Part shown: in pieces, positions 1-64,000 of the stretch | How the letters are laid out: each line of letters starts with the position of its first letter | How positions within the stretch are numbered: position 1 is the first letter of the stretch | NCBI GenBank assembly: GCA_010672965.1 | Contig: JAAHFN010000001.1 | Location: 206,118-270,117 of the forward strand | Length of the DNA: 64,000 nt | Direction of reading: 5' to 3' | From: Oscillatoria sp. SIO1A7 | GTDB lineage: Bacteria; Cyanobacteriota; Cyanobacteriia; Cyanobacteriales; Laspinemataceae | Notes under the pieces: model-generated | Databases searched by the model: none | What the model was told of the DNA's origin: nothing | What the model saw: the letters and a program-made list of their open reading frames with translations, nothing else | Made by a program: the position numbers and the translations under genes

Positions 1-367
1 AATGGAATGCTTCGCCCCAGACATTTATGCCGCTCGCTGGCAACTCCAAAAAGGGGAATTATAAAAAACATACGACCCTCGAAATAAAACGTAGGGGCGA
101 CAGCATTCCCGAGATAACCTTTGCTTTAAAATAAAATTATGAAATGGAATGCTTCGCCCCAGATATTTATGCCGCTCGCTGGCAACTCCAAAAAGGGGAA
201 TTATAATCTTCCTGTCGCCCCTACGCCCTGGGTCGATACTCGATAGCTCTGCTGAAAAATTCTCCCCCCTCTGCCCACACTCCCCACACTCCCCACACTC
301 CCCAATGAGCGCGGGGGTTGGGGGGATCGATCGGACATTGGTAAAAATGGCGAAGGTATCGATCTAA
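1..367. repeat. Intergenic repeats: 63-bp direct duplication and family A fragments
   Basis: Positions 1-63 and 144-206 are almost the same sequence, each starting AATGGAATGCTTCGCCCCAG, so a block was duplicated. The block carries the core halves of the family A small inverted-repeat element (GGGGCGAAGCAT and CGTAGGGGCGACAGCAT) found elsewhere in the window. Positions 270-303 hold short CCCACACTCC repeats. A short reading frame crosses the region but consists of repeat sequence, so no gene is called. Confidence 0.7.
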
Positions 368-1393
368 TTAAGCGGATTGCAGATCGACAGATGCGCTTCC
401 GCTTTCAAAAACCAGGCGGATTACTTCTTCAATCGGCGGGTCGGTGACTGTCAAGTCTAGCACTTCTAACTCCGCCAGAATCTTGGCGATCGCAGCGGTT
501 AGCTCTTCGCGCCGTACCAAAAACCGCACCGACTGACCCTCGACAGATTCTATTTTCCCGTAGGACTCCAGGGAAATAGCGCTTTCTTTTTCTCCATCTA
601 GTTCTGCTAGAGGGCGCGCTAATTCTATTTGAACCTCGCGATAAGGAGAAAAGCGCTCTAGCAAACCATCTAGACTGCCGTCATATATTAGTTGCCCTTC
701 GTGAATGACAATAACGCGATCGCACAATTCCGTAATATCGGCCATATAGTGACTGGTCAGCAGAATAGTCGCCCCAGCGCGATCGTTATATTGCCGCAAA
801 AAATCCCGCACCGCGACCTGAGCGTTAACATCTAAACCCAAAGTCGGCTCGTCCAAAAAAAGAACTTGGGGTTGGTGTAGCAGCGCTGCCATCAATTCTG
901 CCTTCATCCGCTCCCCAAGAGACAGCTTGCGCACGGGTTGAGTCAGCTTGTCTTCCAGGGAAAGCATCTCGCTGAGTTCGGCAATGCGGCGGCGGCTTTC
1001 TTTCTCGGGAATCCCATACACGGCACCGTTGATTTTTAAAGAATCCAGAGCGGGTAAATCCCAAATTAATTGCTGTTTTTGCCCCATGACCAGAGTGATT
1101 TTTTGCAAAAAAGACTCTTGCCGCATAAAAGGAACGCGATCGACTACCTTGACCACTCCGCTAGTCGGATGAATCAAACCCGTCAGCATTTTCAGAGTAG
1201 TAGTCTTGCCCGCTCCATTCGGGCCTAAAAATCCCACGACTTCTCCCGGCTCAATCTGAAAAGAAACTTCCTTAACTGCCTCCACTAATTTATAGGTGCG
1301 GCGCAGAAAATGGCGCAGGGTTCCTTTTAGTCCCGGTTCTTTCACCGCCACAGGATAGGATTTTGTCAGTTTGTCTGCAAATATTATAGACAT
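368..1393 (-). CDS. ABC transporter ATP-binding protein (ABC-2 type export family)
   Basis: This is the cytoplasmic ATPase subunit of an ABC exporter; it would bind and hydrolyse ATP to power a membrane permease. In the 341-residue protein I see the Walker A motif GPNGAGKTT (residues about 57-65), a Q-loop region (MGQKQQL), the signature LSLGERMKAEL, Walker B VLFLDEPTLGLD and the H-loop TSHYM. About 35 extra N-terminal residues and about 100 residues after the ATPase core fit the COG4586-type ABC-2 ATPases. The permease normally lies next to it, but only repeats follow towards position 1, so the partner is outside the window or elsewhere. The substrate is unknown. The ATG start lies just after a tract of TTTTGAGTT-type repeats. 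Confidence 0.9.
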   Translation of the reverse strand: MSIIFADKLTKSYPVAVKEPGLKGTLRHFLRRTYKLVEAVKEVSFQIEPGEVVGFLGPNGAGKTTTLKMLTGLIHPTSGVVKVVDRVPFMRQESFLQKITLVMGQKQQLIWDLPALDSLKINGAVYGIPEKESRRRIAELSEMLSLEDKLTQPVRKLSLGERMKAELMAALLHQPQVLFLDEPTLGLDVNAQVAVRDFLRQYNDRAGATILLTSHYMADITELCDRVIVIHEGQLIYDGSLDGLLERFSPYREVQIELARPLAELDGEKESAISLESYGKIESVEGQSVRFLVRREELTAAIAKILAELEVLDLTVTDPPIEEVIRLVFESGSASVDLQSA

Positions 1394-1442
1394 TGAGTTC
1401 TTAGCTTGAGAGTTTTGATTTTTGAGTTGAGCAACATAAATA

Positions 1443-1535
1443 TATAGCGGTTCTCAAATGTAACAAAAGAAACGTAGGGGCGACAGCATCGCGAGCGACG
1501 ATCTCGGCTGTGGAACGGTAATTCCCGTATTAATT
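1443..1535. repeat. Partial family A element; rest of the 1394-1808 gap
   Basis: The sequence begins TATAGCGGTTCTCAAATG and continues into CGTAGGGGCGACAGCATC and a GGAACGGTAATTCCCGTA stretch, which is one half of the family A element. The other terminal inverted repeat is missing. The remaining gap holds HIP1-rich sequence around 1620-1660 and the promoter of the following gene. Confidence 0.6.
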
Positions 1536-1716
1536 CAAAAAATCGGCTTGCTGGCTCCCAATATATCATATCTTATTTAAGGTTGGCGCGCCCGACGATA
1601 CTCCGCTAGAGGAAGTCAAGGCCAGCTTAAGGCGATCGCACCCCCGCGATTCTCCTACCGAAAGCCAAGCTTCTTAGGCAATTCTCAAAAAAAAATAAAA
1701 ATAATTGCAAAAAGAG

Positions 1717-1780
1717 TTGACAATTTAAAAAATACTGCTATAGTAAAGATAAGACAGAAAAAAGGGAGCTAAATGCTCCC
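1717..1780 (+). promoter_or_regulatory. Promoter and leader hairpin of the small gene at 1809
   Basis: TTGACA (1717-1722) and TATAGT (1739-1744) are spaced by 16 bp, a good sigma-70-type promoter. The predicted leader contains a hairpin GGGAGC/GCTCCC (1764-1780). A second TATAAT lies immediately before the ATG, and no clear ribosome binding site is seen. Confidence 0.6.
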
Positions 1781-1808
1781 CCATTAACCTATAAACACTG
1801 TATAATTT

Positions 1809-2036
1809 ATGAAGAGCTTTCCCTCGTCGTTGGACAACCTGATAATCGACAGTGACAGCAATCCCGAAGGCCGCCGCCGCCTAACCCGTGAAGAAATCTT
1901 AGTGTTTGGCTGGCTCGCCCGTACCTTGAAAGGGCGCACCTACAGCGACATGGCTCGGGACTGCAAGCTAACTATCGAACAATGTATCAAAGCGGTCCAA
2001 GGACTCCTCGCTTTAGGTCTCCTGCGCGTCCGCTAA
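1809..2036 (+). CDS. Small conserved protein, possible helix-turn-helix fold
   Basis: The 75-residue product has an acidic N-terminus followed by a helical segment. Residues about 24-75 (RRRLTREEILVFGWLARTL, then SDMARDCKLTIEQCIKAV and a LLALGLLRVR end) have the spacing of a small winged-helix or helix-turn-helix domain: a recognition-like helix after a short turn, then a final helix. I recognise this as the type of small protein shared among cyanobacteria but cannot name it. It has its own promoter upstream and a strong terminator downstream, so it is a single-gene unit. DNA binding is inferred from the pattern only. Confidence 0.75.
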   Translation: MKSFPSSLDNLIIDSDSNPEGRRRLTREEILVFGWLARTLKGRTYSDMARDCKLTIEQCIKAVQGLLALGLLRVR

Positions 2037-2057
2037 GGAATGACCTGTAATCCATCC

Positions 2058-2112
2058 GGGCTCCCCGAGGAGTCCCTTGCATCCGGGCTCCCCGAGGAGT
2101 CCGGTTTTTTTT
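2058..2112 (+). terminator. Duplicated rho-independent terminator
   Basis: Two copies of the hairpin GGGCTCC-CCGA-GGAGTCC lie at 2058-2075 and 2085-2102. The second is followed by eight T residues (2105-2112). It ends transcription of the gene at 1809-2036; the upstream hairpin copy looks like a local duplication. Confidence 0.8.
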
Positions 2113-2147
2113 GCCCGTCACACTATTATTATATAGTGTTTCTCAAA

Positions 2148-2286
2148 TATAGCGTTTCTCAAATTGATGTAAGGTATCTGGGGCGAAGCATCCAGTACGG
2201 AAATTACCGTTATACAGCCGAGATGGTTCCGGGGATGCTGTCGCCCCTACGTTTTCGTTCATTACACTAATTTGAGAAACGCTATA
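2148..2286. repeat. Family A small inverted-repeat element (MITE-like)
   Basis: The element is 139 bp with terminal inverted repeats TATAGCGTTTCTCAAAT and ATTTGAGAAACGCTATA. Inside are the conserved GGGGCGAAGCATCC and GGGATGCTGTCGCCCCTACG halves, which also pair with each other. It encodes no protein. This is the reference copy of the family seen at 7627, 8435, 38936, 59306 and 63310. Confidence 0.85.
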
Positions 2287-2400
2287 GGTGTAATGAACGA
2301 TCGGGTTGGGGGCGTAGGGGGGCGTAGGGGCGACAGCATCCCCAAGACAATCCCGGCCGTAGAAAGGGAATTCCCATAGTGGGATACTTCGCCCAGGTAA
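2287..2400. repeat. Truncated inverted family A copy
   Basis: Directly abutting the full element is the core of a second copy in opposite orientation (CGTAGGGGCGACAGCATCCC, then GAATTCCC and GGGATACTTCGCCCAG). The terminal repeats are not complete. The remainder up to 2456 is CAAAACTCAAAACTC repeat. Confidence 0.65.
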
Positions 2401-2456
2401 CCATTTTGCTTTTTGGCTGCTACAGTTCCTATCCCCCCAACCCCAAAACTCAAAAC

Positions 2457-3644
2457 TCAAAACTCAAAATTCCTAAAAACGCGCCCAGCCTTAACCGAGA
2501 GAATTTGAGAAGAGTCTATCCACTCGCGGGCAAAGAAATCTATATGAGTAGTAGTAATCAGGGTTTGAAAGCGATCTTGGATAGCATCCAGGAGTTGCCT
2601 TTGGCGATTGGGGTCGAGTTCTGCCAGCACGTCATCCAGCAGCAGGATCGGAGGTTCTCCCACCACCTCTTCGATTAACTTTAATTCTGCCAGCTTGAGA
2701 GCAAGGACGAGAGTGCGCTGCTGTCCGTGGGAGCCGTATTCTCGAACCGGCTGTTGGTTGAGGAAAAAAGCTATTTCATCTCGGTGCGGACCGACTAGAC
2801 TCGTCCCTTGGTATTTTTCGGCGATCGCTTTTTCCTGGATTTTCTCTAAAAATGCCTTCGTCCTTCGCTCCGGGTCGTTCTGGACTGCCAAATCTTGCAT
2901 CGCTTCTACATTGGGCAGATACTTTATTTCTAGCACTTCAGTTTCGCCGCTAATAGCCGAATGCCAAGCAACTGCTATTGGTGTCAGTAGCTCTAGAGCG
3001 CGCGATCGCCTTACCGTTACCTTAGCACCAACAGCCGCTAGCTGAGCATCCCATAGAGCCAGTTCGGAAATCTTTGAGTCCCGAGCTTGGTATTTTGAAT
3101 TAGCAGAATTTGGAACTACCCCTTCCGAGCTTTCTTTTCTCAATTCCTTCAATAAAGCATTGCGCTGTCGCATCACCTTATTATATTGTTGCAAAATATG
3201 AGCATAGACTGGTTCTAGCTGAACTAAGAGACTATCTAACCAACTCCGCCGCTTTTCTGGACCAAAGCGCACTAATTCCAAATCCAGACTGGAGAACTGT
3301 ACGCAATTCAGGGTGCCCAAAAAATCTATTTGTTTGCGACAATTATCCCCATTGACCTTGCAGGTACGCCGTCCGTTGCTGCGCAGAGAAATTGCCAGCT
3401 CCACTCCCGTACCGTTCCGCTCCAAATAGCCGGTAATTCGCCCAGAATTTTTGCCATCCAGAATTAAATTGCGATCGCGCCGAACTCGGTGGCTTTTCAG
3501 GGTAGAAAGCAACCCCACTGCTTCGATTAAATTAGTTTTACCTTGAGCATTGTCTCCTACCAAAATCGTCTTTGGAGCCAAAAACTCCACTTGCTGTTCC
3601 TGGTAATTGCGAAATTGAATCAGCTCCAGACTTTTCAAATACAT
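2457..3644 (-). CDS. recF: DNA replication and repair protein RecF
   Basis: RecF is an SMC/ABC-type ATPase that binds gapped DNA and, with RecO and RecR, loads RecA at stalled forks. The 395-residue protein starts with the family N-terminus MYLKSLELIQFRNY. Walker A is GDNAQGKT (residues 30-37). The ABC signature region YGSHGQQRTLVLALKLAEL and Walker B with D-loop PPILLLDDVLAELD follow near the C-terminus, with TTTHIDFF as the H-loop. The length is slightly above the bacterial norm (about 360-380). The middle coiled region carries a variable insert around NSANSKYQARDSK. The neighbours are not replication genes, as is usual in cyanobacteria where recF is unlinked to dnaA. The stop is followed by repeat sequence. 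Confidence 0.96.
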   Translation of the reverse strand: MYLKSLELIQFRNYQEQQVEFLAPKTILVGDNAQGKTNLIEAVGLLSTLKSHRVRRDRNLILDGKNSGRITGYLERNGTGVELAISLRSNGRRTCKVNGDNCRKQIDFLGTLNCVQFSSLDLELVRFGPEKRRSWLDSLLVQLEPVYAHILQQYNKVMRQRNALLKELRKESSEGVVPNSANSKYQARDSKISELALWDAQLAAVGAKVTVRRSRALELLTPIAVAWHSAISGETEVLEIKYLPNVEAMQDLAVQNDPERRTKAFLEKIQEKAIAEKYQGTSLVGPHRDEIAFFLNQQPVREYGSHGQQRTLVLALKLAELKLIEEVVGEPPILLLDDVLAELDPNRQRQLLDAIQDRFQTLITTTHIDFFAREWIDSSQILSVKAGRVFRNFEF

Positions 3645-3894
3645 GGATGGAATTGGCCCTTCGACAGGCTCAGGATGGGAATTGGGAATTGGGCATGGGA
3701 AGAGCTGTGAATTTTAAGTTTTAAATTTTAAATTAGTTTGTAACTCAAAACTCAAAACTCAAAACTTTTAAGGTCCCTCTGCGTCCGTGGGTGGCAGCAA
3801 GCCTTATGCTATCTATAGAATAGATATGGCAATTTGCCAGAGTCTTGGTAATGATATAGAAAAATTGCCATAAACGACGAATGGGATAATAAAG

Positions 3895-4920
3895 ATGGCT
3901 GGAAAGAAAACGCGACGGAATTTTTTGGCAGCTAGCGCCGCTATAGCCGGAGGGATTATCGGCAGTGCAGCGCTAAAGGACTCTGTGACCTCGGCAAGGA
4001 CGCCCAAAGCGGGAACTATGCCAGAGAGAATCTTGGGCAAAACCGGAGTATCGATTCCCATCCTGGGCTTGGGCGGTGCCGGATATCCCTTGGGCTCCCG
4101 AGGGGATAACAAAAATGAGGCCAAAGCATTGGCAATTATAGAACGGGCAGTAGAGCTTGGCATTCGCTATTTCGATACGGCATCTAGCTATGGACCCAAC
4201 GAAGTCTATTTGGCGGTCAGCCGTCAGCGGTCAGCAGTCAGCGGTCAGGCACAGAGCACAGAGCACAGAGCACAGAGCACAGAGCTTTCTTGGGCGTGAA
4301 AGCCGCACCGCATCGGTATGGCAAGACAACACTTTCTTTCGTGCTTGGACGTAAGAATTGGGGAATAGGGAATAGGGAATTGGGGATTCATAGCGGTCAG
4401 CCGTCAGCGGTCAGCAGTCAGCGGTCAGGCACAGAGCACAGAGCACAGAGCACAGAGCACAGAGCACAGAGCTTTCTTGGGCGTGAAAGCCGCACCGCAT
4501 CGGTATGGCAAGACAACACTTTCTTTCGTGCTTGGACGTAAGAATTGGGGAATAGGGAATTGGGCATTCATAGCGGTCAGCCGTCAGCGGTCAGCAGTCA
4601 GCGGTCAGGCACAGATCTGGGAGCTCTCAGCTCAGAGCTGAGAGCTTTCTTGGGCGTGAAAGCCGCACCGCATCGGTATGGCAAGACAACACTTTCTTTC
4701 GTGCTTGGACGTAAGAATTGGGGAATAGGGAATTGGGCATTCATAGCGGTCAGCCGTCAGCGGTCAGCAGTCAGCGGTCAGGCACAGATCTGGGAGCTCT
4801 CAGCTCAGAGCTCAGAGCTGAGAGCTGCGCGATCGCAATGTTGGAGTAGTAGCTATGAAAGTACCCGCCTACGGACGCTTATTTAAACCCGGAGTTCTCG
4901 ATGGAATGCACCAAGCATGG
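3895..4920 (+). pseudogene. Aldo/keto reductase gene interrupted by repeats
   Basis: The intact part (3895-4212) encodes a twin-arginine-type leader (KKTRRNFLAASAAIAGG) and the start of an aldo/keto reductase barrel: ERILGKTGVSIPILGLGG, then ELGIRYFDTASSYGPNEVYL with the catalytic Asp and Tyr. At the point where YLG is expected the frame enters an array of 180-bp repeats and stops at 4297-4299. A second piece of the same family is stranded inside the array at about 4828-4919: VGVVAMKVPAYGRLFKPG, which matches the conserved late beta-strand and loop of these enzymes. The middle (Lys/His active-site region) and the C-terminus are missing, so the gene is dead. The original enzyme would have been an exported NAD(P)H-dependent oxidoreductase. 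Confidence 0.85.
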
Positions 4921-5195
4921 CATTCATAGCGGTCAGCCGTCAGCGGTCAGCAGTCAGCGGTCAGGCACAGATCTCGGAGCACAGAGCTGAGAGCTGAGAG
5001 CTGAGAGCTTTCTTGGGCGTGAAAGCCGCACCGCATCGGTATGGCAAGACAACACTTTCTTTCGTGCTTGGACGTAAGAATTGGGGAATAGGGAATTGGG
5101 GATTCATAGCGGTCAGCCGTCAGCGGTCAGCAGTCAGCTAAAGGCACAGATCTCGGAGCACAGAGCTGAGAGCTGAGAGCTGAGAGCTTTCTTGG
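4213..5195. repeat. Array of about 180-bp repeats inside a broken gene
   Basis: Units begin GCGGTCAGCCGTCAGCGGTC at 4213, 4393, 4573, 4746, 4929 and 5109, giving periods of 180, 180, 173, 183 and 180 bp. Each unit has three parts: a GTCAGCGGTCAGCA block, a CACAGAG or AGAGCTG heptamer block of variable length, and a constant block (CTTGGGCGTGAAAGCCGCAC through TTCGTGCTTGGACGTAAG) ending in GGGAATAGGGAATTGGG. In the 4746 unit the constant block is replaced by the aldo/keto reductase fragment. The constant block could be a duplicated piece of the reductase gene, since one frame reads LGVKAAPHR, but this is uncertain. Confidence 0.85.
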
Positions 5196-5268
5196 GCGGG
5201 CATTGGGACAGGCGAGACGCTTGTCCTACAATATTATTTCACAAATTGAGGAGGTCATAAAAGAAGAA

Positions 5269-6042
5269 ATGAAGATTGATAGCTATAAAGGAACCGACAA
5301 TAAAAGCGATGCTTATACGGAGATAGTTCGCGACCTAATGCGGACAAAACAGACCGCTATTTTATTTTCTTGTTTCTCTCTAATGACCATAATGGCGATC
5401 GCGACAATTGCTTCATCTCGCGCCGCCAACCCCGACCCCTTGCAAAAGTTACTCGATACAAAAATATGCCCTGGATGTCAGTTAATCGGAGCTGACCTTA
5501 GTGCAGTGGATTTAAGCGGAGCGAACCTAGCAAATGCCGAACTCAGGGGAGCTTCCCTGACAGGTGCCGACCTCCGAGAAGCCAATCTCAGCGGTGCCAA
5601 TCTCAGCAGTGCCGACCTCAATAATGCCGACTTGCTTAGAGCCAACCTCAGCGGAGCAGACTTGAGCGGAGTAGATTTGGGCAATGCTTATTTGGCCGAT
5701 ACAGATTTCAGCGGAGCCAACCTCAGCGGCGCAGAAATACACCATGCGGACGCCCGTCAAGCCAACTTTAATCGCGCCAATCTCAGCGGTGCTAATCTCA
5801 ATCGAACTTTGCTAAATAGCGCCAATCTCAGCGATGCCAACCTCAATCGTGCCAGTCTCAGAGATGCCAGCCTAAATCGCGCCAATCTAGATCGAGCGAA
5901 TCTCGCAGATGCAAATCTCTGTGGCGCTTATCTCAGAAAAATTAGTCAGAACGAAGCGAACTTCAGCGGTGCAAATTTGAGAGATACTCACACCAGCCGA
6001 AGCGACCCCGAATGGTCAACTCCAGAAAAATGTACTGAGTGA
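5269..6042 (+). CDS. Membrane-anchored pentapeptide-repeat protein
   Basis: From the ATG at 5269 the product has 257 residues; a GAGGAGG ribosome binding site precedes it, and upstream in-frame sequence is repeat DNA. An N-terminal cytoplasmic stretch leads to one hydrophobic segment (residues about 30-50, AILFSCFSLMTIMAIATIA). A short linker with CPGC follows, then about 33 A(D/N)LxX pentapeptide repeats (residues about 73-245) that should fold as a right-handed quadrilateral beta-helix. The C-terminus is polar. Such proteins are abundant in cyanobacteria and most have no known function. The helix may face the periplasm or thylakoid lumen. The pentapeptide-like CPGCQLIGADLS start is common in this group. 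Confidence 0.88.
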   Translation: MKIDSYKGTDNKSDAYTEIVRDLMRTKQTAILFSCFSLMTIMAIATIASSRAANPDPLQKLLDTKICPGCQLIGADLSAVDLSGANLANAELRGASLTGADLREANLSGANLSSADLNNADLLRANLSGADLSGVDLGNAYLADTDFSGANLSGAEIHHADARQANFNRANLSGANLNRTLLNSANLSDANLNRASLRDASLNRANLDRANLADANLCGAYLRKISQNEANFSGANLRDTHTSRSDPEWSTPEKCTE

Positions 6043-6069
6043 AATAACGCTATATTTCACTAGGGATTA

Positions 6070-6236
6070 ATATCAAATCCGCTTCCGCTGTTCCATAAGT
6101 CCCGTAGGGGCGGTGCCCCCGGGAGCGCCCCGGTTGGTCTAAGGCGGCCGGGGCGATCGCGAAGCGTCTCCGCCCCTGAGAATCGCTCTTGGGATTGCCC
6201 CTACAAATATTGTGACTGTTTAACCGGATTTGATAT
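6070..6236. repeat. Family B inverted-repeat element
   Basis: The ends ATATCAAATCCG and CGGATTTGATAT are inverted repeats. The interior holds the GTAGGGGCGGTGCCCCCG / GCCCCTACAAATATTGTGAC type halves. No coding capacity is seen. It lies 3' of the pentapeptide gene. Confidence 0.75.
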
Positions 6237-6298
6237 AAGGTCTTTGACAGGAATCAAAACGCGCCTTTTGCTTAAAATTGCAAGACTTTGACTAAAAC

Positions 6299-6443
6299 AG
6301 GACTTACGCATTAACGCTATTGACGGGGCGATTCTCGCATTGGGAGATGCTATGCGCTGTCGCGCAGGCTCCGCACAAGAGCGAACGCTCGCTTGGGAAT
6401 TGCCCCTACAAAACACGACACCTGGATATTTTGCGTAAGTCCT
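6299..6443. repeat. Family C inverted-repeat element
   Basis: The 12-bp ends AGGACTTACGCA and TGCGTAAGTCCT are perfect inverted repeats 145 bp apart overall. The interior has GGGGCGATTCTCGCATTGGG and GAATTGCCCCTAC halves. Between it and the next gene are AGCTGAGAGCTGACCGCTG heptamer repeats (6448-6488). Confidence 0.8.
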
Positions 6444-6492
6444 ATAAAAGCTGAGAGCTGACCGCTGAGAGCTGACCGCTGAGAGCTATATT

Positions 6493-7440
6493 TCACAAAT
6501 CCTCTACTAGCGCCACCGCCCCCCAAAGAGGTGCAATATCTCCTAGTTCGGCAGGGACAATCTCAAATTCTACTTCTGGCAAAGCAGTCTGCTTTGCGGC
6601 GCGGCGTACTCCTTCCCAGAATAGCTCCCCTGCCTTGGTAACTCCCCCGCCCAAAACAAATAGCTCGGGATTGATAAAGTTAGCCGCATTGCCAATGCCG
6701 ACGCCGAGAGCCCGGCTTCCTCGTTCCAGCACTTCCCGCGCCAAGTCGTCTCCTTGGCTTGCAGCTTCGCTGACGAGCTGACCAGTAATATTGGCCAAGT
6801 TATTCTCGGCCAGCCGGCGCAACAACTGTCCTGCTTGAGGTTGCGATTGTAACCGCGATCGCGCCTCTTGAGCCATGTACGGTCCAGACGCCAAGCGCTC
6901 GACGCATCCTCGCTTGCCGCACAAGCACATAGGTCCATTTGGATCCACTACTGTATGACCGATTTCTCCTGCCATACCATTGGCTCCGCGCCAGGGACGA
7001 CCGTCGAGTATCCAGCCTCCGCCCACCCCGGTGCTAACAGTTATATAAAAAATACTCCGACATCCCCGACCGGCACCAAAGCGATATTCCCCCAAAGCCG
7101 CAACATTAGCATCATTATCTACTCGGGTTGGAGCGTTTAACTCTGCTTCTAGCCACTGGCGCAAAGGGACATTTTCCCAACCAGAAACGTGATGGGACAA
7201 TCGCACGGTGCCGGTGGTGGCATCCACTGGTCCGCCAAAACTAACCCCGATCGCCGTTGCTTGGCTCCCGTCAAGTACCTCCCGAGCCAGAGAGAGCATA
7301 ATTTCTAAGTCGGTCTTGGCATCGCCATTTTCCGGCGATAAAACTCGACGATAAGATTGGAACTGGCGGCTATTTCCTTTTTCTGCTACTGCCGCCGCCA
7401 GCTTTGTCCCGCCAAAGTCAAGGGCTAAATACCTAAACAT
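6493..7440 (-). CDS. ROK-family sugar kinase (glucokinase-like)
   Basis: A 315-residue cytosolic kinase of the ROK (repressor, ORF, kinase) family, expected to phosphorylate glucose or a related hexose with ATP. The N-terminal phosphate loop is LALDFGGTK (residues 5-13). The sugar-binding part has NDANVAALGE, and TVSTGVGGGWI is the second phosphate loop. The ROK zinc motif is complete: GEIGHTVVDPNG with the following CLCGKRGCVE. No DNA-binding N-terminal domain is present, so it is an enzyme and not a NagC/Mlc-type repressor. GNAANFINPELFVLGGG near the C-terminus is the adenosine-binding region. It is a single gene flanked by repeats. The exact sugar is not determinable from sequence. Confidence 0.9.
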   Translation of the reverse strand: MFRYLALDFGGTKLAAAVAEKGNSRQFQSYRRVLSPENGDAKTDLEIMLSLAREVLDGSQATAIGVSFGGPVDATTGTVRLSHHVSGWENVPLRQWLEAELNAPTRVDNDANVAALGEYRFGAGRGCRSIFYITVSTGVGGGWILDGRPWRGANGMAGEIGHTVVDPNGPMCLCGKRGCVERLASGPYMAQEARSRLQSQPQAGQLLRRLAENNLANITGQLVSEAASQGDDLAREVLERGSRALGVGIGNAANFINPELFVLGGGVTKAGELFWEGVRRAAKQTALPEVEFEIVPAELGDIAPLWGAVALVEDL

Positions 7441-7480
7441 TGAGTCTTTAATTTAAAATTTTTAACCTATGCAGAAAAAT

Positions 7481-7630
7481 TATAGTCGGTTTGAATGCCC
7501 CAAAAAAAGTCAAGTCCTGCGCGTAGGACGGGCGTCCCGCCTGTCCGTTTGGGCTCTTTAGGACAGGCGGGACGCCCGTCCTAAGGGAGATTCCAATTTT
7601 TTGGTGTAACAACTACGCGGACTTGATATA
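7481..7630. repeat. Family B-like element, left flank of the NTF2-like gene
   Basis: The element contains CGTAGGACGGGCGTCCCGCC and its inverted partner GGCGGGACGCCCGTCCTA around a central loop, with outer ends TATAGTCGGTTTGAATGCCC and CGCGGACTTGATATA. A copy in opposite orientation lies at 8197-8349 on the other side of the gene at 7787-8167. Confidence 0.75.
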
Positions 7631-7766
7631 GCATTTCTCGCTCTTGATGTGAATTGTCTGGGGCGAAGCATCCCAATACGGGAATTGCCGTTCCACAGCG
7701 GATATAGTCCAAGGGATGCTGTCGCCCCTACGTTTGCTTTATTACACTTATTTGAGAAACGCTATA
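7627..7766. repeat. Family A small inverted-repeat element
   Basis: 140 bp from TATAGCATTTCTCG to TATTTGAGAAACGCTATA with the conserved GGGGCGAAGCATCCC and GGGATGCTGTCGCCCCTACG halves. It overlaps the end of the previous element by a few bases, as if inserted next to or into it. Confidence 0.8.
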
Positions 7767-7786
7767 TAACTGCTGAATGCTATATT

Positions 7787-8167
7787 TCACATCTTAGCTT
7801 CAAAGTCATCCTCACGCAATTTTGCCGTGCCATCTGACTGCAATACCCAAAGCTCTTTATGAATAACTCCCCCAGCCTTATTCATTTTCCAACTCGATGT
7901 TAATATTGCGCTTGTCTCGTCGATCGCTTCTATTTTTGGCTCTATGTACTCAACATCGCAGAAGCCATCATCAATTATTTTTTGCCAGAATCCTTCAATC
8001 TCTCTTGTTCCTGTAAAAGTTCCGAAAGGTCTTGCATGCATAACAGCATTTTCTTCGTAGTAGCTAGCACAAGCCTCTGCATCGCCAGAATTAAACGCTA
8101 TTTGCCAATTGTTACTTGCTGTATGTACGGCATCTAAAATAGCCGCTTTTTGTCTATCGTCGGTCAT
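7787..8167 (-). CDS. NTF2-like (SnoaL/DUF4440-type) small protein
   Basis: The 126-residue product matches the SnoaL/DUF4440 fold pattern. An opening helix (AILDAVHTASNNWQIAFNSG) carries the typical D/N-rich turn. Then come SYYEENAVMHARPFGTFTGT and EGFWQKIIDDG. After these is a run of beta strands (VEYIEPKIEAIDETSAIL, SSWKMNKAGGVIHKELWVLQ) typical of the cone-shaped NTF2 fold. Such proteins are ligand-binding or enzymes acting on small molecules; this one has no assignable substrate. An AAGGAG site lies 9 bases before the ATG. The gene is boxed in by inverted copies of a repeat element (7481-7630 and 8197-8349). Confidence 0.85.
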   Translation of the reverse strand: MTDDRQKAAILDAVHTASNNWQIAFNSGDAEACASYYEENAVMHARPFGTFTGTREIEGFWQKIIDDGFCDVEYIEPKIEAIDETSAILTSSWKMNKAGGVIHKELWVLQSDGTAKLREDDFEAKM

Positions 8168-8196
8168 ATTTATTACTCCTTAATTAAATCAGGACT

Positions 8197-8349
8197 TATA
8201 TCAAGTCCGCGTAGTTGTTCCACAAAAAAAATTGGAATCTCCCGTAGGACGGGCGTCCCGCCTGTCCTAAAGAGCCGAAGCTCCCAGGCGGGACGCCCGT
8301 CCTACGCAGGACTTGACTTTTTTTGGGGCATTCAACCCGACATGATATT
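8197..8349. repeat. Family B-like element, right flank of the NTF2-like gene
   Basis: This is the inverted counterpart of 7481-7630. It starts TATATCAAGTCCGCGTAG, contains the GTAGGACGGGCGTCCCGCC / GGCGGGACGCCCGTCCTAC pair and ends TTCAACCCGACATGATATTA. The two copies and the gene between them form a composite-transposon-like arrangement without a transposase. Confidence 0.75.
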
Positions 8350-8434
8350 ACGCCCAAATGTAGGGGCCATTTCGGGCGAAATGACCCCTACATTTGGCGC
8401 AGTGCGCATATGCTTACTACCTATATTATATAGA

Positions 8435-8614
8435 TATAGCGTTTCTCGAATAAGTGTAAGTTTGTCTCGGGCGAAGCATCCCAATACAGAGATTACCCGT
8501 CCTAGAGCGGAGATTCTTGCAGGGATGCTATCGCCCCTACGATCCCTACGACGACCCCTACGACCCCTGCGACCCCAAGGCGATCGTTCATTGCACCTAT
8601 TTGAGAACTGCTAT
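8435..8614. repeat. Family A element with internal expansion
   Basis: The ends are TATAGCGTTTCTCGAATA and TATTTGAGAACTGCTAT. The core halves GGGCGAAGCATCCC and GGGATGCTATCGCCCCTACG are present. About 40 extra bases of CCCTACGAC-type repeats expand the right half. The rest of the gap to 8728 contains GACTGCTGACTGCTAATAGC heptamers. Confidence 0.75.
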
Positions 8615-8728
8615 GTAGCACTACCGATTAAGGTGTTTGACAGGAATCAAAACGCTGATGTGTGCGCTTGTTGGCAGGACTTTAGCTGACTGCTGACTGC
8701 TAATAGCTTACTGCTATATCTGCAAAAA

Positions 8729-9586
8729 TTAGGCTGCAGATAATTGGCACTGCGTTGGCGCGATCGCCACTCGTCGCCCGACTGCTGCAGCCACCGGGCG
8801 CAAGCTGCGGACTAGCTCGACCATTTCTGGGAGAGAAAGGGCCTGACGAGCATCGGACATCGATCGCGAAGGTTCTGGGTGGCATTCTATCGCCAATCCA
8901 TCAGCCCCAGCAGCGATCGCCGCCCGTGCCAGAGATGCCACCAACTCCCGCTTGCCCGCTGCATGAGATGGATCGACAATAACAGGCAAATGAGTCATTT
9001 GCTTGCACGCCACAACAGCTCCCAAATCCAGCACGTTGCGGGTATAGGTATCGAAACTGCGAATTCCCCGCTCGCAGAGAATCACCTGGGGATTCCCTTG
9101 GCTGAGAATATATTCGGCAGCGAAGACAAACTCTTCAATCGTGGCCGCTAAACCCCGCTTGAGAATAATCGGCTTCCGGGTTTTGCCCACTGCTTTGAGC
9201 AACTCGAAGTTATGCATATTGCGGCTGCCAATCTGAAGCAAATCCGCATGAGCGACAACTGCCTCGATCTGGGGAATGGACATAACCTCGGTTACTGTGG
9301 GAATCCCGTAGCGCTGGCTAGTCTGAGCCAAAATTTTTAACCCCGCATCTCCCAAGCCCTGGAAAGAGTATGGGGAGGTGCGGGGTTTGTAGGCACCGCC
9401 ACGCAAAACTTGGACTGGGGCAAGAGCGAGGTGACTGGCCACTTGCTCCATTTGCTCCAAACTTTCTACGGAGCAAGGTCCGCCAATAATTAAAATTTCT
9501 TCGCTACCAACGGCGATTTGTTCTGAAATGCGAATCTTTGTTTTATGGTCGGCGCGAGATTTGGCTGCCAGTTTGGCCTCTATCAT
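8729..9586 (-). CDS. aroF: 3-deoxy-7-phosphoheptulonate synthase (DAHP synthase, type I beta)
   Basis: The enzyme condenses phosphoenolpyruvate and erythrose 4-phosphate, the first step of the shikimate pathway to aromatic amino acids. The 285-residue protein has GGPCSVES (metal-binding Cys, residues 35-42), RGGAYKPRTSPYSFQG, DLLQIGSRNMHNFELL, KRGLAATIEEF, ILCERGIRSFD, and PVIVDPSHAAGKRELV near the C-terminus with the DxSH motif. This set defines the AroF/KDSA-type barrel. No regulatory ACT domain or chorismate-mutase domain is attached, so it is a short form. A GGAG site precedes the ATG. Its leader on the minus strand overlaps a strong GC hairpin at 9614-9637. Confidence 0.95.
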   Translation of the reverse strand: MIEAKLAAKSRADHKTKIRISEQIAVGSEEILIIGGPCSVESLEQMEQVASHLALAPVQVLRGGAYKPRTSPYSFQGLGDAGLKILAQTSQRYGIPTVTEVMSIPQIEAVVAHADLLQIGSRNMHNFELLKAVGKTRKPIILKRGLAATIEEFVFAAEYILSQGNPQVILCERGIRSFDTYTRNVLDLGAVVACKQMTHLPVIVDPSHAAGKRELVASLARAAIAAGADGLAIECHPEPSRSMSDARQALSLPEMVELVRSLRPVAAAVGRRVAIAPTQCQLSAA

Positions 9587-9613
9587 AGATCGGTACTCCT
9601 TATTATTCTATAG

Positions 9614-9637
9614 AGCCGCCTTTGAGGCGGCTTTTTT
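9614..9637 (+). terminator. Terminator-like hairpin upstream of aroF
   Basis: AGCCGCC-TTTGA-GGCGGCT followed by TTTTTT on the plus strand is a textbook rho-independent terminator. It points against aroF, so on the plus strand it would stop antisense transcripts. On the minus strand the same hairpin lies in the aroF leader without a T-run. Confidence 0.65.
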
Positions 9638-9641
9638 CTGT

Positions 9642-9802
9642 AGGACTTACGCAAAATATCCAAAGAGCGTGTTTTGTAGGGGCGATCGCTCTTGGGATTG
9701 CCCCTACCCGCATCTACGCTACGGACGGGGCGATCGCTCTTGGGATTGCCCCTACCCGCATCTACGCTACGGACGGGGCGATCGCTCTTGGGATTGCCCT
9801 AC
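9642..9802. repeat. Family C end plus 48-bp tandem repeat
   Basis: The left end AGGACTTACGCA (9642) matches family C. The interior unit starting GGGGCGATCGCTCTTGGGAT repeats at 9679, 9727 and 9775, an exact 48-bp period with the third unit partial. The right terminal repeat is not visible. Confidence 0.8.
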
Positions 9803-9833
9803 AACGCTCGGATATGGACAGCGTTGGTATTGA

Positions 9834-9869
9834 CTAAAAAACCCGGAACCTTCGAGAGAGTTCCGGGTT
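9834..9869 (-). terminator. Rho-independent terminator, minus strand
   Basis: Read on the minus strand, AACCCGGAAC and GTTCCGGGTT form a 10-bp stem with a 10-base loop followed by TTTTTTAG. It closes the short transcription unit that starts near 10170. Confidence 0.85.
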
Positions 9870-10170
9870 AAGGTCAACAGCGACATGACAATACCTACCC
9901 AGAACTCTCCCTGAGCCAATGATAAAACCCAAAAAAGTAGCTAGATAGGTAGGTAGTCATTGTTTTTTTCGCGTTACGTCTTTTTGCGTTACTGGGTGGG
10001 GAATTGGGGGGCAATTGGGGGCGATCGCCATTTAAAGCGGTCAGCAGCAAGGAAGCGGTTGGAACAATACTTATGGGCCGTTTGCTCGCCTCTGGATACG
10101 ACAATCTAGCTCCTGCTGACCGGCGAGGGTGCTTTTCTAAAAGAGCCCTTGCTTATCGTGGCTCTTAACC
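9870..10170 (-). ncRNA. Short transcription unit: possible small RNA or small mRNA
   Basis: A strong promoter and a strong terminator on the minus strand bracket about 330 nt with no recognised gene. The predicted 5' end carries a hairpin AAGAGCC/GGCTCTT (10141-10166 on the plus strand). A second inverted repeat, GGTCAGCAG/CTGCTGACC, would pair across the possible ribosome binding site at 10110-10114. Inside is a 69-codon frame with a TTG start (10104 to 9895). Part of the region (about 9990-10035) is GGGGAATTGGGG-type repeat, which may have expanded it. I do not recognise any known RNA family. Confidence 0.5.
9895..10104 (-). CDS. Possible small protein in the short transcription unit
   Basis: The frame has 69 residues from a TTG start, with AGGAG five bases upstream. 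The first 25 residues (MSYPEASKRPISIVPTASLL) lead into a Pro/Asn-rich stretch encoded by repeat DNA. The end (MTTYLSSYFFGFYHWLRES, starting at an internal ATG) is aromatic and could be a short membrane-associated segment. The product is not recognised. The case for it is the promoter, the ribosome binding site and the terminator; the case against is the repeat-derived middle. Confidence 0.35.
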   Translation of the reverse strand: MSYPEASKRPISIVPTASLLLTALNGDRPQLPPNSPPSNAKRRNAKKTMTTYLSSYFFGFYHWLRESSG

Positions 10171-10176
10171 CTTGCG

Positions 10177-10206
10177 ATTATAGCTGAGCGTTTGTGCCAA
10201 TGTCAA
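10177..10206 (-). promoter_or_regulatory. Strong promoter of the short minus-strand unit
   Basis: On the minus strand TTGACA (10206-10201) and TATAAT (10182-10177), both perfect consensus hexamers, are separated by 18 bp. It is the best promoter match noticed in the window. It diverges from the nfu gene at 10313. Confidence 0.8.
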
Positions 10207-10312
10207 CAGCCTGCCCCCGAGGAGCGCTTGTCTAAAAAACGTTAAAATGCTATAGAGCTGAGGGCTCCAAGCCAAAAGCTCAAACTAAATCTATTCATAG
10301 GGAGAGGAACCC

Positions 10313-10555
10313 ATGTCTGAAACACTAACACTGACAAGGGAAAACGTCGAGACCGTTTTGGACGAACTGCGGCCCTTTTTGAACGCCGATGGCGGTGATG
10401 TCTCCTTGGTGGACATAGAAGGACCAATCGTGAAGTTGCAGCTCCAAGGAGCCTGCGGGTCTTGCCCCAGCTCGACGATGACTCTAAAAATGGGTATCGA
10501 GCGCAAGCTACAGGAAAAAATTCCCGAAATCGCTGAGGTCGAACAAGTAGCCTAG
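10313..10555 (+). CDS. nfu: NifU-like iron-sulfur cluster scaffold protein (Nfu)
   Basis: The 80-residue protein is the single C-terminal NifU domain. It holds a labile Fe-S cluster between subunits and passes it to apoproteins, including photosystem I in cyanobacteria. The pattern [19 protein letters not shown], the hydrophobic strand VKLQLQGAC, the paired cysteines of CGSC (Cys48 and Cys51) and [17 protein letters not shown] all match the family, and the length fits the short cyanobacterial form. A GGGAGAGG site lies just before the ATG. It is the first gene of a cassette with the RTX protein at 11513, and a damaged copy lies at 15076. Functional linkage to the RTX gene is unknown. Confidence 0.95.
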
Positions 10556-11335
10556 GCGAATTGGGAATTGGGCATTGGGCATTGGGCATTGGGCATTGGC
10601 CCCCCTGCTCCCTGCTCCCCTGCCCTTTCAAGGGTATGTTTTTTATAATCCTCTTTTTTGAAGAGATCGGTAGGCGGCATACATTTATGGGGCGAAGCAT
10701 TCCAATACAATAATTTTTTTGAAGAACAAAGTCTGTCTCGGGAATGCGATCGCCCCTACACCCCCCTACACCCTCAAAAATGCCAAATCTAAAAAACATA
10801 CCCGAGGTAAGGCCCCCCTGCTCCCTGCTCCCCTGCTCCCTGCCCCCCTGCTCCCTGCCCCCTGCACCTCATACCCCCCATACCCCAAACCCCACAAAAA
10901 CTTGGGTACAGGAAACAATTTATTGGGGCAAAGCGTCTCGGGAGGCCAGTTTAGCCCCCTTCTGCAATTCCAAATTCAAATTAATAAGACAATCGGGAAA
11001 AGAGTAAAAAAAAGCGATGCCTATATGCGATGGTTCATATCGTATTGCGGCAAAGCAAGATATGATTTGCTAAAATTTTCTAGAAAAAAAATTTAGCGAT
11101 CGCCGTTGAATTCGCAGAAATATAGAGTAAGGGGCGCGATAGTAAACCCGCTTTCATCCCAAATTCAGCAGGACTTAGGCAAGGATTCTACCTATAGCGG
11201 CAGTGCCCCGGCACCTGCCCGGATTTTACGCCAAATATTGCGTAAGTACCACCTGTAGGGGCAGTGCCCCCGTGCCTGCCCCCATACCTGCCCAGATTTT
11301 TAGGCCAAATTTGGAACGGATTGACTATCGAACTT
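10556..11335. repeat. Repeat-filled spacer between nfu and the first RTX gene
   Basis: The spacer holds GGGCATT heptamers (10565-10600), CCTGCTCCCTGCTCCC repeats (10602-10620 and 10817-10865) and a family A core fragment (10685-10760). It also holds the conserved cassette leader at 11008-11159 and a family C element at 11170-11250 (AGGACTTAGGCA to GCGTAAGTACC). No reading frame is convincing. Confidence 0.7.
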
Positions 11336-11468
11336 AGGGACTTGCAAGTTAATAATGTACCGGCTATGCCCTCCTTGGGCAGGCTTTCGCCTACGACAGG
11401 CTTTCGCCCGAACGGTGGCGGTCAAAGAACGTTCTTGGACTGGTACTAAATTTGCTGCGCAAGTCCCT
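11336..11468. repeat. Family F inverted-repeat element
   Basis: The ends AGGGACTTGC and GCAAGTCCCT are inverted repeats. The interior has GGCTTTCGCCCGAACGGT and TTCTTGGACTGGTACT. The right part recurs at about 40530-40594 inside the coiled-coil gene there. The element is missing from the second cassette copy and ends 45 bases before the RTX start codon. Confidence 0.7.
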
Positions 11469-11512
11469 TACAACAGGGGCATCTGTAAATCAACAGATTA
11501 CAGAGGAGCAAA

Positions 11513-14500
11513 ATGGCGACAATAATTGGAACGGATAGCGGCGAGGCGCTACAAGCCACGCTCGCCGATCCTATGGTCATTGCCCTATCGGGAAACGATA
11601 CGGCACTCGGAAGCACGGGCGATGACAATATTAATGGCAACCAAGGAGATGACTTAATCTTTGGTGGCACTGGCAATGACAGCTTGCGCGGAGGCCAGGG
11701 CAACGACCAGATTTTGGGCGAAGATGGAGAAGATACGCTCTGGGGCGACAAAGGCAACGACAATATCTGGGGCGGCAACGGAAACGACCAAATTCTTGGC
11801 AACGTTGGAACAGATTTCATCAATGGCAACCAGGGTAACGATACTCTCTGGGGAGGCGAGGATAACGACACGGTGCGCGGGGGCCAAGGTAACGACAGCA
11901 TCTTGGGGGATGACGGCAACGATTCCCTTTATGGCGATAAAGGTGCGGATACTCTGGCCGGTGGCGCTGGCAGCGACAATTTTGTCATAGGCAACGGAAC
12001 TGGCGGAGCCAACCTAACCGATGCAGACTTTTTTAGCGACTATACCGACGGCACGGATCGAATTACTTTGCTGGACGGCCTGAACTTCGCTAATTTGACT
12101 GTTGCTCAGGGCACTGGGGCAAATGCCAACAATACGACTATCCGCAATACTGCTACTGGGGAATGGTTGGCTGTTGTGGCGGGAGTCAACGCTACCAATA
12201 TTACGGCGTCGGATTTCGGAGAGGCAGATACGACAGCGTCTCCAACCCCCCAAGGTACAGATCAGCTACCGGCTTTCCCGCCACCGGAATTGGCGGTAAT
12301 TCCAGCCGTACCGCCACCAGCACCACCAGCGCCACCACCGCCACCAGTCGCCACCATTGCAGCAGGCACTGCGCCGACTGAGGCTGGCCCAGTCAACGGA
12401 ACCTTCACCGTGACTCTAGATACGGCACCAACGGCAGATGTGGCGATCGGCTATTCGTTCAATGGCAGTACGGCTACGGGCGGTGGCATTGACTATACCG
12501 ATCCTGGCAACGGCAGCATTACCATTGCGGCCGGTCAAACCACTGGCACGATTACCACGAATATCGTCGATGATAGCCTGGTAGATCCCGACGAGACGAT
12601 AATAGCAACTTTGAATGCTGGTAATGGCTACACTGTGGGTGGAACCAACACCGCTACCTTGACCATCGCCGACAACGATCCATCTACGATCTCAATCGTT
12701 CAGGGCGTAACTCCCCAAGAAGACGATCCCACCACAACTGCATCGGATCCAGTTAATGGCACGTTTGTTCTGACCCGCGTTGGTTCCCCAGCTCAGATAT
12801 CCCAGGCTCTAACTGTAAATTATACAGTTGCTGGTGGTGGCGGAGCCGTTGCTGGCACCGATTTTAATGACTTGGGCAGTGGCAGCGTTACATTCAATGC
12901 TGGAGACGCGGAGGCGATTATCCAGATACAACCTATTGACGACAGCGACACTGACCCGGGCGAAACAGTAACTGCTACTATAACTGCTCCCACTGGCTAT
13001 AGCATAGACGGAGCGGCTGCCCAAACTCTGACCATCTTGGATGATGACGTTCCGTCCGTGAGCATCAATGCTGCTCCAGGCAATGCCAGGGAATGGGATG
13101 CGACCTTGGCTCCTCCTGCTCCCGTTAACGGTACTTTTAACTTGATTCGCACGGGAGCTAATACTAGCGCTCTGACTGTTCCGATTACCGTTGGCGGTAC
13201 GGCCACGGGTGGTGGAACTGACTACAACCTTACTGCTGGTAGTGGCGCTACCTTTAATGCAGGATTCACGGAGATTACAATCCCAGCGAACGTGTCTTCC
13301 GTCCCGATTACAGTTGCCCCCGTAAGGGATGCTGTTAGCGAGACAGCCAACGAGACGGTGGACATTACTATCCAGGCTGCTACCGCTACCCCAGTTAACT
13401 ACTTTGTTCAGGGTCCTCCCACTGCTTCGCTGACAATTGAGGACGAACCCTTAACAGTAGCAATAGCTGCTGGAACGACGACCCCAACAGAGGACGGCAC
13501 CACCAACGGCACCTTTACTTTTACTCGCACCGGGAGTCCCGATGCTGCTCTGACTGCGACTTACACGATCGCTACTGGGACCGGTCAAGCTACTGCCGGA
13601 ACGGATTACTCGATCGCTGCAGGCACTGGCGCTACCGCTGCTAACACGACTAGCGTGACCTTTGCGGCGGGTTCCTCGACTGCTGATATCACGATCGCCG
13701 GACTGCAGGATACGTTTGTTGACCCTAACGAAACAGTTCAGATAACTCTAGACAGTACGCCTGCTGCGGGCTTCACCGTGGCTGGTTCCAACCCAGCTTC
13801 GCTGACAATTTTGGACGACGAACCGTTCGTCCAGGTGAGCATCACGGCCGGTGCGGGAGCAACTGAGGCAAATACAGCACCAGGTTCGGGCGGCACTTTT
13901 ACTCTGACGCGAGCAGGAGACTTAACGAACGCCCTCAACGTAACTTATACCCTCCCTGCTGCTGCTCCCGGTATTGCCACCGAAGGCGCGGCCAATGATT
14001 TCACTCTTAGCAGCCTCGCTGCCAATCCGGCTGGTACTACAGTCACGAATACTGGGGCTACAATCCCCGCCGGTGCCAGCAGTATCACAATTGAGGTGCT
14101 TCCAGTCGATGATGGTGTCGGTGAGGGAGCTGAAACAGTAACCCTAACCGTGACGGATAACGCTCAGACTTACGCCATCGGAATAAACACTGCTACCATA
14201 CAACTTGCAGATAACGATGGAACTCCTGGGCCTGACGTTCTGGCGGGGGGAGCTACTTCTGGTATCCTTGCAGGGGGAGCTGGCGACGACCAGATAACTG
14301 CTGGTACTGCCGGCGATCTACTTATTGGCGGTCTTGGCAATGATACCCTGACGGGTGGCGCTGGCAATGACCAGTTCCGGTTTAATGCCACAAACGAAGG
14401 GCAAGACACTATCAACAACTTCACCGTTGGTGCCGATACGATCCAAGTGGCCACGGGTTCCTTCGGCGGTCTAGCTATAGGAACCAATCCAATCAACGCT

Positions 14501-14683
14501 ACCCAGTTTATCAGTGGCGCAGGGACTGTGGCGGCCAACGGTGCTGGAGCGCCCCAGTTCATTTATGATGCGACCAGTGGCCAGTTGCGCTACGATGCAG
14601 ACGGTGTTGCGGGTGGAGAGATATTGCTGGCGACTCTAGCCGGGACACCTGCTCTGGTCAACACTAGCATTGTTTACGTCTAA
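11513..14683 (+). CDS. RTX/Calx-beta calcium-binding protein, copy 1
   Basis: A 1056-residue acidic protein, probably exported by a type I system because it has RTX repeats and no N-terminal signal peptide. Layout: an N-terminal RTX block (residues about 25-160, repeated GGxGND units); a proline-rich linker PPAPPAPPPPP (about 255-280); five Calx-beta domains (about 280-900, each with a NGTFTxTR-like strand and a VDPDET or similar acidic loop). The C-terminus has a second RTX block (LIGGLGNDTLTGGAGNDQF) and the closing module QFIYDATSGQLRYDADGVAGG seen in many cyanobacterial RTX proteins. Both blocks should bind calcium. A GAGGAG site lies four bases before the ATG. The paralog at 15590 differs mostly in the linker and in Calx-beta repeats three and four. 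Confidence 0.9.
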   Translation: MATIIGTDSGEALQATLADPMVIALSGNDTALGSTGDDNINGNQGDDLIFGGTGNDSLRGGQGNDQILGEDGEDTLWGDKGNDNIWGGNGNDQILGNVGTDFINGNQGNDTLWGGEDNDTVRGGQGNDSILGDDGNDSLYGDKGADTLAGGAGSDNFVIGNGTGGANLTDADFFSDYTDGTDRITLLDGLNFANLTVAQGTGANANNTTIRNTATGEWLAVVAGVNATNITASDFGEADTTASPTPQGTDQLPAFPPPELAVIPAVPPPAPPAPPPPPVATIAAGTAPTEAGPVNGTFTVTLDTAPTADVAIGYSFNGSTATGGGIDYTDPGNGSITIAAGQTTGTITTNIVDDSLVDPDETIIATLNAGNGYTVGGTNTATLTIADNDPSTISIVQGVTPQEDDPTTTASDPVNGTFVLTRVGSPAQISQALTVNYTVAGGGGAVAGTDFNDLGSGSVTFNAGDAEAIIQIQPIDDSDTDPGETVTATITAPTGYSIDGAAAQTLTILDDDVPSVSINAAPGNAREWDATLAPPAPVNGTFNLIRTGANTSALTVPITVGGTATGGGTDYNLTAGSGATFNAGFTEITIPANVSSVPITVAPVRDAVSETANETVDITIQAATATPVNYFVQGPPTASLTIEDEPLTVAIAAGTTTPTEDGTTNGTFTFTRTGSPDAALTATYTIATGTGQATAGTDYSIAAGTGATAANTTSVTFAAGSSTADITIAGLQDTFVDPNETVQITLDSTPAAGFTVAGSNPASLTILDDEPFVQVSITAGAGATEANTAPGSGGTFTLTRAGDLTNALNVTYTLPAAAPGIATEGAANDFTLSSLAANPAGTTVTNTGATIPAGASSITIEVLPVDDGVGEGAETVTLTVTDNAQTYAIGINTATIQLADNDGTPGPDVLAGGATSGILAGGAGDDQITAGTAGDLLIGGLGNDTLTGGAGNDQFRFNATNEGQDTINNFTVGADTIQVATGSFGGLAIGTNPINATQFISGAGTVAANGAGAPQFIYDATSGQLRYDADGVAGGEILLATLAGTPALVNTSIVYV

Positions 14684-14738
14684 CCCAAGACAAAAGCTTT
14701 CGAGCTAAAAGCCTGACAATTTGCAAATAGTAAATTAA

Positions 14739-14769
14739 GGGGAGGTCATTAATATGGCCTCCCTTTTTT
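14739..14769 (+). terminator. Terminator of RTX copy 1
   Basis: GGGAGG(T)CAT pairs with ATGGCCTCCC and is followed by TTTTTT. The same structure follows copy 2 at 18843-18873. Confidence 0.85.
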
Positions 14770-14833
14770 GAGTTTTGAGTTTTGAATTTTGAGTTTTGAG
14801 TTTTGAGGACTAATACAACAGAGGCGATCGCAT

Positions 14834-14988
14834 GTTATATCAAATCCGGTTAAATGCCCATAAACCCCTACAAACTGTGACTGTTTAAGCGGACTCGATC
14901 GGGACTTACGCATGCCCGGAAAGCCAATACCATCCGTAGGTGTCAACGGCCGTTAACCCCTACTAAGTATAGAGTTAATGCGTAAGTC
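14834..14988. repeat. Family B end piece and family C element between the two cassettes
   Basis: 14834-14900 runs from ATATCAAATCCGG through CCCCTACAAACTGTGACTG to GCGGACTCGAT, a short family B form that also follows copy 2 at 18941-19006. 14902-14988 is bounded by GGGACTTACGCA and TGCGTAAGTC, a family C element. The upstream stretch 14770-14808 is GAGTTTTGAGTTTTGA repeat. Confidence 0.7.
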
Positions 14989-15075
14989 ATATCTAAAAAA
15001 AATTAAAATGCTATAAAGCTGAGGGCTCCAAGCCAAAAGCTCAAACTAAATTTATTCATAGGGAAGAAGAATCGT

Positions 15076-15317
15076 ATGTCTGAAACACTGACACTGACAC
15101 CGGAAAACGTCGAAACCGTCTTGGAGAAATGCGGCCCTATTTAATGGCCGATGGCGGTAATGTCTCCTTGGAGGAAATAGAAGGACCAATAGTGAAGTTG
15201 AAACTCCAAGGAGCCTGCGGGTCTTGCCCCAGTTCGACGATGACTCTGAAAATGGGTATAGAGCGCAAGCTACAGGAAAAAATTACCGAAATCGCTGAGG
15301 TCGAACAAGTAGTTTAG
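15076..15317 (+). pseudogene. Frameshifted second nfu copy
   Basis: The ATG at 15076 and the first 17 codons match the nfu gene at 10313, but one base is missing near 15127 (GAGAAATGCGG against GACGAACTGCGG). The original frame then stops at 15142-15144. The restored frame is open from an ATG at 15129 to 15317 and encodes 62 residues. These start [14 protein letters not shown] and keep the Cys pair CGSC and the whole C-terminal part. It has lost only the first helix, and changes such as KLKLQ and EKITEI are conservative. It is either a pseudogene or a shortened Nfu translated from the internal ATG. Confidence 0.85.
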
Positions 15318-15589
15318 TAAAAAAAGCGATGCCTATATGCGATCGTTCATATCGTATTGCGGAAAAAAAAGATATGATATGCTAAAATTTCAGAGAAAAA
15401 TAATTTAGCGATCGCGGCGGAGTTCGCAAAACTATCTATAGAATAAAGGGAGGCGATAGTAAACCCGCTTTCATCCCAAGTGTAGGAATGAAGGCGATCT
15501 TTCCTACAAGATATAGGGGGAATGCGTAAGTCCGATGGAACTTACAACAGAGACAGGATCTGTAAATCAAGAGATGACAGAGGAGCAAA
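15318..15589 (+). promoter_or_regulatory. Conserved leader of the RTX genes
   Basis: 15322-15475 aligns with 11008-11159 before copy 1: AAAAAGCGATGCCTATATGC, ATCGTATTGCGG, GATATGATATGCTAAAAT, TTTAGCGATCGC, and GATAGTAAACCCGCTTTCAT. In both copies this block precedes the RTX gene, which suggests the RTX promoter and regulatory sites. CATATCG/GATATGA elements near 11036 and 15347 form short inverted pairs. The last 50 bases (ATCTGTAAATCAA to GAGGAGCAAA) are also shared. Confidence 0.5.
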
Positions 15590-18500
15590 ATGGCAATTGG
15601 AACGAACAACGCAGAGGCCCTGCAAGCGACCCTCGTCGATCCTGAAATCATTGCCCTATCGGGAAACGATACGGCACTCGGAAGCACCGGCGATGACAAT
15701 ATCAATGGCAACCAAGGAGATGACTTAATCTTTGGTTCCACTGGCAATGACAGCTTGCGCGGAGGCCAGGGCAACGACCAGATTTTCGGCGAAGATGGCG
15801 AAGATACCGTCTGGGGCGACAAGGGGAATGACAATCTCTCCGGCGGTAACGGAAACGACCAAATCTTTGGCGGCGAAGGAAACGACCAAGTCTTTGGCAA
15901 TGCCGGAGCAGATTTCATCAATGGCAACCAGGGTAACGATACTCTCCGGGGAGGCGAGGATAACGACACGGTACGCGGGGGCCAAGGTAACGACAGCATT
16001 TTTGGCGATAAAGGCAACGATTCCCTTTATGGGGATAAAGGTGCAGATACCCTCGTCGGTGGCGCTGGCAGCGATTGCTTTGTTATTGGCAATGGCACCG
16101 GCGGACCCAATTTAGCCGATGCGGACTTGATTAGCGACTATACCGACGGTACGGATCGAATTGCCTTACTGGACGGTCTGACTTTTGCGGATTTGACTAT
16201 TGCCAACGGAACTGGGGCCTTCGCTACCGATACGACTATCCGCGTTACTGCTACCGGGGAATGGTTGGCTCGTATCGCCGGAGTGAACGCTGCCAGTATT
16301 ACGGCGTCGGATTTCAAAGGAGACACGCCAGCCCCGCCAGCCCCGACACCGCCGCCACCTCCAGCACCATCCCCAGTAGCCCCGCCACCACCGCCACCTG
16401 CAGCCCAAAATATAGGAGGCCCGCCACCGGACTTGGCGGTAATTCCAGCAGTACCGCCACCGGCACCACCAGCGCCACCACCGCCGCCACCGCCGCCAGT
16501 TGCCAGCATTGCAGCAGGCACTACGCCGACTGAGGCTGGCCCAACAAACGGAACCTTCACGGTCACTCTAGACACGGCACCAACGGCAGATGTGGCGATC
16601 GGCTATTCCTTCAATGGCAGTACGGCTACGGGCGGTGGCGTTGACTATAGCGATCCTGGCGACGGCAGCATTACCATTGCGGCCGGTCAAACCACTGGCA
16701 CGATTACCACTAATATCGTCGATGATAGCCTGGTAGATCCCGACGAGACGATAATAGCGACTTTGAGTCCTGGAAGCGGCTACACTGTGGGTAGCACCAA
16801 CACCGCTACCTTGACCATAGCCGACAACGATCCATCTACGATCTCAATCGTTCAGGGCGTAACTCCCCAAGAAGACGATCCCACCACAACTGCATCGGAT
16901 CCAGTTAATGGCACGTTTGTTCTGACCCGCGTTGGTTCCCCAGCTCAGATATCCCAGGCTCTAACTGTAAATTACACAATTGGTGGTACAGCCACTGCTG
17001 GCACTGACTTTAATGACCTGGGCAATGAAAGCGTTACATTCAATCCTGGAGACGCGGAGGCTATTATCCAGATACGGCCTATTAACGACAGCGATACTGA
17101 CCCGGGCGAAACAGTAACTGCTACTATAACTGCTCCCACTGGCTATAGCATAGACGGAGCGGCTGCCCAAACTTTGACCATCTTGGATGATGACGTTCCG
17201 TCCGTGAGCATCAATGCCGCTCCAGGCAATGCCAGGGAATGGGATGCGACCTTGGCTCCTCCTGCTCCCGTTAACGGTACTTTTAACTTGATTCGCACGG
17301 GCGCAAACACTAGCGCTCTGACTGTTCCGATCTCTATTGGTGGTACGGCAAGTACAACCGATGGCACCGACTATACCATTACTGATGGTAATGGCAATAA
17401 CCTTGCAGGGGCTACGGAGATTACAATCCCAGCGAACGTATCTTCGGTTCCAATTACAGTGACCCCCGTAAGGGATGCCGATATAACCGAGACGGGCAAT
17501 GAGACGGTGGACATTACCATCCAGGCTGCTACCGCTACTCCGGTTAACTACTTTGTTCAGGGTTCTCCCACTGCTTCGCTGACAATTGAGGACGAAGCCT
17601 TGACAGTAGCAATAGCTGCTGGAACGACGACCCCAACGGAAGCGGGTTCAACAGCAGGCACATTTACTCTCACCCGTACTGGAAGCCCCACCAACGAGCT
17701 AAGGGGTGTTGCTTATACAGTCGGCGGTACAGCGACCAATGGCACAGACTACGCCGCCTTGCTTGGTACTGTTGACTTTGCGGCGGGTTCGGCCACTGCT
17801 ACGATTACGGTCACTCCCACTGGTGACGACGGTTTCGTCGATCCCAATGAAACAGTGGATATAACCCTAGACAGTCCGCCCGTTGCGGGTTTCACTGCCC
17901 TAGCCGGTTCCAACAATGCTTCGCTGACAATTTTGGACGCGCAACCGTTCGTTCAGGTGAACATCACGGCAGGTGCGGGAGCAACTGAGGCGAATACAGC
18001 AGCAGGTTCAGGCGGCACTTTTACTCTGACGCGAGCGGGAGACACCACGAACGCCGTCAACGTAACTTATGACATCACCGGCACTGCCACAGAAGGCGCG
18101 GCCAATGATTATACTCTTAACAGCCTCGCTGCCAATCCGGCTGGTACTACAGTCACGAATACTGGGGCTACAATCCCCGCCGGTGCCAGCAGTATCACAA
18201 TTGAGGTGATTCCAGTCGATGATGGTGTCGGTGAGGGTGCTGAAAACGTAACTTTAAACGTGACGGATAACGCTCAGACTTACGCTATAGGAATCAGCTC
18301 TGCTACTATACAAATTGCAGATAACGACGGAACTCCTGGACCTGACGTGCTTACTGGAACTGGCATTCTGGCAGGGGGCGATGGCGATGACAACATCACA
18401 GCGACCGCCGCTGGTGCGACTTTAATTGGCGGTCTTGGCAATGACACCCTAACGGGTGGCGCTGGCAACGACCAGTTCCGGTTTAATGCCACAAATGAAG

Positions 18501-18787
18501 GGCAAGACACTATCAACAACTTTAACGCTGCTGGTACCGATACGATTCAAGTGGCCTCGGGTTCCTTTGGCGGCCTAGCTCCAACGAGCAATCCAGCGCC
18601 CACTACCCAGTTTATCAGTGGTGCAGGTACTGTGGCGGCCAATGGTGCTGGAGCGCCCCAGTTTATCTATGATACGACCAGTGGTCAGTTGCGCTACGAT
18701 GCAGACGGTGTTGCGGGTGGAGAGATATTGCTGGCGACTCTAGCAGGGGCACCTGCTCTGGGCAACGCTAACATTGTTTACGTCTAA
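15590..18787 (+). CDS. RTX/Calx-beta calcium-binding protein, copy 2
   Basis: The 1065-residue paralog of the protein at 11513 has the same order: N-terminal RTX block, proline-rich linker, five Calx-beta domains, C-terminal RTX block and QFIYDTTSGQLRYDADG module. Differences are informative. The N-terminal RTX block has one more nonapeptide pair (GGEGNDQVFGNAGADF). The linker is longer and nearly pure Pro/Ala (PAPPAPTPPPPPAPSP). Calx-beta repeats three to five carry replaced segments (for example IGGTASTTDGTDYTITDG, and AYTVGGTATNGTDYAALL). Other parts are identical over long stretches. This mosaic suggests gene conversion or domain swapping after duplication. The ribosome binding site GAGGAG and the start are conserved with copy 1. 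Confidence 0.9.
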   Translation: MAIGTNNAEALQATLVDPEIIALSGNDTALGSTGDDNINGNQGDDLIFGSTGNDSLRGGQGNDQIFGEDGEDTVWGDKGNDNLSGGNGNDQIFGGEGNDQVFGNAGADFINGNQGNDTLRGGEDNDTVRGGQGNDSIFGDKGNDSLYGDKGADTLVGGAGSDCFVIGNGTGGPNLADADLISDYTDGTDRIALLDGLTFADLTIANGTGAFATDTTIRVTATGEWLARIAGVNAASITASDFKGDTPAPPAPTPPPPPAPSPVAPPPPPPAAQNIGGPPPDLAVIPAVPPPAPPAPPPPPPPPVASIAAGTTPTEAGPTNGTFTVTLDTAPTADVAIGYSFNGSTATGGGVDYSDPGDGSITIAAGQTTGTITTNIVDDSLVDPDETIIATLSPGSGYTVGSTNTATLTIADNDPSTISIVQGVTPQEDDPTTTASDPVNGTFVLTRVGSPAQISQALTVNYTIGGTATAGTDFNDLGNESVTFNPGDAEAIIQIRPINDSDTDPGETVTATITAPTGYSIDGAAAQTLTILDDDVPSVSINAAPGNAREWDATLAPPAPVNGTFNLIRTGANTSALTVPISIGGTASTTDGTDYTITDGNGNNLAGATEITIPANVSSVPITVTPVRDADITETGNETVDITIQAATATPVNYFVQGSPTASLTIEDEALTVAIAAGTTTPTEAGSTAGTFTLTRTGSPTNELRGVAYTVGGTATNGTDYAALLGTVDFAAGSATATITVTPTGDDGFVDPNETVDITLDSPPVAGFTALAGSNNASLTILDAQPFVQVNITAGAGATEANTAAGSGGTFTLTRAGDTTNAVNVTYDITGTATEGAANDYTLNSLAANPAGTTVTNTGATIPAGASSITIEVIPVDDGVGEGAENVTLNVTDNAQTYAIGISSATIQIADNDGTPGPDVLTGTGILAGGDGDDNITATAAGATLIGGLGNDTLTGGAGNDQFRFNATNEGQDTINNFNAAGTDTIQVASGSFGGLAPTSNPAPTTQFISGAGTVAANGAGAPQFIYDTTSGQLRYDADGVAGGEILLATLAGAPALGNANIVYV

Positions 18788-18842
18788 CCCAAGGCAAAAG
18801 CTTTCGAGCTAAAAGCCTGACAATTTGCAAATAGTAAATTAA

Positions 18843-18873
18843 GAGGAGGTCATTAATATGGCCTCCCTTTTTT
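18843..18873 (+). terminator. Terminator of RTX copy 2
   Basis: GAGGAGGTCAT pairs with ATGGCCTCCC and TTTTTT follows, the same as after copy 1. Confidence 0.85.
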
Positions 18874-18940
18874 GAGTTTTGAGTTTTGAATTTTGAATTT
18901 TGAGTTTTGAAGACTAATATAACAGAGCCGATCGCATCTT

Positions 18941-19006
18941 ATATCAAATCCAGTTAATCGCCCATGAGCCCCTACAAACTGTGACTGTTTAAGCGGATTT
19001 GATATT
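18941..19006. repeat. Short family B element
   Basis: ATATCAAATCC and GGATTTGATAT bound a 66-bp form with CCCCTACAAACTGTGACTG inside. It is the counterpart of 14834-14900. Between it and 19174 there is no gene I can support. Confidence 0.7.
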
Positions 19007-19174
19007 AGTTTGGTTTCTCAAACAATACCTTCGTCAAATACGGGGCCATTCAGAGGGTTGGCCGCGAATACTTGTAGTGCCAAACAATCTGTTGGCCGGG
19101 GATGGAGTAATGGCGATCGCTCTCTGTAACATTAGGCTATACGACAGTGGAGAAGCTACAGAAGCTGCAGAAAA

Positions 19175-19227
19175 TGCAAAAAATTTTTGCAGCCAGTGTT
19201 GTTTTTCTCGAAAAACCGTGCTATGAT
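19175..19227 (+). promoter_or_regulatory. Promoter with two palindromes
   Basis: TTGTTT (19199-19204) and TATGAT (19222-19227) have 17-bp spacing. A perfect palindrome TGCAAAAAATTTTTGCA (19175-19191) lies just upstream of the -35 hexamer. A second, GTTTTTCTCGAAAAAC (19201-19216), lies between the hexamers. Both are placed where activator or repressor sites would be. The regulator is unknown. Confidence 0.6.
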
Positions 19228-19233
19228 ACTTTT

Positions 19234-19517
19234 ATAGCTTCCTTCCATGAGGGGGCAAAAAACAGGGCCACTAACCGTGACCCTTTGACAGTAAACGAAC
19301 GTCAACCCTAGTAAAGAGGCGTTTTCAATCAAGGAAAAAAACTTCTCTCTTAACCGGACTGGCACGGAGTAAGCCAATGGACTAGGGAAAGTCAGAGATT
19401 GGCATACTCCAAAGCTAGCCCGGGTGGGAAGACAGCCCACCCAAAAACCCGCAGCTATCTCACAACAGATCGCCGCAGGGGGTGGGTTTCCTTGGGAGAA
19501 ATTCGCCTTTTTTTTTT
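19234..19517 (+). ncRNA. Unidentified structured RNA candidate
   Basis: About 284 nt lie between a promoter and a T10 run at 19508-19517 and contain successive hairpins. They are GGGCCAC/GTGACCC (19265-19283), TTGAC/GTCAA (19285-19305), a long 13-bp stem GGAGTAAGCCAAT/ATTGGCATACTCC with one mismatch (19366-19410) and an inner GACT/AGTC pair, GGGTGGG/CCCACCC (19422-19442), and AAACCC/GGGTTT (19445-19499). No convincing protein frame exists on this strand. It does not show the motifs I know for tmRNA, RNase P RNA, signal recognition particle RNA, or the TPP and cobalamin riboswitches. It is followed by repeats, not a co-oriented gene, so a free-standing small RNA is more likely than a riboswitch. 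Confidence 0.55.
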
Positions 19518-19544
19518 GCACTGGCAGGGAGACCGGGGGACCTT

Positions 19545-19662
19545 CGGGGCAGGGGCGTTGGCAGCGGATTGGTAACAGATGTAGCAGATGTTGGCAGCGG
19601 ATAGGTAACGGATGTTGGCAGCGGATGTTGGCAGCGGATGTTGGCAGCGGATGTTGGTAGCG
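19545..19662. repeat. GCGGATGTTGGCA tandem repeats
   Basis: Degenerate GGTAACAGATGTAGCAGATG units pass into at least four 14-bp units of GCAGCGGATGTTGG (19616-19660). They are in the opposite sense to the adjacent 24-bp array, so the two could pair. Confidence 0.8.
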
Positions 19663-19663
19663 G

Positions 19664-19934
19664 ATGTTGCCTATCCGTTGCCACCATAAGCTACCTATCC
19701 GTTGCCACCATAAGCTACCTATCCGTTGCCACCATAAGCTACCTATCCGTTGCCACCATAAGCTACCTATCCGTTGCCACCATCAGCTACCTATCCGTTG
19801 CCACCATAAGCTACCTATCCGTTGCCACCATAAGCTACCTATCCGTTGCCACCATCAGCTACCTATCCGTTGCCACCATAAGCTACCTATCCGTTGCCAC
19901 CATAAGCTACCTATCCGTTGCCACCTATCCGTTG
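19664..19934. repeat. 24-bp tandem array
   Basis: Ten full units of a 24-bp repeat with core CCGTTGCCACCATAAGCTAC, plus a partial unit. Units five and eight carry CATCAGC in place of CATAAGC; the others appear identical. Because 24 is a multiple of three, the array is open in several frames but codes for nothing recognisable. The same motif in inverse form builds the array at 62660-63300. It is not a CRISPR, as there are no spacers. Confidence 0.9.
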
Positions 19935-19942
19935 CCAGATTG

Positions 19943-20695
19943 CTATATTTCGTCCGGGTTAACTCCCATTTCTAGCAACCGCTGGGCAAGCCTTTCGGCC
20001 CGTTGGCGTTCGGTTTCAGCCCGTTCTTCTAGCGTTTTGATTTTGGCTTTTTCTTCCTTAATTAGTCCTTCGACTAGGGGAGGATCTAGCAGTTCTTTTA
20101 CCGATAAAACTAGCCCCTCGAACTGACCGGAACTAATTGAAGCATCCTCGGTAAAATCCACAAAACTATATCCTTCCTCTTGGCTGGGGTTCGCAAACAC
20201 CCGAACCAGTTTCTTTTTCGGATCTACTATCCAATATTCTGGTACTTCTGCCACCTCATATTCGTGACGCTTGCTTACATAATCGTCCCGGCGATCGCTG
20301 CTGACAATTTCCACCACCACAATGGGTTTTTCGTCAAAATCCAAAACTCCAGCACCCGGGCGGTTGCCGACTCCCTCCCAAAGACTTTGAGAGCAAACGA
20401 GCGCATCGGGAATTCGAGCTGAATTATCCTCAGTTCTAACACCGACAGTCTTTTTCGCCACCAAGGATAAATTTTTATCGGCAAAGTAACGCTGTAAGTT
20501 GTAAATTAAGAATTCACATATTTTTATCTGCTCTATAGTTAGTGCAGACATCGGTATTAGTTTTCCCCTGACTAACTCATAGATAACATCCGGTTCTCCT
20601 TCATACTCTAGATATTCTGGGAAGGTTAACAGATCTTCCTTTTCTTGAGGAGAGCGGATAGCCACTTCCGCTTCGGGGACGACAGCTTGCGTCAT
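19943..20695 (-). CDS. Uma2-family (DUF820) endonuclease-like protein
   Basis: The 250-residue protein has the Uma2/DUF820 restriction-endonuclease-like fold, extremely abundant in cyanobacteria. Visible motifs are EYLEYEGEPDVIYELVRGKL (conserved Glu), VGVRTEDNSARIPDALVCS with the catalytic-type Pro-Asp, IVVVEIVSSDRRDDYVSKRH (E and K of the PD-(D/E)xK set), and AEVPEYWIVDPKKKLVRVF. A C-terminal coiled tail (about 210-245) is rich in Glu/Arg (EERAETERQRAERLAQRL), and GVNPDEI at the end is typical. GGAGG lies six bases before the ATG. The role is unknown; it is often linked with mobile DNA. The stop is adjacent to the 24-bp array. Confidence 0.9.
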   Translation of the reverse strand: MTQAVVPEAEVAIRSPQEKEDLLTFPEYLEYEGEPDVIYELVRGKLIPMSALTIEQIKICEFLIYNLQRYFADKNLSLVAKKTVGVRTEDNSARIPDALVCSQSLWEGVGNRPGAGVLDFDEKPIVVVEIVSSDRRDDYVSKRHEYEVAEVPEYWIVDPKKKLVRVFANPSQEEGYSFVDFTEDASISSGQFEGLVLSVKELLDPPLVEGLIKEEKAKIKTLEERAETERQRAERLAQRLLEMGVNPDEI

Positions 20696-20734
20696 ATTCG
20701 ACCTCCAAGAGCGATCGCATTTTACGACTATTAT

Positions 20735-21355
20735 ATCTTATGGTAGGGTGTGGCGGTAGGGTGTGGCGGTAGGGTGTGGCGGTAGGGAAAATGCTATTTT
20801 CGCCGATCGCTCCGGAATGTTAGCAGCGGATAGGTAACGGAGAACGCGGATAATATCATGTCGGTTTGAATGCCCCAAAAAAAGCTTCTGCGTAGGACGG
20901 GCTTCCGAAAAGTCCCTAGTGCTTGGTGGGACAGGCGGGACGCCCGTCCTACGGGAGATTTCAAATTTTTTCTAGGGTATTTAACCGGAGCAGATTGGTA
21001 ACGGATTAGCGGATAGGCTCCCTAGCAGAAAAATTATCCGTTACATCTGCTACTTATCCGTTGCCAGCATTCGAGCGCGCATTGGGTAGGGTGTGGGGTG
21101 TGGGGTGTGGGGTGTAGGGAAAATGCTATTTTCCCGATCGCTCCGGAATGTTAGCAGCGGATTGGTAACGGAGAACGCGGATAGGCTCATGAGCAGAAAA
21201 ATTATCCGTTACATCAGCAACTATCCGTTGCCAGCATTCGATCGCGCGATCGCTCCGTACCCTTGTAGGGAGTGTAGGGAATTAATAATTACTCCCAAAT
21301 CTTCCCCTTTTCCCAAGTCTTCCCCTACACCCTACACCCTACACCCTAATTCTTA
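20735..21355. repeat. Repeat-rich gap between Uma2 and pyrF
   Basis: The gap holds GTAGGGTGTGGCG repeats (20741-20790), and two related blocks of GAATGTTAGCAGCGGATAGG and AACGGAGAACGCGGATA (20815-20850 and 21145-21190) in inverse arrangement with TTATCCGTTACATC stretches. A family B-like element carries GGCGGGACGCCCGTCCTACG (about 20853-20990). CCCTACACCCTACACC repeats lie at 21315-21350. The whole stretch looks like a self-complementary duplicate. No gene is supported. Confidence 0.75.
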
Positions 21356-21372
21356 GCCCAATGCCCCCCATC

Positions 21373-22149
21373 TTAACTTTCTAATTCCTCAGCAATACGC
21401 AGTAAAGCAGCAGTTGGATCTGGGGAAGCAGTAATCGGCCGTCCAATAACTAAATAATTAGCACCCGCTTTTATCGCCTGCCGAGGAGTAAGCGATCGCT
21501 TTTGATCGCCCTTTTCCGACCATTTCGGGCGCACCCCGGGACAAACCAGCACAAAGTCTTTTCCGCAGACATCCCGAATCTGCGCCGCTTCTTGGGGAGA
21601 ACAAACCGCACCGGCCAAGCCGCAGTCGCGAGCCAGCAGAGCCATATTAAGTGCGTACTCGGGCAATTCTATGGATACATTCAAATCAAAAGCCAAATCC
21701 CGGGAATTCAAACTGGTCAGTAGAGTAATAGCAATTAATTGAGGAATTTTTCTGGTAGGGCGGGCGTCCTCCGCTGCCTCAGAATTTTCTCCAACTTCTT
21801 CGGCAAGTTCTTCGGCAAGTTCTTCGGCGGAAATCTGCAAAGCTGCTTGAGCTGCTTTTAATGCTGCGCGACCGCAAGTACCGTGAATTGTGAGCAAATC
21901 GACATTGTAGCGAGCCGCCGAGCGACAGGCTCCAGCGACAGTATTGGGGATATCGTGAAATTTTAAATCCAGGAAAATGCGCTTTTGCCGCTGTTTGAGG
22001 GCGGTTAAAATAGCTGGGCCGCTGCTAACGAATAGCTCTAAGCCCACTTTCCAGAAAGTAACTTGGGGCAAGGCATCGATAAGCGCGATCGCCTCTGCCT
22101 CTGTCGATACGTCTAGGGGAACAATAATCCGCTCTATTCCTGTTGGCAT
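21373..22149 (-). CDS. pyrF: Orotidine 5'-phosphate decarboxylase
   Basis: The enzyme converts OMP to UMP, the last step of pyrimidine synthesis, in the cytosol. The 258-residue barrel protein has IIVPLDVST (substrate-binding Asp), the catalytic tetrad motif [13 protein letters not shown] (Asp61, Lys63, Asp66), [24 protein letters not shown], and the phosphate-binding end [15 protein letters not shown]. An insertion of about 25 residues rich in Glu ([19 protein letters not shown]) lies between two barrel strands and appears to be an internal duplication ([10 protein letters not shown]). Length is otherwise usual. Repeats flank the gene on both sides. Confidence 0.96.
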
Positions 22150-22261
22150 TATTAATAGTAATTAAAATAGGGCATTGGGCATTGGGCATTGGGCAACCTC
22201 CTTCCCCTCCACCCACCCCTAATTCCCCTCCTGGGAGGGGTTAGGGGTGGGTGGAGGGGAA
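22150..22261. repeat. GGGCATT heptamers and a GGGGAATTAGGGGTGGG inverted pair
   Basis: TGGGCATTGGGCATTGGGCA (22172-22194) is followed by CCCACCCCTAATTCCCCTCC and GGAGGGGAATTAGGGGTGGG, which form a long inverted repeat around GGGAGGGGTTAGGGG. It is a common non-coding repeat in cyanobacteria. Confidence 0.7.
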
Positions 22262-22504
22262 TTAGGGGTGGGTTGCATTGGGCATCGATCGTTGGGCATC
22301 TAATACTGGTAAAGTATGACCTAGCTGTAAGCCCAAAACAATCCACTCTTCCAAGGATTCTCTTAGCTCTTCTCAGCAAGCTTCAAGAGTCTTGGCATTG
22401 GCGTATAGTCCTTGGAGACCGGGAATTTCTGCATAAAAGCTACCATTCTTCAATATCTCGTAGGTTGCCCGCTTCAAAGCAGCTTCAATGTATTCACTAA
22501 GCAT
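22262..22504 (-). pseudogene. HicB-like antitoxin gene with an internal stop
   Basis: On the minus strand from the ATG at 22504 the frame reads MLSEYIEAALKRATYEIL, then NGSFYAEIPGLQGLYANAKT, LEAC, a TGA stop at 22373-22375, and EELRESLEEWIVLGLQLGHT up to a stop at 22262. This is the UPF0150/HicB partial RNase-H-like fold of type II antitoxins. The family normally has CREEL here, so TGA most likely arose from CGA (Arg) by one C-to-T change. No HicA toxin (about 60-80 residues) is seen on either side. The gene is therefore a solitary, recently inactivated HicB-like copy. Confidence 0.85.
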
Positions 22505-22757
22505 TTTCACGAATTACAAAACCATATAAACCATATAAACCATCTAGGGGTCTGTCTGGCTTAAAATTGTAGGGAGCGGCCCGGGAACGAAACCCAACGC
22601 AACGATTGGTATAGTTGGGTTTCGTTGATGGCGGACCCAACCTACAGTTATGCACAATTTTAGATTTGCCAATCCACTGCTCCCGAAAGCAGTCGGGAAA
22701 TAGCATGAAGTTTCCCTACACCCCACACCCCACACCCCACACCCTAGGTCTGCTGCT
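22505..22757. other. Gap between hicB-like pseudogene and tyrS
   Basis: The gap holds an inverted repeat around GAACGAAACCCAACGCAACG and GTTGGGTTTCGTTGATGGCG (22587-22631), AACCATATAAACCATATAAA repeats and CACACCCCACACCCCACACC repeats at 22719-22743. No gene is seen. Confidence 0.6.
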
Positions 22758-23981
22758 TTACTGAACCAAGCGGATAAACTTCTTTTTGCCGACTTGGAGA
22801 ACCTTGCCATATAGGTCGTCTGGGGTTTCAAAAGCGAGATTGACGTCCTGCAAGCGATCGCCATCCAGCCGCACCGCCCCACCTTCTATTTGACGGCGGC
22901 CTTCCCCGCTGCTTTTGCACAAACCGCTAGCGCCGAGGATATAGAAAATTTTAGCTGGAAACTGCACCTGAGCCAAAGAGAACTCTGGAACTGAAGCGGC
23001 TTGCTTGGCATTTCCTCCAACCAACTTTTCTGCTGCTTCCCGAGCCTCCAGGGCTGCTGACTGGCCGTGGTACTGGCTGACTATATCGACTGCGAGCTGT
23101 TTTTGGCGATCGCGGGGATTTTCTGGCATTGCCGACAGGGGCAAAGCAGTCAGCAGCTCCCAATAATTCTCCAACAGAGCATCCGGCGTTTTCTCCAACT
23201 TGGAATACATAGTCAAGGGGTCTTCCCGAAGTCCCACATAATTGTTTAGAGACTTTGACATTTTCTGGCTGCCATCAGTGCCAATTAAAATTGGCATCAG
23301 CAGGCCGAACTGGGGCTCTTGGCCAAAATGCCGTTGCAAATCCCGTCCCACGGCAATATTAAACTTTTGGTCGGTTCCGCCCAACTCCACATCAGCTTTT
23401 ACCGCCACAGAGTCATAGCCCTGCATCAAAGGATAGAGAAATTCGTGGAGATAAATCGGGTTACCCTGTTCGTAGCGCAGGGCAAATCCCTCCTTGGCCA
23501 GCATCTGTCCCACTGTCATTGTGGCGAGCAGTTCTATAATTTTCGCCAAATCCAGGTCGGACAACCACTCGGAGTTGTAGCGAATTTCCAGTCGTCCGGG
23601 AGTATCGAAATCTAAAATAGATCTAACTTGGTTGAGATAGGTCTGGGCATTTTGCTTGACCTCATCGGGGCTAAGCTGCTTGCGTACCTCTGATTTACCA
23701 GTTGGATCGCCGATCCGACCAGTAAAATCGCCAATAATCAAAACTGCTGTGTGGCCTGCATCCTGAAATGCTCGCAGCTTTCGTACTGGAATGCTATGGC
23801 CCAGATGGATGTCGGCACCTGTAGGATCGATCCCCAACTTAACCCGTAAAGGTCTCTCTGTGCCGAGCAGGCGCGAAACCAAATTCTCGTTTGGGTCTTC
23901 TGAGTCTGATTGGTTGGGGAAAATCTCGCTGACACCACGATGCAGCCAGGAGAACTGAGATTCTGAGGGAGATGAGGGCAT
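22758..23981 (-). CDS. tyrS: Tyrosyl-tRNA synthetase
   Basis: A class I aminoacyl-tRNA synthetase that charges tRNA-Tyr. The 407-residue protein has the HIGH-type motif HLGH (residues 59-62) in [13 protein letters not shown]. Also visible are [14 protein letters not shown], the tyrosine pocket [19 protein letters not shown] and [16 protein letters not shown], and KMSKS in [15 protein letters not shown]-terminal S4 RNA-binding domain follows (about 340-400, [20 protein letters not shown]). The sequence belongs to the TyrS type with the HLGHS motif that is common in cyanobacteria. It diverges from the PBP gene at 24434. The start ATG is a good fit to the family N-terminus. Confidence 0.96.
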
Positions 23982-24433
23982 GCTATGCTTTTGGCCTGGG
24001 TTGATTCGTTAGAGTGGGAATATAGGCGATCGCCTCCCCGACCGCCAGAATACTATAATAATCGAAAATTCCATCGTCAAATTAATCAATTTTTTATCCT
24101 ACTTCCCCCCATGCTAGACCTCAAAAGCACTAAAATCCCACCAAGGCTGGCCTAAGCTTGTCCGGATCCGAGCCTCCTCTAATAGTCGATCTATTTTATA
24201 AGATGCCCCCCTGTAGAGGGCAGAGGGGCAGGGGGAGACAAGGGGACAAGGGGACAAGGGGAACCGGAGAATGAGACCGCGAAATAGAGAAACTTGTAAG
24301 CCCGTAAGTTGGAGAAAGCACGTCCCCATGTCCCCTTGTCTCCCGGCCCCCTTGTCCCTCCCTCTCCCCCTGCTCCCTCTCCCCCTCCCCCTACCCCCAA
24401 GCCCCTGCTTTTTTAGTGAGGAAGTGAAATCCC
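23982..24433. other. Divergent gap between tyrS and the PBP gene
   Basis: The left 140 bases are A+T-rich and should hold the tyrS promoter. 24215-24260 and 24320-24410 carry GGGGACAAGGGGACAAGGGG and TCCCCCTGCTCCC repeats that form a rough inverted repeat just before the PBP start. No gene is supported. Confidence 0.55.
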
Positions 24434-26359
24434 GTGTCAACAAACACTATTAGACAAAATCCACCGCGAGACGCAGCACCGATTTTCAACTTTTTTCAGG
24501 ACATCAGCAAAATTACCGCTGGGACTATCCTTGGTATTGCTATGCTGACCAGTTCTGCGATCGCTGGGGGGCTTGTCGGTCTGGCGCTTAGCTTCCGCAA
24601 CCTCCCAGACGTTAGAGTCCTGCGCAGCTACGTTCCTACGGAAACGACCCATATATACGATATAAATGGGACTCTGCTGACCAGCCTCCACGACGAAGCC
24701 AACCGAGAAGTAGTACCTCTGGATAAAATATCCCCTCACCTCAAGCGAGCGGTTCTGGCTATCGAAGATAGCCACTTCTACCAGCACTACGGTATTAATC
24801 CCGGGGGGATAGCGCGAGCTATGGCGGTCAACCTAGAACGGGGAGAGACCGTCGAAGGTGCTTCGACCCTAACGATGCAGTTGGTCAAAAACCTGTTTTT
24901 GTCTCCCAATCGTACCCTCAGCCGCAAAGCAGCAGAAGCGGTTTTGTCCATTCGTTTGGAGCAAATCTTCAGCAAAGACGATATCTTCGAGCTGTACCTG
25001 AACCAGGTTTATTGGGGTCACAACTTATATGGCGTCCAGACAGCAGCTAAAAGCTTTTTTAATAAGTCATCAGAAGATTTGACCTTGGCTGAAGCGGCTT
25101 TAATGGCCGGGATTATCCAAGCCCCAGAAGAATATAGCCCCTTTGTGGACTACAAGGTGGCCAAACATCGGCAGGCAGTGGTTTTGAAGCGGATGCGCGA
25201 TCTCAAGTGGATTACCCCGCAAGAAGAAGCCGAAGCACGCAAGCAACCCCTGCTGGTTGGTAGAGTAACCTCTTTTCCGGGCAGCCAATTACCTTATGTC
25301 ACTGAAGCGGTGATTCAAGAGTTAAACCGCCGCTTTGGTCGAGATGCGGTCCTGAAAGGAGGGATGCGCGTTCAAACCACCATTGATATGAACTTCCAAC
25401 GCATGGCAGAAAAAACCGTGCGGCAATGGCGGGATATCTTGTACAGCTACGGTACTTTTTATAGCTACAAAAACGGTCAAATCGCCTTGGTAGCAGTCGA
25501 TCCTCGCACCCACTTTGTCAAGGCAATGGTGGGAGGTGCCGACTTCGAGCAAAGCCAGTTTAACCGAGCTATCCAAGCAAGACGCCAGCCCGGTTCGTCT
25601 TTTAAGCCATTTGTTTATTATGTTGCTTTTGCAACGGGTAAGTTTTGGCCGTCTTCAGGCATCAGCGACACCCCCGTAAGCTATCGAGATGGCACCTCAT
25701 ATTATTCTCCTAAAAACTATGGTGGGGGCTTCTCGGGAACTGTTTCCATTCGCCAAGCTGTCGAGTCCTCTCTCAACATACCCGCTGTTAAAATAGGACA
25801 GTGGGTGGGGCTCAATAAAGTGATTGAGGTCTGCCGCCTTCTGGGTATCAAAAGTCCTATGCAACCAGTGATTTCCCTACCTTTGGGGGCAGTAGATTTG
25901 ACGCCAATGGAGATGGCAGGAGCTTTTGCTACTTTTGCTAATGATGGCTGGCATTCCGACCCGACTTTTATCGTCCAAGTGACAGACAGCAGCGGCAACT
26001 TGATGCTAGACAATACTCCCAAACCTAGATTAATTCTGGATCCTTGGGCTGTTGCTAGCCTCAATAGTGTCTTGCAAGGGGTCGTTAATAATGGAACGGC
26101 AACTAGAGCTAGAATTGGACGCCCTGCAGCAGGCAAAACCGGGACGACTTCTTCAGAACGGGATGTTTGGTTTGTGGGGTATGTGCCCCAGTTGTCTGTT
26201 GCCGTATGGGTTGGCAATGATGACTACACTCCCCTAGCCCGAGGCTCCACCGGCGGTACTACCGTGGCACCTATTTGGCGAGATTTTATGCACCAAGCCA
26301 TGCAAGGGCAGCCAGTGGAATATTTCACGCCTGCCTCTAATTTCGATCGCCCCAGATAG
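24434..26359 (+). CDS. Class A penicillin-binding protein (PBP1A type)
   Basis: A bifunctional cell-wall enzyme anchored in the inner membrane. It polymerises glycan strands and cross-links peptides. The 641-residue protein starts at GTG (24434). The membrane segment is about residues 30-55 (ITAGTILGIAMLTSSAIAGG). The GT51 glycosyltransferase (about 75-250) has the catalytic Glu in AIEDSHFYQHYGINP, then GASTLTMQLVKNLFL and ELYLNQVYWG. The transpeptidase (about 320-620) has SxxK in QPGSSFKPF, SSLN as the SxN-type motif, and KTGTTS. The length fits cyanobacterial PBP1A proteins. It is divergent from tyrS. A strong HIP1-containing terminator follows at 26504. Confidence 0.95.
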   Translation: MSTNTIRQNPPRDAAPIFNFFQDISKITAGTILGIAMLTSSAIAGGLVGLALSFRNLPDVRVLRSYVPTETTHIYDINGTLLTSLHDEANREVVPLDKISPHLKRAVLAIEDSHFYQHYGINPGGIARAMAVNLERGETVEGASTLTMQLVKNLFLSPNRTLSRKAAEAVLSIRLEQIFSKDDIFELYLNQVYWGHNLYGVQTAAKSFFNKSSEDLTLAEAALMAGIIQAPEEYSPFVDYKVAKHRQAVVLKRMRDLKWITPQEEAEARKQPLLVGRVTSFPGSQLPYVTEAVIQELNRRFGRDAVLKGGMRVQTTIDMNFQRMAEKTVRQWRDILYSYGTFYSYKNGQIALVAVDPRTHFVKAMVGGADFEQSQFNRAIQARRQPGSSFKPFVYYVAFATGKFWPSSGISDTPVSYRDGTSYYSPKNYGGGFSGTVSIRQAVESSLNIPAVKIGQWVGLNKVIEVCRLLGIKSPMQPVISLPLGAVDLTPMEMAGAFATFANDGWHSDPTFIVQVTDSSGNLMLDNTPKPRLILDPWAVASLNSVLQGVVNNGTATRARIGRPAAGKTGTTSSERDVWFVGYVPQLSVAVWVGNDDYTPLARGSTGGTTVAPIWRDFMHQAMQGQPVEYFTPASNFDRPR

Positions 26360-26503
26360 CACTAGCAGTAAGCTTTCAGCTTTCAGCAGTCAGCTATCAG
26401 TAGGGGCGTAGGCGGAGCCTGCCCGCAAGGGCATATGGCATTCGCCCAAGAGGGGTTTGCATAAGGGGTTTGCAGATAAATCCCTTATGCCAAATCGATA
26501 GGG

Positions 26504-26552
26504 AAAAAGAGGCGATCGCCTAATATTCACAGGCGATCGCCTCTTTTTTTTT
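26504..26552 (+). terminator. Terminator of the PBP gene built on HIP1 palindromes
   Basis: AAAAAGAGGCGATCGCCT and AGGCGATCGCCTCTTTTT form a long stem with a 10-base loop, followed by a T-run to 26552. Each arm contains the HIP1 octamer, so the arms are also self-complementary. Confidence 0.85.
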
Positions 26553-26564
26553 AGCAAGAAAGTT

Positions 26565-26757
26565 ATATCAAATCCGGTTAAACAGTCACAGTATCTGTAG
26601 GGGTTCCCCGTGCCCGCCCCGAGAGCGCCCCATACAACCGGGGCGATTCTCCTTACGGAGACGCTTCGCGAACGCGCTATCGCGTCTTTGCCTCCCTTGA
26701 ATCGCTGCAAGGGAATTGCCCCTACGGGATTTATGGGTAATCAACCGGATTTGATAT
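26565..26757. repeat. Family B element, long form
   Basis: ATATCAAATCCGGTTAAACA and GGTAATCAACCGGATTTGATAT bound a 193-bp element with GCCCGCCCCGAGAGCGCCCC and a HIP1-like GGAGACGCTTCGCGAACGCG core. A small linked piece to 26830 has GTAGGACAGGCGTCTCGCC and its complement. Confidence 0.8.
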
Positions 26758-26832
26758 TACCTACCGTAGGACAGGCGTCTCGCCTGTCCTACGGTAGATT
26801 TTTTTTTGAGAGATTAAATGAATTTGATATTA

Positions 26833-26970
26833 ATATCAAATCCGGTTATATTACACATAAATCCCGTAGGGGCGGTGCCCCCGTGCCCGCCCCAGAGGCT
26901 CCCGGGGCGGCCGGAGCGGGCACGGGGGCACCGCCCCTACAAACTGTGACTGTTTAAACGGATTTGATAT
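26833..26970. repeat. Family B element, compact form
   Basis: ATATCAAATCCGGTTATATT and TAAACGGATTTGATAT are the ends. The interior GTAGGGGCGGTGCCCCCGTG pairs with CACGGGGGCACCGCCCCTAC, giving a near-perfect hairpin of the whole element. Confidence 0.85.
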
Positions 26971-27091
26971 TAAGACATTATTTGCCATTCCCCATCACTT
27001 ACATCTGCTTTTCCCTATCGAGGGTTTAGTTAGAGCGATCGCCCTTACCGTTAGCCTTCCGAAATGCTCCTTCCTCCCTAATGGTTCGCCG

Positions 27092-27409
27092 CTACTGCTC
27101 CACCTCAGATTTCATTCGCTCTAAAGTACGATTCATTTGATCGAACATCATCTGCGGCGTCATGCCAAATTGTTCTAGCTGCGTCTTGAGCTGCTCCACG
27201 GTCATCTGCGCTGCAAAGTCTTCCGAGAGTTCAAAGCGCTTCATAAAAATACGATAGCGCTCCATCATCTCTTCCATTTGCTCGATATAGATTTTTTTCC
27301 CTTCCCTATCAAATTGGCCGTATTTGCTGCCAAGCTGTATGAGGGATTGATAATCTTCAAATAGCTTTTTGGCTTCTTGCTGGACAATTTCAGAATCAAA
27401 AAAACCCAT
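27092..27409 (-). CDS. DUF1825 family protein
   Basis: A small helical protein conserved across cyanobacteria, of unknown function. From MGFFDSEIVQQEAKKLFEDY the product has 105 residues, all predicted helical: a first helix, the charged middle YGQFDREGKKIYIEQMEEM, MERYRIFMKRFELSEDFAAQ, and a C-terminal helix LEQFGMTPQMMFDQMNRTLE. The start at 27409 matches the family N-terminus. A GTG three codons upstream (27418) has a better-placed GGAG and is an alternative. It is next to lepB but on its own, 150 bases away. Confidence 0.92.
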   Translation of the reverse strand: MGFFDSEIVQQEAKKLFEDYQSLIQLGSKYGQFDREGKKIYIEQMEEMMERYRIFMKRFELSEDFAAQMTVEQLKTQLEQFGMTPQMMFDQMNRTLERMKSEVEQ

Positions 27410-27557
27410 TGCTAACACCCACTCTCCATTTACTGTTTTCCCCGCTTGGTGGGAAATACCCCACCGCCCTTATTTATATTTTAGTCCAGTTTTATGATGT
27501 CTTTTCAGACTATAGAGGACTTGACAGGTGGAAGCGGCGGGAATTTGGAATCGCATT

Positions 27558-28139
27558 TTAGAGAAAACCGATCCGATTGAGGGGCCAAAAACGAAACATG
27601 GCACGGCCAATGACATTCTCTACGGGCAAGAAGCCCCAGATATGGGAGTCATTGCTATTGTTGCGATTGTCCCCCATTACCAAGAGTTCTTCCGGAGGAA
27701 CTATATACGGTCCCCATTGGTATTCCGGGGGTTGAGCAATGTAGTCTTCCTGGAGCGTTTTGTTATCTCTATATACATGACCATTGCCGACGCCAATAAC
27801 TTGGCCGGGCTCGCCAATGACTCTTTTGATGAAAGCTTGGTCTTTAGCGTATCCCCTCCTTTGCAGTTGGGGAGGGGGGTTGAAAACGACAATCTCTTCA
27901 GTCCCGGGGGGCCGAAATCGATAAGATACTTTCTCTATTACTAGGCGATCGCCCTTTTGCAAAGTAGGCACCATCGAGTCTGAGGGAATATAGCGGGGTT
28001 CGGCGACAAAGGTCCGTAGCAATACCGCCAGTCCTAGGGCAATTACCAAAATCTGGATATTGTCCTTATATTGCCGCCACAACCGCAATAAAAGTGGTGC
28101 TGTTTCTAAATCCTTTGGCTCTGATGTCATCTGTTCCAT
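27558..28139 (-). CDS. lepB: Signal peptidase I
   Basis: A membrane-bound serine protease that removes signal peptides from exported and thylakoid-targeted proteins. The 193-residue protein has one N-terminal membrane segment (about residues 28-45, IQILVIALGLAVLLRTF), then the catalytic Ser55 in YIPSDSMVPTL. The catalytic Lys105 is in AFIKRVIGEPGQVIG, followed by the conserved GDNRNNSNDSHIWGFL and IGRAMFRFWPL boxes. The size and the single membrane segment match the cyanobacterial LepB1/2 type. Repeat DNA lies directly before the start. It is co-oriented with the DUF1825 gene but probably independent. Confidence 0.96.
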   Translation of the reverse strand: MEQMTSEPKDLETAPLLLRLWRQYKDNIQILVIALGLAVLLRTFVAEPRYIPSDSMVPTLQKGDRLVIEKVSYRFRPPGTEEIVVFNPPPQLQRRGYAKDQAFIKRVIGEPGQVIGVGNGHVYRDNKTLQEDYIAQPPEYQWGPYIVPPEELLVMGDNRNNSNDSHIWGFLPVENVIGRAMFRFWPLNRIGFL

Positions 28140-29396
28140 CTTGTAGTTTTAAGTTTTAAGTTTTGAGTTGGGAATTGGCCGACAAACGGGCAGAGGAGGT
28201 AGAGGTAGCTTGTCCCCAAGTCCACAAGTCCCCAAGTCCCCAAGTTTCCCGGTCCCCTAGTACCCTTGTCCTTTTCGGCTCCAGAGTAGCGAACGGACGA
28301 GAATAGCTCTTGCATTGTATAGCAATCCCAATAGAGTGCTGGGTATTGGGAATGGGAGAAAGTTTTAAGTCTTGAATATTTAATTATAAAAAAGTTAATT
28401 GCAAATAAATAGTCAAGAGTCCTCCTTTTTAAACGAGGGCTCCCAAAATTTTAAATATTACTTAACCTCAATTTCCCCTCTGCCCTGCTAAACTTGACTA
28501 TATATTCAACACAAGTCGATGTCAGCTTGAATGTCATCCCACTTACTGTCAGACAGAATGTAGCATGCGCTCTACTTGCCCTAAAGCATTGTAAGATAAG
28601 GGCTTTAGCATTAAGAAGTATAATTGCATACTACAATATTTTGGGCTCATTGGATGCCGCGATCGCGCTTAGGTTGTAATTAATGTAGTATGCTTGTAGT
28701 GCGGAATATTGGGTTGAACGGTTGAAACCAGATTCTAGCTCGTTTGTAGTTTGTAACTAGAAACCGCAGAGCCTTTACTATGGAGAATCCTTGGTAATGG
28801 TCCTGCAGCCGGAGGAAAAAATGGAGTTTAATTGTAGTGGAAGCGTTGGTGCTAGTTGGTGCAGCCCGCGCGCGACGCCCATAGAGCGTTTCCTACAAAT
28901 CGCCTAGAGGAGGGAGGGAAAATGTAAGCCAAGAATCAATTGATATTTGCCCGAACCTGACGGAGCAAAAATAACTAAGTAATTAGCGCTACTCTGTAGA
29001 TTTTTAAGAGTAGCGATAGGGTTTTTATATGCTTTTTAAACTGCACTGGTAAAACCCTCAATAAAAAACCCTCAAGATTGACAAAATAGAGAAATTTGAG
29101 GGTAAGATAGAAACAAGGCCAGCAGGAAGAATGTTGAATAGTTTGTAGGATCCTGTAGGCTTGTTAGTTACCTACAACGGGTGCATCTTCATATCGGGAG
29201 AAAACGCTACCAAGCCTAAATAGGATGGCAGCGCGAGAAATAAAGGACTGTTTGGGATTTGTAGGGGCAATCCATGCTTAAGTCCCAATAAAAACAAGAG
29301 GATTGGGGACTGCTATCTCTGTCCCCAAGCCAGAAAAAAAGCCCTGGGTATTTTGGTAGTTATTACCTATATATACCTGACGTTTACAATGCGTCA
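28140..29396. other. Long intergenic region before the giant gene
   Basis: 28195-28265 is CAAGTCCCCAAGTCCCC-type repeat. From 28370 on the sequence is unusually A+T-rich for this genome. Frames there are short and unconvincing. At 28987-29026 a hairpin CGCTACTCT/AGAGTAGCG is followed by a T-run and may terminate a short transcript. A possible promoter is TTGACA (29078) with TAAGAT (29103), spaced 19 bp, inside repeated AAACCCTCAA motifs. This leaves about 360 bases of leader before the giant gene. Confidence 0.5.
28987..29026 (+). terminator. Possible terminator hairpin in the long gap
   Basis: CGCTACTCT and AGAGTAGCG form a 9-bp stem with an 11-base loop. GTTTTTAT begins six bases later. 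It may end a leader or small transcript of unknown origin. Confidence 0.45.
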
Positions 29397-29433
29397 ACCA
29401 ATCTAGGTAGTAGGTAAAATTATCTAGATTGGT
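29397..29433 (+). promoter_or_regulatory. 10-bp inverted repeat in the leader of the giant gene
   Basis: ACCAATCTAG (29397-29406) and CTAGATTGGT (29424-29433) are perfect inverted repeats with a 17-base loop. They sit 30 bases before the ATG and 20 bases before the AAGGAGAT ribosome binding site. This fits a protein operator or an mRNA hairpin. Confidence 0.5.
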
Positions 29434-29462
29434 AGGGGGTTGCATTACCAAGGAGATGGATA

Positions 29463-32400
29463 ATGACAGCGATCGTAGAATTTAATCAAGGCAACTACCG
29501 AATCGTCGAAGACGGTACAGTATTGGGTTTAGAAGTCACCCTCGTTCGTAGCGGGGATACCACCGGCACCTCTGATGTAACTGTAGATTTAATCGAGAGC
29601 AGCGCTAGCGGGACGGATTTTAATAACACCCCAATTACGATTAGCTTTGCCGCTAGCGAAACCAGTAAAACCGTCACTATCCCCATTATTGACGACTTCG
29701 ATCCTGAAGGTATCGAAAAGCTCGTTCTACTTCTCTCCAATCCCAGTTGGGGAACTGAGATTGGAACTCAAAGCGCTGCCACTCTAGAAATTATCGATAA
29801 CGATGGCTCGCCGATTGTAGAGTTCGACGCCGCCAGCTATTCGGTTAACGAAAACGACGGATCCGTTACTATTAGCCTGACCCGACTCGGCGACACTAGC
29901 AGTTCCTCTGATGTGCAGGTGTACTGGGGCGATGGCAGCGCTATTAATGGTTCTGATTTTAATTTGCTTCCCAGCACCTTCGTAAATTTTGCTGCCAATC
30001 AAAGCAGTGCTACGGTCAATATTCCCATTACCGACGATGGAGATACCGAGGGCACGGAAATCTTTTTTGCTAACTTAGATCCTTATAGCTCAGTAGTAAC
30101 GATTGGCAGCCAAGCCCAGGCTAGCATAGAGATTGTTGATAATGACGGGCCGGCGATCGCGGAGTTTTCCTCCGGGAGCTACTCGGTTAGCGAAAATGCC
30201 GGTATGGCAACCGTTACCCTCACTCGCACGGGAGATACTAGCGGTTCCTCTAGCGTAGAGATTGCTTTATACGACGGTACGGCAGCGAGCGGCTTTGACT
30301 TCAATTCGCCAGGGAGTAGCTTGGTGAATTTTGCTGCCAATCAAACCAGCGCTACGGTCGATATTCCCATTACCGATGATTTCGATCTGGAAGAGCAGGA
30401 AAATCTCTTCTTGAGTTTGGTCAATCCCAGCGGGGGAAGCTATATCGGCTCCCAAGACACCGCTACCCTGGATATTATTGACAATGACGGTCAACCAATT
30501 TTAGAGCTTGACTCCAATAGCTATTCAGTTAGCGAGGCTGATGGGCTGGCAGTTGCTACTATTAATCGCAGCGGCGAGATCGGTAGTTCATCCAGTGTTG
30601 AGATCCTTTTAACCGATGGCAGCGCCACCAACTGGGCAGATTTTATTACGCCTGCCAGCACTACTGTAAACTTTGCAGCCAATCAAAGCAGCGCCACTGT
30701 TTTGATTCCCATTATAGAGGACTACTATACCGAACCTACGGAAGACTTTACCTTAAGTTTGGTTAATCCCAGTAATGGAATTATAGGACTTCAGGGTGCA
30801 GCCACTGTGGAAATTGTGGATAGTGACGGGTATTCAGGGTATCCAATAATAGAGTTTGACTCTGCGAGCTATTCGGGTAGCGAACAAGATGGGGTAGCTC
30901 TCGTTACCCTTAAGCGGAGCGGTGGGTATCCTATCGGTACGTTCAGCGTAGATGTGCAGTTAGTTGATGGCACGGCTAGCGCCAGTTCCGATACAGGTTT
31001 GCCTCCCATCACTACCATCAACTTTGCCGATAATCAAAGCAGCGTTACTTTCGGCATTCCTATTAATGACGATTTCGATCCTGAAATAACCGAAAACCTA
31101 ACCCTGGTTTTAACGAATCCCAGCAGTGGAACGTATTTGGGTGCCCAAAGTACCGCCAATCTGGATATTATCGATAATGATGGTTTTGCGACAGTAGAGT
31201 TTGACGCTGCCAGCTACTCGGTTGGGGAAAATGGTGGAATAGCAACTGTTCGGGTCGAGCGAACGGGAGATACTAGCGCTAGCTCTAGCGTGGAAGTTCT
31301 TTTATCGGATCGCTCCGCTACAAATGGCAGCGACTTTAGCAACCCCACCAGCAATATCGTTAACTTCGCTCCGAGTCAAACCAGCGCTACGGTTGTGATT
31401 CCTATTGCCGAAGATCTGGATATTGAAGGCACTGAGGAGCTGGCTCTGAATTTGGCCAATCCCGATGCGGGAACTAATATCGGCAGCCAAAGCAGCGCTA
31501 CTCTGGAAATTGTCGATAACGACGGTCCGGCTATAGTTGAGTTTGATTCTGCAAGCTACTCGGGCAGCGAACAAGACGAGGTAGCAACTGTCCTGGTAAC
31601 GCGCTCTGGGGACACCAGCAACCCATCCACGATAGGGCTGCTCTTATCCGACGGCTCGGCTGAGGCTACTTTTGACGTTTACTTTCCTCTGCCTACCTCT
31701 ACCATCGATTTTGCCGCCAACCAAACTAGCGCTGCGGTTACTATTCCCGTTATTAACGATTTCGACAGTGAAGATACTGAGAATTTATTCTTGAGTTTGG
31801 TCGATCCGAGCCCGGGCAGCTACATCGGCTCTCAAAGTAACGCGACCCTGGACATTATCGATAATGACAGTTCGCCGATTGTTGAGTTTGATTCTTTAAG
31901 CCACTCGGTTCGCGAAAATGATGGCTATGCCGTTCTCAATTTGACGCGAACTGGGGATGTCAGCTTCTCATCCAGTGCAGATGTTTATTTATGGGATGGT
32001 AGTGCAAGGGGCTATTCTGATTTTGACAATCTTTCCGGTCCAATCTTCATCAACTTTAACCCCTATCAGACCAGTGCTTCAGTTGTAGTTCCCATTTACG
32101 ACGATGCTGACATTGAAGGAACCGAAAGCTTCTTTGCAGATGTGGTAAACCAAGGCGGTGGAATCACTTACGCGACTACCGCAACGGTAGAAATTGTCGA
32201 TAATGACGGTCCTGAAGTTGTCGAATTTGCCTCCGGGAGCTATTTGGCTAGCGAAGGCGACGGAGCGGCAACTATCGAACTCAAGCGCAGCGGCGATACT
32301 AGCAATTCTTCTGGGGTTGAGCTATTTTTATATGACGGTACAGCGCTAGCTAATTTTGATGTCAATACGCCGCCGAGTATATTCGTTAACTTTGCTCCGA

Positions 32401-35400
32401 ATCAAACCAGCGCTACGGCTACAATTCAGATTACCGACGATGGAGAGATTGAAGGGACGGAAAATCTCTTATTGAGTTTGGCCAATCCCGCTGCCGGAAC
32501 TAACATTGGTTCCCAAAGCACCGCTATTCTGGATATTATCGATCGTTCCGGCGGGCCAGTTGTAGAGCTGGATTCTGTCAGCTACTCGGTTAATGAAGGG
32601 GATGGAGTGGCAGTTGCTACCCTAACTCGCAGCGGCGACATTAGCAGCGAATCTACCGTTAATCTGCTCTTGTCCGATGGCTCTGCCACTAACGGCGACG
32701 ATTTTCATCCACCCTGGAGCAGTTCGATTAACTTTGGTGCCAATCAAAGCAGCGCCACGGTATTGATTCCCATTACTGATGATGGAAGTATCGAAAGCAC
32801 GGAAAACTTCCTGTTGAGTTTGGAGAGTCCCAGTACGGGAACTATCGGCTCCCAAAATACCGCCAGTGTGGAAATCGTCGATAATGATGCGCTGCCTGTT
32901 GTTGAGTTCTCCTCTGCCAGCTATTCGGTGAATGAAAACGGCGGAGCAGCACTCGTTACCCTCAAGCGCACAGGGGATACTAGCTTCACAACTGACGTAG
33001 AGGTATGGCTAATTCAGGGCACTGCCGATCTTTTACATGATGTTCGTTCGACGTACAGTCCGATTTACATCAGCTTTTCTCCCGGTCAGAACAGCTTAAC
33101 TTTCCCTATAGAAATCTATGACGACTACAATCTTGAAGAGACAGAACATCTGTCTCTTGGGTTAGCAAATCCATCTTATGGGTCAGCAAGCCTGGGAGAC
33201 CAAAGCATAGCGAACCTGGAGATTATCGATGACGACGGTCCGGCAACTGTCGAGTTTGATGCTGCTTCTTACTCGATCGCAGAAAATGGCGGCGCGGCAA
33301 CTATCCAAGTTAAGCGCAGTGGAGATATTAGCTTCGGATCTAGCGTCGAACTACTTTTAAGCGATCGCTCTGCCACGAACTTCAGCGATTTCAATAATCC
33401 CATTAGCAATATTATCGATTTTGCTGCCAACCAAGCCAGCGCGACGGTTCTCATTCCCATTACCGACGATTTCGAGCTGGAAGGCACGGAAGACTTTGCT
33501 TTAGAATTGGTCAATCCAGATCCGTCAACCAGTATCGGCATTCAGGGCACGGCGATTCTGGAAATTGCCGATAATGACGGTCCGTCAGTAGTAGAGCTTG
33601 CTGCTGCCAGCTATTCTTTTGCCGAAAATGGCGGCTTTGCAACCATCAACCTGACCCGCGAAGGAAATACGAACAATCCATCTACGGTGGAATTGCTTCT
33701 ATCTAATGGCAGCGCTACAAACGGCAGCGATTTCAATAATCCCGCCAGCAATATTGTAGAATTTGCGGCCAAGCAAACCAGCGCTACGATTTACATTCCC
33801 ATCCTCGAAGATGTCGATGTTGAAGGTAAGGAAGACCTAACCCTGGAACTGGTCAATCCTAGCGGAGGAACTAATATCGGCAGCCAGAGCGCGGCAAGTC
33901 TGGAAATAGTCGATAATGACGGTCCGGCGATTGTCGAGTTTGCCGCCGCCAGCTACGAGGCGAACGAAAATGGCGGTACGGCAATGATTAACGTAATGCG
34001 AAGCGGGGATGTTAGCATTCCTTCCAGCGTAGAGATTGCCGTATCTGGTGGCAGCGCTACTGGCAGCGTTGATTTCGACGATCTGCCCGCCCCTTATCAT
34101 TTTGACTTTGCGCCGAATCAAACTAGCGTCACGGCGATTGTCACGATCTTTGACGATGCGGATAGCGAAGGGCTAGAAGACATAATCCTAGAATTGGTCA
34201 ATCCGTACAGTGCAAATATCGGCACTCAGAGTACGACGATTCTGGAAATCCTGGATGACGAGAATGCTCTGCCGGCGATCGCTTTGCCGGGAACTCCTCT
34301 GGATTATATAGAGAATAGCGCACCAGCAGCTATTGACAGTAGCGCTACGGTGGCAGATGCCAACTCTAGCGATTTTGACGGAGGCACTCTGACGGTTTCT
34401 TTGAGTAGCGGGGGTACTGCTGACGATCGCCTCTCTATCCAAGACCAAGGCATTAGCCCCGGTCAAATCGGCTTGTCCGGCAGCGATGTAACCTACGAAG
34501 GCACGACTATTGGCAGCTTTAGCGGCGGCATCGGCTCGGCAGATTTAGTGGTGACATTTAATGCCAATTCCACTCCGGCGGCGGCTCAGGCATTGGTGGG
34601 CAATATCGCCTACGAGAACGTTTCCGAAAACCCGGCGATCGCCAACCGCATCGTGGAATTTATCCTGACTGATGGGGATGGGGGAACCAGCAGCGCCGTT
34701 ACCCAAACTGTTCGGGTACAAGCAGTTAACGATGCCCCCGCCATTAGCCCGGTGAATCTCTCGGGAGATGAAGATACCGATATTGCCTTTACGGCGGCGG
34801 ACTTTACCAATGCTTTCAGCGATATTGAAGGGGACAGCCTCGTCCAAGTTAAAATTACTTCTCTGTCTGCTGATGGAACTCTGAAACTAAATGGCACGGC
34901 GATCGTTGCCAACCAAGAAATCGCGGCTGCGGACTTGGGCAATCTGACCTTTACTCCGGCAACCAATTTCAACGGCAGCACCAGTTTCGACTGGAATGCT
35001 TCCGATGGCAGCAGCTATGGGGCGGCTGTAGCAGCGGTTAATCTGACAGTTAATCCCGTCAACGATGCCCCAACAGTTAGTACGGTCAGTTTATCGGCAG
35101 CCGAGAATACCGATGTTATCGCTTTTACCGCCGCTGACTTTAGCAATGGATTCAGCGACCCAGAGAGCGATAGCTTAGCCAAAATTAAAATAACTTCTCT
35201 GCCGGATAGCGGAACTCTGGCTCTGAGCGGTACTGAGGTAACGGCCAACCAAGAAATCGATGCTGCGGATTTGGGCAATTTGGTCTTTACTGCGGCGGCC
35301 AATTTCAGCGGCACTACCAGTTTTGCCTGGAATGGCTCCGATGGCAGTAGCTATGGGGCGGCGGATGCAGAAGTTATTTTGGCGATCGCTTTTAATAACG

Positions 35401-38400
35401 ATTCGCCAGGGGTAAGTAATGTCAGCCTGTCCCAAGACGAAGATACCGATCTTGCTTTGACGGCGGCAGACTTTACCAATGCCTTCAGCGATTCGGACGG
35501 CGATAGCTTGGTCAAAATTAAAATAACCTCTCTGGCCGACAGTGGGACTCTGGCTTTAAGCGGCACTGCGGTAACGGCGAACCAGGAAATCGACGCTGCG
35601 GACTTGGGCAATCTGGTCTTTACTCCGACGGCCAATTTCAACGGCAGCACCAGTTTCGGCTGGAATGGTTTTGACGGAATTGCTTATGCTGCGGACGAGG
35701 CGACAGTTAGCGTAACTGTTAATCCCATTAACGATGCGCCGGTTTTGGGACTTGTCGCGATTTCGGGAGACGAAGATGCGGAAATTGGCTTGAGCAGCGA
35801 GAATTTCAGCTCTCATTTCAGCGATGCTGAGGGAGATAGCTTAGCCAAAGTTCAAATAAGCTCTCTGCCAGCGGACGGAACTCTGACTTTAGAGGGAACC
35901 GCCATTAGCGAGAACCAAGAAATCGAGCTTTCGGAGTTAAGCAATCTGGTCTTTACTCCCGCTGCCAATTTCAACGGCACCGCCAGTTTTGGTTGGAACG
36001 GCTCGGACGGGATTGCTTATGCTGCCGCAGAGGGAACGGTTAGCATAACTGTTAATCCCTTGGCAGACCTACCGACTGTTAGCAATTTCGACGTTTCGGG
36101 AGATGAGGATACTAATATCCCTCTTAGCAGCGAAGACTTTAGCTCTAGTTTCAGCGACCCCGATGGCGAGAGCTTAGCGAAAATTAAAATAGCCTCTCTG
36201 CCGGAGAACGGCTCGCTAAAACTGGATGGCACTGCGGTAACCGCGAACTTAGAAATTGATGCTGCCGATTTAGACAATCTAGTTTTTGCTCCTGCGGCCA
36301 ATTTCAACGGCAGCACCAGTTTTGGCTGGAATGGTTCGGACGGAACTGGCTACGCGGAGACGGAAGCGACGGCTAGTCTGACGGTAAATGCGGTTAACGA
36401 TGCACCTATAGCAGGGGCGATCGCTTCCCAATCCGCCATCTTTGACCAATCCTTCCAGTTCCAATTTGCCGAGAATATTTTCAGCGATCGCGACGGCGAC
36501 TCCCTGAGCTACTCTGCCGCGACTCCGGCTTGGCTGAGCTTAGACCCCAGCAGCCGCACTTTCAGCGGGACTCCCAGCAGCAGCGATGCAGGCACCCAGG
36601 TTATAGAAGTGACCGCCAGCGACGGTCAAGATACTGCTAGCACCAGCTTTGAACTGACGGTTAAAGCCAGTAACCCGCCAGTGGTGGCAAATTCGGTCTT
36701 TTCTCAGAACCTTGGCTACCACAACAACGGCCAGTTTAGCTTTGCTGCCGATACCTACGTCGATCCAGACCCGGGCGACACTATTACTTACTCTATTGCC
36801 TTAGCAAATACTCTATCTTCTTCTTGGTTCGACTGGGCAACGGCAACGAATGGCCGAGGTTATCGCAAGGCAAAAGAAGGAATTGTTTTCCCAGAAGTGG
36901 AAATCCCTTCATGGCTGAGCTTCGATCCGGAAACTCGTACTGTTACGATAGATGAAGCAAACCGACCCACAAGCTTCCGCTACGGGGTTAAGGTCACGGG
37001 AACCGATCGCTCCGGCGAGAGCGTTAGCGAGTTTATTTGGTTCAAGAGTTCTGCCCTGGGCGGCTTCATCATTGACAATTACATTGCTGGGGCTACGGTT
37101 TTCTGGGATGCTAATAAGAATGGCATCCAGGATGCCGGGGAGCCTTCTACGACTTCCGACCAAACTGGCGAGTTTGACCTGGATGTTGCGATAGAAGACT
37201 ACGACGCCAATAATAATGGCATTCTGGATCCAGAAGAAGGGCAGATTGTGGCTTTCGGCGGTATCGATACGGCGACGGGCTTGCCTCTGGAAACTCCGGT
37301 AACGGCTACTCCAGAATCTACGGTGGTGACTCTGCTAACTACTTTGGTTACGGATTTGGTAGATAAGGGGCTGACTGTTAATGAAGCTAACGAACGAGTA
37401 GCCGCTGCTCTGTCGCTTCCGTCTGGGGTTGATATCAATAGCCTCGATCCGATCGCCGCTACTGAGAATAACGAAGTTGGCGGAACGGAAACTTTGGCGG
37501 CTATGGTCAAGGTGCAGAATGTTATAACTCAAACTGCTGGCTTGATTGATGGCGCGTCTAATGCGGACTTTAATGCGATCGTCGAAAACGTCGTCGGGGC
37601 GATAACCAGTCAAATTCAGACCGGGGTAACTCTGGATGTCAGCGAGCCTCAAGTGCTGGAGACGATTATTAAGGATGCTGCCGGGGCAACTCAGCAGGAT
37701 GATGCCAATATCGATTTGGTGCAGGTGGAGGCGATCGCAACTCAAGTAGCCCAGGTGATGGCTTCTTCCAACCAACAAATCGATGCAACAGTTGCTAGCG
37801 GGGCAAGCGGTACAAATCTAACGGCCAGCATCGCCAACGTCCAAAAAATCACTCTCGATAGTGTCGTGCAAGACCTAGAGGATGCTGCCGAAGGTACGAA
37901 GGAAATAGCCCAAGTAGTGGCGGAGAATACTGGCAGCGCTCTGGAAGCAAAAATTGCCTCTCTAAGTCCTTCCAGTACGCCATCGCTACCGAGCGTGCCA
38001 ACCCTCGGTGCCAATATCGAGCTGGTTCGGAATGATGCTACTGAAGGAACAGACAGCGACGATACTTATATAGGAGACGATCGCGATAATTCCTATTTGG
38101 CCTATTCCGGCAACGATGTTTTATTTGGGAATAGCGGCAATGACTGGATGAATGGCAATCGCGGCGATGATTCCCTAGATGGCGGCGAGGGAGACGATAC
38201 CCTTTATGGGGGTAAAAATAATGACAGTCTCTCGGGAAATAATGGCGCTGATGTTATCTTTGGCAACCGGGGTAACGATACCTTGTTTGGCAATGATGGC
38301 GATGACTTCCTGAATGGCAACCAAGCAGAAGATATTCTGTTTGGGGGCGATGGCAACGATATGTTGTACGGAGGCAAGCAAAATGATTCGCTGACTGGGG

Positions 38401-38687
38401 GCGATGGCAGCGATACTCTCAGCGGCGACTTTGGGAACGATATCCTCACGGGCGGCGACGGTTCGGATTGGTTTGTTGTGAAACAAGGCTACGGCAGCGA
38501 TATCTTGACTGATTTTGAAGATGGGCAAGATTTCTTGGCTTTGGCCAATGGCCTGACTTTCGAGCAGCTCGCTATAACGAGCGAAAACGGCGCAACTTTA
38601 ATCCGCGTCGAAGGCGAACTTCTGGCGACTTTGGAAAATGTCGATGCTAGCTTGATTGATTCGAGCGATTTCTTGACGTTTAGCTAG
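29463..38687 (+). CDS. Giant Calx-beta/cadherin-like/RTX surface protein
   Basis: A 3074-residue acidic, Ser/Asn/Asp-rich protein, almost surely extracellular. Layout: 14 Calx-beta repeats of about 115 residues (about 1-1600; markers IVEFDxASYSVxENGG at the start and LEIVDNDGP at the end of each). A linker repeat follows (1600-1755), then five cadherin-like tandem repeats (about 1755-2310; VNDAPxxxxVxLSGDEDT and FTPAANFNGSTSFGWNGSDG). After these come a CADG/He-PIG-type domain (about 2310-2400), an SdrD-like strand AGATVFWDANKNGIQDAGE, and a helical stretch (about 2620-2840). The C-terminal RTX block (about 2860-3000; repeated LFGGDGNDxLYGGK) has a closing module (DILTDFEDGQDFLALANGL). There is no signal peptide, so C-terminal type I secretion is inferred. 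No transporter gene is adjacent. Likely roles are adhesion, sheath or motility; this is inference. Confidence 0.92.
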   Translation: MTAIVEFNQGNYRIVEDGTVLGLEVTLVRSGDTTGTSDVTVDLIESSASGTDFNNTPITISFAASETSKTVTIPIIDDFDPEGIEKLVLLLSNPSWGTEIGTQSAATLEIIDNDGSPIVEFDAASYSVNENDGSVTISLTRLGDTSSSSDVQVYWGDGSAINGSDFNLLPSTFVNFAANQSSATVNIPITDDGDTEGTEIFFANLDPYSSVVTIGSQAQASIEIVDNDGPAIAEFSSGSYSVSENAGMATVTLTRTGDTSGSSSVEIALYDGTAASGFDFNSPGSSLVNFAANQTSATVDIPITDDFDLEEQENLFLSLVNPSGGSYIGSQDTATLDIIDNDGQPILELDSNSYSVSEADGLAVATINRSGEIGSSSSVEILLTDGSATNWADFITPASTTVNFAANQSSATVLIPIIEDYYTEPTEDFTLSLVNPSNGIIGLQGAATVEIVDSDGYSGYPIIEFDSASYSGSEQDGVALVTLKRSGGYPIGTFSVDVQLVDGTASASSDTGLPPITTINFADNQSSVTFGIPINDDFDPEITENLTLVLTNPSSGTYLGAQSTANLDIIDNDGFATVEFDAASYSVGENGGIATVRVERTGDTSASSSVEVLLSDRSATNGSDFSNPTSNIVNFAPSQTSATVVIPIAEDLDIEGTEELALNLANPDAGTNIGSQSSATLEIVDNDGPAIVEFDSASYSGSEQDEVATVLVTRSGDTSNPSTIGLLLSDGSAEATFDVYFPLPTSTIDFAANQTSAAVTIPVINDFDSEDTENLFLSLVDPSPGSYIGSQSNATLDIIDNDSSPIVEFDSLSHSVRENDGYAVLNLTRTGDVSFSSSADVYLWDGSARGYSDFDNLSGPIFINFNPYQTSASVVVPIYDDADIEGTESFFADVVNQGGGITYATTATVEIVDNDGPEVVEFASGSYLASEGDGAATIELKRSGDTSNSSGVELFLYDGTALANFDVNTPPSIFVNFAPNQTSATATIQITDDGEIEGTENLLLSLANPAAGTNIGSQSTAILDIIDRSGGPVVELDSVSYSVNEGDGVAVATLTRSGDISSESTVNLLLSDGSATNGDDFHPPWSSSINFGANQSSATVLIPITDDGSIESTENFLLSLESPSTGTIGSQNTASVEIVDNDALPVVEFSSASYSVNENGGAALVTLKRTGDTSFTTDVEVWLIQGTADLLHDVRSTYSPIYISFSPGQNSLTFPIEIYDDYNLEETEHLSLGLANPSYGSASLGDQSIANLEIIDDDGPATVEFDAASYSIAENGGAATIQVKRSGDISFGSSVELLLSDRSATNFSDFNNPISNIIDFAANQASATVLIPITDDFELEGTEDFALELVNPDPSTSIGIQGTAILEIADNDGPSVVELAAASYSFAENGGFATINLTREGNTNNPSTVELLLSNGSATNGSDFNNPASNIVEFAAKQTSATIYIPILEDVDVEGKEDLTLELVNPSGGTNIGSQSAASLEIVDNDGPAIVEFAAASYEANENGGTAMINVMRSGDVSIPSSVEIAVSGGSATGSVDFDDLPAPYHFDFAPNQTSVTAIVTIFDDADSEGLEDIILELVNPYSANIGTQSTTILEILDDENALPAIALPGTPLDYIENSAPAAIDSSATVADANSSDFDGGTLTVSLSSGGTADDRLSIQDQGISPGQIGLSGSDVTYEGTTIGSFSGGIGSADLVVTFNANSTPAAAQALVGNIAYENVSENPAIANRIVEFILTDGDGGTSSAVTQTVRVQAVNDAPAISPVNLSGDEDTDIAFTAADFTNAFSDIEGDSLVQVKITSLSADGTLKLNGTAIVANQEIAAADLGNLTFTPATNFNGSTSFDWNASDGSSYGAAVAAVNLTVNPVNDAPTVSTVSLSAAENTDVIAFTAADFSNGFSDPESDSLAKIKITSLPDSGTLALSGTEVTANQEIDAADLGNLVFTAAANFSGTTSFAWNGSDGSSYGAADAEVILAIAFNNDSPGVSNVSLSQDEDTDLALTAADFTNAFSDSDGDSLVKIKITSLADSGTLALSGTAVTANQEIDAADLGNLVFTPTANFNGSTSFGWNGFDGIAYAADEATVSVTVNPINDAPVLGLVAISGDEDAEIGLSSENFSSHFSDAEGDSLAKVQISSLPADGTLTLEGTAISENQEIELSELSNLVFTPAANFNGTASFGWNGSDGIAYAAAEGTVSITVNPLADLPTVSNFDVSGDEDTNIPLSSEDFSSSFSDPDGESLAKIKIASLPENGSLKLDGTAVTANLEIDAADLDNLVFAPAANFNGSTSFGWNGSDGTGYAETEATASLTVNAVNDAPIAGAIASQSAIFDQSFQFQFAENIFSDRDGDSLSYSAATPAWLSLDPSSRTFSGTPSSSDAGTQVIEVTASDGQDTASTSFELTVKASNPPVVANSVFSQNLGYHNNGQFSFAADTYVDPDPGDTITYSIALANTLSSSWFDWATATNGRGYRKAKEGIVFPEVEIPSWLSFDPETRTVTIDEANRPTSFRYGVKVTGTDRSGESVSEFIWFKSSALGGFIIDNYIAGATVFWDANKNGIQDAGEPSTTSDQTGEFDLDVAIEDYDANNNGILDPEEGQIVAFGGIDTATGLPLETPVTATPESTVVTLLTTLVTDLVDKGLTVNEANERVAAALSLPSGVDINSLDPIAATENNEVGGTETLAAMVKVQNVITQTAGLIDGASNADFNAIVENVVGAITSQIQTGVTLDVSEPQVLETIIKDAAGATQQDDANIDLVQVEAIATQVAQVMASSNQQIDATVASGASGTNLTASIANVQKITLDSVVQDLEDAAEGTKEIAQVVAENTGSALEAKIASLSPSSTPSLPSVPTLGANIELVRNDATEGTDSDDTYIGDDRDNSYLAYSGNDVLFGNSGNDWMNGNRGDDSLDGGEGDDTLYGGKNNDSLSGNNGADVIFGNRGNDTLFGNDGDDFLNGNQAEDILFGGDGNDMLYGGKQNDSLTGGDGSDTLSGDFGNDILTGGDGSDWFVVKQGYGSDILTDFEDGQDFLALANGLTFEQLAITSENGATLIRVEGELLATLENVDASLIDSSDFLTFS

Positions 38688-38691
38688 TCTT

Positions 38692-38734
38692 AAGCTAAAA
38701 GTAGGGTGCTAGGCTAGCACCCTACTTTTAGCTT
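38692..38734 (+). terminator. 21-bp hairpin after the giant gene
   Basis: AAGCTAAAAGTAGGGTGCTAG and its exact reverse complement are separated by a single base. The arms are very stable, but no T-run follows beyond the stem; it may act as a terminator or an mRNA 3' cap. Sequence 38735-38935 shows nothing further. Confidence 0.7.
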
Positions 38735-38935
38735 GATTATCGTGTAGTAGCCCGCATTCCGCAGGTTGTAAGGAAAGGTTTTTCCTGCCTGCGGTATGTG
38801 GGCTACAATATTAGCGAAGAGTCGAATAAATCGCCGCCATAGGTTAGGGCGATCGCCAGGGATAGTTGCTCTCTACCCAAAGACGGTCCTCTACGGGCGA
38901 TATTGCAGACCTGGCGGGTAATGGGAAGTGGCAAA

Positions 38936-39076
38936 TATAGCGTTTCTCAAATAAGTGCAATGAACGAAGCGTAGGGGCGACAGCATCCCCGAGACTATCT
39001 AGGCGCTCCGAACGGAAATTATCGTACTGGGATGCTTCGCCCCAGATGACTTCACATCAGTTTGAGAAACGCTATA
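38936..39076. repeat. Family A small inverted-repeat element
   Basis: TATAGCGTTTCTCAAATA to TTTGAGAAACGCTATA, 141 bp, in the orientation opposite to 2148-2286. CGTAGGGGCGACAGCATCCC and GGGATGCTTCGCCCCAG are intact. It ends about 50 bases before the next start codon, inside the likely promoter region. Confidence 0.85.
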
Positions 39077-39127
39077 TAAAGAGATAGGAGCGGTTTTCGT
39101 TTGGTAAATTTCAGGAGGTAAAGCGCG

Positions 39128-40066
39128 ATGGCAAATGAGAAACATCTGGCTGCGTTGCTACAGGGGGTTGAGGCTTGGAATAACTGGAGGCTAAATAATC
39201 CGTCAGAAAAGCCAAACCTCAGTCAAGCAGATCTGAGTAAGGCAGATCTCCGAGGAGCAAACCTAACAGGGGCGGACTTGAGCAATGCCGATCTGAGTAA
39301 TGCAGACCTAGGCAGAACGGACCTGAGTAATGCAGACCTGAGCAATGCAGACCTCAAGCAAACTAACCTTGTCAGAACGGATTTATTAGACGCGCAGCTT
39401 ACAGGGGCAAATCTGACTGGTGCTTGCATAGAAGATTGGCATATAAATAACGGTACTAAGTTTGAGGGCATTGCTTGCGATTACATCTATTTAAAAGCTG
39501 GGGGACAAGAACGACGCCCCCACGACCAAAACCAATATTTTGAATCGGGGGAGTTTGCCAAGCTGGTAGAACAATTGCAAGAAACGGTTGACCTGATTTT
39601 CACCGATGGCATAGACTGGAAGGCATTTTTTGGCTCTTTTGTAGAACTGCAAGGCAAAACAGCCGGAGAGGTATCGATTCGGGCGATCGAGAAAAAATCC
39701 GGTGGAGTTTTTGCGCTCGTGGTTGAAGTGCCGACTCCAGCAGACAAGGCCGAGATAGAGCGATCGCTTCGGGAAAAATACGATCGCGAGCTAGCTATGC
39801 TAGAAGCGCAATACAAAGATCGGCTGCAAGAACAGATCGATAAGCATCAAAAGCAAAACACAGATTTAATGGAACTTGTTCGGGTTTTGGCTGAAAAACC
39901 AAACAACCTTCTTCGGGAAGCCTCCAAAAACGAGAGCGATACCAGACGAGAAATTGAAAATAGATATAAGGCGCAACTCCTGGCAAAGGACGAGCATATT
40001 GATTTTCTTAAGCAAGAATTAGAAACTCTAAGAAAACACAATCTGGAGCTAATTGGAACCCTCTAA
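39128..40066 (+). CDS. Pentapeptide-repeat protein with coiled-coil tail
   Basis: The 312-residue cytosolic protein has three parts. Residues about 1-30 (LAALLQGVEAWNNWRLNNP) form a helical cap typical of cyanobacterial pentapeptide proteins. About 17 A(D/N)LxX repeats follow (30-105). A middle globular part (about 135-205, WKAFFGSFVELQGKTAGEVS) leads to two coiled-coil stretches (about 208-245 and 265-312). The next gene at 40131 shares the coiled-coil pattern (YKAQLLAKDEHIDFLKQELE against YKAELQVKDELIEALRKQVE), so the two may form a pair. A GGAGG ribosome binding site lies 9 bases before the ATG. Function is unknown; the family is often found with signalling or conflict systems. Confidence 0.88.
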   Translation: MANEKHLAALLQGVEAWNNWRLNNPSEKPNLSQADLSKADLRGANLTGADLSNADLSNADLGRTDLSNADLSNADLKQTNLVRTDLLDAQLTGANLTGACIEDWHINNGTKFEGIACDYIYLKAGGQERRPHDQNQYFESGEFAKLVEQLQETVDLIFTDGIDWKAFFGSFVELQGKTAGEVSIRAIEKKSGGVFALVVEVPTPADKAEIERSLREKYDRELAMLEAQYKDRLQEQIDKHQKQNTDLMELVRVLAEKPNNLLREASKNESDTRREIENRYKAQLLAKDEHIDFLKQELETLRKHNLELIGTL

Positions 40067-40130
40067 TCGTCGGATGGATAATGCTTCCCAGATTATGGCC
40101 GGCCAAGTGAATTTTTGGAGTATCCTTTAA

Positions 40131-40595
40131 ATGGATGAAGAATCTCTTAAATTAATTATAAGCAGTTACGATAATAAAGTTAAATTAATTAGAGATGGTT
40201 ACGAACGAACAATAACCGCTTTAGAGCAAGGATATAAGGCAGAGTTACAAGTTAAAGACGAGTTAATTGAGGCTTTACGCAAGCAGGTTGAGTATAGCGA
40301 GCAATTAGTAGAAGCTTACAAGCAAAAGAGTATCGATTTAATGGAGATGGCCAGAATAATGGCTCCTTCAACAGGGCCGCCCGGGAGTCGCGTTGACGTT
40401 CGAGTTACGGGAGTCAAGGATATTGCATTTGCGGGAGGTAAGCGCAACTATAGAAACCAAGCCGATCGCCTGCAACCTGCCACATCCAGGACTAAGGGTA
40501 ATAATATACTATACCGGGCTCTTGGGCTTCGACTCCGCGAGCGCCCGAACGGTAACGCTCTTAGACTGGTACTTTATTTCTGCGCAAGTCCCTAA
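40131..40595 (+). CDS. Coiled-coil protein with a repeat-derived C-terminus
   Basis: The first about 85 residues are a charged coiled coil (YDNKVKLIRDGYERTITALE, AELQVKDELIEALRKQVEYS, YKQKSIDLMEMARIM). After about residue 125 the frame runs into family F repeat DNA (the ILYRALGLRLRERPNGNALR segment), which also occurs at 11336-11468. The natural protein probably ended near residue 90-120 and was changed by the insertion. It lies 65 bases after the pentapeptide gene in the same direction and repeats its C-terminal heptad pattern, so co-expression is likely. Product not otherwise recognised. Confidence 0.65.
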   Translation: MDEESLKLIISSYDNKVKLIRDGYERTITALEQGYKAELQVKDELIEALRKQVEYSEQLVEAYKQKSIDLMEMARIMAPSTGPPGSRVDVRVTGVKDIAFAGGKRNYRNQADRLQPATSRTKGNNILYRALGLRLRERPNGNALRLVLYFCASP

Positions 40596-40848
40596 AATTG
40601 CGATAATAAATACGATCGCAATTCCCAAACAGAAAGCGATCGCCCACAACCCGCCCAACCCGCTACATCCAAGGCCAAAACACCGATAATAATAAATACA
40701 ATACGCCATTTTGCCCCAGAGAACGATCGCCCCAACCCCCCTTAAAAAGCCTTAAAAAGGGGGGCTATTGAGGCAGGGGACAGCGAAACGCCCCTACCTC
40801 AAATTGCAAAATTGAAATGCTCCGATGGCAACGACCTTAAGATTCCTG
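40596..40848. other. Gap with inverted CCTTAAAAAGGGGGG sequence
   Basis: Contains HIP1-type GCGATCGC sites, CCCCCCTTAAAAAG/CTTAAAAAGGGGGG (40735-40766) and GCCCCTACCTC. No gene is seen; it separates convergent genes. Confidence 0.5.
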
Positions 40849-43800
40849 TTAATCGCTTTTAGGGAAGCTGGCCAGTTCCGCTTTGACCGCAACTAAATTG
40901 CTCTCTAACTCGGCAAACAAATCCTTGGCACCGGAAAGCCTTTCCTCCCGAGCCATATTTTCTAATTGCGACGCCAGAGAATCTATCGAATATGCTCCGA
41001 CATTACCGCTAGCGCCTTTAAGCTGATGGGCTTGTTGGCGAACTCCTTCGCAATCTTCAGTCTCGATAGCTAGCTGCATCCCGGCTATAATCTTGGTAGC
41101 ATCTTCTAGAAAAGCTTCTAGAAGTTCTATTACAAACTTCTTATCATTGTCGCAAATTGCGTAGAGGCGCTCATAGTCTAGCAGTGGCTTTGCTGGAAGA
41201 TTGGGTTTTTGTTTTGGCTCTGGATCTGTTACTGGGGTTAGCTTTGGGGCTTGTGGGGCTGGTCGATCGCTGCTCGGGGCATCTGCTGTAAAATCTGTAA
41301 AGCGATCGCTATTGCCAATCAGGTTGCCCCAGACTTCTAGCAGAGCTTTTAAGTCTTCCATTTTTATCGGTTTGCTAGCATAGTCATCCATACCAGCGGC
41401 GATACATTTTTCGCGATCGCCCTTCATCGCATGAGCAGTCATGGCGATCGTTGTCGTTTTCCGAGCCCAGGGAGAGTTGGAGCCCTTGCGAATAGCCTCC
41501 GCTTCCCGGCGACGAATTTCTCGGGTTGCCTCATAGCCATCTAGCACGGGCATCTGACAATCCATAAAGACAATATCGTATTCGAGCTGAGCCAGCATGG
41601 CCAGAGCTTCTTGGCCGTTGGAAGCGCAATCCGCTTGATAGCCCAAAACTCTGAGCTGATTGAGGAAAACCTTTTGGTTTATCGGATTATCTTCTGCCAC
41701 CAGAATTCGCAGCTTAGAGACCGGCTTATTAGCATCATTATTAGCAAGATACGCTTCTCGATTAATGGCCGGCGCTTTCTCATCTTTAATCAGTTGTTTC
41801 TCAAGGGCAACTTTTAGAGTTTGCTGCTTTGTATTAACTCCTTTCTCGGGGGTAACAGTTGGGGCTTGAGTATTGTCCAAATGGCGCTGCCAGAGCTTCT
41901 GGGCAGTAGAATCGTCTTTTTTCACGGCTAGCAAGCATTCAAACAACTCCTCTGCGGCGATCGGCTTGTTGAGATAGCCGGAAAAACCTTCTTCTAGCAG
42001 TAGCTCTATTTCATCTTGCTGCTTGCCGTCGGTCATGGCAATTAAGCGAGTTTGTGCCCAAGCTGGATTAACGCGGATAACTCGACTGAGAGTTTGGCCA
42101 TCGAGCTTGGGCATATCCAGATTGAGAATAGCAACATCGTAAGGGCGATTATCCTCCCAAGAGGCTGCGCTGTTCTCCTGGCCAGGGGCTGCGGCACCGG
42201 CCACGGCTTCCTGCAAAGCATTCAGGGCTTCTACGCTTTCTCGAACTTCCCGAGCTTCCATGCCCCAATTGCGAACATAATTGGCGATCGCTTGGCTATT
42301 TTCCTCATCAAAATCTACGATTAAAAGCCGCTCCCCTAAAAAAGTATTGCTAACTGCTTTCTCCAGAGGCACGACGAACCAGAAAGTAGAGCCAACTCCC
42401 TCCTCGCTCTCGACGCCCATTTTACCGCCCATCAATGCTACCAACTGCTTGCAAATCGCCAAGCCCAAGCCGGTGCCGCCATATTCGCGAGTCATGGAGG
42501 CATCCACTTGAGAAAAAGATTGAAATATCTTTTGCAGACCTTCTGGCGGAATGCCAATGCCGGTATCGGTCACCGCAAATCGAATCGGGACGGGAGCGAG
42601 ACTATTTTTAGGAGTATTCCCCTCCTGGGCGGCGTCGGTGGGTTTGTAGCTAGTCGGAGTACCCACCCCCAACTCCCTCCCGAGAGGGGGCATCGAGCTG
42701 ACAGATACTTCTACAGTAATTTGGCCGTTGCTCGTAAACTTAATCGCATTGCCGATCAGATTAATGAGAATCTGCCGCAGCCGACCGACATCGCCCAGCA
42801 ATTCTTGGGGCATATCTGACCCTAGGGACTTTACGAGTCTTAGACCTTTACCCTCTGCCTGTGCGGATAGCAACTTAATAGCGTCATCCAAACAGCTATT
42901 TAAATCTAGGTCTAGAGTTTCCAGCTCCATTTTTCCGGCTTCGAGCTTGGAGAAGTCGAGAATATCATTAATAATAGTCAGCAGATTATCGGCGCTAGTT
43001 TTTATAGTATCGACAAAATCTTGCTGCTGGACATTGAGTTCCGTTGTGACTAGCATTCCAGCCATACCCATAATGCCATTCATGGGAGTGCGGATTTCGT
43101 GACTCATGTTCGCCAGGAATTCGCTCTTGGCCTGGTTGGCCGCTTCCGCCATTAGCTTGGCTTTTTGGAGTTCTTTCTCAGCTCGCTTGCGCTCGGTGAT
43201 ATCGATGTGGGTGCCGACCATGCGCAAGGGTTTTCCGCTAAGATCTAGCTCCACAACTTTACCGCGATTGAGAACCCAGAACCATTCGCCAGACTTCTTG
43301 CGCAAGCGATGCTCTAGCTCATAAGTCGGGCTTTTGTTTTCCAGGTGAAGTTTGAGGGCACTGGCAACCCGGTCTTTATCTTTTGGGTGGATTGGCTCTT
43401 GCCAAGAAGAAATATCAGGGGCTAGCTCCCCGGGCTGATAGCCCAGCATCTCTACGAAGCGGGGACTAAAATAACATTCCCCAGTGACGATATTCCAGTC
43501 CCAAAGACCGTCCTCGGTACTATCCAGAGCGAGTTGCAGGCGCTCGCTGGCTACCCGCAGAGCTTCGGTACGCTCCCGAACCCGTTGTTCTAAAGTTTGT
43601 TTGGCCTTTTGAAGTTCCTGAAATTTTCGCTCTAGGGTGCCAGACATAAACTGGAAGTTGCCAACCAAAGAGTCTATCTCGGCGATTGAGGAATGCGGCC
43701 AGTCAATAGTTGTATGCTCTAGGAGTTTTTCCGGCAGGTTGGTGGTGACGAGGGCTAATCGGGATAGAGGAGTCACTAATCGGCGGCTGAGAATTGCAGC

Positions 43801-45294
43801 TAGGATTAAGGCGAAGACTGCGATCGCCATCATAACCGCAAGGTTTTTAATATAAATTTTTTGCAGATTGTCTATATAAGGAGCAGTGGGAATTTCCACA
43901 AAAAGCTGCCAAGGGACATTCTCGCCGATCGCAACTTCTTCTATATATAAGGACTGTTGCCAGCGTACCATCACGGGTTTGCCTTCAGCGAAGGGCAGCC
44001 AATGATATGAAGTAGCTCTATCTGATATTTCAAGAGCTATCTGCTTCGATAATAGACGTCTGGTTCCCCGTTCGTAAGCATCGAATTCTGCCATTGCCAC
44101 CCGCTCCGGTACGGTGCTGGCAACAATAAGGTTACGGGAGTCAACTAGGGAGAGCTGTAGCCGACCCTCCGCCGTATTCGCCCCTAGCAATATGCCGACC
44201 TTGCTTGAGTCTGCCGCTCCATAAACCCAGCCGCTAACTTTATTGTTTTCGATGATGGGTATGCTGAAAATAAGCTCGGGAAGTCCCGATCGCTCGTTCG
44301 TATATAATTCGCTACGAGGCTTGGGTTCGCTACTGCGTTCGCTACTGTCAATGCGATCGAACATTAAACTAGCCGCTTTGCTAGCGCCGAGAACGGAATT
44401 TTCCCGGGAATCGATATCCGGTTCTGCAGCGATAATTTTTCCCTCCGCATCGGCTATATATATTTTCTCAAAAGCTGGAAATGCCTGCTTCATCTGAGCT
44501 GTGCTGGCTTGCAGGCTCGGACTAGGTTGTACCCGAGCAATGGAGGCTATCTGAGCCAGTTGCTCGACAGCGCGAAGATGCTGTTGATACCACAAGCGCA
44601 CCTCAACCACTACTCCTGTGGCAGTAGCGCTTAGCACCTCGCTAATATCAGTTTCTATTTTTTGAAAGAAATCGCGACCGTTCAATACGGTCAGCAGCAG
44701 AGCCGGAAAGAATACAAAGGCAACTAAGAGATTGAATAAAGTATCTTGCAGAGAGAGGGTACTTTGTCGCTCTTGACGTCCCGCCCATTTGTCCAAAGGC
44801 AGGTTTGCGATCGCCAGACTGGCAACTAGGGCATTAAATATACCGTTAACCGCCTGCTTGAAAACAATCGTTCCTGCTTGAATGGGGGCCATATTCAGAG
44901 AGCCGGAATAAAAGATCCAGACCAGAGGCATTCCGACAAGCACCCAGTAAATCCCATCTAAAAGCACTATATTTTGTCTCTTGCGCCGCAACAGAGTGCC
45001 GACAAATAAGGCTTCGCAGGTAAAGATAACGATCGCATAAGGATGTCCCCAAATTAAGTAAGTAAAACTACTAGCTACTATTGCTGCTATAGTTCCCCAG
45101 ATGACTCCATACAGATAAACTACGAGCCAAACCGCAATGCTGCCAAACAAAAAATCAACCCCAAAAAATAGGGACAATTTGAAGTAATTCCCTGCATATC
45201 CAGCTACCATCAACCCAGCCAGTCCTAATAAGTAGCGTATATATAGTTGCCAATTTGATTTACTGAGTAATTTACGACTCAATTGTAGTTTCAT
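40849..45294 (-). CDS. Hybrid histidine kinase: MASE1-like/PAS/kinase/REC-REC/HPt
   Basis: A 1481-residue membrane sensor kinase with the whole phosphorelay in one chain. In order (rough positions): MASE1-like bundle of about 6-8 membrane segments (10-210); an extracytoplasmic sensor part (215-480); a second membrane segment [19 protein letters not shown] (about 490-510) and HAMP-like linker; a coiled coil; PAS (590-710, [19 protein letters not shown]); HisKA with the phospho-His in [19 protein letters not shown]; HATPase with [24 protein letters not shown] and [11 protein letters not shown]. Next are a first receiver ([12 protein letters not shown]), a second receiver ([24 protein letters not shown]), and a C-terminal HPt with the phospho-His in [15 protein letters not shown]. 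The signal is unknown. It is a single gene; no response regulator is adjacent. Between the two receivers is a variable Thr/Lys-rich linker. Confidence 0.93.
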
Positions 45295-45892
45295 TTTTTT
45301 GCAGCATAAAGTTTGATGTTAGCAATTTCGATATTAGAACCGCTGTTATACCAAGTCTAAATGATTTATGTACCCATATGGGAAAACCACCCGGTTGCCC
45401 CTACGAGTTTTTGCGCGAGCGATTTAGAGGCGCTATATTTATTATATCGTCAGTCTTAAATCGGTATTTGCTGCCATCAATCGGTCTGGCTGCTTATTAA
45501 GTTTTAAGTTTTGAGCTTGGAGTTTTAAGTTTTACCGTGGGTAAGTTTAATATAAATACGACTAATTACCATTACATAGGACTTACGCAAATTGTAGAGA
45601 TGCAAACCGAAATGTAGGAGCGATCGTGCGATCGCTCCTACCAGATATAGGGCTAATGCGTAAGTCAAAAGTTACAAGTCAAAAGTTACAAGTCAAAAGT
45701 CAAAAGTCAAAAGTTACAAGTCAAAAGTTACAAGTCAAAAGTCAAAAGTCAAAAGTCAAAAGTCAAAAGTTACAAGTCAAAAGTCAAAAGTCAAAAGTCA
45801 AAAGCAAAAAGTCAAAAGTTAAATCTCAAAGCTCAAAACTCTCAAGCTAAGAACTTAAAACTCTCAAGCTAAGAACTTAAAACTTAAAACTA
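45295..45892. repeat. Repeat-rich gap: family C element and AAGTCAAAAGT heptamers
   Basis: 45578-45666 is a family C element (AGGACTTACGCA to TGCGTAAGTC) with GTAGGAGCGATCGTGCGATC paired to its complement. 45663-45815 is an array of AAGTCAAAAGT and AAGTTACAAGT heptamers. 45835-45890 has ACTCTCAAGCTAAGAACTTA twice. The 5' part (45295-45570) is A+T-rich and holds the kinase promoter region. No gene is supported. Confidence 0.75.
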
Positions 45893-46840
45893 CTAAGGGG
45901 CGGATTTTTCTAGGGCGATCGCGCTAAGGTCTGCAGTTTCCTCGGCGACCTGCTTGCCTTCATTGAGCAAATACTCAAAAAATGCCCGAGCAACTACAGA
46001 AAGTTGTTTGCTAGAGGGATAGATGACATACCAATTACGCGGAATAGGGAACCCCTGCACGTCGAGGATAGTTATTTTGCTAGAAGCTCCCAGGAGGGCG
46101 AGGACATGGCGAGAGAGTACGGATATTCCCAAACCGCCGGCGATCGCTTGCTTAATTGCCTCATTGCTGCCCAACTCCAGCCTCACCTTAACTTTTACAT
46201 TATGCTCGTCAAACAGTTTTTGTACTGCTTTGCGCGTTCCCGAGCCCGGTTCTCGCATAATAAAAGGCTCGCCGTTGAGGCGTTCTATCGGGATATTCTT
46301 TTGCCCAGCCAAAGGATGGCCTACTGGAGCCAAAACCACCAAAGGATTTTCCAAAAACGGATGGCTGATGACATCGGGAGATTCTGGAGGAAGGCTTAGA
46401 ATATACAAATCGTCGAGATTCTTATTCAACCGCTCCTGCATCCCTTCGTGGTTGGTCACTTGGAGCGAAAATTCAATTCCCGGGTAGCGCTGGCAAAATG
46501 GCCCTAGTAACCGGGGTACAATATATTTAGCCGTAGTAATGACCGTCAGGCGCAAGTTACCCTGCTTGAGACCCTTGAGATCCGCGACGGTTATCTCAAA
46601 CTGATTCAGACGAGCGAAGATCTCCTGACAGGCGAGCAATAGTTCTTGTCCCGCTTCCGTGAGATACAAGCGCTTGCCCACTTGCTCGAACAGGGGCATC
46701 CCCACTGTCTTAGCCAACTGCTTTACCTGCATGGAAACGGAGGGTTGGGTCAGAAACAGTTCTTCTGCCGCCCTGGTAAAGCTGCCATGTCGAGCCGCCG
46801 CTTCAAAAACCTTGAGCTGATGGAGCGTTGCCTGTTTCAA
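45893..46840 (-). CDS. rbcR: LysR-family transcriptional regulator, RbcR/CmpR-like
   Basis: A carbon-metabolism-type LysR regulator. From the TTG at 46840, preceded by AGGAG eight bases upstream, the product has 315 residues and starts MKQATLHQLKVFEAAARHGS, which is the family start. The upstream in-frame extension is only repeat DNA. Helix-turn-helix residues (about 15-60) include SFTRAAEELFLTQPSVSMQV. The effector domain (about 90-300) has NLRLTVITTAKYIVPRLLGP, EPFIMREPGSGTRKAV and LELGSNEAIKQAIAGGLGIS, close to cyanobacterial RbcR and CmpR, which act on Rubisco and inorganic carbon genes. The specific target is not shown here. It diverges from the gene at 47182, and the shared promoter region is filled with repeats. 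Confidence 0.85.
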   Translation of the reverse strand: MKQATLHQLKVFEAAARHGSFTRAAEELFLTQPSVSMQVKQLAKTVGMPLFEQVGKRLYLTEAGQELLLACQEIFARLNQFEITVADLKGLKQGNLRLTVITTAKYIVPRLLGPFCQRYPGIEFSLQVTNHEGMQERLNKNLDDLYILSLPPESPDVISHPFLENPLVVLAPVGHPLAGQKNIPIERLNGEPFIMREPGSGTRKAVQKLFDEHNVKVKVRLELGSNEAIKQAIAGGLGISVLSRHVLALLGASSKITILDVQGFPIPRNWYVIYPSSKQLSVVARAFFEYLLNEGKQVAEETADLSAIALEKSAP

Positions 46841-46894
46841 TGCCCCTTCTCCTAGCGAGTGTTGTTTATACGTTATTATAATATAGGAGGGAAC

Positions 46895-47115
46895 GATGGG
46901 GTGTGGGGTGTGGGGTGTAGGGAATTGGGAATTGGGAATTGGGAATTGGGAATTGTCCCCTTGTCCCCTTGTCCCCTTGTCCCCTTGTCCCCTTGTCCCC
47001 TTGTCCCCTTGTCCCCTTGTCCCCCCTTGTCCCCTTGTCCCCTTGTCCCCTTGTCCCCTTGTCTTCCCCCACACCCCACACCCCACACCCCACACCCCCA
47101 CACCCCCACACACCC
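46895..47115. repeat. CCTTGTCCC and ACACCCCAC tandem repeats in a divergent promoter
   Basis: GGGAATTGGGAATTGGGAAT (46919-46950) is followed by about 12 CCTTGTCCC units (46953-47062), then CCCCACACCCCACACC (47068-47113). They nearly fill the space between the rbcR-like gene and the gene at 47182. Confidence 0.85.
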
Positions 47116-47181
47116 ACACTGTGGACCTACTAGCGCTTCCACCCTTGGGTCAGCTATCCTAAAAAAAAACATTCGTTCAAT

Positions 47182-47547
47182 ATGAGCAATCCAGAAATCA
47201 TAGCCTTGAAGCGTCCCAAACCAGCTCCGCCTGCTGCTGCAAAAGACTCGACTCCGGCTCCAGCTCCGGCTCCAGCAGAAGCTCCGGCTCCTGCTGCATC
47301 TAAACCAACCCGCAAACCGATTCCCAAACCAAGCAAGCCCATACCGGCAAAAGTCATCACCTCTGCCGAGAACGAGCAAGGGCAAACATTTAGAGTCGGC
47401 GACTCCATCGAAATCTTCACCGGCGCTAAGGCTGTTATCTCCGGATTTTCTACTGGAGCTGGCGGCCATTTATACGCCTTGTATGTAGTGCCCGACGACC
47501 CGAACATCGAGCGCGGAGTCAGTCGGGTCGAGTGTTTGAAAAGCTAA
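47182..47547 (+). CDS. Small Pro/Ala-rich protein with a C-terminal beta domain
   Basis: 121 residues. The first 55 are a Pro/Ala/Lys tether (APAPAPAEAPAPAASKPTRK). The last 60 (GQTFRVGDSIEIFTGAKAVI, GAGGHLYALYVVPDD, RVECL) suggest a small SH3-like beta barrel of about five strands. I do not recognise a family. Strand order and the GDSIEI start resemble KOW/SH3-like domains, so binding to a large complex is possible but unproven. No clear ribosome binding site is seen; the ATG follows a run of nine A residues. Confidence 0.7.
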   Translation: MSNPEIIALKRPKPAPPAAAKDSTPAPAPAPAEAPAPAASKPTRKPIPKPSKPIPAKVITSAENEQGQTFRVGDSIEIFTGAKAVISGFSTGAGGHLYALYVVPDDPNIERGVSRVECLKS

Positions 47548-47549
47548 GA

Positions 47550-47853
47550 CTAGGGTGTGGGGTGTAGGGTGTAGGCTGTAGGGAAAAGTTTTAAGTTTGA
47601 AGTTTTAAATTTTAAATTTTAAATTAAAGACTTGCAACTCAAACTCAAAACTCAAAACTCCATCCCCCCCACACCCCACACCCCACACCCCCCCACACCC
47701 CACACCCTAAACCCTACACCCTTCCCCTTATTCCGCTGCCGAGAGAGAGGCAGGCGGGACGCCCGTCCTACGGGGAAGCGAGGGAGAAATATTTATATTA
47801 TTTGGAAATCCCCTACTGGCCGGGGATGAAATATCTGACCTTTTGGAAAAATA
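47550..47853. repeat. Gap with GTGTAGGGTGTAGG and CACACCCCACACC repeats
   Basis: 47552-47582 is GGGTGTAGGGTGTAGGCTG; 47670-47722 is CACACCCCACACCCC. A fragment GAGGCAGGCGGGACGCCCGT (47748-47775) belongs to the family B-like elements. No gene. Confidence 0.7.
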
Positions 47854-48612
47854 ATGAGAACTAAACATATTGCTATGTGGGCCTGTCCGAGAACTCGTTC
47901 AACTGCAATAACAAGAGCATTCGAGCAAATTGATGATTGCATGGTCTATGATGAACCTTTTATTCATCTTTCCTTTATTGATAAGATTAATTACCATAAT
48001 ATTATTAAAATGTCAAAGCATTTACCCAATGCTGACAAGAGTTATGCAAATATCGTTAAAAAACTAATTGGCGATCTTCCAGCAGGAAAATCTTTTTCAT
48101 TCCAAAAACACATGTCATTTCATCTTCTTCCAGGATTTGACAAAAGTTGGCTATCTAAAGTCAAAAACTGCTTCCTAATTAGGAATCCACGAGAAACAGT
48201 TGTTTCATATTGGAAGGCTAGAAAATATGCTGGTTTTAGCTGGGAAAATTCGGAACATTTTGTGGGCTGGGAAGAACATTATCGACTATTCAAAGAGATT
48301 GAAGATTTAACGGCAGAAAAGCCGATTGTAATTGACTCTGAAGAGTTAGTAAAAGATCCTAGGGGTTATTTTAAAAAAATTTGCTGCCAATTAGGAATTG
48401 ATTTTTCAGAAAAAATGCTTTCTTGGACACCAGAAGAAACGAATGTACTATCATGGAAAAATTCAATTTTTGAAGCGTTTCGTAAAGACGTTATTAATTC
48501 TAGTGGATTTTTTCACGAATCTAAAAAAATTCATATTCCAGATATATTAGTACCCTGTATTAATAAATGTATGCCACTTTATGAAGAAATGTACAAACAT
48601 CGCTTGCAATAA
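47854..48612 (+). CDS. Sulfotransferase-like protein
   Basis: The 252-residue cytosolic protein has the P-loop-like sulfotransferase start MWACPRTRSTAITRAFEQI (residues about 8-26, the PAPS 5'-phosphosulfate loop pattern) and a 3'-phosphate-binding-like segment NCFLIRNPRETVVSYWKA (about 103-120) with the Arg and Ser expected there. A later stretch DPRGYFKKICCQLGIDFSEK is typical too. The best match is the group of short uncharacterised prokaryotic sulfotransferase-family proteins. The acceptor is unknown. The gene is clearly richer in A and T than its neighbours (many AAA, ATT, TTT codons), which suggests recent transfer. It is flanked by repeats and stands alone. Confidence 0.8.
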   Translation: MRTKHIAMWACPRTRSTAITRAFEQIDDCMVYDEPFIHLSFIDKINYHNIIKMSKHLPNADKSYANIVKKLIGDLPAGKSFSFQKHMSFHLLPGFDKSWLSKVKNCFLIRNPRETVVSYWKARKYAGFSWENSEHFVGWEEHYRLFKEIEDLTAEKPIVIDSEELVKDPRGYFKKICCQLGIDFSEKMLSWTPEETNVLSWKNSIFEAFRKDVINSSGFFHESKKIHIPDILVPCINKCMPLYEEMYKHRLQ

Positions 48613-48931
48613 TAACCCTCTTCTGTCGGGCATAGGGCATAGGGCATGGGGTAGGGTGTGGGGTGTAGGGTGTGGGGTGTAGGGAAACTTCATGCTATTA
48701 TCCCAATCTCTCTCAGCCGGGAAAGTCCTACGGGAACGAAGGTTTCGGGTTTCTAGAGGTAACGAGACACGAATGTCACCAATGTGGTGAAAAAGCCTCA
48801 GAGTCAACACCCCTAGGCATGGGGCATCGGGCATCGGGCATAGTGGGCAAGGAGGGGGAAGGCGATATTCTCTCCCTATCTCTCCCCATCCCTCCCCATC
48901 CCCCCACCCCCTACACCCTACACCCTTCCCT
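48613..48931. other. Repeat-rich gap between convergent genes
   Basis: GGGCATAGGGCATGGGG and GGTGTAGGGTGTGGGGTG (48628-48686), GGGCATCGGGCATCGGGCAT (48823-48845), then CCCCATCCCTCCCCATCC (48884-48910). The GGGAAACTTCATGCTATT start (48681) recurs at 22689-22710 in inverse form. No gene is supported. Confidence 0.6.
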
Positions 48932-51900
48932 TTACTCCGCTCCCTCAATAGGAGCAAAGCCTTGGCGTTGGATATTCTCGGTCACCGTGCGGGGTTCTAG
49001 AAATTGGAGCAGGTAATCTGGGCCGCCTGCTTTGGAACCAACCCCAGACATCTTAAAGCCGCCAAAGGGTTGCCGCCGAACGATCGCCCCAGTAATATTG
49101 CGATTTATATAGAGATTGCCCACCTCAAACTCATCCGCCGCTCGGTCGATATGAGAAGGAGTGCGCGAATATAGCCCGCCGGTCAGAGCGTAATCGGTGC
49201 TGTTAGCCAATTCGAGGGCTTCTGAAAAACTCTTCGCCCGCATGACAGCTAAAACTGGACCGAAGATTTCCTCCCGAGCAATAACAGCAGTAGGCTTAAC
49301 CTCGCTAAAAATCGTCGGGCCGATAAAATAGCCCTTATCTGGGGCGGGCATCTCCAGAGCCAGCTCGGCTTCCATTTTGCCTTTCTCTATATATTGGCGA
49401 ATGCGCTCTTGTGCCTTGGCATCGATGACGGGACCGACTTGAGTACCGGGCAGCTCTGCAAGGCCGACGTTAAGGCTGTTCGTGGCCTCGACCAAGCGCC
49501 GCAGGAAATTCTCATAGACGGGTTCGAGAACGATCGCCCGGGAACAAGCAGAACATTTTTGGCCGCTGTAGCCAAACGCCGAACTGACGACGCCAGCTAC
49601 TGCTGCATCCAAGTCCGCACTTTCATCGACAATAATTGCATTTTTGCCGCCCATCTCCGCTATCACCCGCTTGAGATGCTTCTGCCCCGATCGCACAATC
49701 GCTGCATCTGCATAAATCTGACAGCCTACTTCTTGAGAACCAGTGAAGGCGATCGCATGGATGTCGGGATGCTTGACTAAACGATCTCCAACGATCGAGC
49801 CTTTTCCGGGAACGTATTGCAATACCCCCGCTGGCATTCCCGCTTCTACTAAAATTTCTACTATCTTGGCGGCGATGGTGCTGGAAACAGTAGCCGGTTT
49901 GAGCAGGGCGCAATTCCCAGTTACTAGAGAAGCTACCGTCATGCCCGTGGCGATCGCAAAAGGAAAATTCCAGGGAGAAATTACTACGCATATGCCCCGA
50001 GGCTCGTAGCGATAGCGGTCTGTTTCTCCCGCCACATCATATATATAGCCCTCCGAGAGCCGCTCCATTTCTGCCGCGTAATACCGGCAAAAGTCAATTC
50101 CCTCGGAAACTTCCGCATCGCATTGCTCTAAAGCTTTGCCCGCTTCCAAAACTATCCAAGCAGACAATTCATGTCGCCGCCGTTCCATCAAATCTGCAGC
50201 TTTGCGCAGAATATTCGCTCGCTCCCGGGCGGGAGTGCGACGCCAACTGGGGAAAGCTGCCTTCGCCGCCAGGATAGCTTCTTCCGCTTGTTCTACAGAA
50301 ATCAGCCCAATTTTGCCAACGACTTCGCTGGGATTGGAAGGATTCACAGAATCTACAATTTCTGCAGTATTTCGATATTCGCCATCGATTAAGGGCAAAT
50401 AGGTTTGTCCCAATTGTTGGCGCACCGATCGCAACCCTTGCTCCGCGCGATCGCGCAACTCCTTATCCGCATAATCGGTATTGGCTGCGTTGACAAAGCT
50501 GGCAGCAGATTCGCTCTTGGCTTTATTAGATGAATTAGACGCGCCATTAGACCCATCTGGCGATAGCGCCGAGCCTTCGACCCCTTCGACTCCGCTCCGG
50601 GCGAACGGGGAGGAGCCGTTTGTTATTTCGCTAGCTACTGGCGGCGCGATTAGTTCTGCAATCGGACGGTCTTCTAAGCTTTGGCGCAAGAAAGAACTGT
50701 TAGCAGTGTTTTCTAGCAAGCGGCGAATTAGATAAGCCATTCCCGGTAGAAGTTTGCCATAAGGGCAGTAAACCCGGACGCGATGGCCTCGTTGCGCCAT
50801 AGCTTTGGCTAGTTTGTCTCCCATGCCGTAGAGGACTTGCAGCTCGAAACGGCGGCGGGGAATTTTGAGGGTTTCGGCGATCGCGATCGCTAGGGCTTGG
50901 GAGCGGGCATTATGGCTGCCAATTGCTCCATATAAATATTCGTGATTTTCCAGCAACAGTTCGGTTAGTCGCTCGAAATTCGCATCCGTAGCTGCCTTCT
51001 GGTTATAAACGGGTTGAGGCCAATGGTTCTGAAGGGCTTTAATAGTTTCCTGGTCCCAATATGCCCCTTTAACCAAGCGTACTGTGATGGGATTGCCCCG
51101 CTGTTTTGCCCAGTCTATTAAATCCAGCAGGTCTTTTTCGCTGTCCCGGAGATAGCCTTGGAGAGTTACGCCAATATCGGTGCGGCTGCGGAATTCTTCT
51201 TCTAGAAGCAGTTTTTTGAGGATAACGAAAGTTAAATCTTTGTACTGGTATTGTTCTAGGTCGAAGTGGATGGCAGCTCCCACCTCTTTGGCGCGGCGCA
51301 GGAGAGTGCGGATGCGATCGCTAACTCGTTCCTCGCTTCCTTTAGCATCCAAAGGGTCGAACTGGGAATAAAACGCCGTTAGCTTTACCGAAAGCTGGAC
51401 TCGCGGCAGAGATTCTCCATCTGCTTCGTCAATCTGCGGCACCGGCGACCATTTTTTAGCCACCTCGGTCAGATTGCTCATTAATTCTAGATAGCGATTC
51501 AGATAGGAGAGAGCTTCTGTCTCGGCAATTACCGCTTCCCCCAATAAGTCTAGGGTAAATGCCATTTTTTCTTTACGCAGGCGCTCGATAGTCTTGGTCG
51601 TTTGTTTGATATTTTCGCCCGCTATATATTTCTGCGCTAGCGCCTCCACTGCAGTCGCAACGGTTTTGGCGGCTATTTGTCCGGGAACCGAGTCGCGATC
51701 GCTAAAGCTAATTAGTTTTTTGAGCGCCTCGGGCAGCTCCACCTCTTCCGCAGTTAGATATTCCTGCAAGTGCCTAGCAATTTCAGAAGAACTCTGCAAA
51801 GCCGGGAGGCAGTCGATAAAGCGAAAGAGCTGCACCCGCAAACCCGGATTGCTCATTGCCCAGGCCAGCAACTTATCGTCCCAGCGCATTTGTTCTTGCA

Positions 51901-52000
51901 ATTTGGCAAAAAAGTTGCCCTTTTCTTTCGTTGCCTCTAGCAACTGCCCAGCAATTTCCCGCGTCTTCTCTTCGTAAGTATTTTTGCTTATTGCTACCAT
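48932..52000 (-). CDS. putA: Bifunctional proline dehydrogenase / P5C dehydrogenase
   Basis: This fused enzyme oxidises proline to pyrroline-5-carboxylate (FAD) and then to glutamate (NAD). The 1022-residue chain has an N-terminal helical part (1-120) and a PRODH barrel (about 185-460: LPRVQLSVKLTAFYSQFDPL, GVTLQGYLRDSEKDLLDLID, TVRLVKGAYWDQET, YCPYGKLLPGMAYLIRRLLE). A linker of Ser/Gly/Ala repeats (VEGVEGSALSPDGSNGASNS) follows, then the aldehyde dehydrogenase (about 540-1000: VISPWNFPFAIATGMTVASL, FTGSQEVGC, VIAEMGGKNAIIVDE, and GYSGQKCSACSRAIV with the nucleophile Cys). No ribbon-helix-helix DNA-binding domain is present, so it is the non-regulatory PutA form. The gene is single and flanked by repeats. 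Confidence 0.95.
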   Translation of the reverse strand: MVAISKNTYEEKTREIAGQLLEATKEKGNFFAKLQEQMRWDDKLLAWAMSNPGLRVQLFRFIDCLPALQSSSEIARHLQEYLTAEEVELPEALKKLISFSDRDSVPGQIAAKTVATAVEALAQKYIAGENIKQTTKTIERLRKEKMAFTLDLLGEAVIAETEALSYLNRYLELMSNLTEVAKKWSPVPQIDEADGESLPRVQLSVKLTAFYSQFDPLDAKGSEERVSDRIRTLLRRAKEVGAAIHFDLEQYQYKDLTFVILKKLLLEEEFRSRTDIGVTLQGYLRDSEKDLLDLIDWAKQRGNPITVRLVKGAYWDQETIKALQNHWPQPVYNQKAATDANFERLTELLLENHEYLYGAIGSHNARSQALAIAIAETLKIPRRRFELQVLYGMGDKLAKAMAQRGHRVRVYCPYGKLLPGMAYLIRRLLENTANSSFLRQSLEDRPIAELIAPPVASEITNGSSPFARSGVEGVEGSALSPDGSNGASNSSNKAKSESAASFVNAANTDYADKELRDRAEQGLRSVRQQLGQTYLPLIDGEYRNTAEIVDSVNPSNPSEVVGKIGLISVEQAEEAILAAKAAFPSWRRTPARERANILRKAADLMERRRHELSAWIVLEAGKALEQCDAEVSEGIDFCRYYAAEMERLSEGYIYDVAGETDRYRYEPRGICVVISPWNFPFAIATGMTVASLVTGNCALLKPATVSSTIAAKIVEILVEAGMPAGVLQYVPGKGSIVGDRLVKHPDIHAIAFTGSQEVGCQIYADAAIVRSGQKHLKRVIAEMGGKNAIIVDESADLDAAVAGVVSSAFGYSGQKCSACSRAIVLEPVYENFLRRLVEATNSLNVGLAELPGTQVGPVIDAKAQERIRQYIEKGKMEAELALEMPAPDKGYFIGPTIFSEVKPTAVIAREEIFGPVLAVMRAKSFSEALELANSTDYALTGGLYSRTPSHIDRAADEFEVGNLYINRNITGAIVRRQPFGGFKMSGVGSKAGGPDYLLQFLEPRTVTENIQRQGFAPIEGAE

Positions 52001-52141
52001 GACCCTGGATTTCCCAACATAACGGCTCGCAGTCTAGCGACGCTCTGCGATCGCAGACTGCACAAACAGACCATTATAGCATGGGGGGCATGGGGAATAG
52101 GGAATGGGGGAATGGGGAATTGGGCATGGGCAATGGGGTAC
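52001..52141. other. Short gap upstream of the PutA gene
   Basis: The sequence holds a GGGGAATAGGGAATGGGGGA repeat tract (52085-52140) and the likely promoter of the PutA gene near 52010-52080, without a clear consensus. Confidence 0.4.
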
Positions 52142-52289
52142 TAGGGCTTGCTGAATAAATCTAAAAAGCCCGGAGTGTGGGGGGTGTGGGGAGAGAGGGG
52201 GGTATGGGGAGAGGGGGAGAGGACAATTTTATTTAATTCTTCCCACACCTCCCACACTCCCCACACTCTGCCTTTTTCAGCAAGCCCTA
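52142..52289. repeat. Family E element with TAGGGCTTGCTGAA ends
   Basis: TAGGGCTTGCTGAATAAAT and TTTTTCAGCAAGCCCTA are inverted ends. The interior (GTGTGGGGGGTGTGGGGAG with its complement CTCCCCACACTCCC) also pairs. The ends resemble insertion-sequence termini common in cyanobacteria, but there is no transposase. Confidence 0.75.
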
Positions 52290-52340
52290 ACTACTGCCCA
52301 TGCCCAATGCTTGTGGGTCCAATGCCCTTTCCCGCTCTAG

Positions 52341-52377
52341 CATAAAAAACCCCGGTTTCTGGGAGAAACCGGGGTTT
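52341..52377 (-). terminator. Bidirectional terminator
   Basis: AACCCCGGTTTCT and AGAAACCGGGGTT form a 13-bp stem with a 3-base loop. On the minus strand a TTTTTT run follows. It probably serves the RTX gene at 52543 through read-through of the intervening element. Confidence 0.8.
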
Positions 52378-52394
52378 TGGTTTGTCAGTCAAAC

Positions 52395-52486
52395 AGGACT
52401 TTACGCATTACTCTTATATCTCGTAAGGGGCGATCGCGATTCGCCCCTACATTTAGGTTTGCATCTCTACAACTTGAGTAAGTCCT
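52395..52486. repeat. Family C element
   Basis: AGGACTTTACGCATTAC and TTGAGTAAGTCCT are the ends; GGGGCGATCGCGATTCGCCCC is the core. Parts match 45578-45666 (GTTTGCATCTCTACAA in inverse). Confidence 0.75.
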
Positions 52487-52504
52487 ATTAAAGCAATCCA
52501 TCCT

Positions 52505-52534
52505 GGGAAATAGCCAATTGGTTGGCTATTTCCC
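52505..52534 (-). terminator. 13-bp hairpin after the DPIPAPAP gene
   Basis: GGGAAATAGCCAA and TTGGCTATTTCCC with a 4-base loop lie nine bases after the stop codon. There is no T-run, so the hairpin may stabilise the 3' end or work with the terminator at 52341. Confidence 0.6.
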
Positions 52535-52542
52535 ATTACTGA

Positions 52543-54189
52543 CTAGGCCAGGTTAAATACAAAATCTGTTGGCGCTAGAGGAACGTCATGGGAGATAATC
52601 AGGGAATTGCCATTGCCGAAGTCGAGGGTAGTCAATATCGCATCCGAGCCGATCGCCGGGGTAAAGGAGAGCGGCGCAGAAGCCAACTGGATCGTATCCT
52701 CGCCGCCGACAAAATCAGTAATCGTATCCTGTCCGTTTTCGGTTCCAATAACAAACGTATCCATGCCCGCGCCGCCGGTTAGGATATCGTTTCCTGAACC
52801 GCCGGTTAGGATATCGTTGCCCGCCTTGCCGATAATCTCGTCGTCGCCATCAGTTCCCGTTAATTCGTCAGCCTCACCAGTACCTTCGATTGGGTTAAGA
52901 GTCGGAGCCGGTGCCGGAATTGGATCTGGTGCTGGTGCCGGAATTGGATCGGGAGCCGGTGCCGGAATTGGATCGGGAGCCGGTGCCGGAATTGGATCTG
53001 GTGCTGGTGCCGGAATTGGATCGGGAGCCGGTGCCGGAATTGGATCTGGTGCTGGTGCCGGAATTGGATCGGGAGCCGGTGCCGGAATTGGATCTGGTGC
53101 TGGTGCCGGAATTGGATCTGGTGCTGGTGCCGGAATTGGATCTGGTGCTGGTGCCGGAATTGGATCGGGAGCCGGTGCCGGAATTGGATCTGGTGCTGGT
53201 GCCGGAATTGGATCTGGTGCTGGTGCCGGAATTGGATCTGGTGCTGGTGCCGGAATTGGATCTGGTGCTGGTGGCACGGGTGCTGCTGGTGGAGGCGTCG
53301 GCACCGCTGGCGTTACTGGCAGTTCGGGAAAGGGCACTGGCACAGTTGGCGGCACTGGCACAGTTGGCGGCACTGGCACAGTTGGCGGCACTGGCACAGT
53401 TGGCGGACTTGGCGGCACCACAACCAAAGGATCTACTGCTAGTGCGGGAAAAGCGGCGAGCATCTCCTCCATAGACATAGGCGGAGTTGGAACCATTGGT
53501 GCGGGTGGAACCGTTGGTGGCATCGGTGGCACCATCGGCGGCGCGGGTGGGACCGTTGGCGGCATCGGTGGCACCATAACCATCGGTTCTATTGGCTGCT
53601 CGGCAAGAGGCATGGGCTCGGACATCCCTGGCATCCCTGGCATCCCTAGCATCCCTGGCATCCCCGGTTCGATCGCCGAGACCATTGACATGAGATTAGG
53701 AAGCTCCTCCATCGAGAGCATGGGCATCGACATATCGCCCATTGGCATTTCTGGAGAGCCGTGGACTTTGGGAATTGTAATTTTGACAGCAAATCCTCCT
53801 TTCGGGAAATCAAGCACGGAGTTCAATAACTTCCGGAGCATTCCCATGCCAGTTTCCATTGCTGGAGCTTGGAAGTTGCCTTGGAAGTTGCCAAAGAAAT
53901 CTACCCCGCTGGAAAAATAATCCCAGACAGAAGAGCCATGACCGCCACCATGCTTGCCACCATGACTAAAACTGCGACCGCCACCTAAGCTGAAACTATG
54001 ACTGCCACCTAAGCTGAAACTATGACCGCCACCTAAGCTGAAACTATGACCGCGATCGCCATCTTTATGTCCGTGGCCGCCACTGAAACCATGACTGAAA
54101 CCACCGCCACCATTACTGCGATCGCTACCACGGCTGTGGCCATGACCGCGATCGCCGAACATTTGGTCCCTACGATTGTAAAAAGTCAT
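52543..54189 (-). CDS. RTX-type protein with a His/Gly-rich start and about 15 DPIPAPAP repeats
   Basis: A 548-residue protein in four parts. Residues 10-95 are His/Gly/Ser-rich with four copies of GGxHSFSLGG and no signal peptide. Residues about 95-300 are Met/Pro-rich (PMPPTVPPAPPMVPPMPP) and include the repeated PVPPTVPVPPTV. Residues about 305-425 are DPIPAPAP repeated about 15 times, encoded by an almost perfect 24-bp DNA repeat (52908-53270). The C-terminus (430-548) is a short RTX block (DELTGTDGDDEIIGKAGNDI) with a closing module (GNGNSLIISHDVPLAPTDF). It resembles a tethered calcium-binding surface protein; the Pro-Ala stalk would be stiff and extended. A possible role as a wall or sheath protein is inference. 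The N-terminal His-rich part could bind metal. Confidence 0.88.
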   Translation of the reverse strand: MTFYNRRDQMFGDRGHGHSRGSDRSNGGGGFSHGFSGGHGHKDGDRGHSFSLGGGHSFSLGGSHSFSLGGGRSFSHGGKHGGGHGSSVWDYFSSGVDFFGNFQGNFQAPAMETGMGMLRKLLNSVLDFPKGGFAVKITIPKVHGSPEMPMGDMSMPMLSMEELPNLMSMVSAIEPGMPGMLGMPGMPGMSEPMPLAEQPIEPMVMVPPMPPTVPPAPPMVPPMPPTVPPAPMVPTPPMSMEEMLAAFPALAVDPLVVVPPSPPTVPVPPTVPVPPTVPVPPTVPVPFPELPVTPAVPTPPPAAPVPPAPDPIPAPAPDPIPAPAPDPIPAPAPDPIPAPAPDPIPAPAPDPIPAPAPDPIPAPAPDPIPAPAPDPIPAPAPDPIPAPAPDPIPAPAPDPIPAPAPDPIPAPAPDPIPAPAPDPIPAPAPTLNPIEGTGEADELTGTDGDDEIIGKAGNDILTGGSGNDILTGGAGMDTFVIGTENGQDTITDFVGGEDTIQLASAPLSFTPAIGSDAILTTLDFGNGNSLIISHDVPLAPTDFVFNLA

Positions 54190-54353
54190 ACTACTTGCCT
54201 ATTTAGTGTGAGAAGCAAACAAACAAATTCTCTCCTTGCAGAGATTAGTTAACTCCGGGAAAAGGAGAAGAAATCTTGGTTATGCGAGCCTTCTCCCTTC
54301 CCTTTCGCGAAATAAAATACTAAGACGGTTTCTGGGTTTTTCAGTTCCCGATT

Positions 54354-55661
54354 TTAGCCTTCCATAGCCTCAATTGACTTGGGCACCTCTTGAGTTAATA
54401 CCTCATGGCCATCGGCGGTCACCAAAATATCGTCTTCAATGCGAACGCCGATGCCGCGCCATCGGTCCGGTATCTCTGGTTGTTCCTCGGCGGGCTTGGT
54501 CTCTAAACCAATATATATCCCCGGCTCTACAGTGACAATATTTCCCGCTTGAAAATTCTGCGGTTCTTCCCCGCGCTGATAGAGTCCGACATCGTGAACG
54601 TCGAGTCCGAGCCAGTGACCCGTGCGGTGCATATAGAAGGGTTTGTATTTTTCTTCTTTCAGGATTTCGTCGATATCCCCAGCGAGCAAACCCAGTTCCA
54701 TCAAGCCTTCGACGATAACTCGCACGGCCGTATCGTGGATCTCTTTGTAGGGCTTGCCCGGTTGGACTTTGGCGATCGCTTGTTTCTGCGCTTCGAGGAC
54801 TATTTCATAAATTATCTTCTGCTCGGGAGTGAATTTACCGCCGACTGGAAAAGTGCGAGTAATATCGGCGTTATAGTATCCATAAGAACAGCCCGCATCG
54901 ATTAGCAGCAAATCTTTTTCTTGCAGTTGCCGGTTATTTTCGACGTAGTGCAGGATACAACTGTTAGGGCCGGATGCGATAATAGAAGGATAGGCTGGGC
55001 CCAAAGCACCATACTTGCGAAAGATATATTCCATCTCCGCTTGGATTTCATGTTCGTAGCGTCCCGGTCGCGCAAATTCCCGAGCGTGGTTATGGGCTTC
55101 GACGGAGATGGCGACGGCTTTGCGCATCAATTCTAATTCCGCCCAACTCTTGACCAAGCGCAGGGAATCGATAATGGTATTAGAGTCTTGAATTGCAATC
55201 GGCCCGGTGCCAGTTTTGGGATAAACGCGCATCAGCCTTTGCCAATGTTTGAGGATAGTATCGTTTAAAGCGCGATCGCGACCAAAATGGTAATAAATTC
55301 GGTCTGCTTTTTGCAAATACTGAGGCAGTTTATCATTGAGTTCCGCAATTGGATATACCTCGTCTGCCCCATAGCGTTCTTTTGCTCCTTCGACGCCAGT
55401 GCGAATGCCACTCCAAACTTCTTTTTCTGGCTCTTTCGGCCGCACGAACAACACGAATTTATGTTCTTCGTGGTGCGGCGCTAGGACGGCGACGGCTTCC
55501 GTTTCGTTAAACCCGGTCAGATAGAAAAAGCTGCTATCTTGTCGGAAATTGTATTCCACATCGTGATGCATTACGGCGGAAGGCGCGCTACCAAAAATAG
55601 CAGTGCCGCTGCCAATCTTTTCCATCAATTTTTGCCGACGCTGACGATATTCTGCTTGCAT
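54354..55661 (-). CDS. pepP: Xaa-Pro aminopeptidase (aminopeptidase P)
   Basis: A cytosolic M24 metallopeptidase that removes the N-terminal residue before proline. From the ATG at 55661 (MQAEYRQRRQKLMEKIGSG, with GAGGAG just upstream) the protein has 435 residues; an upstream ATG at 55703 adds 14. The N-terminal creatinase-like domain includes HHDVEYNFRQDSSFFYLTGF. The catalytic domain has the dinuclear metal ligands: DAGCSYGYYNADITRTFPVG (two Asp), HRTGHWLGLDVHD (His), TVEPGIYIG (Glu), and RIEDDILVTADGHEVLT (Glu). All five ligands are present. Size and motifs match PepP. Confidence 0.95.
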   Translation of the reverse strand: MQAEYRQRRQKLMEKIGSGTAIFGSAPSAVMHHDVEYNFRQDSSFFYLTGFNETEAVAVLAPHHEEHKFVLFVRPKEPEKEVWSGIRTGVEGAKERYGADEVYPIAELNDKLPQYLQKADRIYYHFGRDRALNDTILKHWQRLMRVYPKTGTGPIAIQDSNTIIDSLRLVKSWAELELMRKAVAISVEAHNHAREFARPGRYEHEIQAEMEYIFRKYGALGPAYPSIIASGPNSCILHYVENNRQLQEKDLLLIDAGCSYGYYNADITRTFPVGGKFTPEQKIIYEIVLEAQKQAIAKVQPGKPYKEIHDTAVRVIVEGLMELGLLAGDIDEILKEEKYKPFYMHRTGHWLGLDVHDVGLYQRGEEPQNFQAGNIVTVEPGIYIGLETKPAEEQPEIPDRWRGIGVRIEDDILVTADGHEVLTQEVPKSIEAMEG

Positions 55662-55757
55662 AGCTCCTCTTGGCGATCGTAAACGAGATCGGAAATTACG
55701 CATAAACCTATTTGTAGCCTGCTAAAGATACACAAGAAACTACTGATAGAGTTTTTA

Positions 55758-55880
55758 GATCGAATCCGATTAAGTATTTGTAGGGGCAGTCCTCCCTGTG
55801 GCTGCCGCGATTGGCCTGGGACAACCACTAGGGGGACTTGCCCCTACGGGATTTATGGGTATTTAGCCGGATTCTATCTT
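55758..55880. repeat. Family B element upstream of pepP
   Basis: GATCGAATCCGATTAAGTAT and TATTTAGCCGGATTCTATC are the diverged ends; TTGTAGGGGCAGTCCTCCC pairs with GGGGGACTTGCCCCTACG. At 55928-55959 a hairpin GCAGGGCT/AGCCCTGC follows. The remainder to 56137 holds the promoter of the next gene and nothing else recognisable. Confidence 0.7.
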
Positions 55881-56137
55881 AGTTGTGATTTGCGTAAATA
55901 CCGAACATCTATAAAAAAGGGGATAGTGCAGGGCTACAACCTATAAATAGCAGCCCTGCCAAAAAATCCCAGTTGCCCACCATAGCAAATAATAGCTTAT
56001 CTGTCAAGGATCGCGATCGTCAGTTTTTGTGCATAAAATCCCCTAGTTACAAGATTTATGTCAATACATAAGCCGCCCTAATAGTGCATTATTTAAACAT
56101 AGAGACTTTTTAGAAAACTAGGGATGCAAGTACCGTT

Positions 56138-56356
56138 ATGATTCGCACTCTTGTAAATTCGGCTTTAAAAACGGGTTGTCTCAGCGTTGAGTCAGAAGGA
56201 TTAATGCGCCAAGTCTTGAAAATGAAAGCTTATCGCTCCTCGGATTTAGACGAGCTGGGCAAACTCTATCAAGCAGTGAAAGCCGGAGTAATTCAAAGAG
56301 AAGCTTCCGGCATACTGCAAATGCCATTGCCTATAGCTCTGAGCAGTCAGCTCTGA
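56138..56356 (+). CDS. Small conserved cyanobacterial protein
   Basis: 72 residues, mostly helical: MIRTLVNSALKTGCLSVESE, then LMRQVLKMKAYRSSDLDELG and KLYQAVKAGVIQREASG. It resembles short unnamed proteins conserved among cyanobacteria; no function is known. The last residues IALSSQL come from AGCAGTCAGCTCTGA repeat DNA, so the original end was probably near MPLP. No strong ribosome binding site; the ATG lies behind an A+T-rich leader. Confidence 0.72.
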   Translation: MIRTLVNSALKTGCLSVESEGLMRQVLKMKAYRSSDLDELGKLYQAVKAGVIQREASGILQMPLPIALSSQL

Positions 56357-56407
56357 GCAATCAGCTTAAGATAAAAGCTTAAATCTTGAAGGCTGAAAGC
56401 TAATAGC

Positions 56408-57160
56408 TTATAGCTGAGAGCTGACCGCTGAAAACTTTAATTCTGCTAATCCCAAATAGCGCAAGCCCTGGGGAGTGACTTCAAAGCGACAGGGAAGGAT
56501 TTGAACCCCCCGATCGCGCGCTTCCCCGAGCAACTCTGCGTAAACAGGATCGGCGCGATCGCCCGCTGCAAAAAATTCGCAATCGCTCCGGTTGATAAAA
56601 AATAACAGAACTGCTCTAGCCCCTAAAGAAGCTATAGCATCCATTAGTTCTCGCAAGTGCTTTTGGCCGCGATCGGTAACCGCATCGGGAAACAGCGCGG
56701 TTCGCCCCTCCGCCCAAGTAACGTTTTTGACTTCTAAATAAATTGGCGGCTCTGCCCCGGTTCCCTCTAACAAAAAATCTACGCGACTCTTATTCTCCCG
56801 CCCGTAGCGAACTTCGGGTCGGATAGAGTCGTATTCTCCCAATTCGGGAAATAATCGCCGTTCCAAACAGGACTTAATCGCCCGGTTGGGCAGAGCAGTA
56901 TTCACCCCCACCCAGGTCGGTTCGTTGTCGCGAGCTTCCACCAACTCCAAACTATAAGGTAATTTGCGCTTGGGATTGTCGCTGAGGGAAACCATCACCC
57001 GACTGCCCGGAGCCGACAAGCCCAGCATTTTGCCCGGATTGGCACAATGGGCGGTAATTTTTTCGCCGCTATCCAGTTCTAAATCTGCCAAAAATCGCTT
57101 ATAGCGTTTAATCAGAGTCCCGGGATACAAAGGGGGAAATTCGTAAATAAAATCGGTCAT
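56408..57160 (-). CDS. sfsA: SfsA-family protein (sugar fermentation stimulation)
   Basis: A 250-residue protein from the ATG at 57160 (MTDFIYEFPPLYPGTLIKRY). In other bacteria SfsA binds DNA or acts as an OB-fold/nuclease-like protein; its role in cyanobacteria is unknown. Motifs are CANPGKMLGLSAPGSRV, WVGVNTALPNRAIKSCLE, ENKSRVDFLLEG, YLEVKNVTWAEGRTALFPDA (the PD-(D/E)xK-like core EVKN), and SDCEFFAAGDRADPVYAE. The end FSAVSSQL is translated from the AGCGGTCAGCTCTCAGC repeat. An upstream in-frame extension consists of repeat DNA (CACACCCC) and is not coding. Confidence 0.93.
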   Translation of the reverse strand: MTDFIYEFPPLYPGTLIKRYKRFLADLELDSGEKITAHCANPGKMLGLSAPGSRVMVSLSDNPKRKLPYSLELVEARDNEPTWVGVNTALPNRAIKSCLERRLFPELGEYDSIRPEVRYGRENKSRVDFLLEGTGAEPPIYLEVKNVTWAEGRTALFPDAVTDRGQKHLRELMDAIASLGARAVLLFFINRSDCEFFAAGDRADPVYAELLGEARDRGVQILPCRFEVTPQGLRYLGLAELKFSAVSSQL

Positions 57161-57274
57161 AGTTGTAACTAGGGTGTGGGGTGTGGTGTGGGGTTTGGGG
57201 TGTGGGGTTTGGGAAGGGTGTAGGGTGTAGGGTGTAGGGGAAGACAAGGGGGACAAGGGGACCCTTCGACCGGC
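57161..57274. repeat. GTGTGGGGTTTGGG repeats between sfsA and the gene fragment
   Basis: Tandem GGTGTGGGG and GTGTAGGGTGTAGGGT units followed by GGACAAGGGGAC sequence; no gene. Confidence 0.7.
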
Positions 57275-57445
57275 TCAGGACGGACAAGGAGACAATACCC
57301 AATTCCCAATACCCAATTCCCAATACCCAATTCCCAATTCCCTACACCCCAGATCCGCCAGAATGTCTTCTGGGTCGAAGTTCAGTTCGGCGTATCTGCT
57401 ACAACTGTAGTTTTCCTCTAGGTTCAGGATCGGCGGTCGAGTCAT
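57275..57445 (-). pseudogene. N-terminal fragment of a lost protein
   Basis: From the ATG at 57445 the frame reads MTRPPILNLEENYSCSRYAE, then LNFDPEDILADLGC. This looks like the conserved N-terminus of a cyanobacterial protein family of unknown function (pattern PPILxLExNYTFSxYFEL from memory; family not named). After about 34 residues it changes abruptly to GGGAATTGGGTATTGGGAAT repeat (RELGIGYWELGIGNW) and stops at 57275. The rest of the gene is absent, so it is a truncated remnant. It lies three bases after the stop of the next gene upstream. Confidence 0.55.
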
Positions 57446-57448
57446 GGC

Positions 57449-57895
57449 TCAATTCTTTAGCACAGTACAATCTTGAATTATACTCTTGTTGTGCCGCTGT
57501 TGAAGCTCGGCATCAATGAGTTCTTTGGCTTTTTCAAAAATAGAGACTTCTGGCTCTTCCATGTCGGTGACCTTGTCGTAAAAATAGCGATCGCTTATCC
57601 ATTCCTCAAAGCCAATCTCCAACAAGCCATTGGCATTTAGCTTAAATCGCCAATACTGAGAAATTCTATTATCCACCACTTCAAACAACGGCGCTGGATT
57701 GTGAATCGGGAAATAGGTGTAGCTTTCGTCGCAGATATAGTACCAAACCATTCCCTGCAATTCATATAGAGCATATACTGTATATTCTTTCCCCACTATC
57801 AGTTGAAATTCCATCTCTTTTTTGTAGCAGAGGTGCGGCAAGAAGTAGCGCTCTGGAAGATCTGCTCCGGTTTTGGCTATACAACGAATTTTCAT
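57449..57895 (-). CDS. Uncharacterised protein, possibly of an accessory region
   Basis: 148 residues, compact and soluble: MKIRCIAKTGADLPERYFLP, LIVGKEYTVYALYELQGMVW, YYICDESYTYFPIHNPAPLF, QYWRFKLNANGLLEIGFEEW and a helical end EKAKELIDAELQQR. The alternating aromatic strands suggest a beta-rich fold followed by helices. The pattern is like small immunity-type proteins, but I cannot name a family. The stop is three bases before the start of the truncated frame at 57445, so both may once have been one operon. Confidence 0.6.
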   Translation of the reverse strand: MKIRCIAKTGADLPERYFLPHLCYKKEMEFQLIVGKEYTVYALYELQGMVWYYICDESYTYFPIHNPAPLFEVVDNRISQYWRFKLNANGLLEIGFEEWISDRYFYDKVTDMEEPEVSIFEKAKELIDAELQQRHNKSIIQDCTVLKN

Positions 57896-57938
57896 CGGCT
57901 GACCTCACTGGTTTTTTGGTGCTTGGCAAAGTAAGCTA

Positions 57939-58096
57939 ATACCAAATCCGGTATAGATAGGATGCTATAGATCGCTGCCGCCTAACGCCTATAGGCGTAA
58001 GCCCCGCCTCCGAAAAGCGGCTGGCGCGGCTACACAAAACTTAGCCCAAGGGGCTCTCTTGGAAGAAAACATCTTTTATAAACCGGATTTGGTATA
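57939..58096. repeat. Family B-like element before the toxin-antitoxin pair
   Basis: ATACCAAATCCGGTATAGAT and ATAAACCGGATTTGGTATA are the inverted ends (158 bp). The interior has CGCCTATAGGCGTAAGCCCC. It ends about 40 bases before the antitoxin start, in its promoter region. Confidence 0.75.
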
Positions 58097-58137
58097 AGAT
58101 AAAGATAGACAGAAAATAACCAACAATCTCAAACATT

Positions 58138-58530
58138 ATGACTTCTGCATCCCACAAGCAACCGGCCATTATTCGCACGGAACGGGGACTGACTATCTCC
58201 GGCAAGAAGCGCATAACTCTCTACGACTTGATGGACTATGTAACGGAAGGGTATCCAGCCGAGTTTATCCGAAACTTATTTTCTCTTACCCAGAATGAAA
58301 TAGATGGTGCCTTAGCTTATATTGAAGCAAATCGAGCGGAGGTAGAAGCTGAGTATCGGCAAGTCCTCAAGGAAGCGGAGGAACTGCGTCAGTATTGGGA
58401 AGAGGAAAATCGCGAGCTATTTGCTAAAATTGCTGCCATGCCCCCTAAACCGGGCACGGAAGCTGCTTGGGAAAAGCTGCGAGCAATTAAGGCCGAACAA
58501 GCTAGAAGAGAAAGAGAGCTACAGGAATGA
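58138..58530 (+). CDS. DUF433-family antitoxin-like protein
   Basis: 130 residues. Residues about 12-75 are the DUF433-type segment: IIRTERGLTISGKKRITLYD, YVTEGYPAEFIRNLFSLTQN and IDGALAYIEANRAEVEAEYR. The pattern is a strand pair then a helix-turn-helix-like bundle, as in antitoxins paired with PIN-like toxins. The C-terminus is a charged coiled tail (LKEAEELRQYWEEENRELFA). Its stop codon overlaps the start of the next gene by four bases (ATGA), so the two are translationally coupled. The family usually neutralises its partner and represses its own operon; that role is inferred here. Confidence 0.82.
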   Translation: MTSASHKQPAIIRTERGLTISGKKRITLYDLMDYVTEGYPAEFIRNLFSLTQNEIDGALAYIEANRAEVEAEYRQVLKEAEELRQYWEEENRELFAKIAAMPPKPGTEAAWEKLRAIKAEQARRERELQE

Positions 58531-58922
58531 TTTTTTTGGTTGACCATAACATTGAAGGCCAGGCTATGGCTCTTTATGGCAGTATTGCCAGCCAAGGTTG
58601 GCTGGATATACTGCCTATTCAGTTCGTTACTTTTCAAGAAGTCGGATTATCTATTGATAGCAACGATAGAGTGGTTTGGCGACTTGCACAGTCCAACCAC
58701 TCTATCCTGCTGACAGCTAATCGCAGCATGAAGGGCGAAGATTCTCTAGAACAAACGCTCCGAGAAGAAAATACGCTTTTTTCGTTGCCCGTTGTTACAA
58801 TTGGAAATACCGATCGCATTATGAAGGACTTCAAGTATCGCGATCGCTGCGTTAATAGTCTAGTTGAGATTGTCCTTGAAATCGATAACTATAGAGGAGC
58901 TAGGAGAATTTTTATTCCCTGA
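58527..58922 (+). CDS. PIN-like (DUF5615-type) toxin partner
   Basis: 131 residues with the PIN-like pattern: MIFLVDHNIEGQAMALYGSI (first acidic Asp in strand one), FQEVGLSIDSNDRVVWRLAQ, HSILLTANRSMKGEDSLEQT (Asn/Asp region) and PVVTIGNTDRIMKDFKYRDR. This arrangement fits DUF5615/Mut7-C-type nucleases found next to DUF433 antitoxins. It starts within the stop codon of the antitoxin gene (ATGA). It would cleave RNA when free; the target is unknown. The last acidic residue of the PIN set is less clear, so activity is not certain. Confidence 0.78.
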   Translation: MIFLVDHNIEGQAMALYGSIASQGWLDILPIQFVTFQEVGLSIDSNDRVVWRLAQSNHSILLTANRSMKGEDSLEQTLREENTLFSLPVVTIGNTDRIMKDFKYRDRCVNSLVEIVLEIDNYRGARRIFIP

Positions 58923-59000
58923 TGATTTGAGCAAGGAATAACTACTCGCGATCGCCATTACTCTGTTTGACTTATTTTTTCCTTACTTGCAGCGCAATCC

Positions 59001-59282
59001 TTATAGCAACGCTTCCAAAATTAGCCGGATTATTGCCAACAAAATCCCTAAGTGTTTGAACCCGCCATTGGCCAGGATTCCGCCGAGAAATGGTGGATTG
59101 CGATCGCAGGTCAGCTCGCCGTAAGAGCTAAGGGTCAGGTAGCTAACCCGTCCTTCGGGAACTCGATAGTAAACCCTAAAGCCAGCATCAGTTTCTCGGT
59201 AGCAGAGATACTCGGAGCGGGGGTGACGCTTGCGGATTTCTTGCCGGAAGGTGCGATCGAGCAGGTTTTGTGTAGAAGACAT
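59001..59282 (-). CDS. Uncharacterised small protein
   Basis: 93 residues from the ATG at 59282, which has AAGGA eight bases upstream; a longer start at 59306 would use the edge of a family A element and is less likely. The sequence SSTQNLLDRTFRQEIRKRHP, EYLCYRETDAGFRVYYRVPE and GRVSYLTLSSYGELTCDRNP reads like a mixed alpha/beta protein. The end FKHLGILLAIIRLILEALL is hydrophobic and may be an amphipathic or membrane helix. No family recognised. It is convergent with the toxin gene. Confidence 0.6.
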   Translation of the reverse strand: MSSTQNLLDRTFRQEIRKRHPRSEYLCYRETDAGFRVYYRVPEGRVSYLTLSSYGELTCDRNPPFLGGILANGGFKHLGILLAIIRLILEALL

Positions 59283-59305
59283 ATTTTGATTTTCCTTAAT
59301 TACCA

Positions 59306-59444
59306 TATAGCGTTTTTCAAATGTATGTAATCAACGAAAACGTAGGGGCGACAGCATCCCCGAGACTATCTCGGCCGTAGAACGGTAACCTCCGTAATGG
59401 GATGCTTCGCCCAGACACCTCACATACATTTGAGAACCGCTATA
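59306..59444. repeat. Family A element at the start of the gene at 59001
   Basis: TATAGCGTTTTTCAAATG to CATTTGAGAACCGCTATA, 139 bp, with CGTAGGGGCGACAGCATCCC and GGGATGCTTCGCCCAG halves. It ends 24 bases before the ATG at 59282 (minus strand) and replaces its upstream region, so the original promoter was displaced. Confidence 0.85.
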
Positions 59445-59695
59445 TCTCGATCTTGAAGCAAAAATATTGTAATGCCAAGAGATTTTAGAGGAACTTTGGC
59501 AAGAACTTAAGCGCTTGTTCCAGCCGCTGTTAACTTCGCTAAAAACAAGAAAAAATCTCAAGTAAGATCGGGCTAAGATACCTTAACTTCGCTTAAGTTC
59601 GGGGAGAGAACTTATTATCTTCGTTAAAATTCGCTAATATCTTGGCCTGAAATTCGCTACAATATCGGCAAGCCAGCGCTCGGGGAGCCATGTGA
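59445..59695. other. Upstream region of the STAND/TPR pair
   Basis: A+T-rich, with repeated TTAACTTCGC motifs (59531-59537, 59583-59590) and TTCGCTAATATC / TTCGCTACAATATC (59630-59665). CGGGGAG lies nine bases before the ATG. No clear promoter hexamers were identified. Confidence 0.4.
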
Positions 59696-61123
59696 ATGGG
59701 GGAAAAACAAGGAAAGCGCGATCGCGGTCGCATACTGACTGAGGCCGGATTGCAAAAAATAAACAAAGCCATAGCCGAGGAATACCGGAAGCAGGGAACC
59801 AAGCGAAGCTACGAGAAAATCGCCGAAAAGTCCCAGCTAAATATCAATACGGTCGAAAAAATTTTGAAGCGCACGGGAGCAGCCGATCGCAGATCCATCC
59901 AGGATCTTTTCGAGGCTTTTGGGGTTCATCTGGAGGAGGCCGACCATATTTCTGCGAAAGACCGAGAGCTGCAAATCCAGCAGCCGTCACCTCTCGTACC
60001 TATTGGTGACGAGATTCGCTGGGTCGGTCGCCAAGCCCAGATAGCAGAACTAATCCAGCGATTGCGAGGGGATTGCCGAGTTTTATCGATATTGGGAATT
60101 ACCGGAATTGGCAAAACATCCTTGGCCGCAAGACTGATTGCAGATGCGGAAATCCGGCAGCAATTGCCCGAGTTGAGGTACGTCGATTTTTACCAAGATT
60201 CGCCCCAATTTGAGGTGGTGGCGCGTCGGCTTCTGGCAGAAAACCCTGCCAGCAATCCGCAGTTGCCCCAAGATGAAAGGGCTCTGGTCGAGGCAATGGT
60301 AGCTAAGTTACAGTCTCGTCCCTACTTGCTGGTTATCGATATGCTTGAGGAAGTCTTGGAGGCGGACGGCGAGGGAGGGCATCGGTTTCGGGAGCAGGTT
60401 TTTGCGAAGTTTCTGGAACGGGCGCTGTTGGCAGAATCCATGCCCAGCCGAATCGTCCTTACTTCTCAAGATCGGCTGCCGGTTCTGGCGGAAGGGCGCT
60501 TTCCACAACGCTGTTGCCCCGTCCCCCTGGGCGGTCTGGAGGAGTCGGAGGTGCGATCGCTGTTTGAAGAATGGGAAGTGAGAGTCGAAGATGGGGAGGA
60601 TTGGCAGCATTTGCAGAGCATGGCTCGCGCCTACGAAGGTCATCCTCTGGCTTTAAAGGTGATTGCTGGCGAAATCCGAGAAGATTATCGAGGGAATATC
60701 CGAGCTTATTGGCACGACTACGGAAACGAAATTGAAGAAGTGGAACGGCTCAGAGCGGATTCTGTTGAGCGCTCTCGGGAGGACAAACCCCGCATAGACC
60801 GCCATAGCTTCCGCCTGAAAGACTTGGTGAAAAAACGAGTTGAAAAAACTTTGGCGCGATTGCAACGAGCCTATCCCTTAGCTTGTTTGATGCTCTGCAT
60901 GGGGGCGACCTACCGGCGGCCGGTGGAGCGACGGGCTTGGCTGCTTCAACTGGCAGATTATTCCCAGGAAGAGCAAGAGTTAGCTTTTGAGATTTTGCAG
61001 CGGCGCTTTTTTCTAGAAGCGGAACAACCGGGAGATAAAAATCTCTATCGCCCGCACAACCTGATTAGAAGAGCGGCGCTGGATCTTTTGCCCCAGATTG
61101 AGGAGGAGGTATTGCCACAGTGA
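59696..61123 (+). CDS. STAND ATPase with N-terminal helix-turn-helix (NB-ARC-like)
   Basis: 475 residues. Residues 1-95 hold a helix-turn-helix-like part (SYEKIAEKSQLNINTVEKIL, then DLFEAFGVHLEEADHI). The ATPase core follows: VGRQAQIAELIQRLRGD, Walker A GITGIGKT (134-141), Walker B YLLVIDMLEEV (210-220), the sensor RIVLTSQDRLP, and ARAYEGHPLALKVIAGEI, the GxP-type motif of NB-ARC proteins. The C-terminal part (about 370-475) is a winged-helix-like end (AYPLACLMLCMGATYRRPVE, NLIRRAALDLL). No effector enzyme or sensor repeat is attached. The stop overlaps the GTG start of the TPR gene (GTGA), so the TPR protein is the probable sensor half. Such proteins switch between closed ADP and active ATP states in signalling or defence. 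Confidence 0.85.
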   Translation: MGEKQGKRDRGRILTEAGLQKINKAIAEEYRKQGTKRSYEKIAEKSQLNINTVEKILKRTGAADRRSIQDLFEAFGVHLEEADHISAKDRELQIQQPSPLVPIGDEIRWVGRQAQIAELIQRLRGDCRVLSILGITGIGKTSLAARLIADAEIRQQLPELRYVDFYQDSPQFEVVARRLLAENPASNPQLPQDERALVEAMVAKLQSRPYLLVIDMLEEVLEADGEGGHRFREQVFAKFLERALLAESMPSRIVLTSQDRLPVLAEGRFPQRCCPVPLGGLEESEVRSLFEEWEVRVEDGEDWQHLQSMARAYEGHPLALKVIAGEIREDYRGNIRAYWHDYGNEIEEVERLRADSVERSREDKPRIDRHSFRLKDLVKKRVEKTLARLQRAYPLACLMLCMGATYRRPVERRAWLLQLADYSQEEQELAFEILQRRFFLEAEQPGDKNLYRPHNLIRRAALDLLPQIEEEVLPQ

Positions 61124-62730
61124 ATAAGGACTATAAAGTGCTAGAACTGCAAGCGCTCTCCGAGGCAGAACTGCCCAAGGTCTGCTATGACGCAGCGGGT
61201 CAGTTGGTGCTGCCACTATTTGAGGAAACTGCTAAAGAGCTGACCAATCCCGAGCCTGCCAGAAAATTAACCGTTCGAGAAAAAGCCCACTTGCGATCGG
61301 CATTTTACTGGTTAAACCTGTACGAACCGGAGCCAGACGCCTCCAACCTGGAACGAGTGCGGGGCTACCTGGAAGCGTTTCATCATCTCTGCGAGCTAGA
61401 GGAGTGGAAAAGAGCCAGCGACATACTTTTCAGCCGCCTTAACCCCAGTAATGAGGAATTGCACAAGCAACTAGAAATATGGGGTTTCTATCGAGAACAG
61501 TCTGAACTGTACCATCGAGTCTTGGGCAAAGTAAGTCGTAGTCGAGACGTGGTATTTCTGAGAGGCTTGGGCAATACTTGCTACTTTCGGTCACAGTATC
61601 CCCAGGCCATTGAGTATTATCAACAGAGCTTGGCTATTGCTCGGGAAATTGGCGATGGCTCTGGAGAATCAGGGGCTCTGGGCAATTTGGGCGTAGTCTA
61701 TTATTCCCTAGGAGAGTACCGCAGCGCCATTGAATATCATCAGCAGAATTTGGCTATTGCCCGGGAAATTGGCGCTCGCAGAGGAGAAGGAAATGCTCTG
61801 GGCAATATGGGCAATGCCTACTATTCCCTAGGAGAATACCGCCGCGCTATTGAATATCACCAACAGGATTTGGCTATTGCCCGGGATATCGGCAATCGCC
61901 AAGGAGAAGGAGCGGCTCTGGGCAGTCTGGGCAATGCCTACGATTCTCTAGGAGAGTACCGCCGCGCTATTGAATTCCACGAACAGCAGTTAGCTATTGC
62001 TCGGGAAATTGGCGATAGCCAAGGAGAAAGAGTAGCTCTGGGTAATCTGGGCAATGCTTACCATTCCCTAGGAAAGTATCGCAGCGCTATTGAATTCCAT
62101 CAGCAGGATTTGGCTATTGCTCGGGAAATTGGCGCTCGCCAAGGAGAAGGAGCGGCTCTGAACAATCTGGGCAATGCCTACGATTGCCTAGGAGAGTACC
62201 GCCGCGCCATTAAATGCCATCAGAAGCATTTGGCTATTGCTCGGGAAATTGGCGCTCGCCAAGGAGAAGGAAATGCTCTGGGCAATCTGGGCAATGCCTA
62301 CTATTCCCTAGGAGAATACCGCCGCGCCATTGAATTCCACGAACAGCAGTTAGCTATTGCCCGGGAAATTGGCGATCGCAAAGGAGAAGGAATAGCTCTG
62401 GGCAATTTGGGAGAGACTCTCCTCAAATTCGAGCGGTATTCAGAAGCTCTAGAAAACTTGCAGGCAGCTTTGGAGATTGCCAGAATAATTGCCGTTCCCG
62501 AGCTTGAGGCTGAAGTTATCAAAAACATGGCCAAACTCCATCAGCAGTTAGGGGATCTGGATTTGGCGCTGGAGTGTTGCGATGAGGCTTTAGGGATTGC
62601 TACGGAGTTAGGCATTCCCATAGCAAAGGAATGTCAGGAGTTGAAAGAGGAACTGCTGTCAGAGAAGGTTGGTGGCGGATGGTGGCAACGGATGGTAGCT
62701 GATGTAGCGGATGGTGGCAGCAGATGGTAG
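61120..62730 (+). CDS. TPR-repeat protein coupled to the STAND ATPase
   Basis: 536 residues from a GTG that overlaps the previous stop by four bases. Residues 1-150 are helical with no repeat (VLELQALSEAELPKVCYDAA, LRSAFYWLNLYEPEPDASNL). From about 150 to 430 there are seven to eight 40-residue TPR units of the kinesin-light-chain type (ALGNLGNAYYSLGEYRRAIE, FHEQQLAIAREIGDRQGEG). They are almost identical in DNA (120-bp repeats at 61620-62400), a sign of recent expansion. A last pair of degenerate TPRs (LENLQAALEIARIIAVPELE, LHQQLGDLDLALECCDEA) closes the fold. The last about 20 residues (VGGGWWQRMVADVADGG) are repeat-encoded from the array at 62660. It likely senses or binds a partner for the ATPase. 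Confidence 0.88.
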   Translation: MNKDYKVLELQALSEAELPKVCYDAAGQLVLPLFEETAKELTNPEPARKLTVREKAHLRSAFYWLNLYEPEPDASNLERVRGYLEAFHHLCELEEWKRASDILFSRLNPSNEELHKQLEIWGFYREQSELYHRVLGKVSRSRDVVFLRGLGNTCYFRSQYPQAIEYYQQSLAIAREIGDGSGESGALGNLGVVYYSLGEYRSAIEYHQQNLAIAREIGARRGEGNALGNMGNAYYSLGEYRRAIEYHQQDLAIARDIGNRQGEGAALGSLGNAYDSLGEYRRAIEFHEQQLAIAREIGDSQGERVALGNLGNAYHSLGKYRSAIEFHQQDLAIAREIGARQGEGAALNNLGNAYDCLGEYRRAIKCHQKHLAIAREIGARQGEGNALGNLGNAYYSLGEYRRAIEFHEQQLAIAREIGDRKGEGIALGNLGETLLKFERYSEALENLQAALEIARIIAVPELEAEVIKNMAKLHQQLGDLDLALECCDEALGIATELGIPIAKECQELKEELLSEKVGGGWWQRMVADVADGGSRW

Positions 62731-63300
62731 CGGATGGTGGCAGCGGATTGATAACGGATGTAGCGGATGGTGGCAGCGGATGTTGGCAGCGGATGTTGGC
62801 AGCGGATGTAGCGGATGGTGGCAACGGATGGTAGCGGATGGTGGCAACGGATTGGTAACTGATGTAGCGGATGGTGGCAACGGATTGGTAACTGATGTAG
62901 CGGATGGTGGCAGCGGATTGGTAGCGGATGGTGGCAACGGATTGGTAACTGATGTAGCGGATGGTGGCAACGGATTGGTAACTGATGTAGCGGATGGTGG
63001 CAGCGGATTGGTAGCGGATGTAACGGATGGTGGCAGCGGATTGATAACGGATGTAGCGGATGGTGGCAGCGGATGGTAGCTGATGTAGCGGATGGTGGCA
63101 GCGGATTGATAACGGATGTAGCGGATGGTGGCAGCGGATGGTAGCTGATGTAGCGGATGGTGGCAGCGGATGGTAGCTGATGTAGCGGATGGTGGCAACG
63201 GATGGTAGCTGATGTAGCGGATGGTGGCAACGGATGGTAGCTGATGTAGCTGCAACCATCCGCTACATCAGTTACTTATCAGTTGCCACCATCCGCTACA
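62660..63300. repeat. Tandem array of GCGGATGGTGGCA-type units
   Basis: Units of GTAGCGGATGGTGGCAACGG and GATTGGTAACTGATGTAGC (about 20-44 bp, mixed) fill 62660-63255, with an inverted tail to 63300. The 5' end lies inside the TPR gene. Units are close to the inverse of the 24-bp array at 19664. Because stops are rare in the repeat, the minus strand is open in three frames over about 600 bases; none is a gene. Confidence 0.9.
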
Positions 63301-63309
63301 TCCGTTACT

Positions 63310-63463
63310 TATAGCGTTTCTCGCTCTTGATGTGAGATGCCACCGGCGTTGCATCCCAATACAGAGATTGCCGTTCGGAGCGCGCGAGATAGTAGCGGGG
63401 ATGCTGTCGCCCCTACGTTTCTAGGGTCCGATCGTTTATTACACTTATTTGAGAAACGCTATA
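63310..63463. repeat. Family A element between array blocks
   Basis: TATAGCGTTTCTCGCTCTTG to TATTTGAGAAACGCTATA, 154 bp. The left half is diverged (GGCGTTGCATCCC); the right half GGGATGCTGTCGCCCCTACG is intact. Array repeats continue on both sides (63464-63560), so the element seems to have inserted into the array. Confidence 0.8.
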
Positions 63464-63545
63464 TCCGTTGCCACCATCAGCTACAAATCCGCGCTCCAAC
63501 ACCATCCGCTACATCCGTTACTTATCCGTTGCCACCATCAGTTAC

Positions 63546-64000
63546 TTATCCGCGCTCCACCATCCGCTGCCACCTCGCTTTCATCGCCTTGGCCGCTAGG
63601 GCATAGCCGCCATCGGCACCATCGACAAAATGCACTTGACGCCCCGCACGCTCGAAAACCAAACAAGTCATTAGAGCCCGATCGCTAACCTGCAAGCCAT
63701 AGACCAAATTTCCTTTTTGATATTGCTCTTCCAGATAGCGGCTCAACTGTTCTCGCTTGGCCGCATCGCTGGAGATAATCATCCGCAGCATATCGTCAAA
63801 CTTGCGGTAATCGCTGGCCGATCGCGTTTCTTCCTTTAACTCTCCCCAATTCATTGCGCCGACTGTAATTTGAGCATTACACAAAAAAGAACTCAGGGCG
63901 TTTTCTACTGTTATCTTCCATAAATAGAGCTGCTTTTGCAACCTACTGCCGAAAGCAGCCCTAACCTTGGTTTCGTTGTTCAACTTCTGGGCATCGAAAG
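63546..64000 (-). CDS. DUF3095 family protein, C-terminal part
   Basis: The gene enters from beyond the right edge; in-frame residues FDAQKL precede the first internal start-like codon, so the 5' part is missing. The visible 150 residues are conserved in cyanobacterial DUF3095 (adenylate-cyclase-like) proteins: RLQKQLYLWKITVENALSSF, VGAMNWGELKEETRSASDYR, FDDMLRMIISSDAAKREQLS, YQKGNLVYGLQVSDRALMTC and VHFVDGADGGYALAAKAMK. The last residues ARWQRMVERG are translated from the adjacent ATCCGCTGCCACC repeat. Catalytic status cannot be judged without the rest. Confidence 0.8.
   Translation of the reverse strand, partial: FDAQKLNNETKVRAAFGSRLQKQLYLWKITVENALSSFLCNAQITVGAMNWGELKEETRSASDYRKFDDMLRMIISSDAAKREQLSRYLEEQYQKGNLVYGLQVSDRALMTCLVFERAGRQVHFVDGADGGYALAAKAMKARWQRMVERG

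Follow-up and report, generated by a model that had tools for sequence, protein, structure and literature searches.

Tandem duplications in bacteria can arise by microhomology or slippage and then be amplified by RecA-type recombination. The locus described here has the direct-repeat units, the identical copies and the junctions at short shared motifs of such events. It departs from them in its unit, a gene tail joined to an element that is itself dispersed, and in the recurrence of such units behind several genes of one genome.

Closer in kind are the STRRs of filamentous cyanobacteria, usually 7-bp repeats, to which the available excerpt of one account ascribes no known function (PMC2670836). 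In Nostoc, intergenic heptamers of the GGGNATC type are reported, and the excerpted text cites polymerase slippage as their proposed cause (PMC4692102). Insertion sequences have been linked to pseudogenes in 'Nostoc azollae', as far as the excerpt goes (PMC4369082). The repeats at our locus, the remains of an aldo/keto reductase (AKR) gene, resemble STRRs in being seven-base tandem units that are intergenic and present in many copies. Unlike STRRs as described in the excerpts of PMC2670836 and PMC4692102, they combine several heptamer types into one composite element, here called E, and coding sequence has been drawn into a larger unit. The excerpted account of 'Nostoc azollae' (PMC4369082) is similar in that genes decay and suffer deletions under the influence of nearby repeats. 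In that organism the repeats are insertion sequences with transposases; here they are heptamer elements that are non-coding and show no sign of transposition. The coding pieces derive from a conserved cyanobacterial member of the AKR family (PF00248), but roughly half of the protein is gone. The locus is an extreme case of a known phenomenon, repeat instability. What heptamer repeats do in cyanobacteria, in function and in effect, has long been asked, and we found no description of co-duplication of gene tails with STRRs in the open-licence literature searched.

Structure of the AKR locus

The window, the whole stretch of 64,000 nucleotides that was analysed, belongs to contig C1; the cyanobacterial draft genome comprises 9.08 Mb in 182 contigs. 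The AKR gene head (3895–4212, forward strand, as are the parts of the array below) comprises codons 1–106 and is 51–63% identical to its homologues; later codons are numbered after the intact homologue L010 of 324 aa. Past 4212 the frame stays open into the array until a stop at 4299, and this ORF (3895–4299) matches the Pfam Aldo_ket_red profile (PF00248) with E 7.1e-8 and 32.3 bits against a cut-off of 24, which identifies the ancestral family; L010 itself scores E 3e-29. The head is presumably of the twin-arginine type, from its TRRNF motif. It ends in ...GPNEVYL, where most aligned homologues go on as YLGK, so the break at a conserved YLG position noticed in the original prediction is real.

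The ancestral layout is well fixed, because exactly 218 residues follow YL in 59 of the 63 homologues that bear the searched motif, a count that includes duplicates, some genomes being present in two collections. These 63 belong to a set of 93 loci; the other 30, all without the motif, are a block of 17 non-cyanobacterial loci (L136–L152) and 13 cyanobacterial ones. No sister strain with an intact AKR gene or an intermediate was found in a search that may omit very near records, the closest homologue being 63% identical. At ~60% identity, even the nearest homologues are too distant for microhomology at the junctions to be read off directly.

The array extends from 4213 to 5197 and consists of six composite elements, E1–E6, with five spacers between them. 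The order through the locus is N-E-C-E-C-E-C-E-M-E-C-E, N being the gene head and C and M two other gene pieces. TRF reports 4213–5181 with period 173, 5.4 copies and a score of 1133. An array of 180-bp units had been expected: it is indeed a tandem array, with units of 173–183 bp that start at 4213, 4393, 4573, 4746, 4929 and 5109 (spacings 180, 180, 173, 183 and 180). Each element begins with GCGGTCAGC-type heptamers leading to GGCACAG, after which AGAGCAC/AGAGCTG-type heptamers run to TTTCTTGGGC. The six are 77.8–95.6% alike and vary in the number and type of their heptamers.

E1 (4213–4295) is joined to codon 106 and lacks the TTCATA start seen in other copies. The first C copy (4298–4354) holds the C-terminal 18 codons, ESRTASVWQDNTFFRAWT, with the stop codon of the AKR gene, from which GGGAATT-type heptamers (4355–4392) lead to E2 (4393–4482); equivalent stretches come after C copies 2–4. 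The second C copy (4485–4541), E3 (4573–4655) and the third C copy (4658–4714) are followed by E4 (4746–4826), which is shortened at GAGAGCT where the M piece starts. M (4828–4917) covers codons ~233–262, RDRNVGVVAMKVPAYGRLFKPGVLDGMHQA, and its start is GCGCGATCGC, an octamer also found inside some dispersed E copies. E5 (4929–5018), the fourth C copy (5021–5077) and the final element E6 (5109–5197) complete the array. Within the array, TAAAGGCACAG occurs in E6 alone, although dispersed copies commonly have it; E6 is followed by GGGCATTGGG and then by unrelated DNA, and a pentapeptide-repeat gene (5203–6042) lies directly past the array end.

All five spacers contain pieces of the same AKR gene, as found both by alignment and by tblastn with intact homologues (30 translated loci, L009–L038, among which the gene of the window itself was included). 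The C block shares 16 of 18 residues with the C-terminal end of homologue L016, and its four copies are mutually identical over 57 of 57 nt. This excludes the constant block as non-gene DNA and answers the question whether it is a duplicated gene piece: it is the 3' end of the AKR gene, stop codon included. The M piece is identical to L010 at 26 of 30 residues, and a search of the genome with L010 recovers it at 67% over codons 232–276 (E 2.3e-11). A later gene piece stranded at 4828–4919 had been predicted; it is there, ending at 4917, and intact relatives carry the segment in the same AKR gene rather than in another one. The idea that it had replaced a non-gene constant block fails, since every spacer carries AKR sequence. 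For the annotator, the warning is that the ‘constant block’ of such arrays may derive from the adjoining gene.

Codons ~107–232 and ~263–306 are absent, about 170 of the 324. The array does lie inside the gene with captured segments, as tblastn confirms, and the gene has suffered deletion rather than merely being pulled apart. No copy of the lost middle was found elsewhere in the draft assembly, where the other matches to L010 are paralogues of 32–38% identity. With these codons missing and a stop at 4299, there is no full-length uninterrupted PF00248 frame. The coding loss relative to intact orthologues and the lack of an intact copy in the genome indicate, as far as sequence can tell, that an AKR gene conserved in cyanobacteria has become a pseudogene here. 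With roughly half of the protein absent, the remodelled locus is predicted to be incapable of making the enzyme.

Several tail copies beside a truncated gene would also be seen if the array were a working variation system, storing segments in the manner of cassettes for recombination into an expressed copy. The tail copies are identical, however, and therefore hold no variation, the genome has no intact expressed copy and the array is full of stops and frame changes; such a system is highly improbable here.

The order and number of the units could be wrong in a draft of 182 contigs with N runs. That a short-read assembly simply misordered gene pieces and E copies is nevertheless unlikely. The number of contigs favours such an artefact, as do the 244 N in the 1.6 Mb fetched (N may also mark masking) and two tail hits of the survey described below that lie at N runs. 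Against it, the array contains no N, its units vary in heptamer number and element type, which a false join would not be expected to produce, and no copy of the lost middle turns up anywhere in the assembly, for which the genome record lists a completeness of 100% and a contamination of 0.32%.

The composite element across the genome

With an array copy as query, E has 93 matches in its own genome, from a search with 716 first-look candidates of which 40 were shown as scored; with a dispersed copy as query there are 35. The copies are mostly intergenic. Among 39 related genomes tested, seven gave matches, which outside the host genome extend over only ~25–32 bases of heptamers. NNTCAGC arrays number 143 in 1.6 Mb, with eight wholly within ORFs of at least 120 aa. 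These dispersed intergenic copies, together with the period-7 rows reported by TRF in the array, place E with the STRRs. Placement relative to stop codons was mixed in the 19 elements inspected, and a strict 3' preference is not claimed.

The dispersed copies have fairly constant ends, ...CATTCATAGC ... GAGCTTTCTTGGGC..., and could for that reason be taken for a small MITE-like mobile element inserted repeatedly, at three or more places in the gene, with the gene pieces as leftovers. We regard this as improbable. All six array elements contain, at their starts, a variant heptamer in the context AGCCGTCAGCGG, which occurs six times in the 2.4 Mb surveyed, every time in C1. The array elements are thus local copies of one another. 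Six independent insertions are rejected on the strength of this private variant; they would need later homogenisation. The junctions miss gene sequence, where an insertion would have duplicated it as a target site. E also recurs after every tail copy, as in a tandem duplication and unlike one insertion with a target-site repeat, which rules out a long target-site duplication as well. Neither a transposase nor inverted ends were seen in E; no terminal inverted repeats or target-site duplications are visible by eye in the printed copies.

Gene tails duplicated elsewhere and a proposed history

Simpler duplications of a gene tail occur behind other genes of this genome. The clearest is at chlH (CobN-Mg_chel, E 2.9e-216), where a 167-bp unit is present twice at 99% identity (L159:1906-2235, contig C79). 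The first unit holds the final ~110 gene bases, the stop codon and a shortened E; the second holds the gene end and a full E. This case came from inspection of ten regions picked for their element matches and was missed by the survey below. Smaller tail-plus-repeat duplications lie behind TP_methylase, Pyr_redox_2 and RlaP genes, behind a phosphoglycerate kinase gene (a short tail, 18 nt plus the next 52 nt) and behind an ORF at C172:80336 without a Pfam match. The intervening repeats are heptamers for TP_methylase and Pyr_redox_2 and other short repeats for the remaining three. These single tail-plus-element duplications represent a simpler stage than the AKR locus.

A bias towards gene tails was sought across 2.4 Mb, with its 1380 ORFs that reach 120 aa or more, by asking whether the last 18 bases are repeated within 1 kb downstream (tail) or the first 18 bases within 1 kb upstream (head). 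The raw counts, 20 tail against 16 head ORFs, show no clear or significant excess of tail duplications among the 1380. Once tips that were of low complexity, contained N or were dispersed had been taken out, 14 tail against 10 head remained, the AKR locus itself being one of the 14. When at least 30% heptamer repeats were required between the copies, there remained three tail, again including the AKR locus, against no head. An earlier exact survey of 907 ORFs in 1.6 Mb had given 19 tail and 22 head rows; the filters and the 30% threshold were set after it, so that the later counts are no independent test. Among the 14 clean tail hits, two fall on N runs (C13:108422 and C150:140429), some are internal to repetitive ORFs (C1:267237, C13:132423 and C98:129686), and several have no heptamer element between the copies, for example a WD40-repeat gene (C150:204152-207112) with ~70 tail bases duplicated right past its stop codon. 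A BLAST-based tail/head scan was noisy, as was a preliminary scan for local duplications, which filtered by complexity and thereby discarded even the AKR array. The 3'-end bias near heptamers is a hint and not a demonstration.

We think it likely that the locus is a pseudogene produced by STRR-driven duplication of the gene tail, amplification and then deletions from the gene into the element. A single E would first have stood just past the AKR stop codon, as is seen behind other genes. Replication slippage or microhomology-mediated template switching from E to the 3' end of the AKR gene could then have duplicated ‘gene tail + E’, the product seen once behind chlH and other genes. Unequal recombination or slippage may have multiplied these direct repeats into the four identical tail copies that are now present. 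Deletions join YL to E1 and MHQA to E5, with loss of the codons named above; they would have come after the amplification, an order that is itself conjectural. Finally, a longer tail, from codon ~233 onwards, may have been copied behind E4, possibly at a shared octamer, GCGATCGC.

The junctions bear on this scheme to different degrees. The octamer GCGATCGC occurs in the dispersed E copies L056 and L057, which makes the E4–M junction, falling on GCGCGATCGC, a plausible switch point. At the MHQA–E5 junction some homologues read GCATTGGGG, which resembles ATTGGGC, the heptamer at the entry to E. The YL–E1 junction has no clear shared motif, and the variation among homologues at YLG gives no basis for a specific microhomology there.

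The array had been thought to have grown inside the gene. That is where it lies now, and the tail-plus-element duplications behind other genes suggest a different beginning: more likely, it started at the 3' end of the AKR gene with the downstream E and consumed coding sequence from there. Gene decay driven by repeats is a sufficient account, and no further function need be invoked. It appears that short intergenic repeats pull gene ends into repeat growth, and one genome offers a testable series, from a repeat behind a gene through tail duplication and a tandem array to gene loss. A wider generalization can be offered only tentatively. In heptamer-rich cyanobacteria, intergenic repeats might repeatedly seed co-duplication of gene 3' ends, and such gene-tail/STRR units might be where longer minisatellite arrays usually originate and one way in which genes are regularly eroded. 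The AKR locus would then be a late stage of a process of which this genome also shows several earlier ones.

Other repeat arrays in the genome

Several further arrays were encountered in the same genome (G000). In contig C4, L251:1795-2160 is an array of 90-bp units with the same kind of composite element, in which no gene piece was noticed. Close by, an ORF at L251:2185-3501, which we take to resemble an rRNA methyltransferase of the Sun/RsmB type, contains a long in-frame translated heptamer stretch (RIGNRESGMGHWAWGIGNRETGG...). Macro-arrays with heptamer elements occur at L153:3095-4131 (C13) and L154:2881-3360 (C90), with 119-bp and 68-bp units, respectively; by look alone, both appear to be free of gene pieces. 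Within the window, units of GCGGATGGTGGC type and of 24 bp make up large tandem arrays at 62675–63250 and 19557–19925, some of them inside predicted ORFs, and an AAGTCAA heptamer array of 25 copies lies at 45662–45838.

What the first reader, a model, noticed from the sequence alone, without database searches (positions are those of the whole stretch)
19175..19517. Free-standing structured RNA with a palindrome-decorated promoter
A promoter with 17-bp spacing, one palindrome upstream of and one inside the core promoter, five consecutive hairpins and a T-run terminator define about 284 nt without a protein frame. It matches none of the RNA families I can recall.
Basis: partly seen in the sequence, partly recalled or inferred. 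Interest (0 to 1): 0.65.

Follow-up and report, generated by a model that had tools for sequence, protein, structure and literature searches.

The report
Private family of ~120 structured RNA genes
This stretch is one of about 120 related genes, found in a single cyanobacterium, that appear to make a folded RNA rather than a protein, each carrying its own fast-changing "address" segment on a conserved scaffold; no other searched genome has it and its job is unknown.

Summary
Window 19139-19517 is one copy of a dispersed family of about 122 loci in the same 9.08 Mb genome. No credible copy exists in several hundred other cyanobacterial genomes, and patterns, DNA search and Rfam find nothing elsewhere.

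110 of 118 distinct copies keep a sigma-70-type promoter with 17-bp spacing. The RNA core is a three-way junction: 37 of 51 pairs change on both sides, 252 such cells against 89 in shuffles. Neighbouring genes are unrelated.

Two new findings:
- A hypervariable, A-rich, mostly unpaired segment (window about 19286-19305) differs in nearly every copy and diverges 4-5 times faster than flanking DNA.
- About 60% of copies have a downstream extension ending in ACCTCCTTGC-TTTTT that can pair with the conserved AAGGAGGT of the RNA, so the window's T-run is probably a subfamily variant.

Best reading: paralogous trans-acting RNAs with a conserved scaffold and a variable address. The RNA family itself is near certain; the address role is inferred and no target was found.

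The parts
19062..19138 (+). Upstream stretch shared with many but not all copies
   Evidence: conserved in a large subset, unrelated in the older copies
19144..19191 (+). Upstream control region: 9-bp repeats of TGCAGAAA type ending in the palindrome TGCAAAAAATTTTTGCA (19175-19191)
   Evidence: present across the family with varying repeat number; inferred operator or upstream promoter element
19199..19227 (+). Promoter: -35 TTGTTT, 17-bp spacer, -10 TATGAT
   Evidence: 17-bp spacing in 110 of 118 copies; -35 mostly TTGAAA/TTGTTT/TTGACA, -10 mostly TAATAT/TAAGAT/TACTAT
19234..19517 (+). Predicted RNA, window version (start near 19234, T10 run 19508-19517)
   Evidence: fold z -5.7; family alignment; start and end not measured
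19237..19256 (+). Hairpin H1
   Evidence: pairs kept in most copies
19264..19285 (+). Hairpin H2 (AGGG...CCCT)
   Evidence: pairs kept in most copies
19286..19305 (+). Hypervariable segment (VAR), A-rich and mostly unpaired
   Evidence: 0.415 substitutions per site against 0.072 in the core for closest pairs; 0.20 against 0.045-0.058 in flanks; unpaired probability 0.60 against 0.47 for random sequence
19310..19320 (+). AAGGAGGT-like motif (here AGTAAAGAGGC); complementary to the downstream ACCTCCTTGC in about 60% of copies
   Evidence: the window copy has lost the downstream partner
19342..19501 (+). Three-way junction core closed by P1 (19342-19349 with 19494-19501)
   Evidence: 37 of 51 pairs with changes on both sides
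19354..19423 (+).
   Evidence: helices 2-5: 20 of 23 pairs with compensatory changes
19426..19491 (+). Arm P3/P4 (GGGAA-bulge-CCCACCC with GGGTGGG-TTTCC; inner stem P4)
   Evidence: helices 6-8; helix 8 has all 8 pairs with changes on both sides
19508..19517 (+). T10 run, likely terminator of the window's six-copy subfamily
   Evidence: weaker T-run in other copies

Best explanation
The element is one member of a lineage-private family of about 122 separately transcribed structured RNA genes. SHOWN by sequence: each copy has its own sigma-70-type promoter with a shared upstream control region, two 5' hairpins, a hypervariable segment, a conserved purine motif and a covarying three-way junction. 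Most copies also have a longer 3' part that can close the whole domain with a helix ending in a U-run. SHOWN: the variable segment changes 4-5 times faster than flanking DNA, its length stays narrow, and its A-rich make-up keeps it more unpaired than random sequence. INFERRED: the conserved scaffold binds a common partner (protein or ribosome) and displays the variable segment as an address that base-pairs in trans with a different nucleic acid for each copy, with address turnover driven by selection. Which targets, and whether host or foreign, is not known.
For: About 122 copies in one genome. Promoter with 17-bp spacing in 110 of 118. Strong covariation: 88.6% of cells paired against 83.5% shuffled, 252 double-change cells against 89, 0 of 500 shuffles reach it, and slid controls reach only 50-91. 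Differences between closest copies avoid conserved core columns: 22 against 48 expected, P 3e-6, so individual copies, not only source copies, seem constrained. Downstream blocks are seen only beside RNA copies, apart from two weak hits at contig ends, so no relics without the RNA were found. The variable segment is rewritten between copies with nearly identical cores: L099/L104 core 1/172 but 4/19 in VAR, L060/L062 3/170 but 10/20. VAR against flanks: odds ratio 4.9, Fisher P 1e-27. VAR is length-bound (26-31 nt between anchors in nearly all), 46% A and more unpaired than random. Core-identical copies with different VAR exclude VAR pairing inside the RNA as its main constraint.
Against: No target found. 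The window's VAR has no second site in its genome within 2 mismatches. VAR does not match its own neighbourhood better than other loci. There is no excess of complementarity to start regions of host genes. No linked protein gene. Flank rates come from recent duplicates and are not proven neutral, so local hypermutation is possible. Expression was not measured. The alignment used for pair counts was fitted to the structure.
Confidence: 0.45

Rival explanations
1. The RNA works only through its conserved scaffold (protein or ribosome binding, dosage, sequestration). VAR is an A-rich spacer that must stay unpaired and otherwise drifts, perhaps at a locally raised mutation rate.
For: VAR is A-rich, length-bound and unpaired, and same-composition shuffles are equally unpaired. 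No complementarity to host targets. AAGGAGG matches the anti-Shine-Dalgarno sequence of 16S rRNA (established knowledge).
Against: VAR diverges 4-5 times faster than flanking DNA of the same duplicates, which mere lack of constraint cannot give. A spacer does not obviously explain 122 retained copies.
Confidence: 0.25
2. A selfish dispersed element (non-autonomous mobile element) whose RNA is needed for its own copying or for choosing insertion sites; VAR would be an insertion-site guide.
For: About 122 dispersed copies with unrelated flanks; young subfamilies 87-93% identical; tandem copies; found in one species only.
Against: The terminal-repeat motif tested is a common repeat of this genome, found on both sides of only one copy. 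VAR does not match its own locus. Promoter, fold and conserved columns are kept in old copies and between recent pairs. No transposase is linked.
Confidence: 0.2
3. Classical paralogous regulatory sRNAs: VAR is a seed that represses different host mRNAs at their translation start.
For: Same architecture class as multicopy sRNA families such as FopS (PMC11697453); own promoters under a shared upstream region.
Against: No excess of complementarity to start regions in 1.2 Mb of unseen genome, and complementarity to coding mRNA is if anything low. Seeds shorter than about 8 nt could not be tested.
Confidence: 0.1

Closest known systems
FopS and other multicopy sRNA families (FopS 14 copies; LhrC 7, Qrr, Cia-dependent sRNAs), PMC11697453
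   Same: Paralogous, separately promoted RNA genes scattered in one genome with shared sequence and structure
   Different: FopS has 12-15 copies per genome, spans Bacteroidaceae, is about 65-70 nt long, and its seed is the conserved part. Here there are about 122 copies in one species, over 280 nt, with a covarying three-way junction and a hypervariable segment
Candidate structured RNAs from comparative genomics (Weinberg et al. 2010, PMC2864571; Rfam)
   Same: Orphan structured RNA with covariation and no assigned function
   Different: No Rfam model matches. The family is defined by paralogs inside one genome, so cross-species scans would miss it
IS110 bridge RNA (PMC11208160)
   Same: Structured RNA with a reprogrammable address segment in a repeated DNA element
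   Different: No linked recombinase, one variable segment rather than two loops, and no match of the segment to the insertion locus
CRISPR RNAs and other guide repertoires
   Same: A constant scaffold plus a variable segment that differs in every copy
   Different: Each unit has its own promoter and fold, units are mostly dispersed, no effector gene was found beside them, and VAR changes partly by stepwise substitution

Membership tests
Any Rfam 15 family | Score at or above the curated gathering threshold | tested here: not met
   0 matches in the window; permissive hits are far below threshold
Structured noncoding RNA (general) | Compensatory base changes beyond column make-up | tested here: met
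   alignment fitted to the structure, but slid and shuffled controls are far lower
Structured noncoding RNA (general) | Transcript from the predicted start | not testable with these tools
   only the conserved promoter speaks for it
Multicopy trans-acting sRNA family | Several paralogs with own promoters in one genome | tested here: met
Multicopy trans-acting sRNA family | Seed complementary to target mRNAs | tested here: inconclusive
   no enrichment at 8-13 nt in 1.2 Mb; shorter seeds not testable
IS110 bridge RNA | Recombinase gene adjacent | tested here: not met
   no shared neighbouring gene among 40 loci
IS110 bridge RNA | Address matches the insertion site | tested here: inconclusive
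   own-locus matches no longer than other-locus matches, but split guides of 5-7 nt could escape this test
MITE-type element | Terminal inverted repeats at both ends | tested here: not met
   candidate repeat present on both sides of 1 copy only, and common elsewhere
MITE-type element | Target-site duplications | tested here: inconclusive
   element ends are not sharp enough to call
CRISPR array | Direct-repeat array with cas genes | tested here: not met
   dispersed single genes; no shared neighbours

The most novel reading that the evidence does not exclude
A species-private repertoire of about 120 single-guide RNA genes: one RNP protein encoded elsewhere uses the common scaffold, and the constantly rewritten segment addresses foreign nucleic acid, making a dispersed recognition repertoire unlike CRISPR arrays or regulatory sRNAs.
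Probability: 0.13. Interest if true: 0.93.

Novelty: new variant of a known kind. Interest (0 to 1): 0.72.

Why it matters
The paralogous bacterial sRNA families named in the literature read here have about 2 to 15 members, often across a family of species. About 122 diverged members with one conserved fold in a single species, each with a segment that changes faster than its surroundings, is outside that range. Such variability is usually seen where there is conflict or target turnover, so the family makes a clear question testable: what does the variable segment pair with, and what holds the scaffold? It also shows a blind spot of RNA discovery: families private to one genome are missed by scans that need homologs in other species.

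Tried and rejected
Protein coding: frames across the RNA differ between copies, the minus-strand frame has no Pfam match, and the upstream GTG CAG AAA frame is broken by 4- to 10-nt length changes. Linked gene: no neighbour family shared by position; the largest shared cluster is the element itself read as ORFs. Inverted-repeat transposon: the ACAATACCTTCG/CGAAGGTATTGT motif looked terminal in a few copies but is a common repeat. Alternative hairpin GGGTGGG/CCCACCC at 19423-19443: its 5' side varies without partner change, so the longer P3 helix was preferred. Mutual information across columns was dominated by subfamily relatedness and slippage and was not used. First RNA model R1 had a poor MAFFT-based structure (17 pairs) but served for searching. 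Diversity-generating-retroelement pattern: changes in VAR are not confined to adenines. Antisense avoidance: in the first 0.4 Mb of ORFs, VAR 12-mers complementary to mRNA were 1 against about 11 expected; on 1.2 Mb of unseen DNA the pre-stated test gave only 14 against 21 (P 0.065) and 87 against 103 for 11-mers (P 0.059), so it is not claimed.

Full report
OBSERVATION. The strand folds far better than shuffles (z -5.7). No Rfam family, tRNA or tmRNA is there.

A FAMILY. A BLAST of the stretch against the whole genome gave 40 full-length copies at 71-93% identity, the tool's scoring limit. A covariance model then found 122 places above 43 bits; the next two score about 17 bits or less and are noise. 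They lie on dozens of contigs; five are close together on C96:30492-32385, partly as a tandem array with about 480-bp spacing. 118 distinct copies that are complete or nearly so were aligned; median pairwise identity is 64%. Flanking genes are unrelated. Nothing credible turned up in 58 relatives by BLAST, or in 385 genomes of the phylum and 390 of the order by model (the genome sets overlap; the best stray hit has 26 bits). Two exact patterns against 84,980 species genomes and both against viral contigs gave none, nor did phages and plasmids. Records of this genome itself may be hidden from some of these searches, so 'one species' means one genome among those held.

THE GENE. 110 of 118 copies have a promoter with 17-bp spacing, -35 nearly always TTGNNN. 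Upstream lie 9-bp repeats of TGCAGAAA type and an AT-rich palindrome; their number varies. With one shared upstream region this looks like one regulon (inference).

THE FOLD. Two 5' hairpins are followed by a three-way junction closed by P1, with a long arm P2 and an arm P3/P4. On 106 distinct sequences, 37 of 51 pairs have changes on both sides, 252 such cells against 89 in shuffles, 0 of 500 reaching it, and slid controls give 50-91. The alignment was fitted to the structure, but the excess over the slid versions is large. Differences between the closest copies fall less often than expected in conserved columns (22 against 48, P 3e-6), which suggests that individual copies are under constraint.

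THE VARIABLE SEGMENT. Between hairpin H2 and an AAGGAGG motif nearly every copy has a segment of its own. In 48 closest disjoint pairs it differs at 0.415 per site against 0.072 in the core. In 26 selected recent duplicate pairs compared over their shared flanks it differs at 0.20 against 0.058 upstream and 0.045 downstream (Fisher P 1e-27; some copies occur in more than one pair, so this P is approximate). Examples are L099/L104 (core 1/172, VAR 4/19) and L060/L062 (core 3/170, VAR 10/20). A few close pairs differ by only one or two letters, so change is fast but partly stepwise. The segment is 46% A and more often unpaired than random sequence in the same place (0.60 against 0.47, P 4e-5). 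Because copies with nearly identical cores carry different segments, it does not pair mainly inside the RNA.

TARGETS. None found. The window's segment has no other site in the genome within two mismatches; segments do not match their own neighbourhood; start regions of genes show no excess of complementarity. A depletion of complementarity to coding mRNA seen first was only weakly repeated on unseen DNA and is left as a lead.

THE 3' PART. In 61 hits a second conserved block lies downstream in the same orientation; genome-wide it was seen only beside RNA copies apart from weak hits at contig ends C174 and C52, where a copy may be cut by the assembly. Its most constant part, ACCTCCTTGC followed by T's, is complementary to the GCAAGGAGGT of the RNA. 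In four copies folded, the energy model closes the whole domain with this helix (P0), and the earlier T-run lies inside another stem with AAACTAGGG in most of them (the script stopped at the fifth copy). Of 73 copies with the motif, the inner P0 pairs are nearly invariant and say little; the one position that varies freely on both sides pairs in 41 copies, more than in any of 500 shuffles. So the 3' end of most family members is probably there, giving RNAs of about 450 nt or more, and the window's six-copy subfamily, which lacks the partner, probably ends at its long T-run. This is inference from sequence.

MECHANISM. Best supported: a conserved scaffold bound by a common partner shows an unpaired variable address that acts in trans. 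The first half rests on conservation and covariation; the address role rests on the rate, the openness and the length limits of the segment. Rivals: a scaffold-only RNA with a hypermutable spacer; a selfish element; ordinary seed-type sRNAs. None is excluded.

KNOWN KINDS. Closest is the multicopy sRNA family, for example FopS with 12-15 copies per genome (PMC11697453); the literature searches made here found no match to this architecture. It differs in copy number, size, fold, species restriction and the hypervariable segment. It is therefore filed as a new variant of a known kind, with the caution that function is unknown.

Noticed in passing
61 loci, e.g. L071 4734-4886, L119 2834-2986: Second conserved block (GGCTATTTGCACCAG...ACCTCCTTGCTTTTTGTAGATTCTACAAC) 50-500 nt downstream of the RNA, same orientation.
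   Followed up: partly
about 30 loci, e.g. L134 2984-3135, L046 1438-1619: Third conserved block (GTGGAAACTAACTAATTTTTTTTTGGGTTTTAACTTATCAGA) 200-750 nt downstream of the RNA, also always in the same orientation.
   Followed up: partly
L127 2496-4386 (G000:C96:30492-32385): Five RNA copies close together, partly a tandem array with about 480-bp spacing and some identical units.
   Followed up: no
L162/L163 (G000:C174, 22 kb): RNA copy at the contig start next to a ParB partition gene, with a D block at the other contig end: possibly a circular plasmid.
   Followed up: partly
L038-L161 and L166-L225: Variable segments may avoid complementarity to host coding mRNA; strong in the first data, weak (P about 0.06) in unseen DNA.
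   Followed up: partly
window 19670-19925: 24-bp tandem repeat CCTATCCGTTGCCACCATAAGCTA, 10.7 copies, 98% identical, between the RNA and a Uma2-family gene (19943-20695, minus strand).
   Followed up: no
window 15590-18787: 1065-aa protein with RTX calcium-binding repeats and Calx-beta domains upstream of the RNA.
   Followed up: no
genome-wide; e.g. upstream of the RNA copy in L075: Common small repeat ACAATACCTTCG / CGAAGGTATTGT, often next to a GAGAAACC...GGTTTCTC palindrome, about 0.3 per 10 kb.
   Followed up: partly
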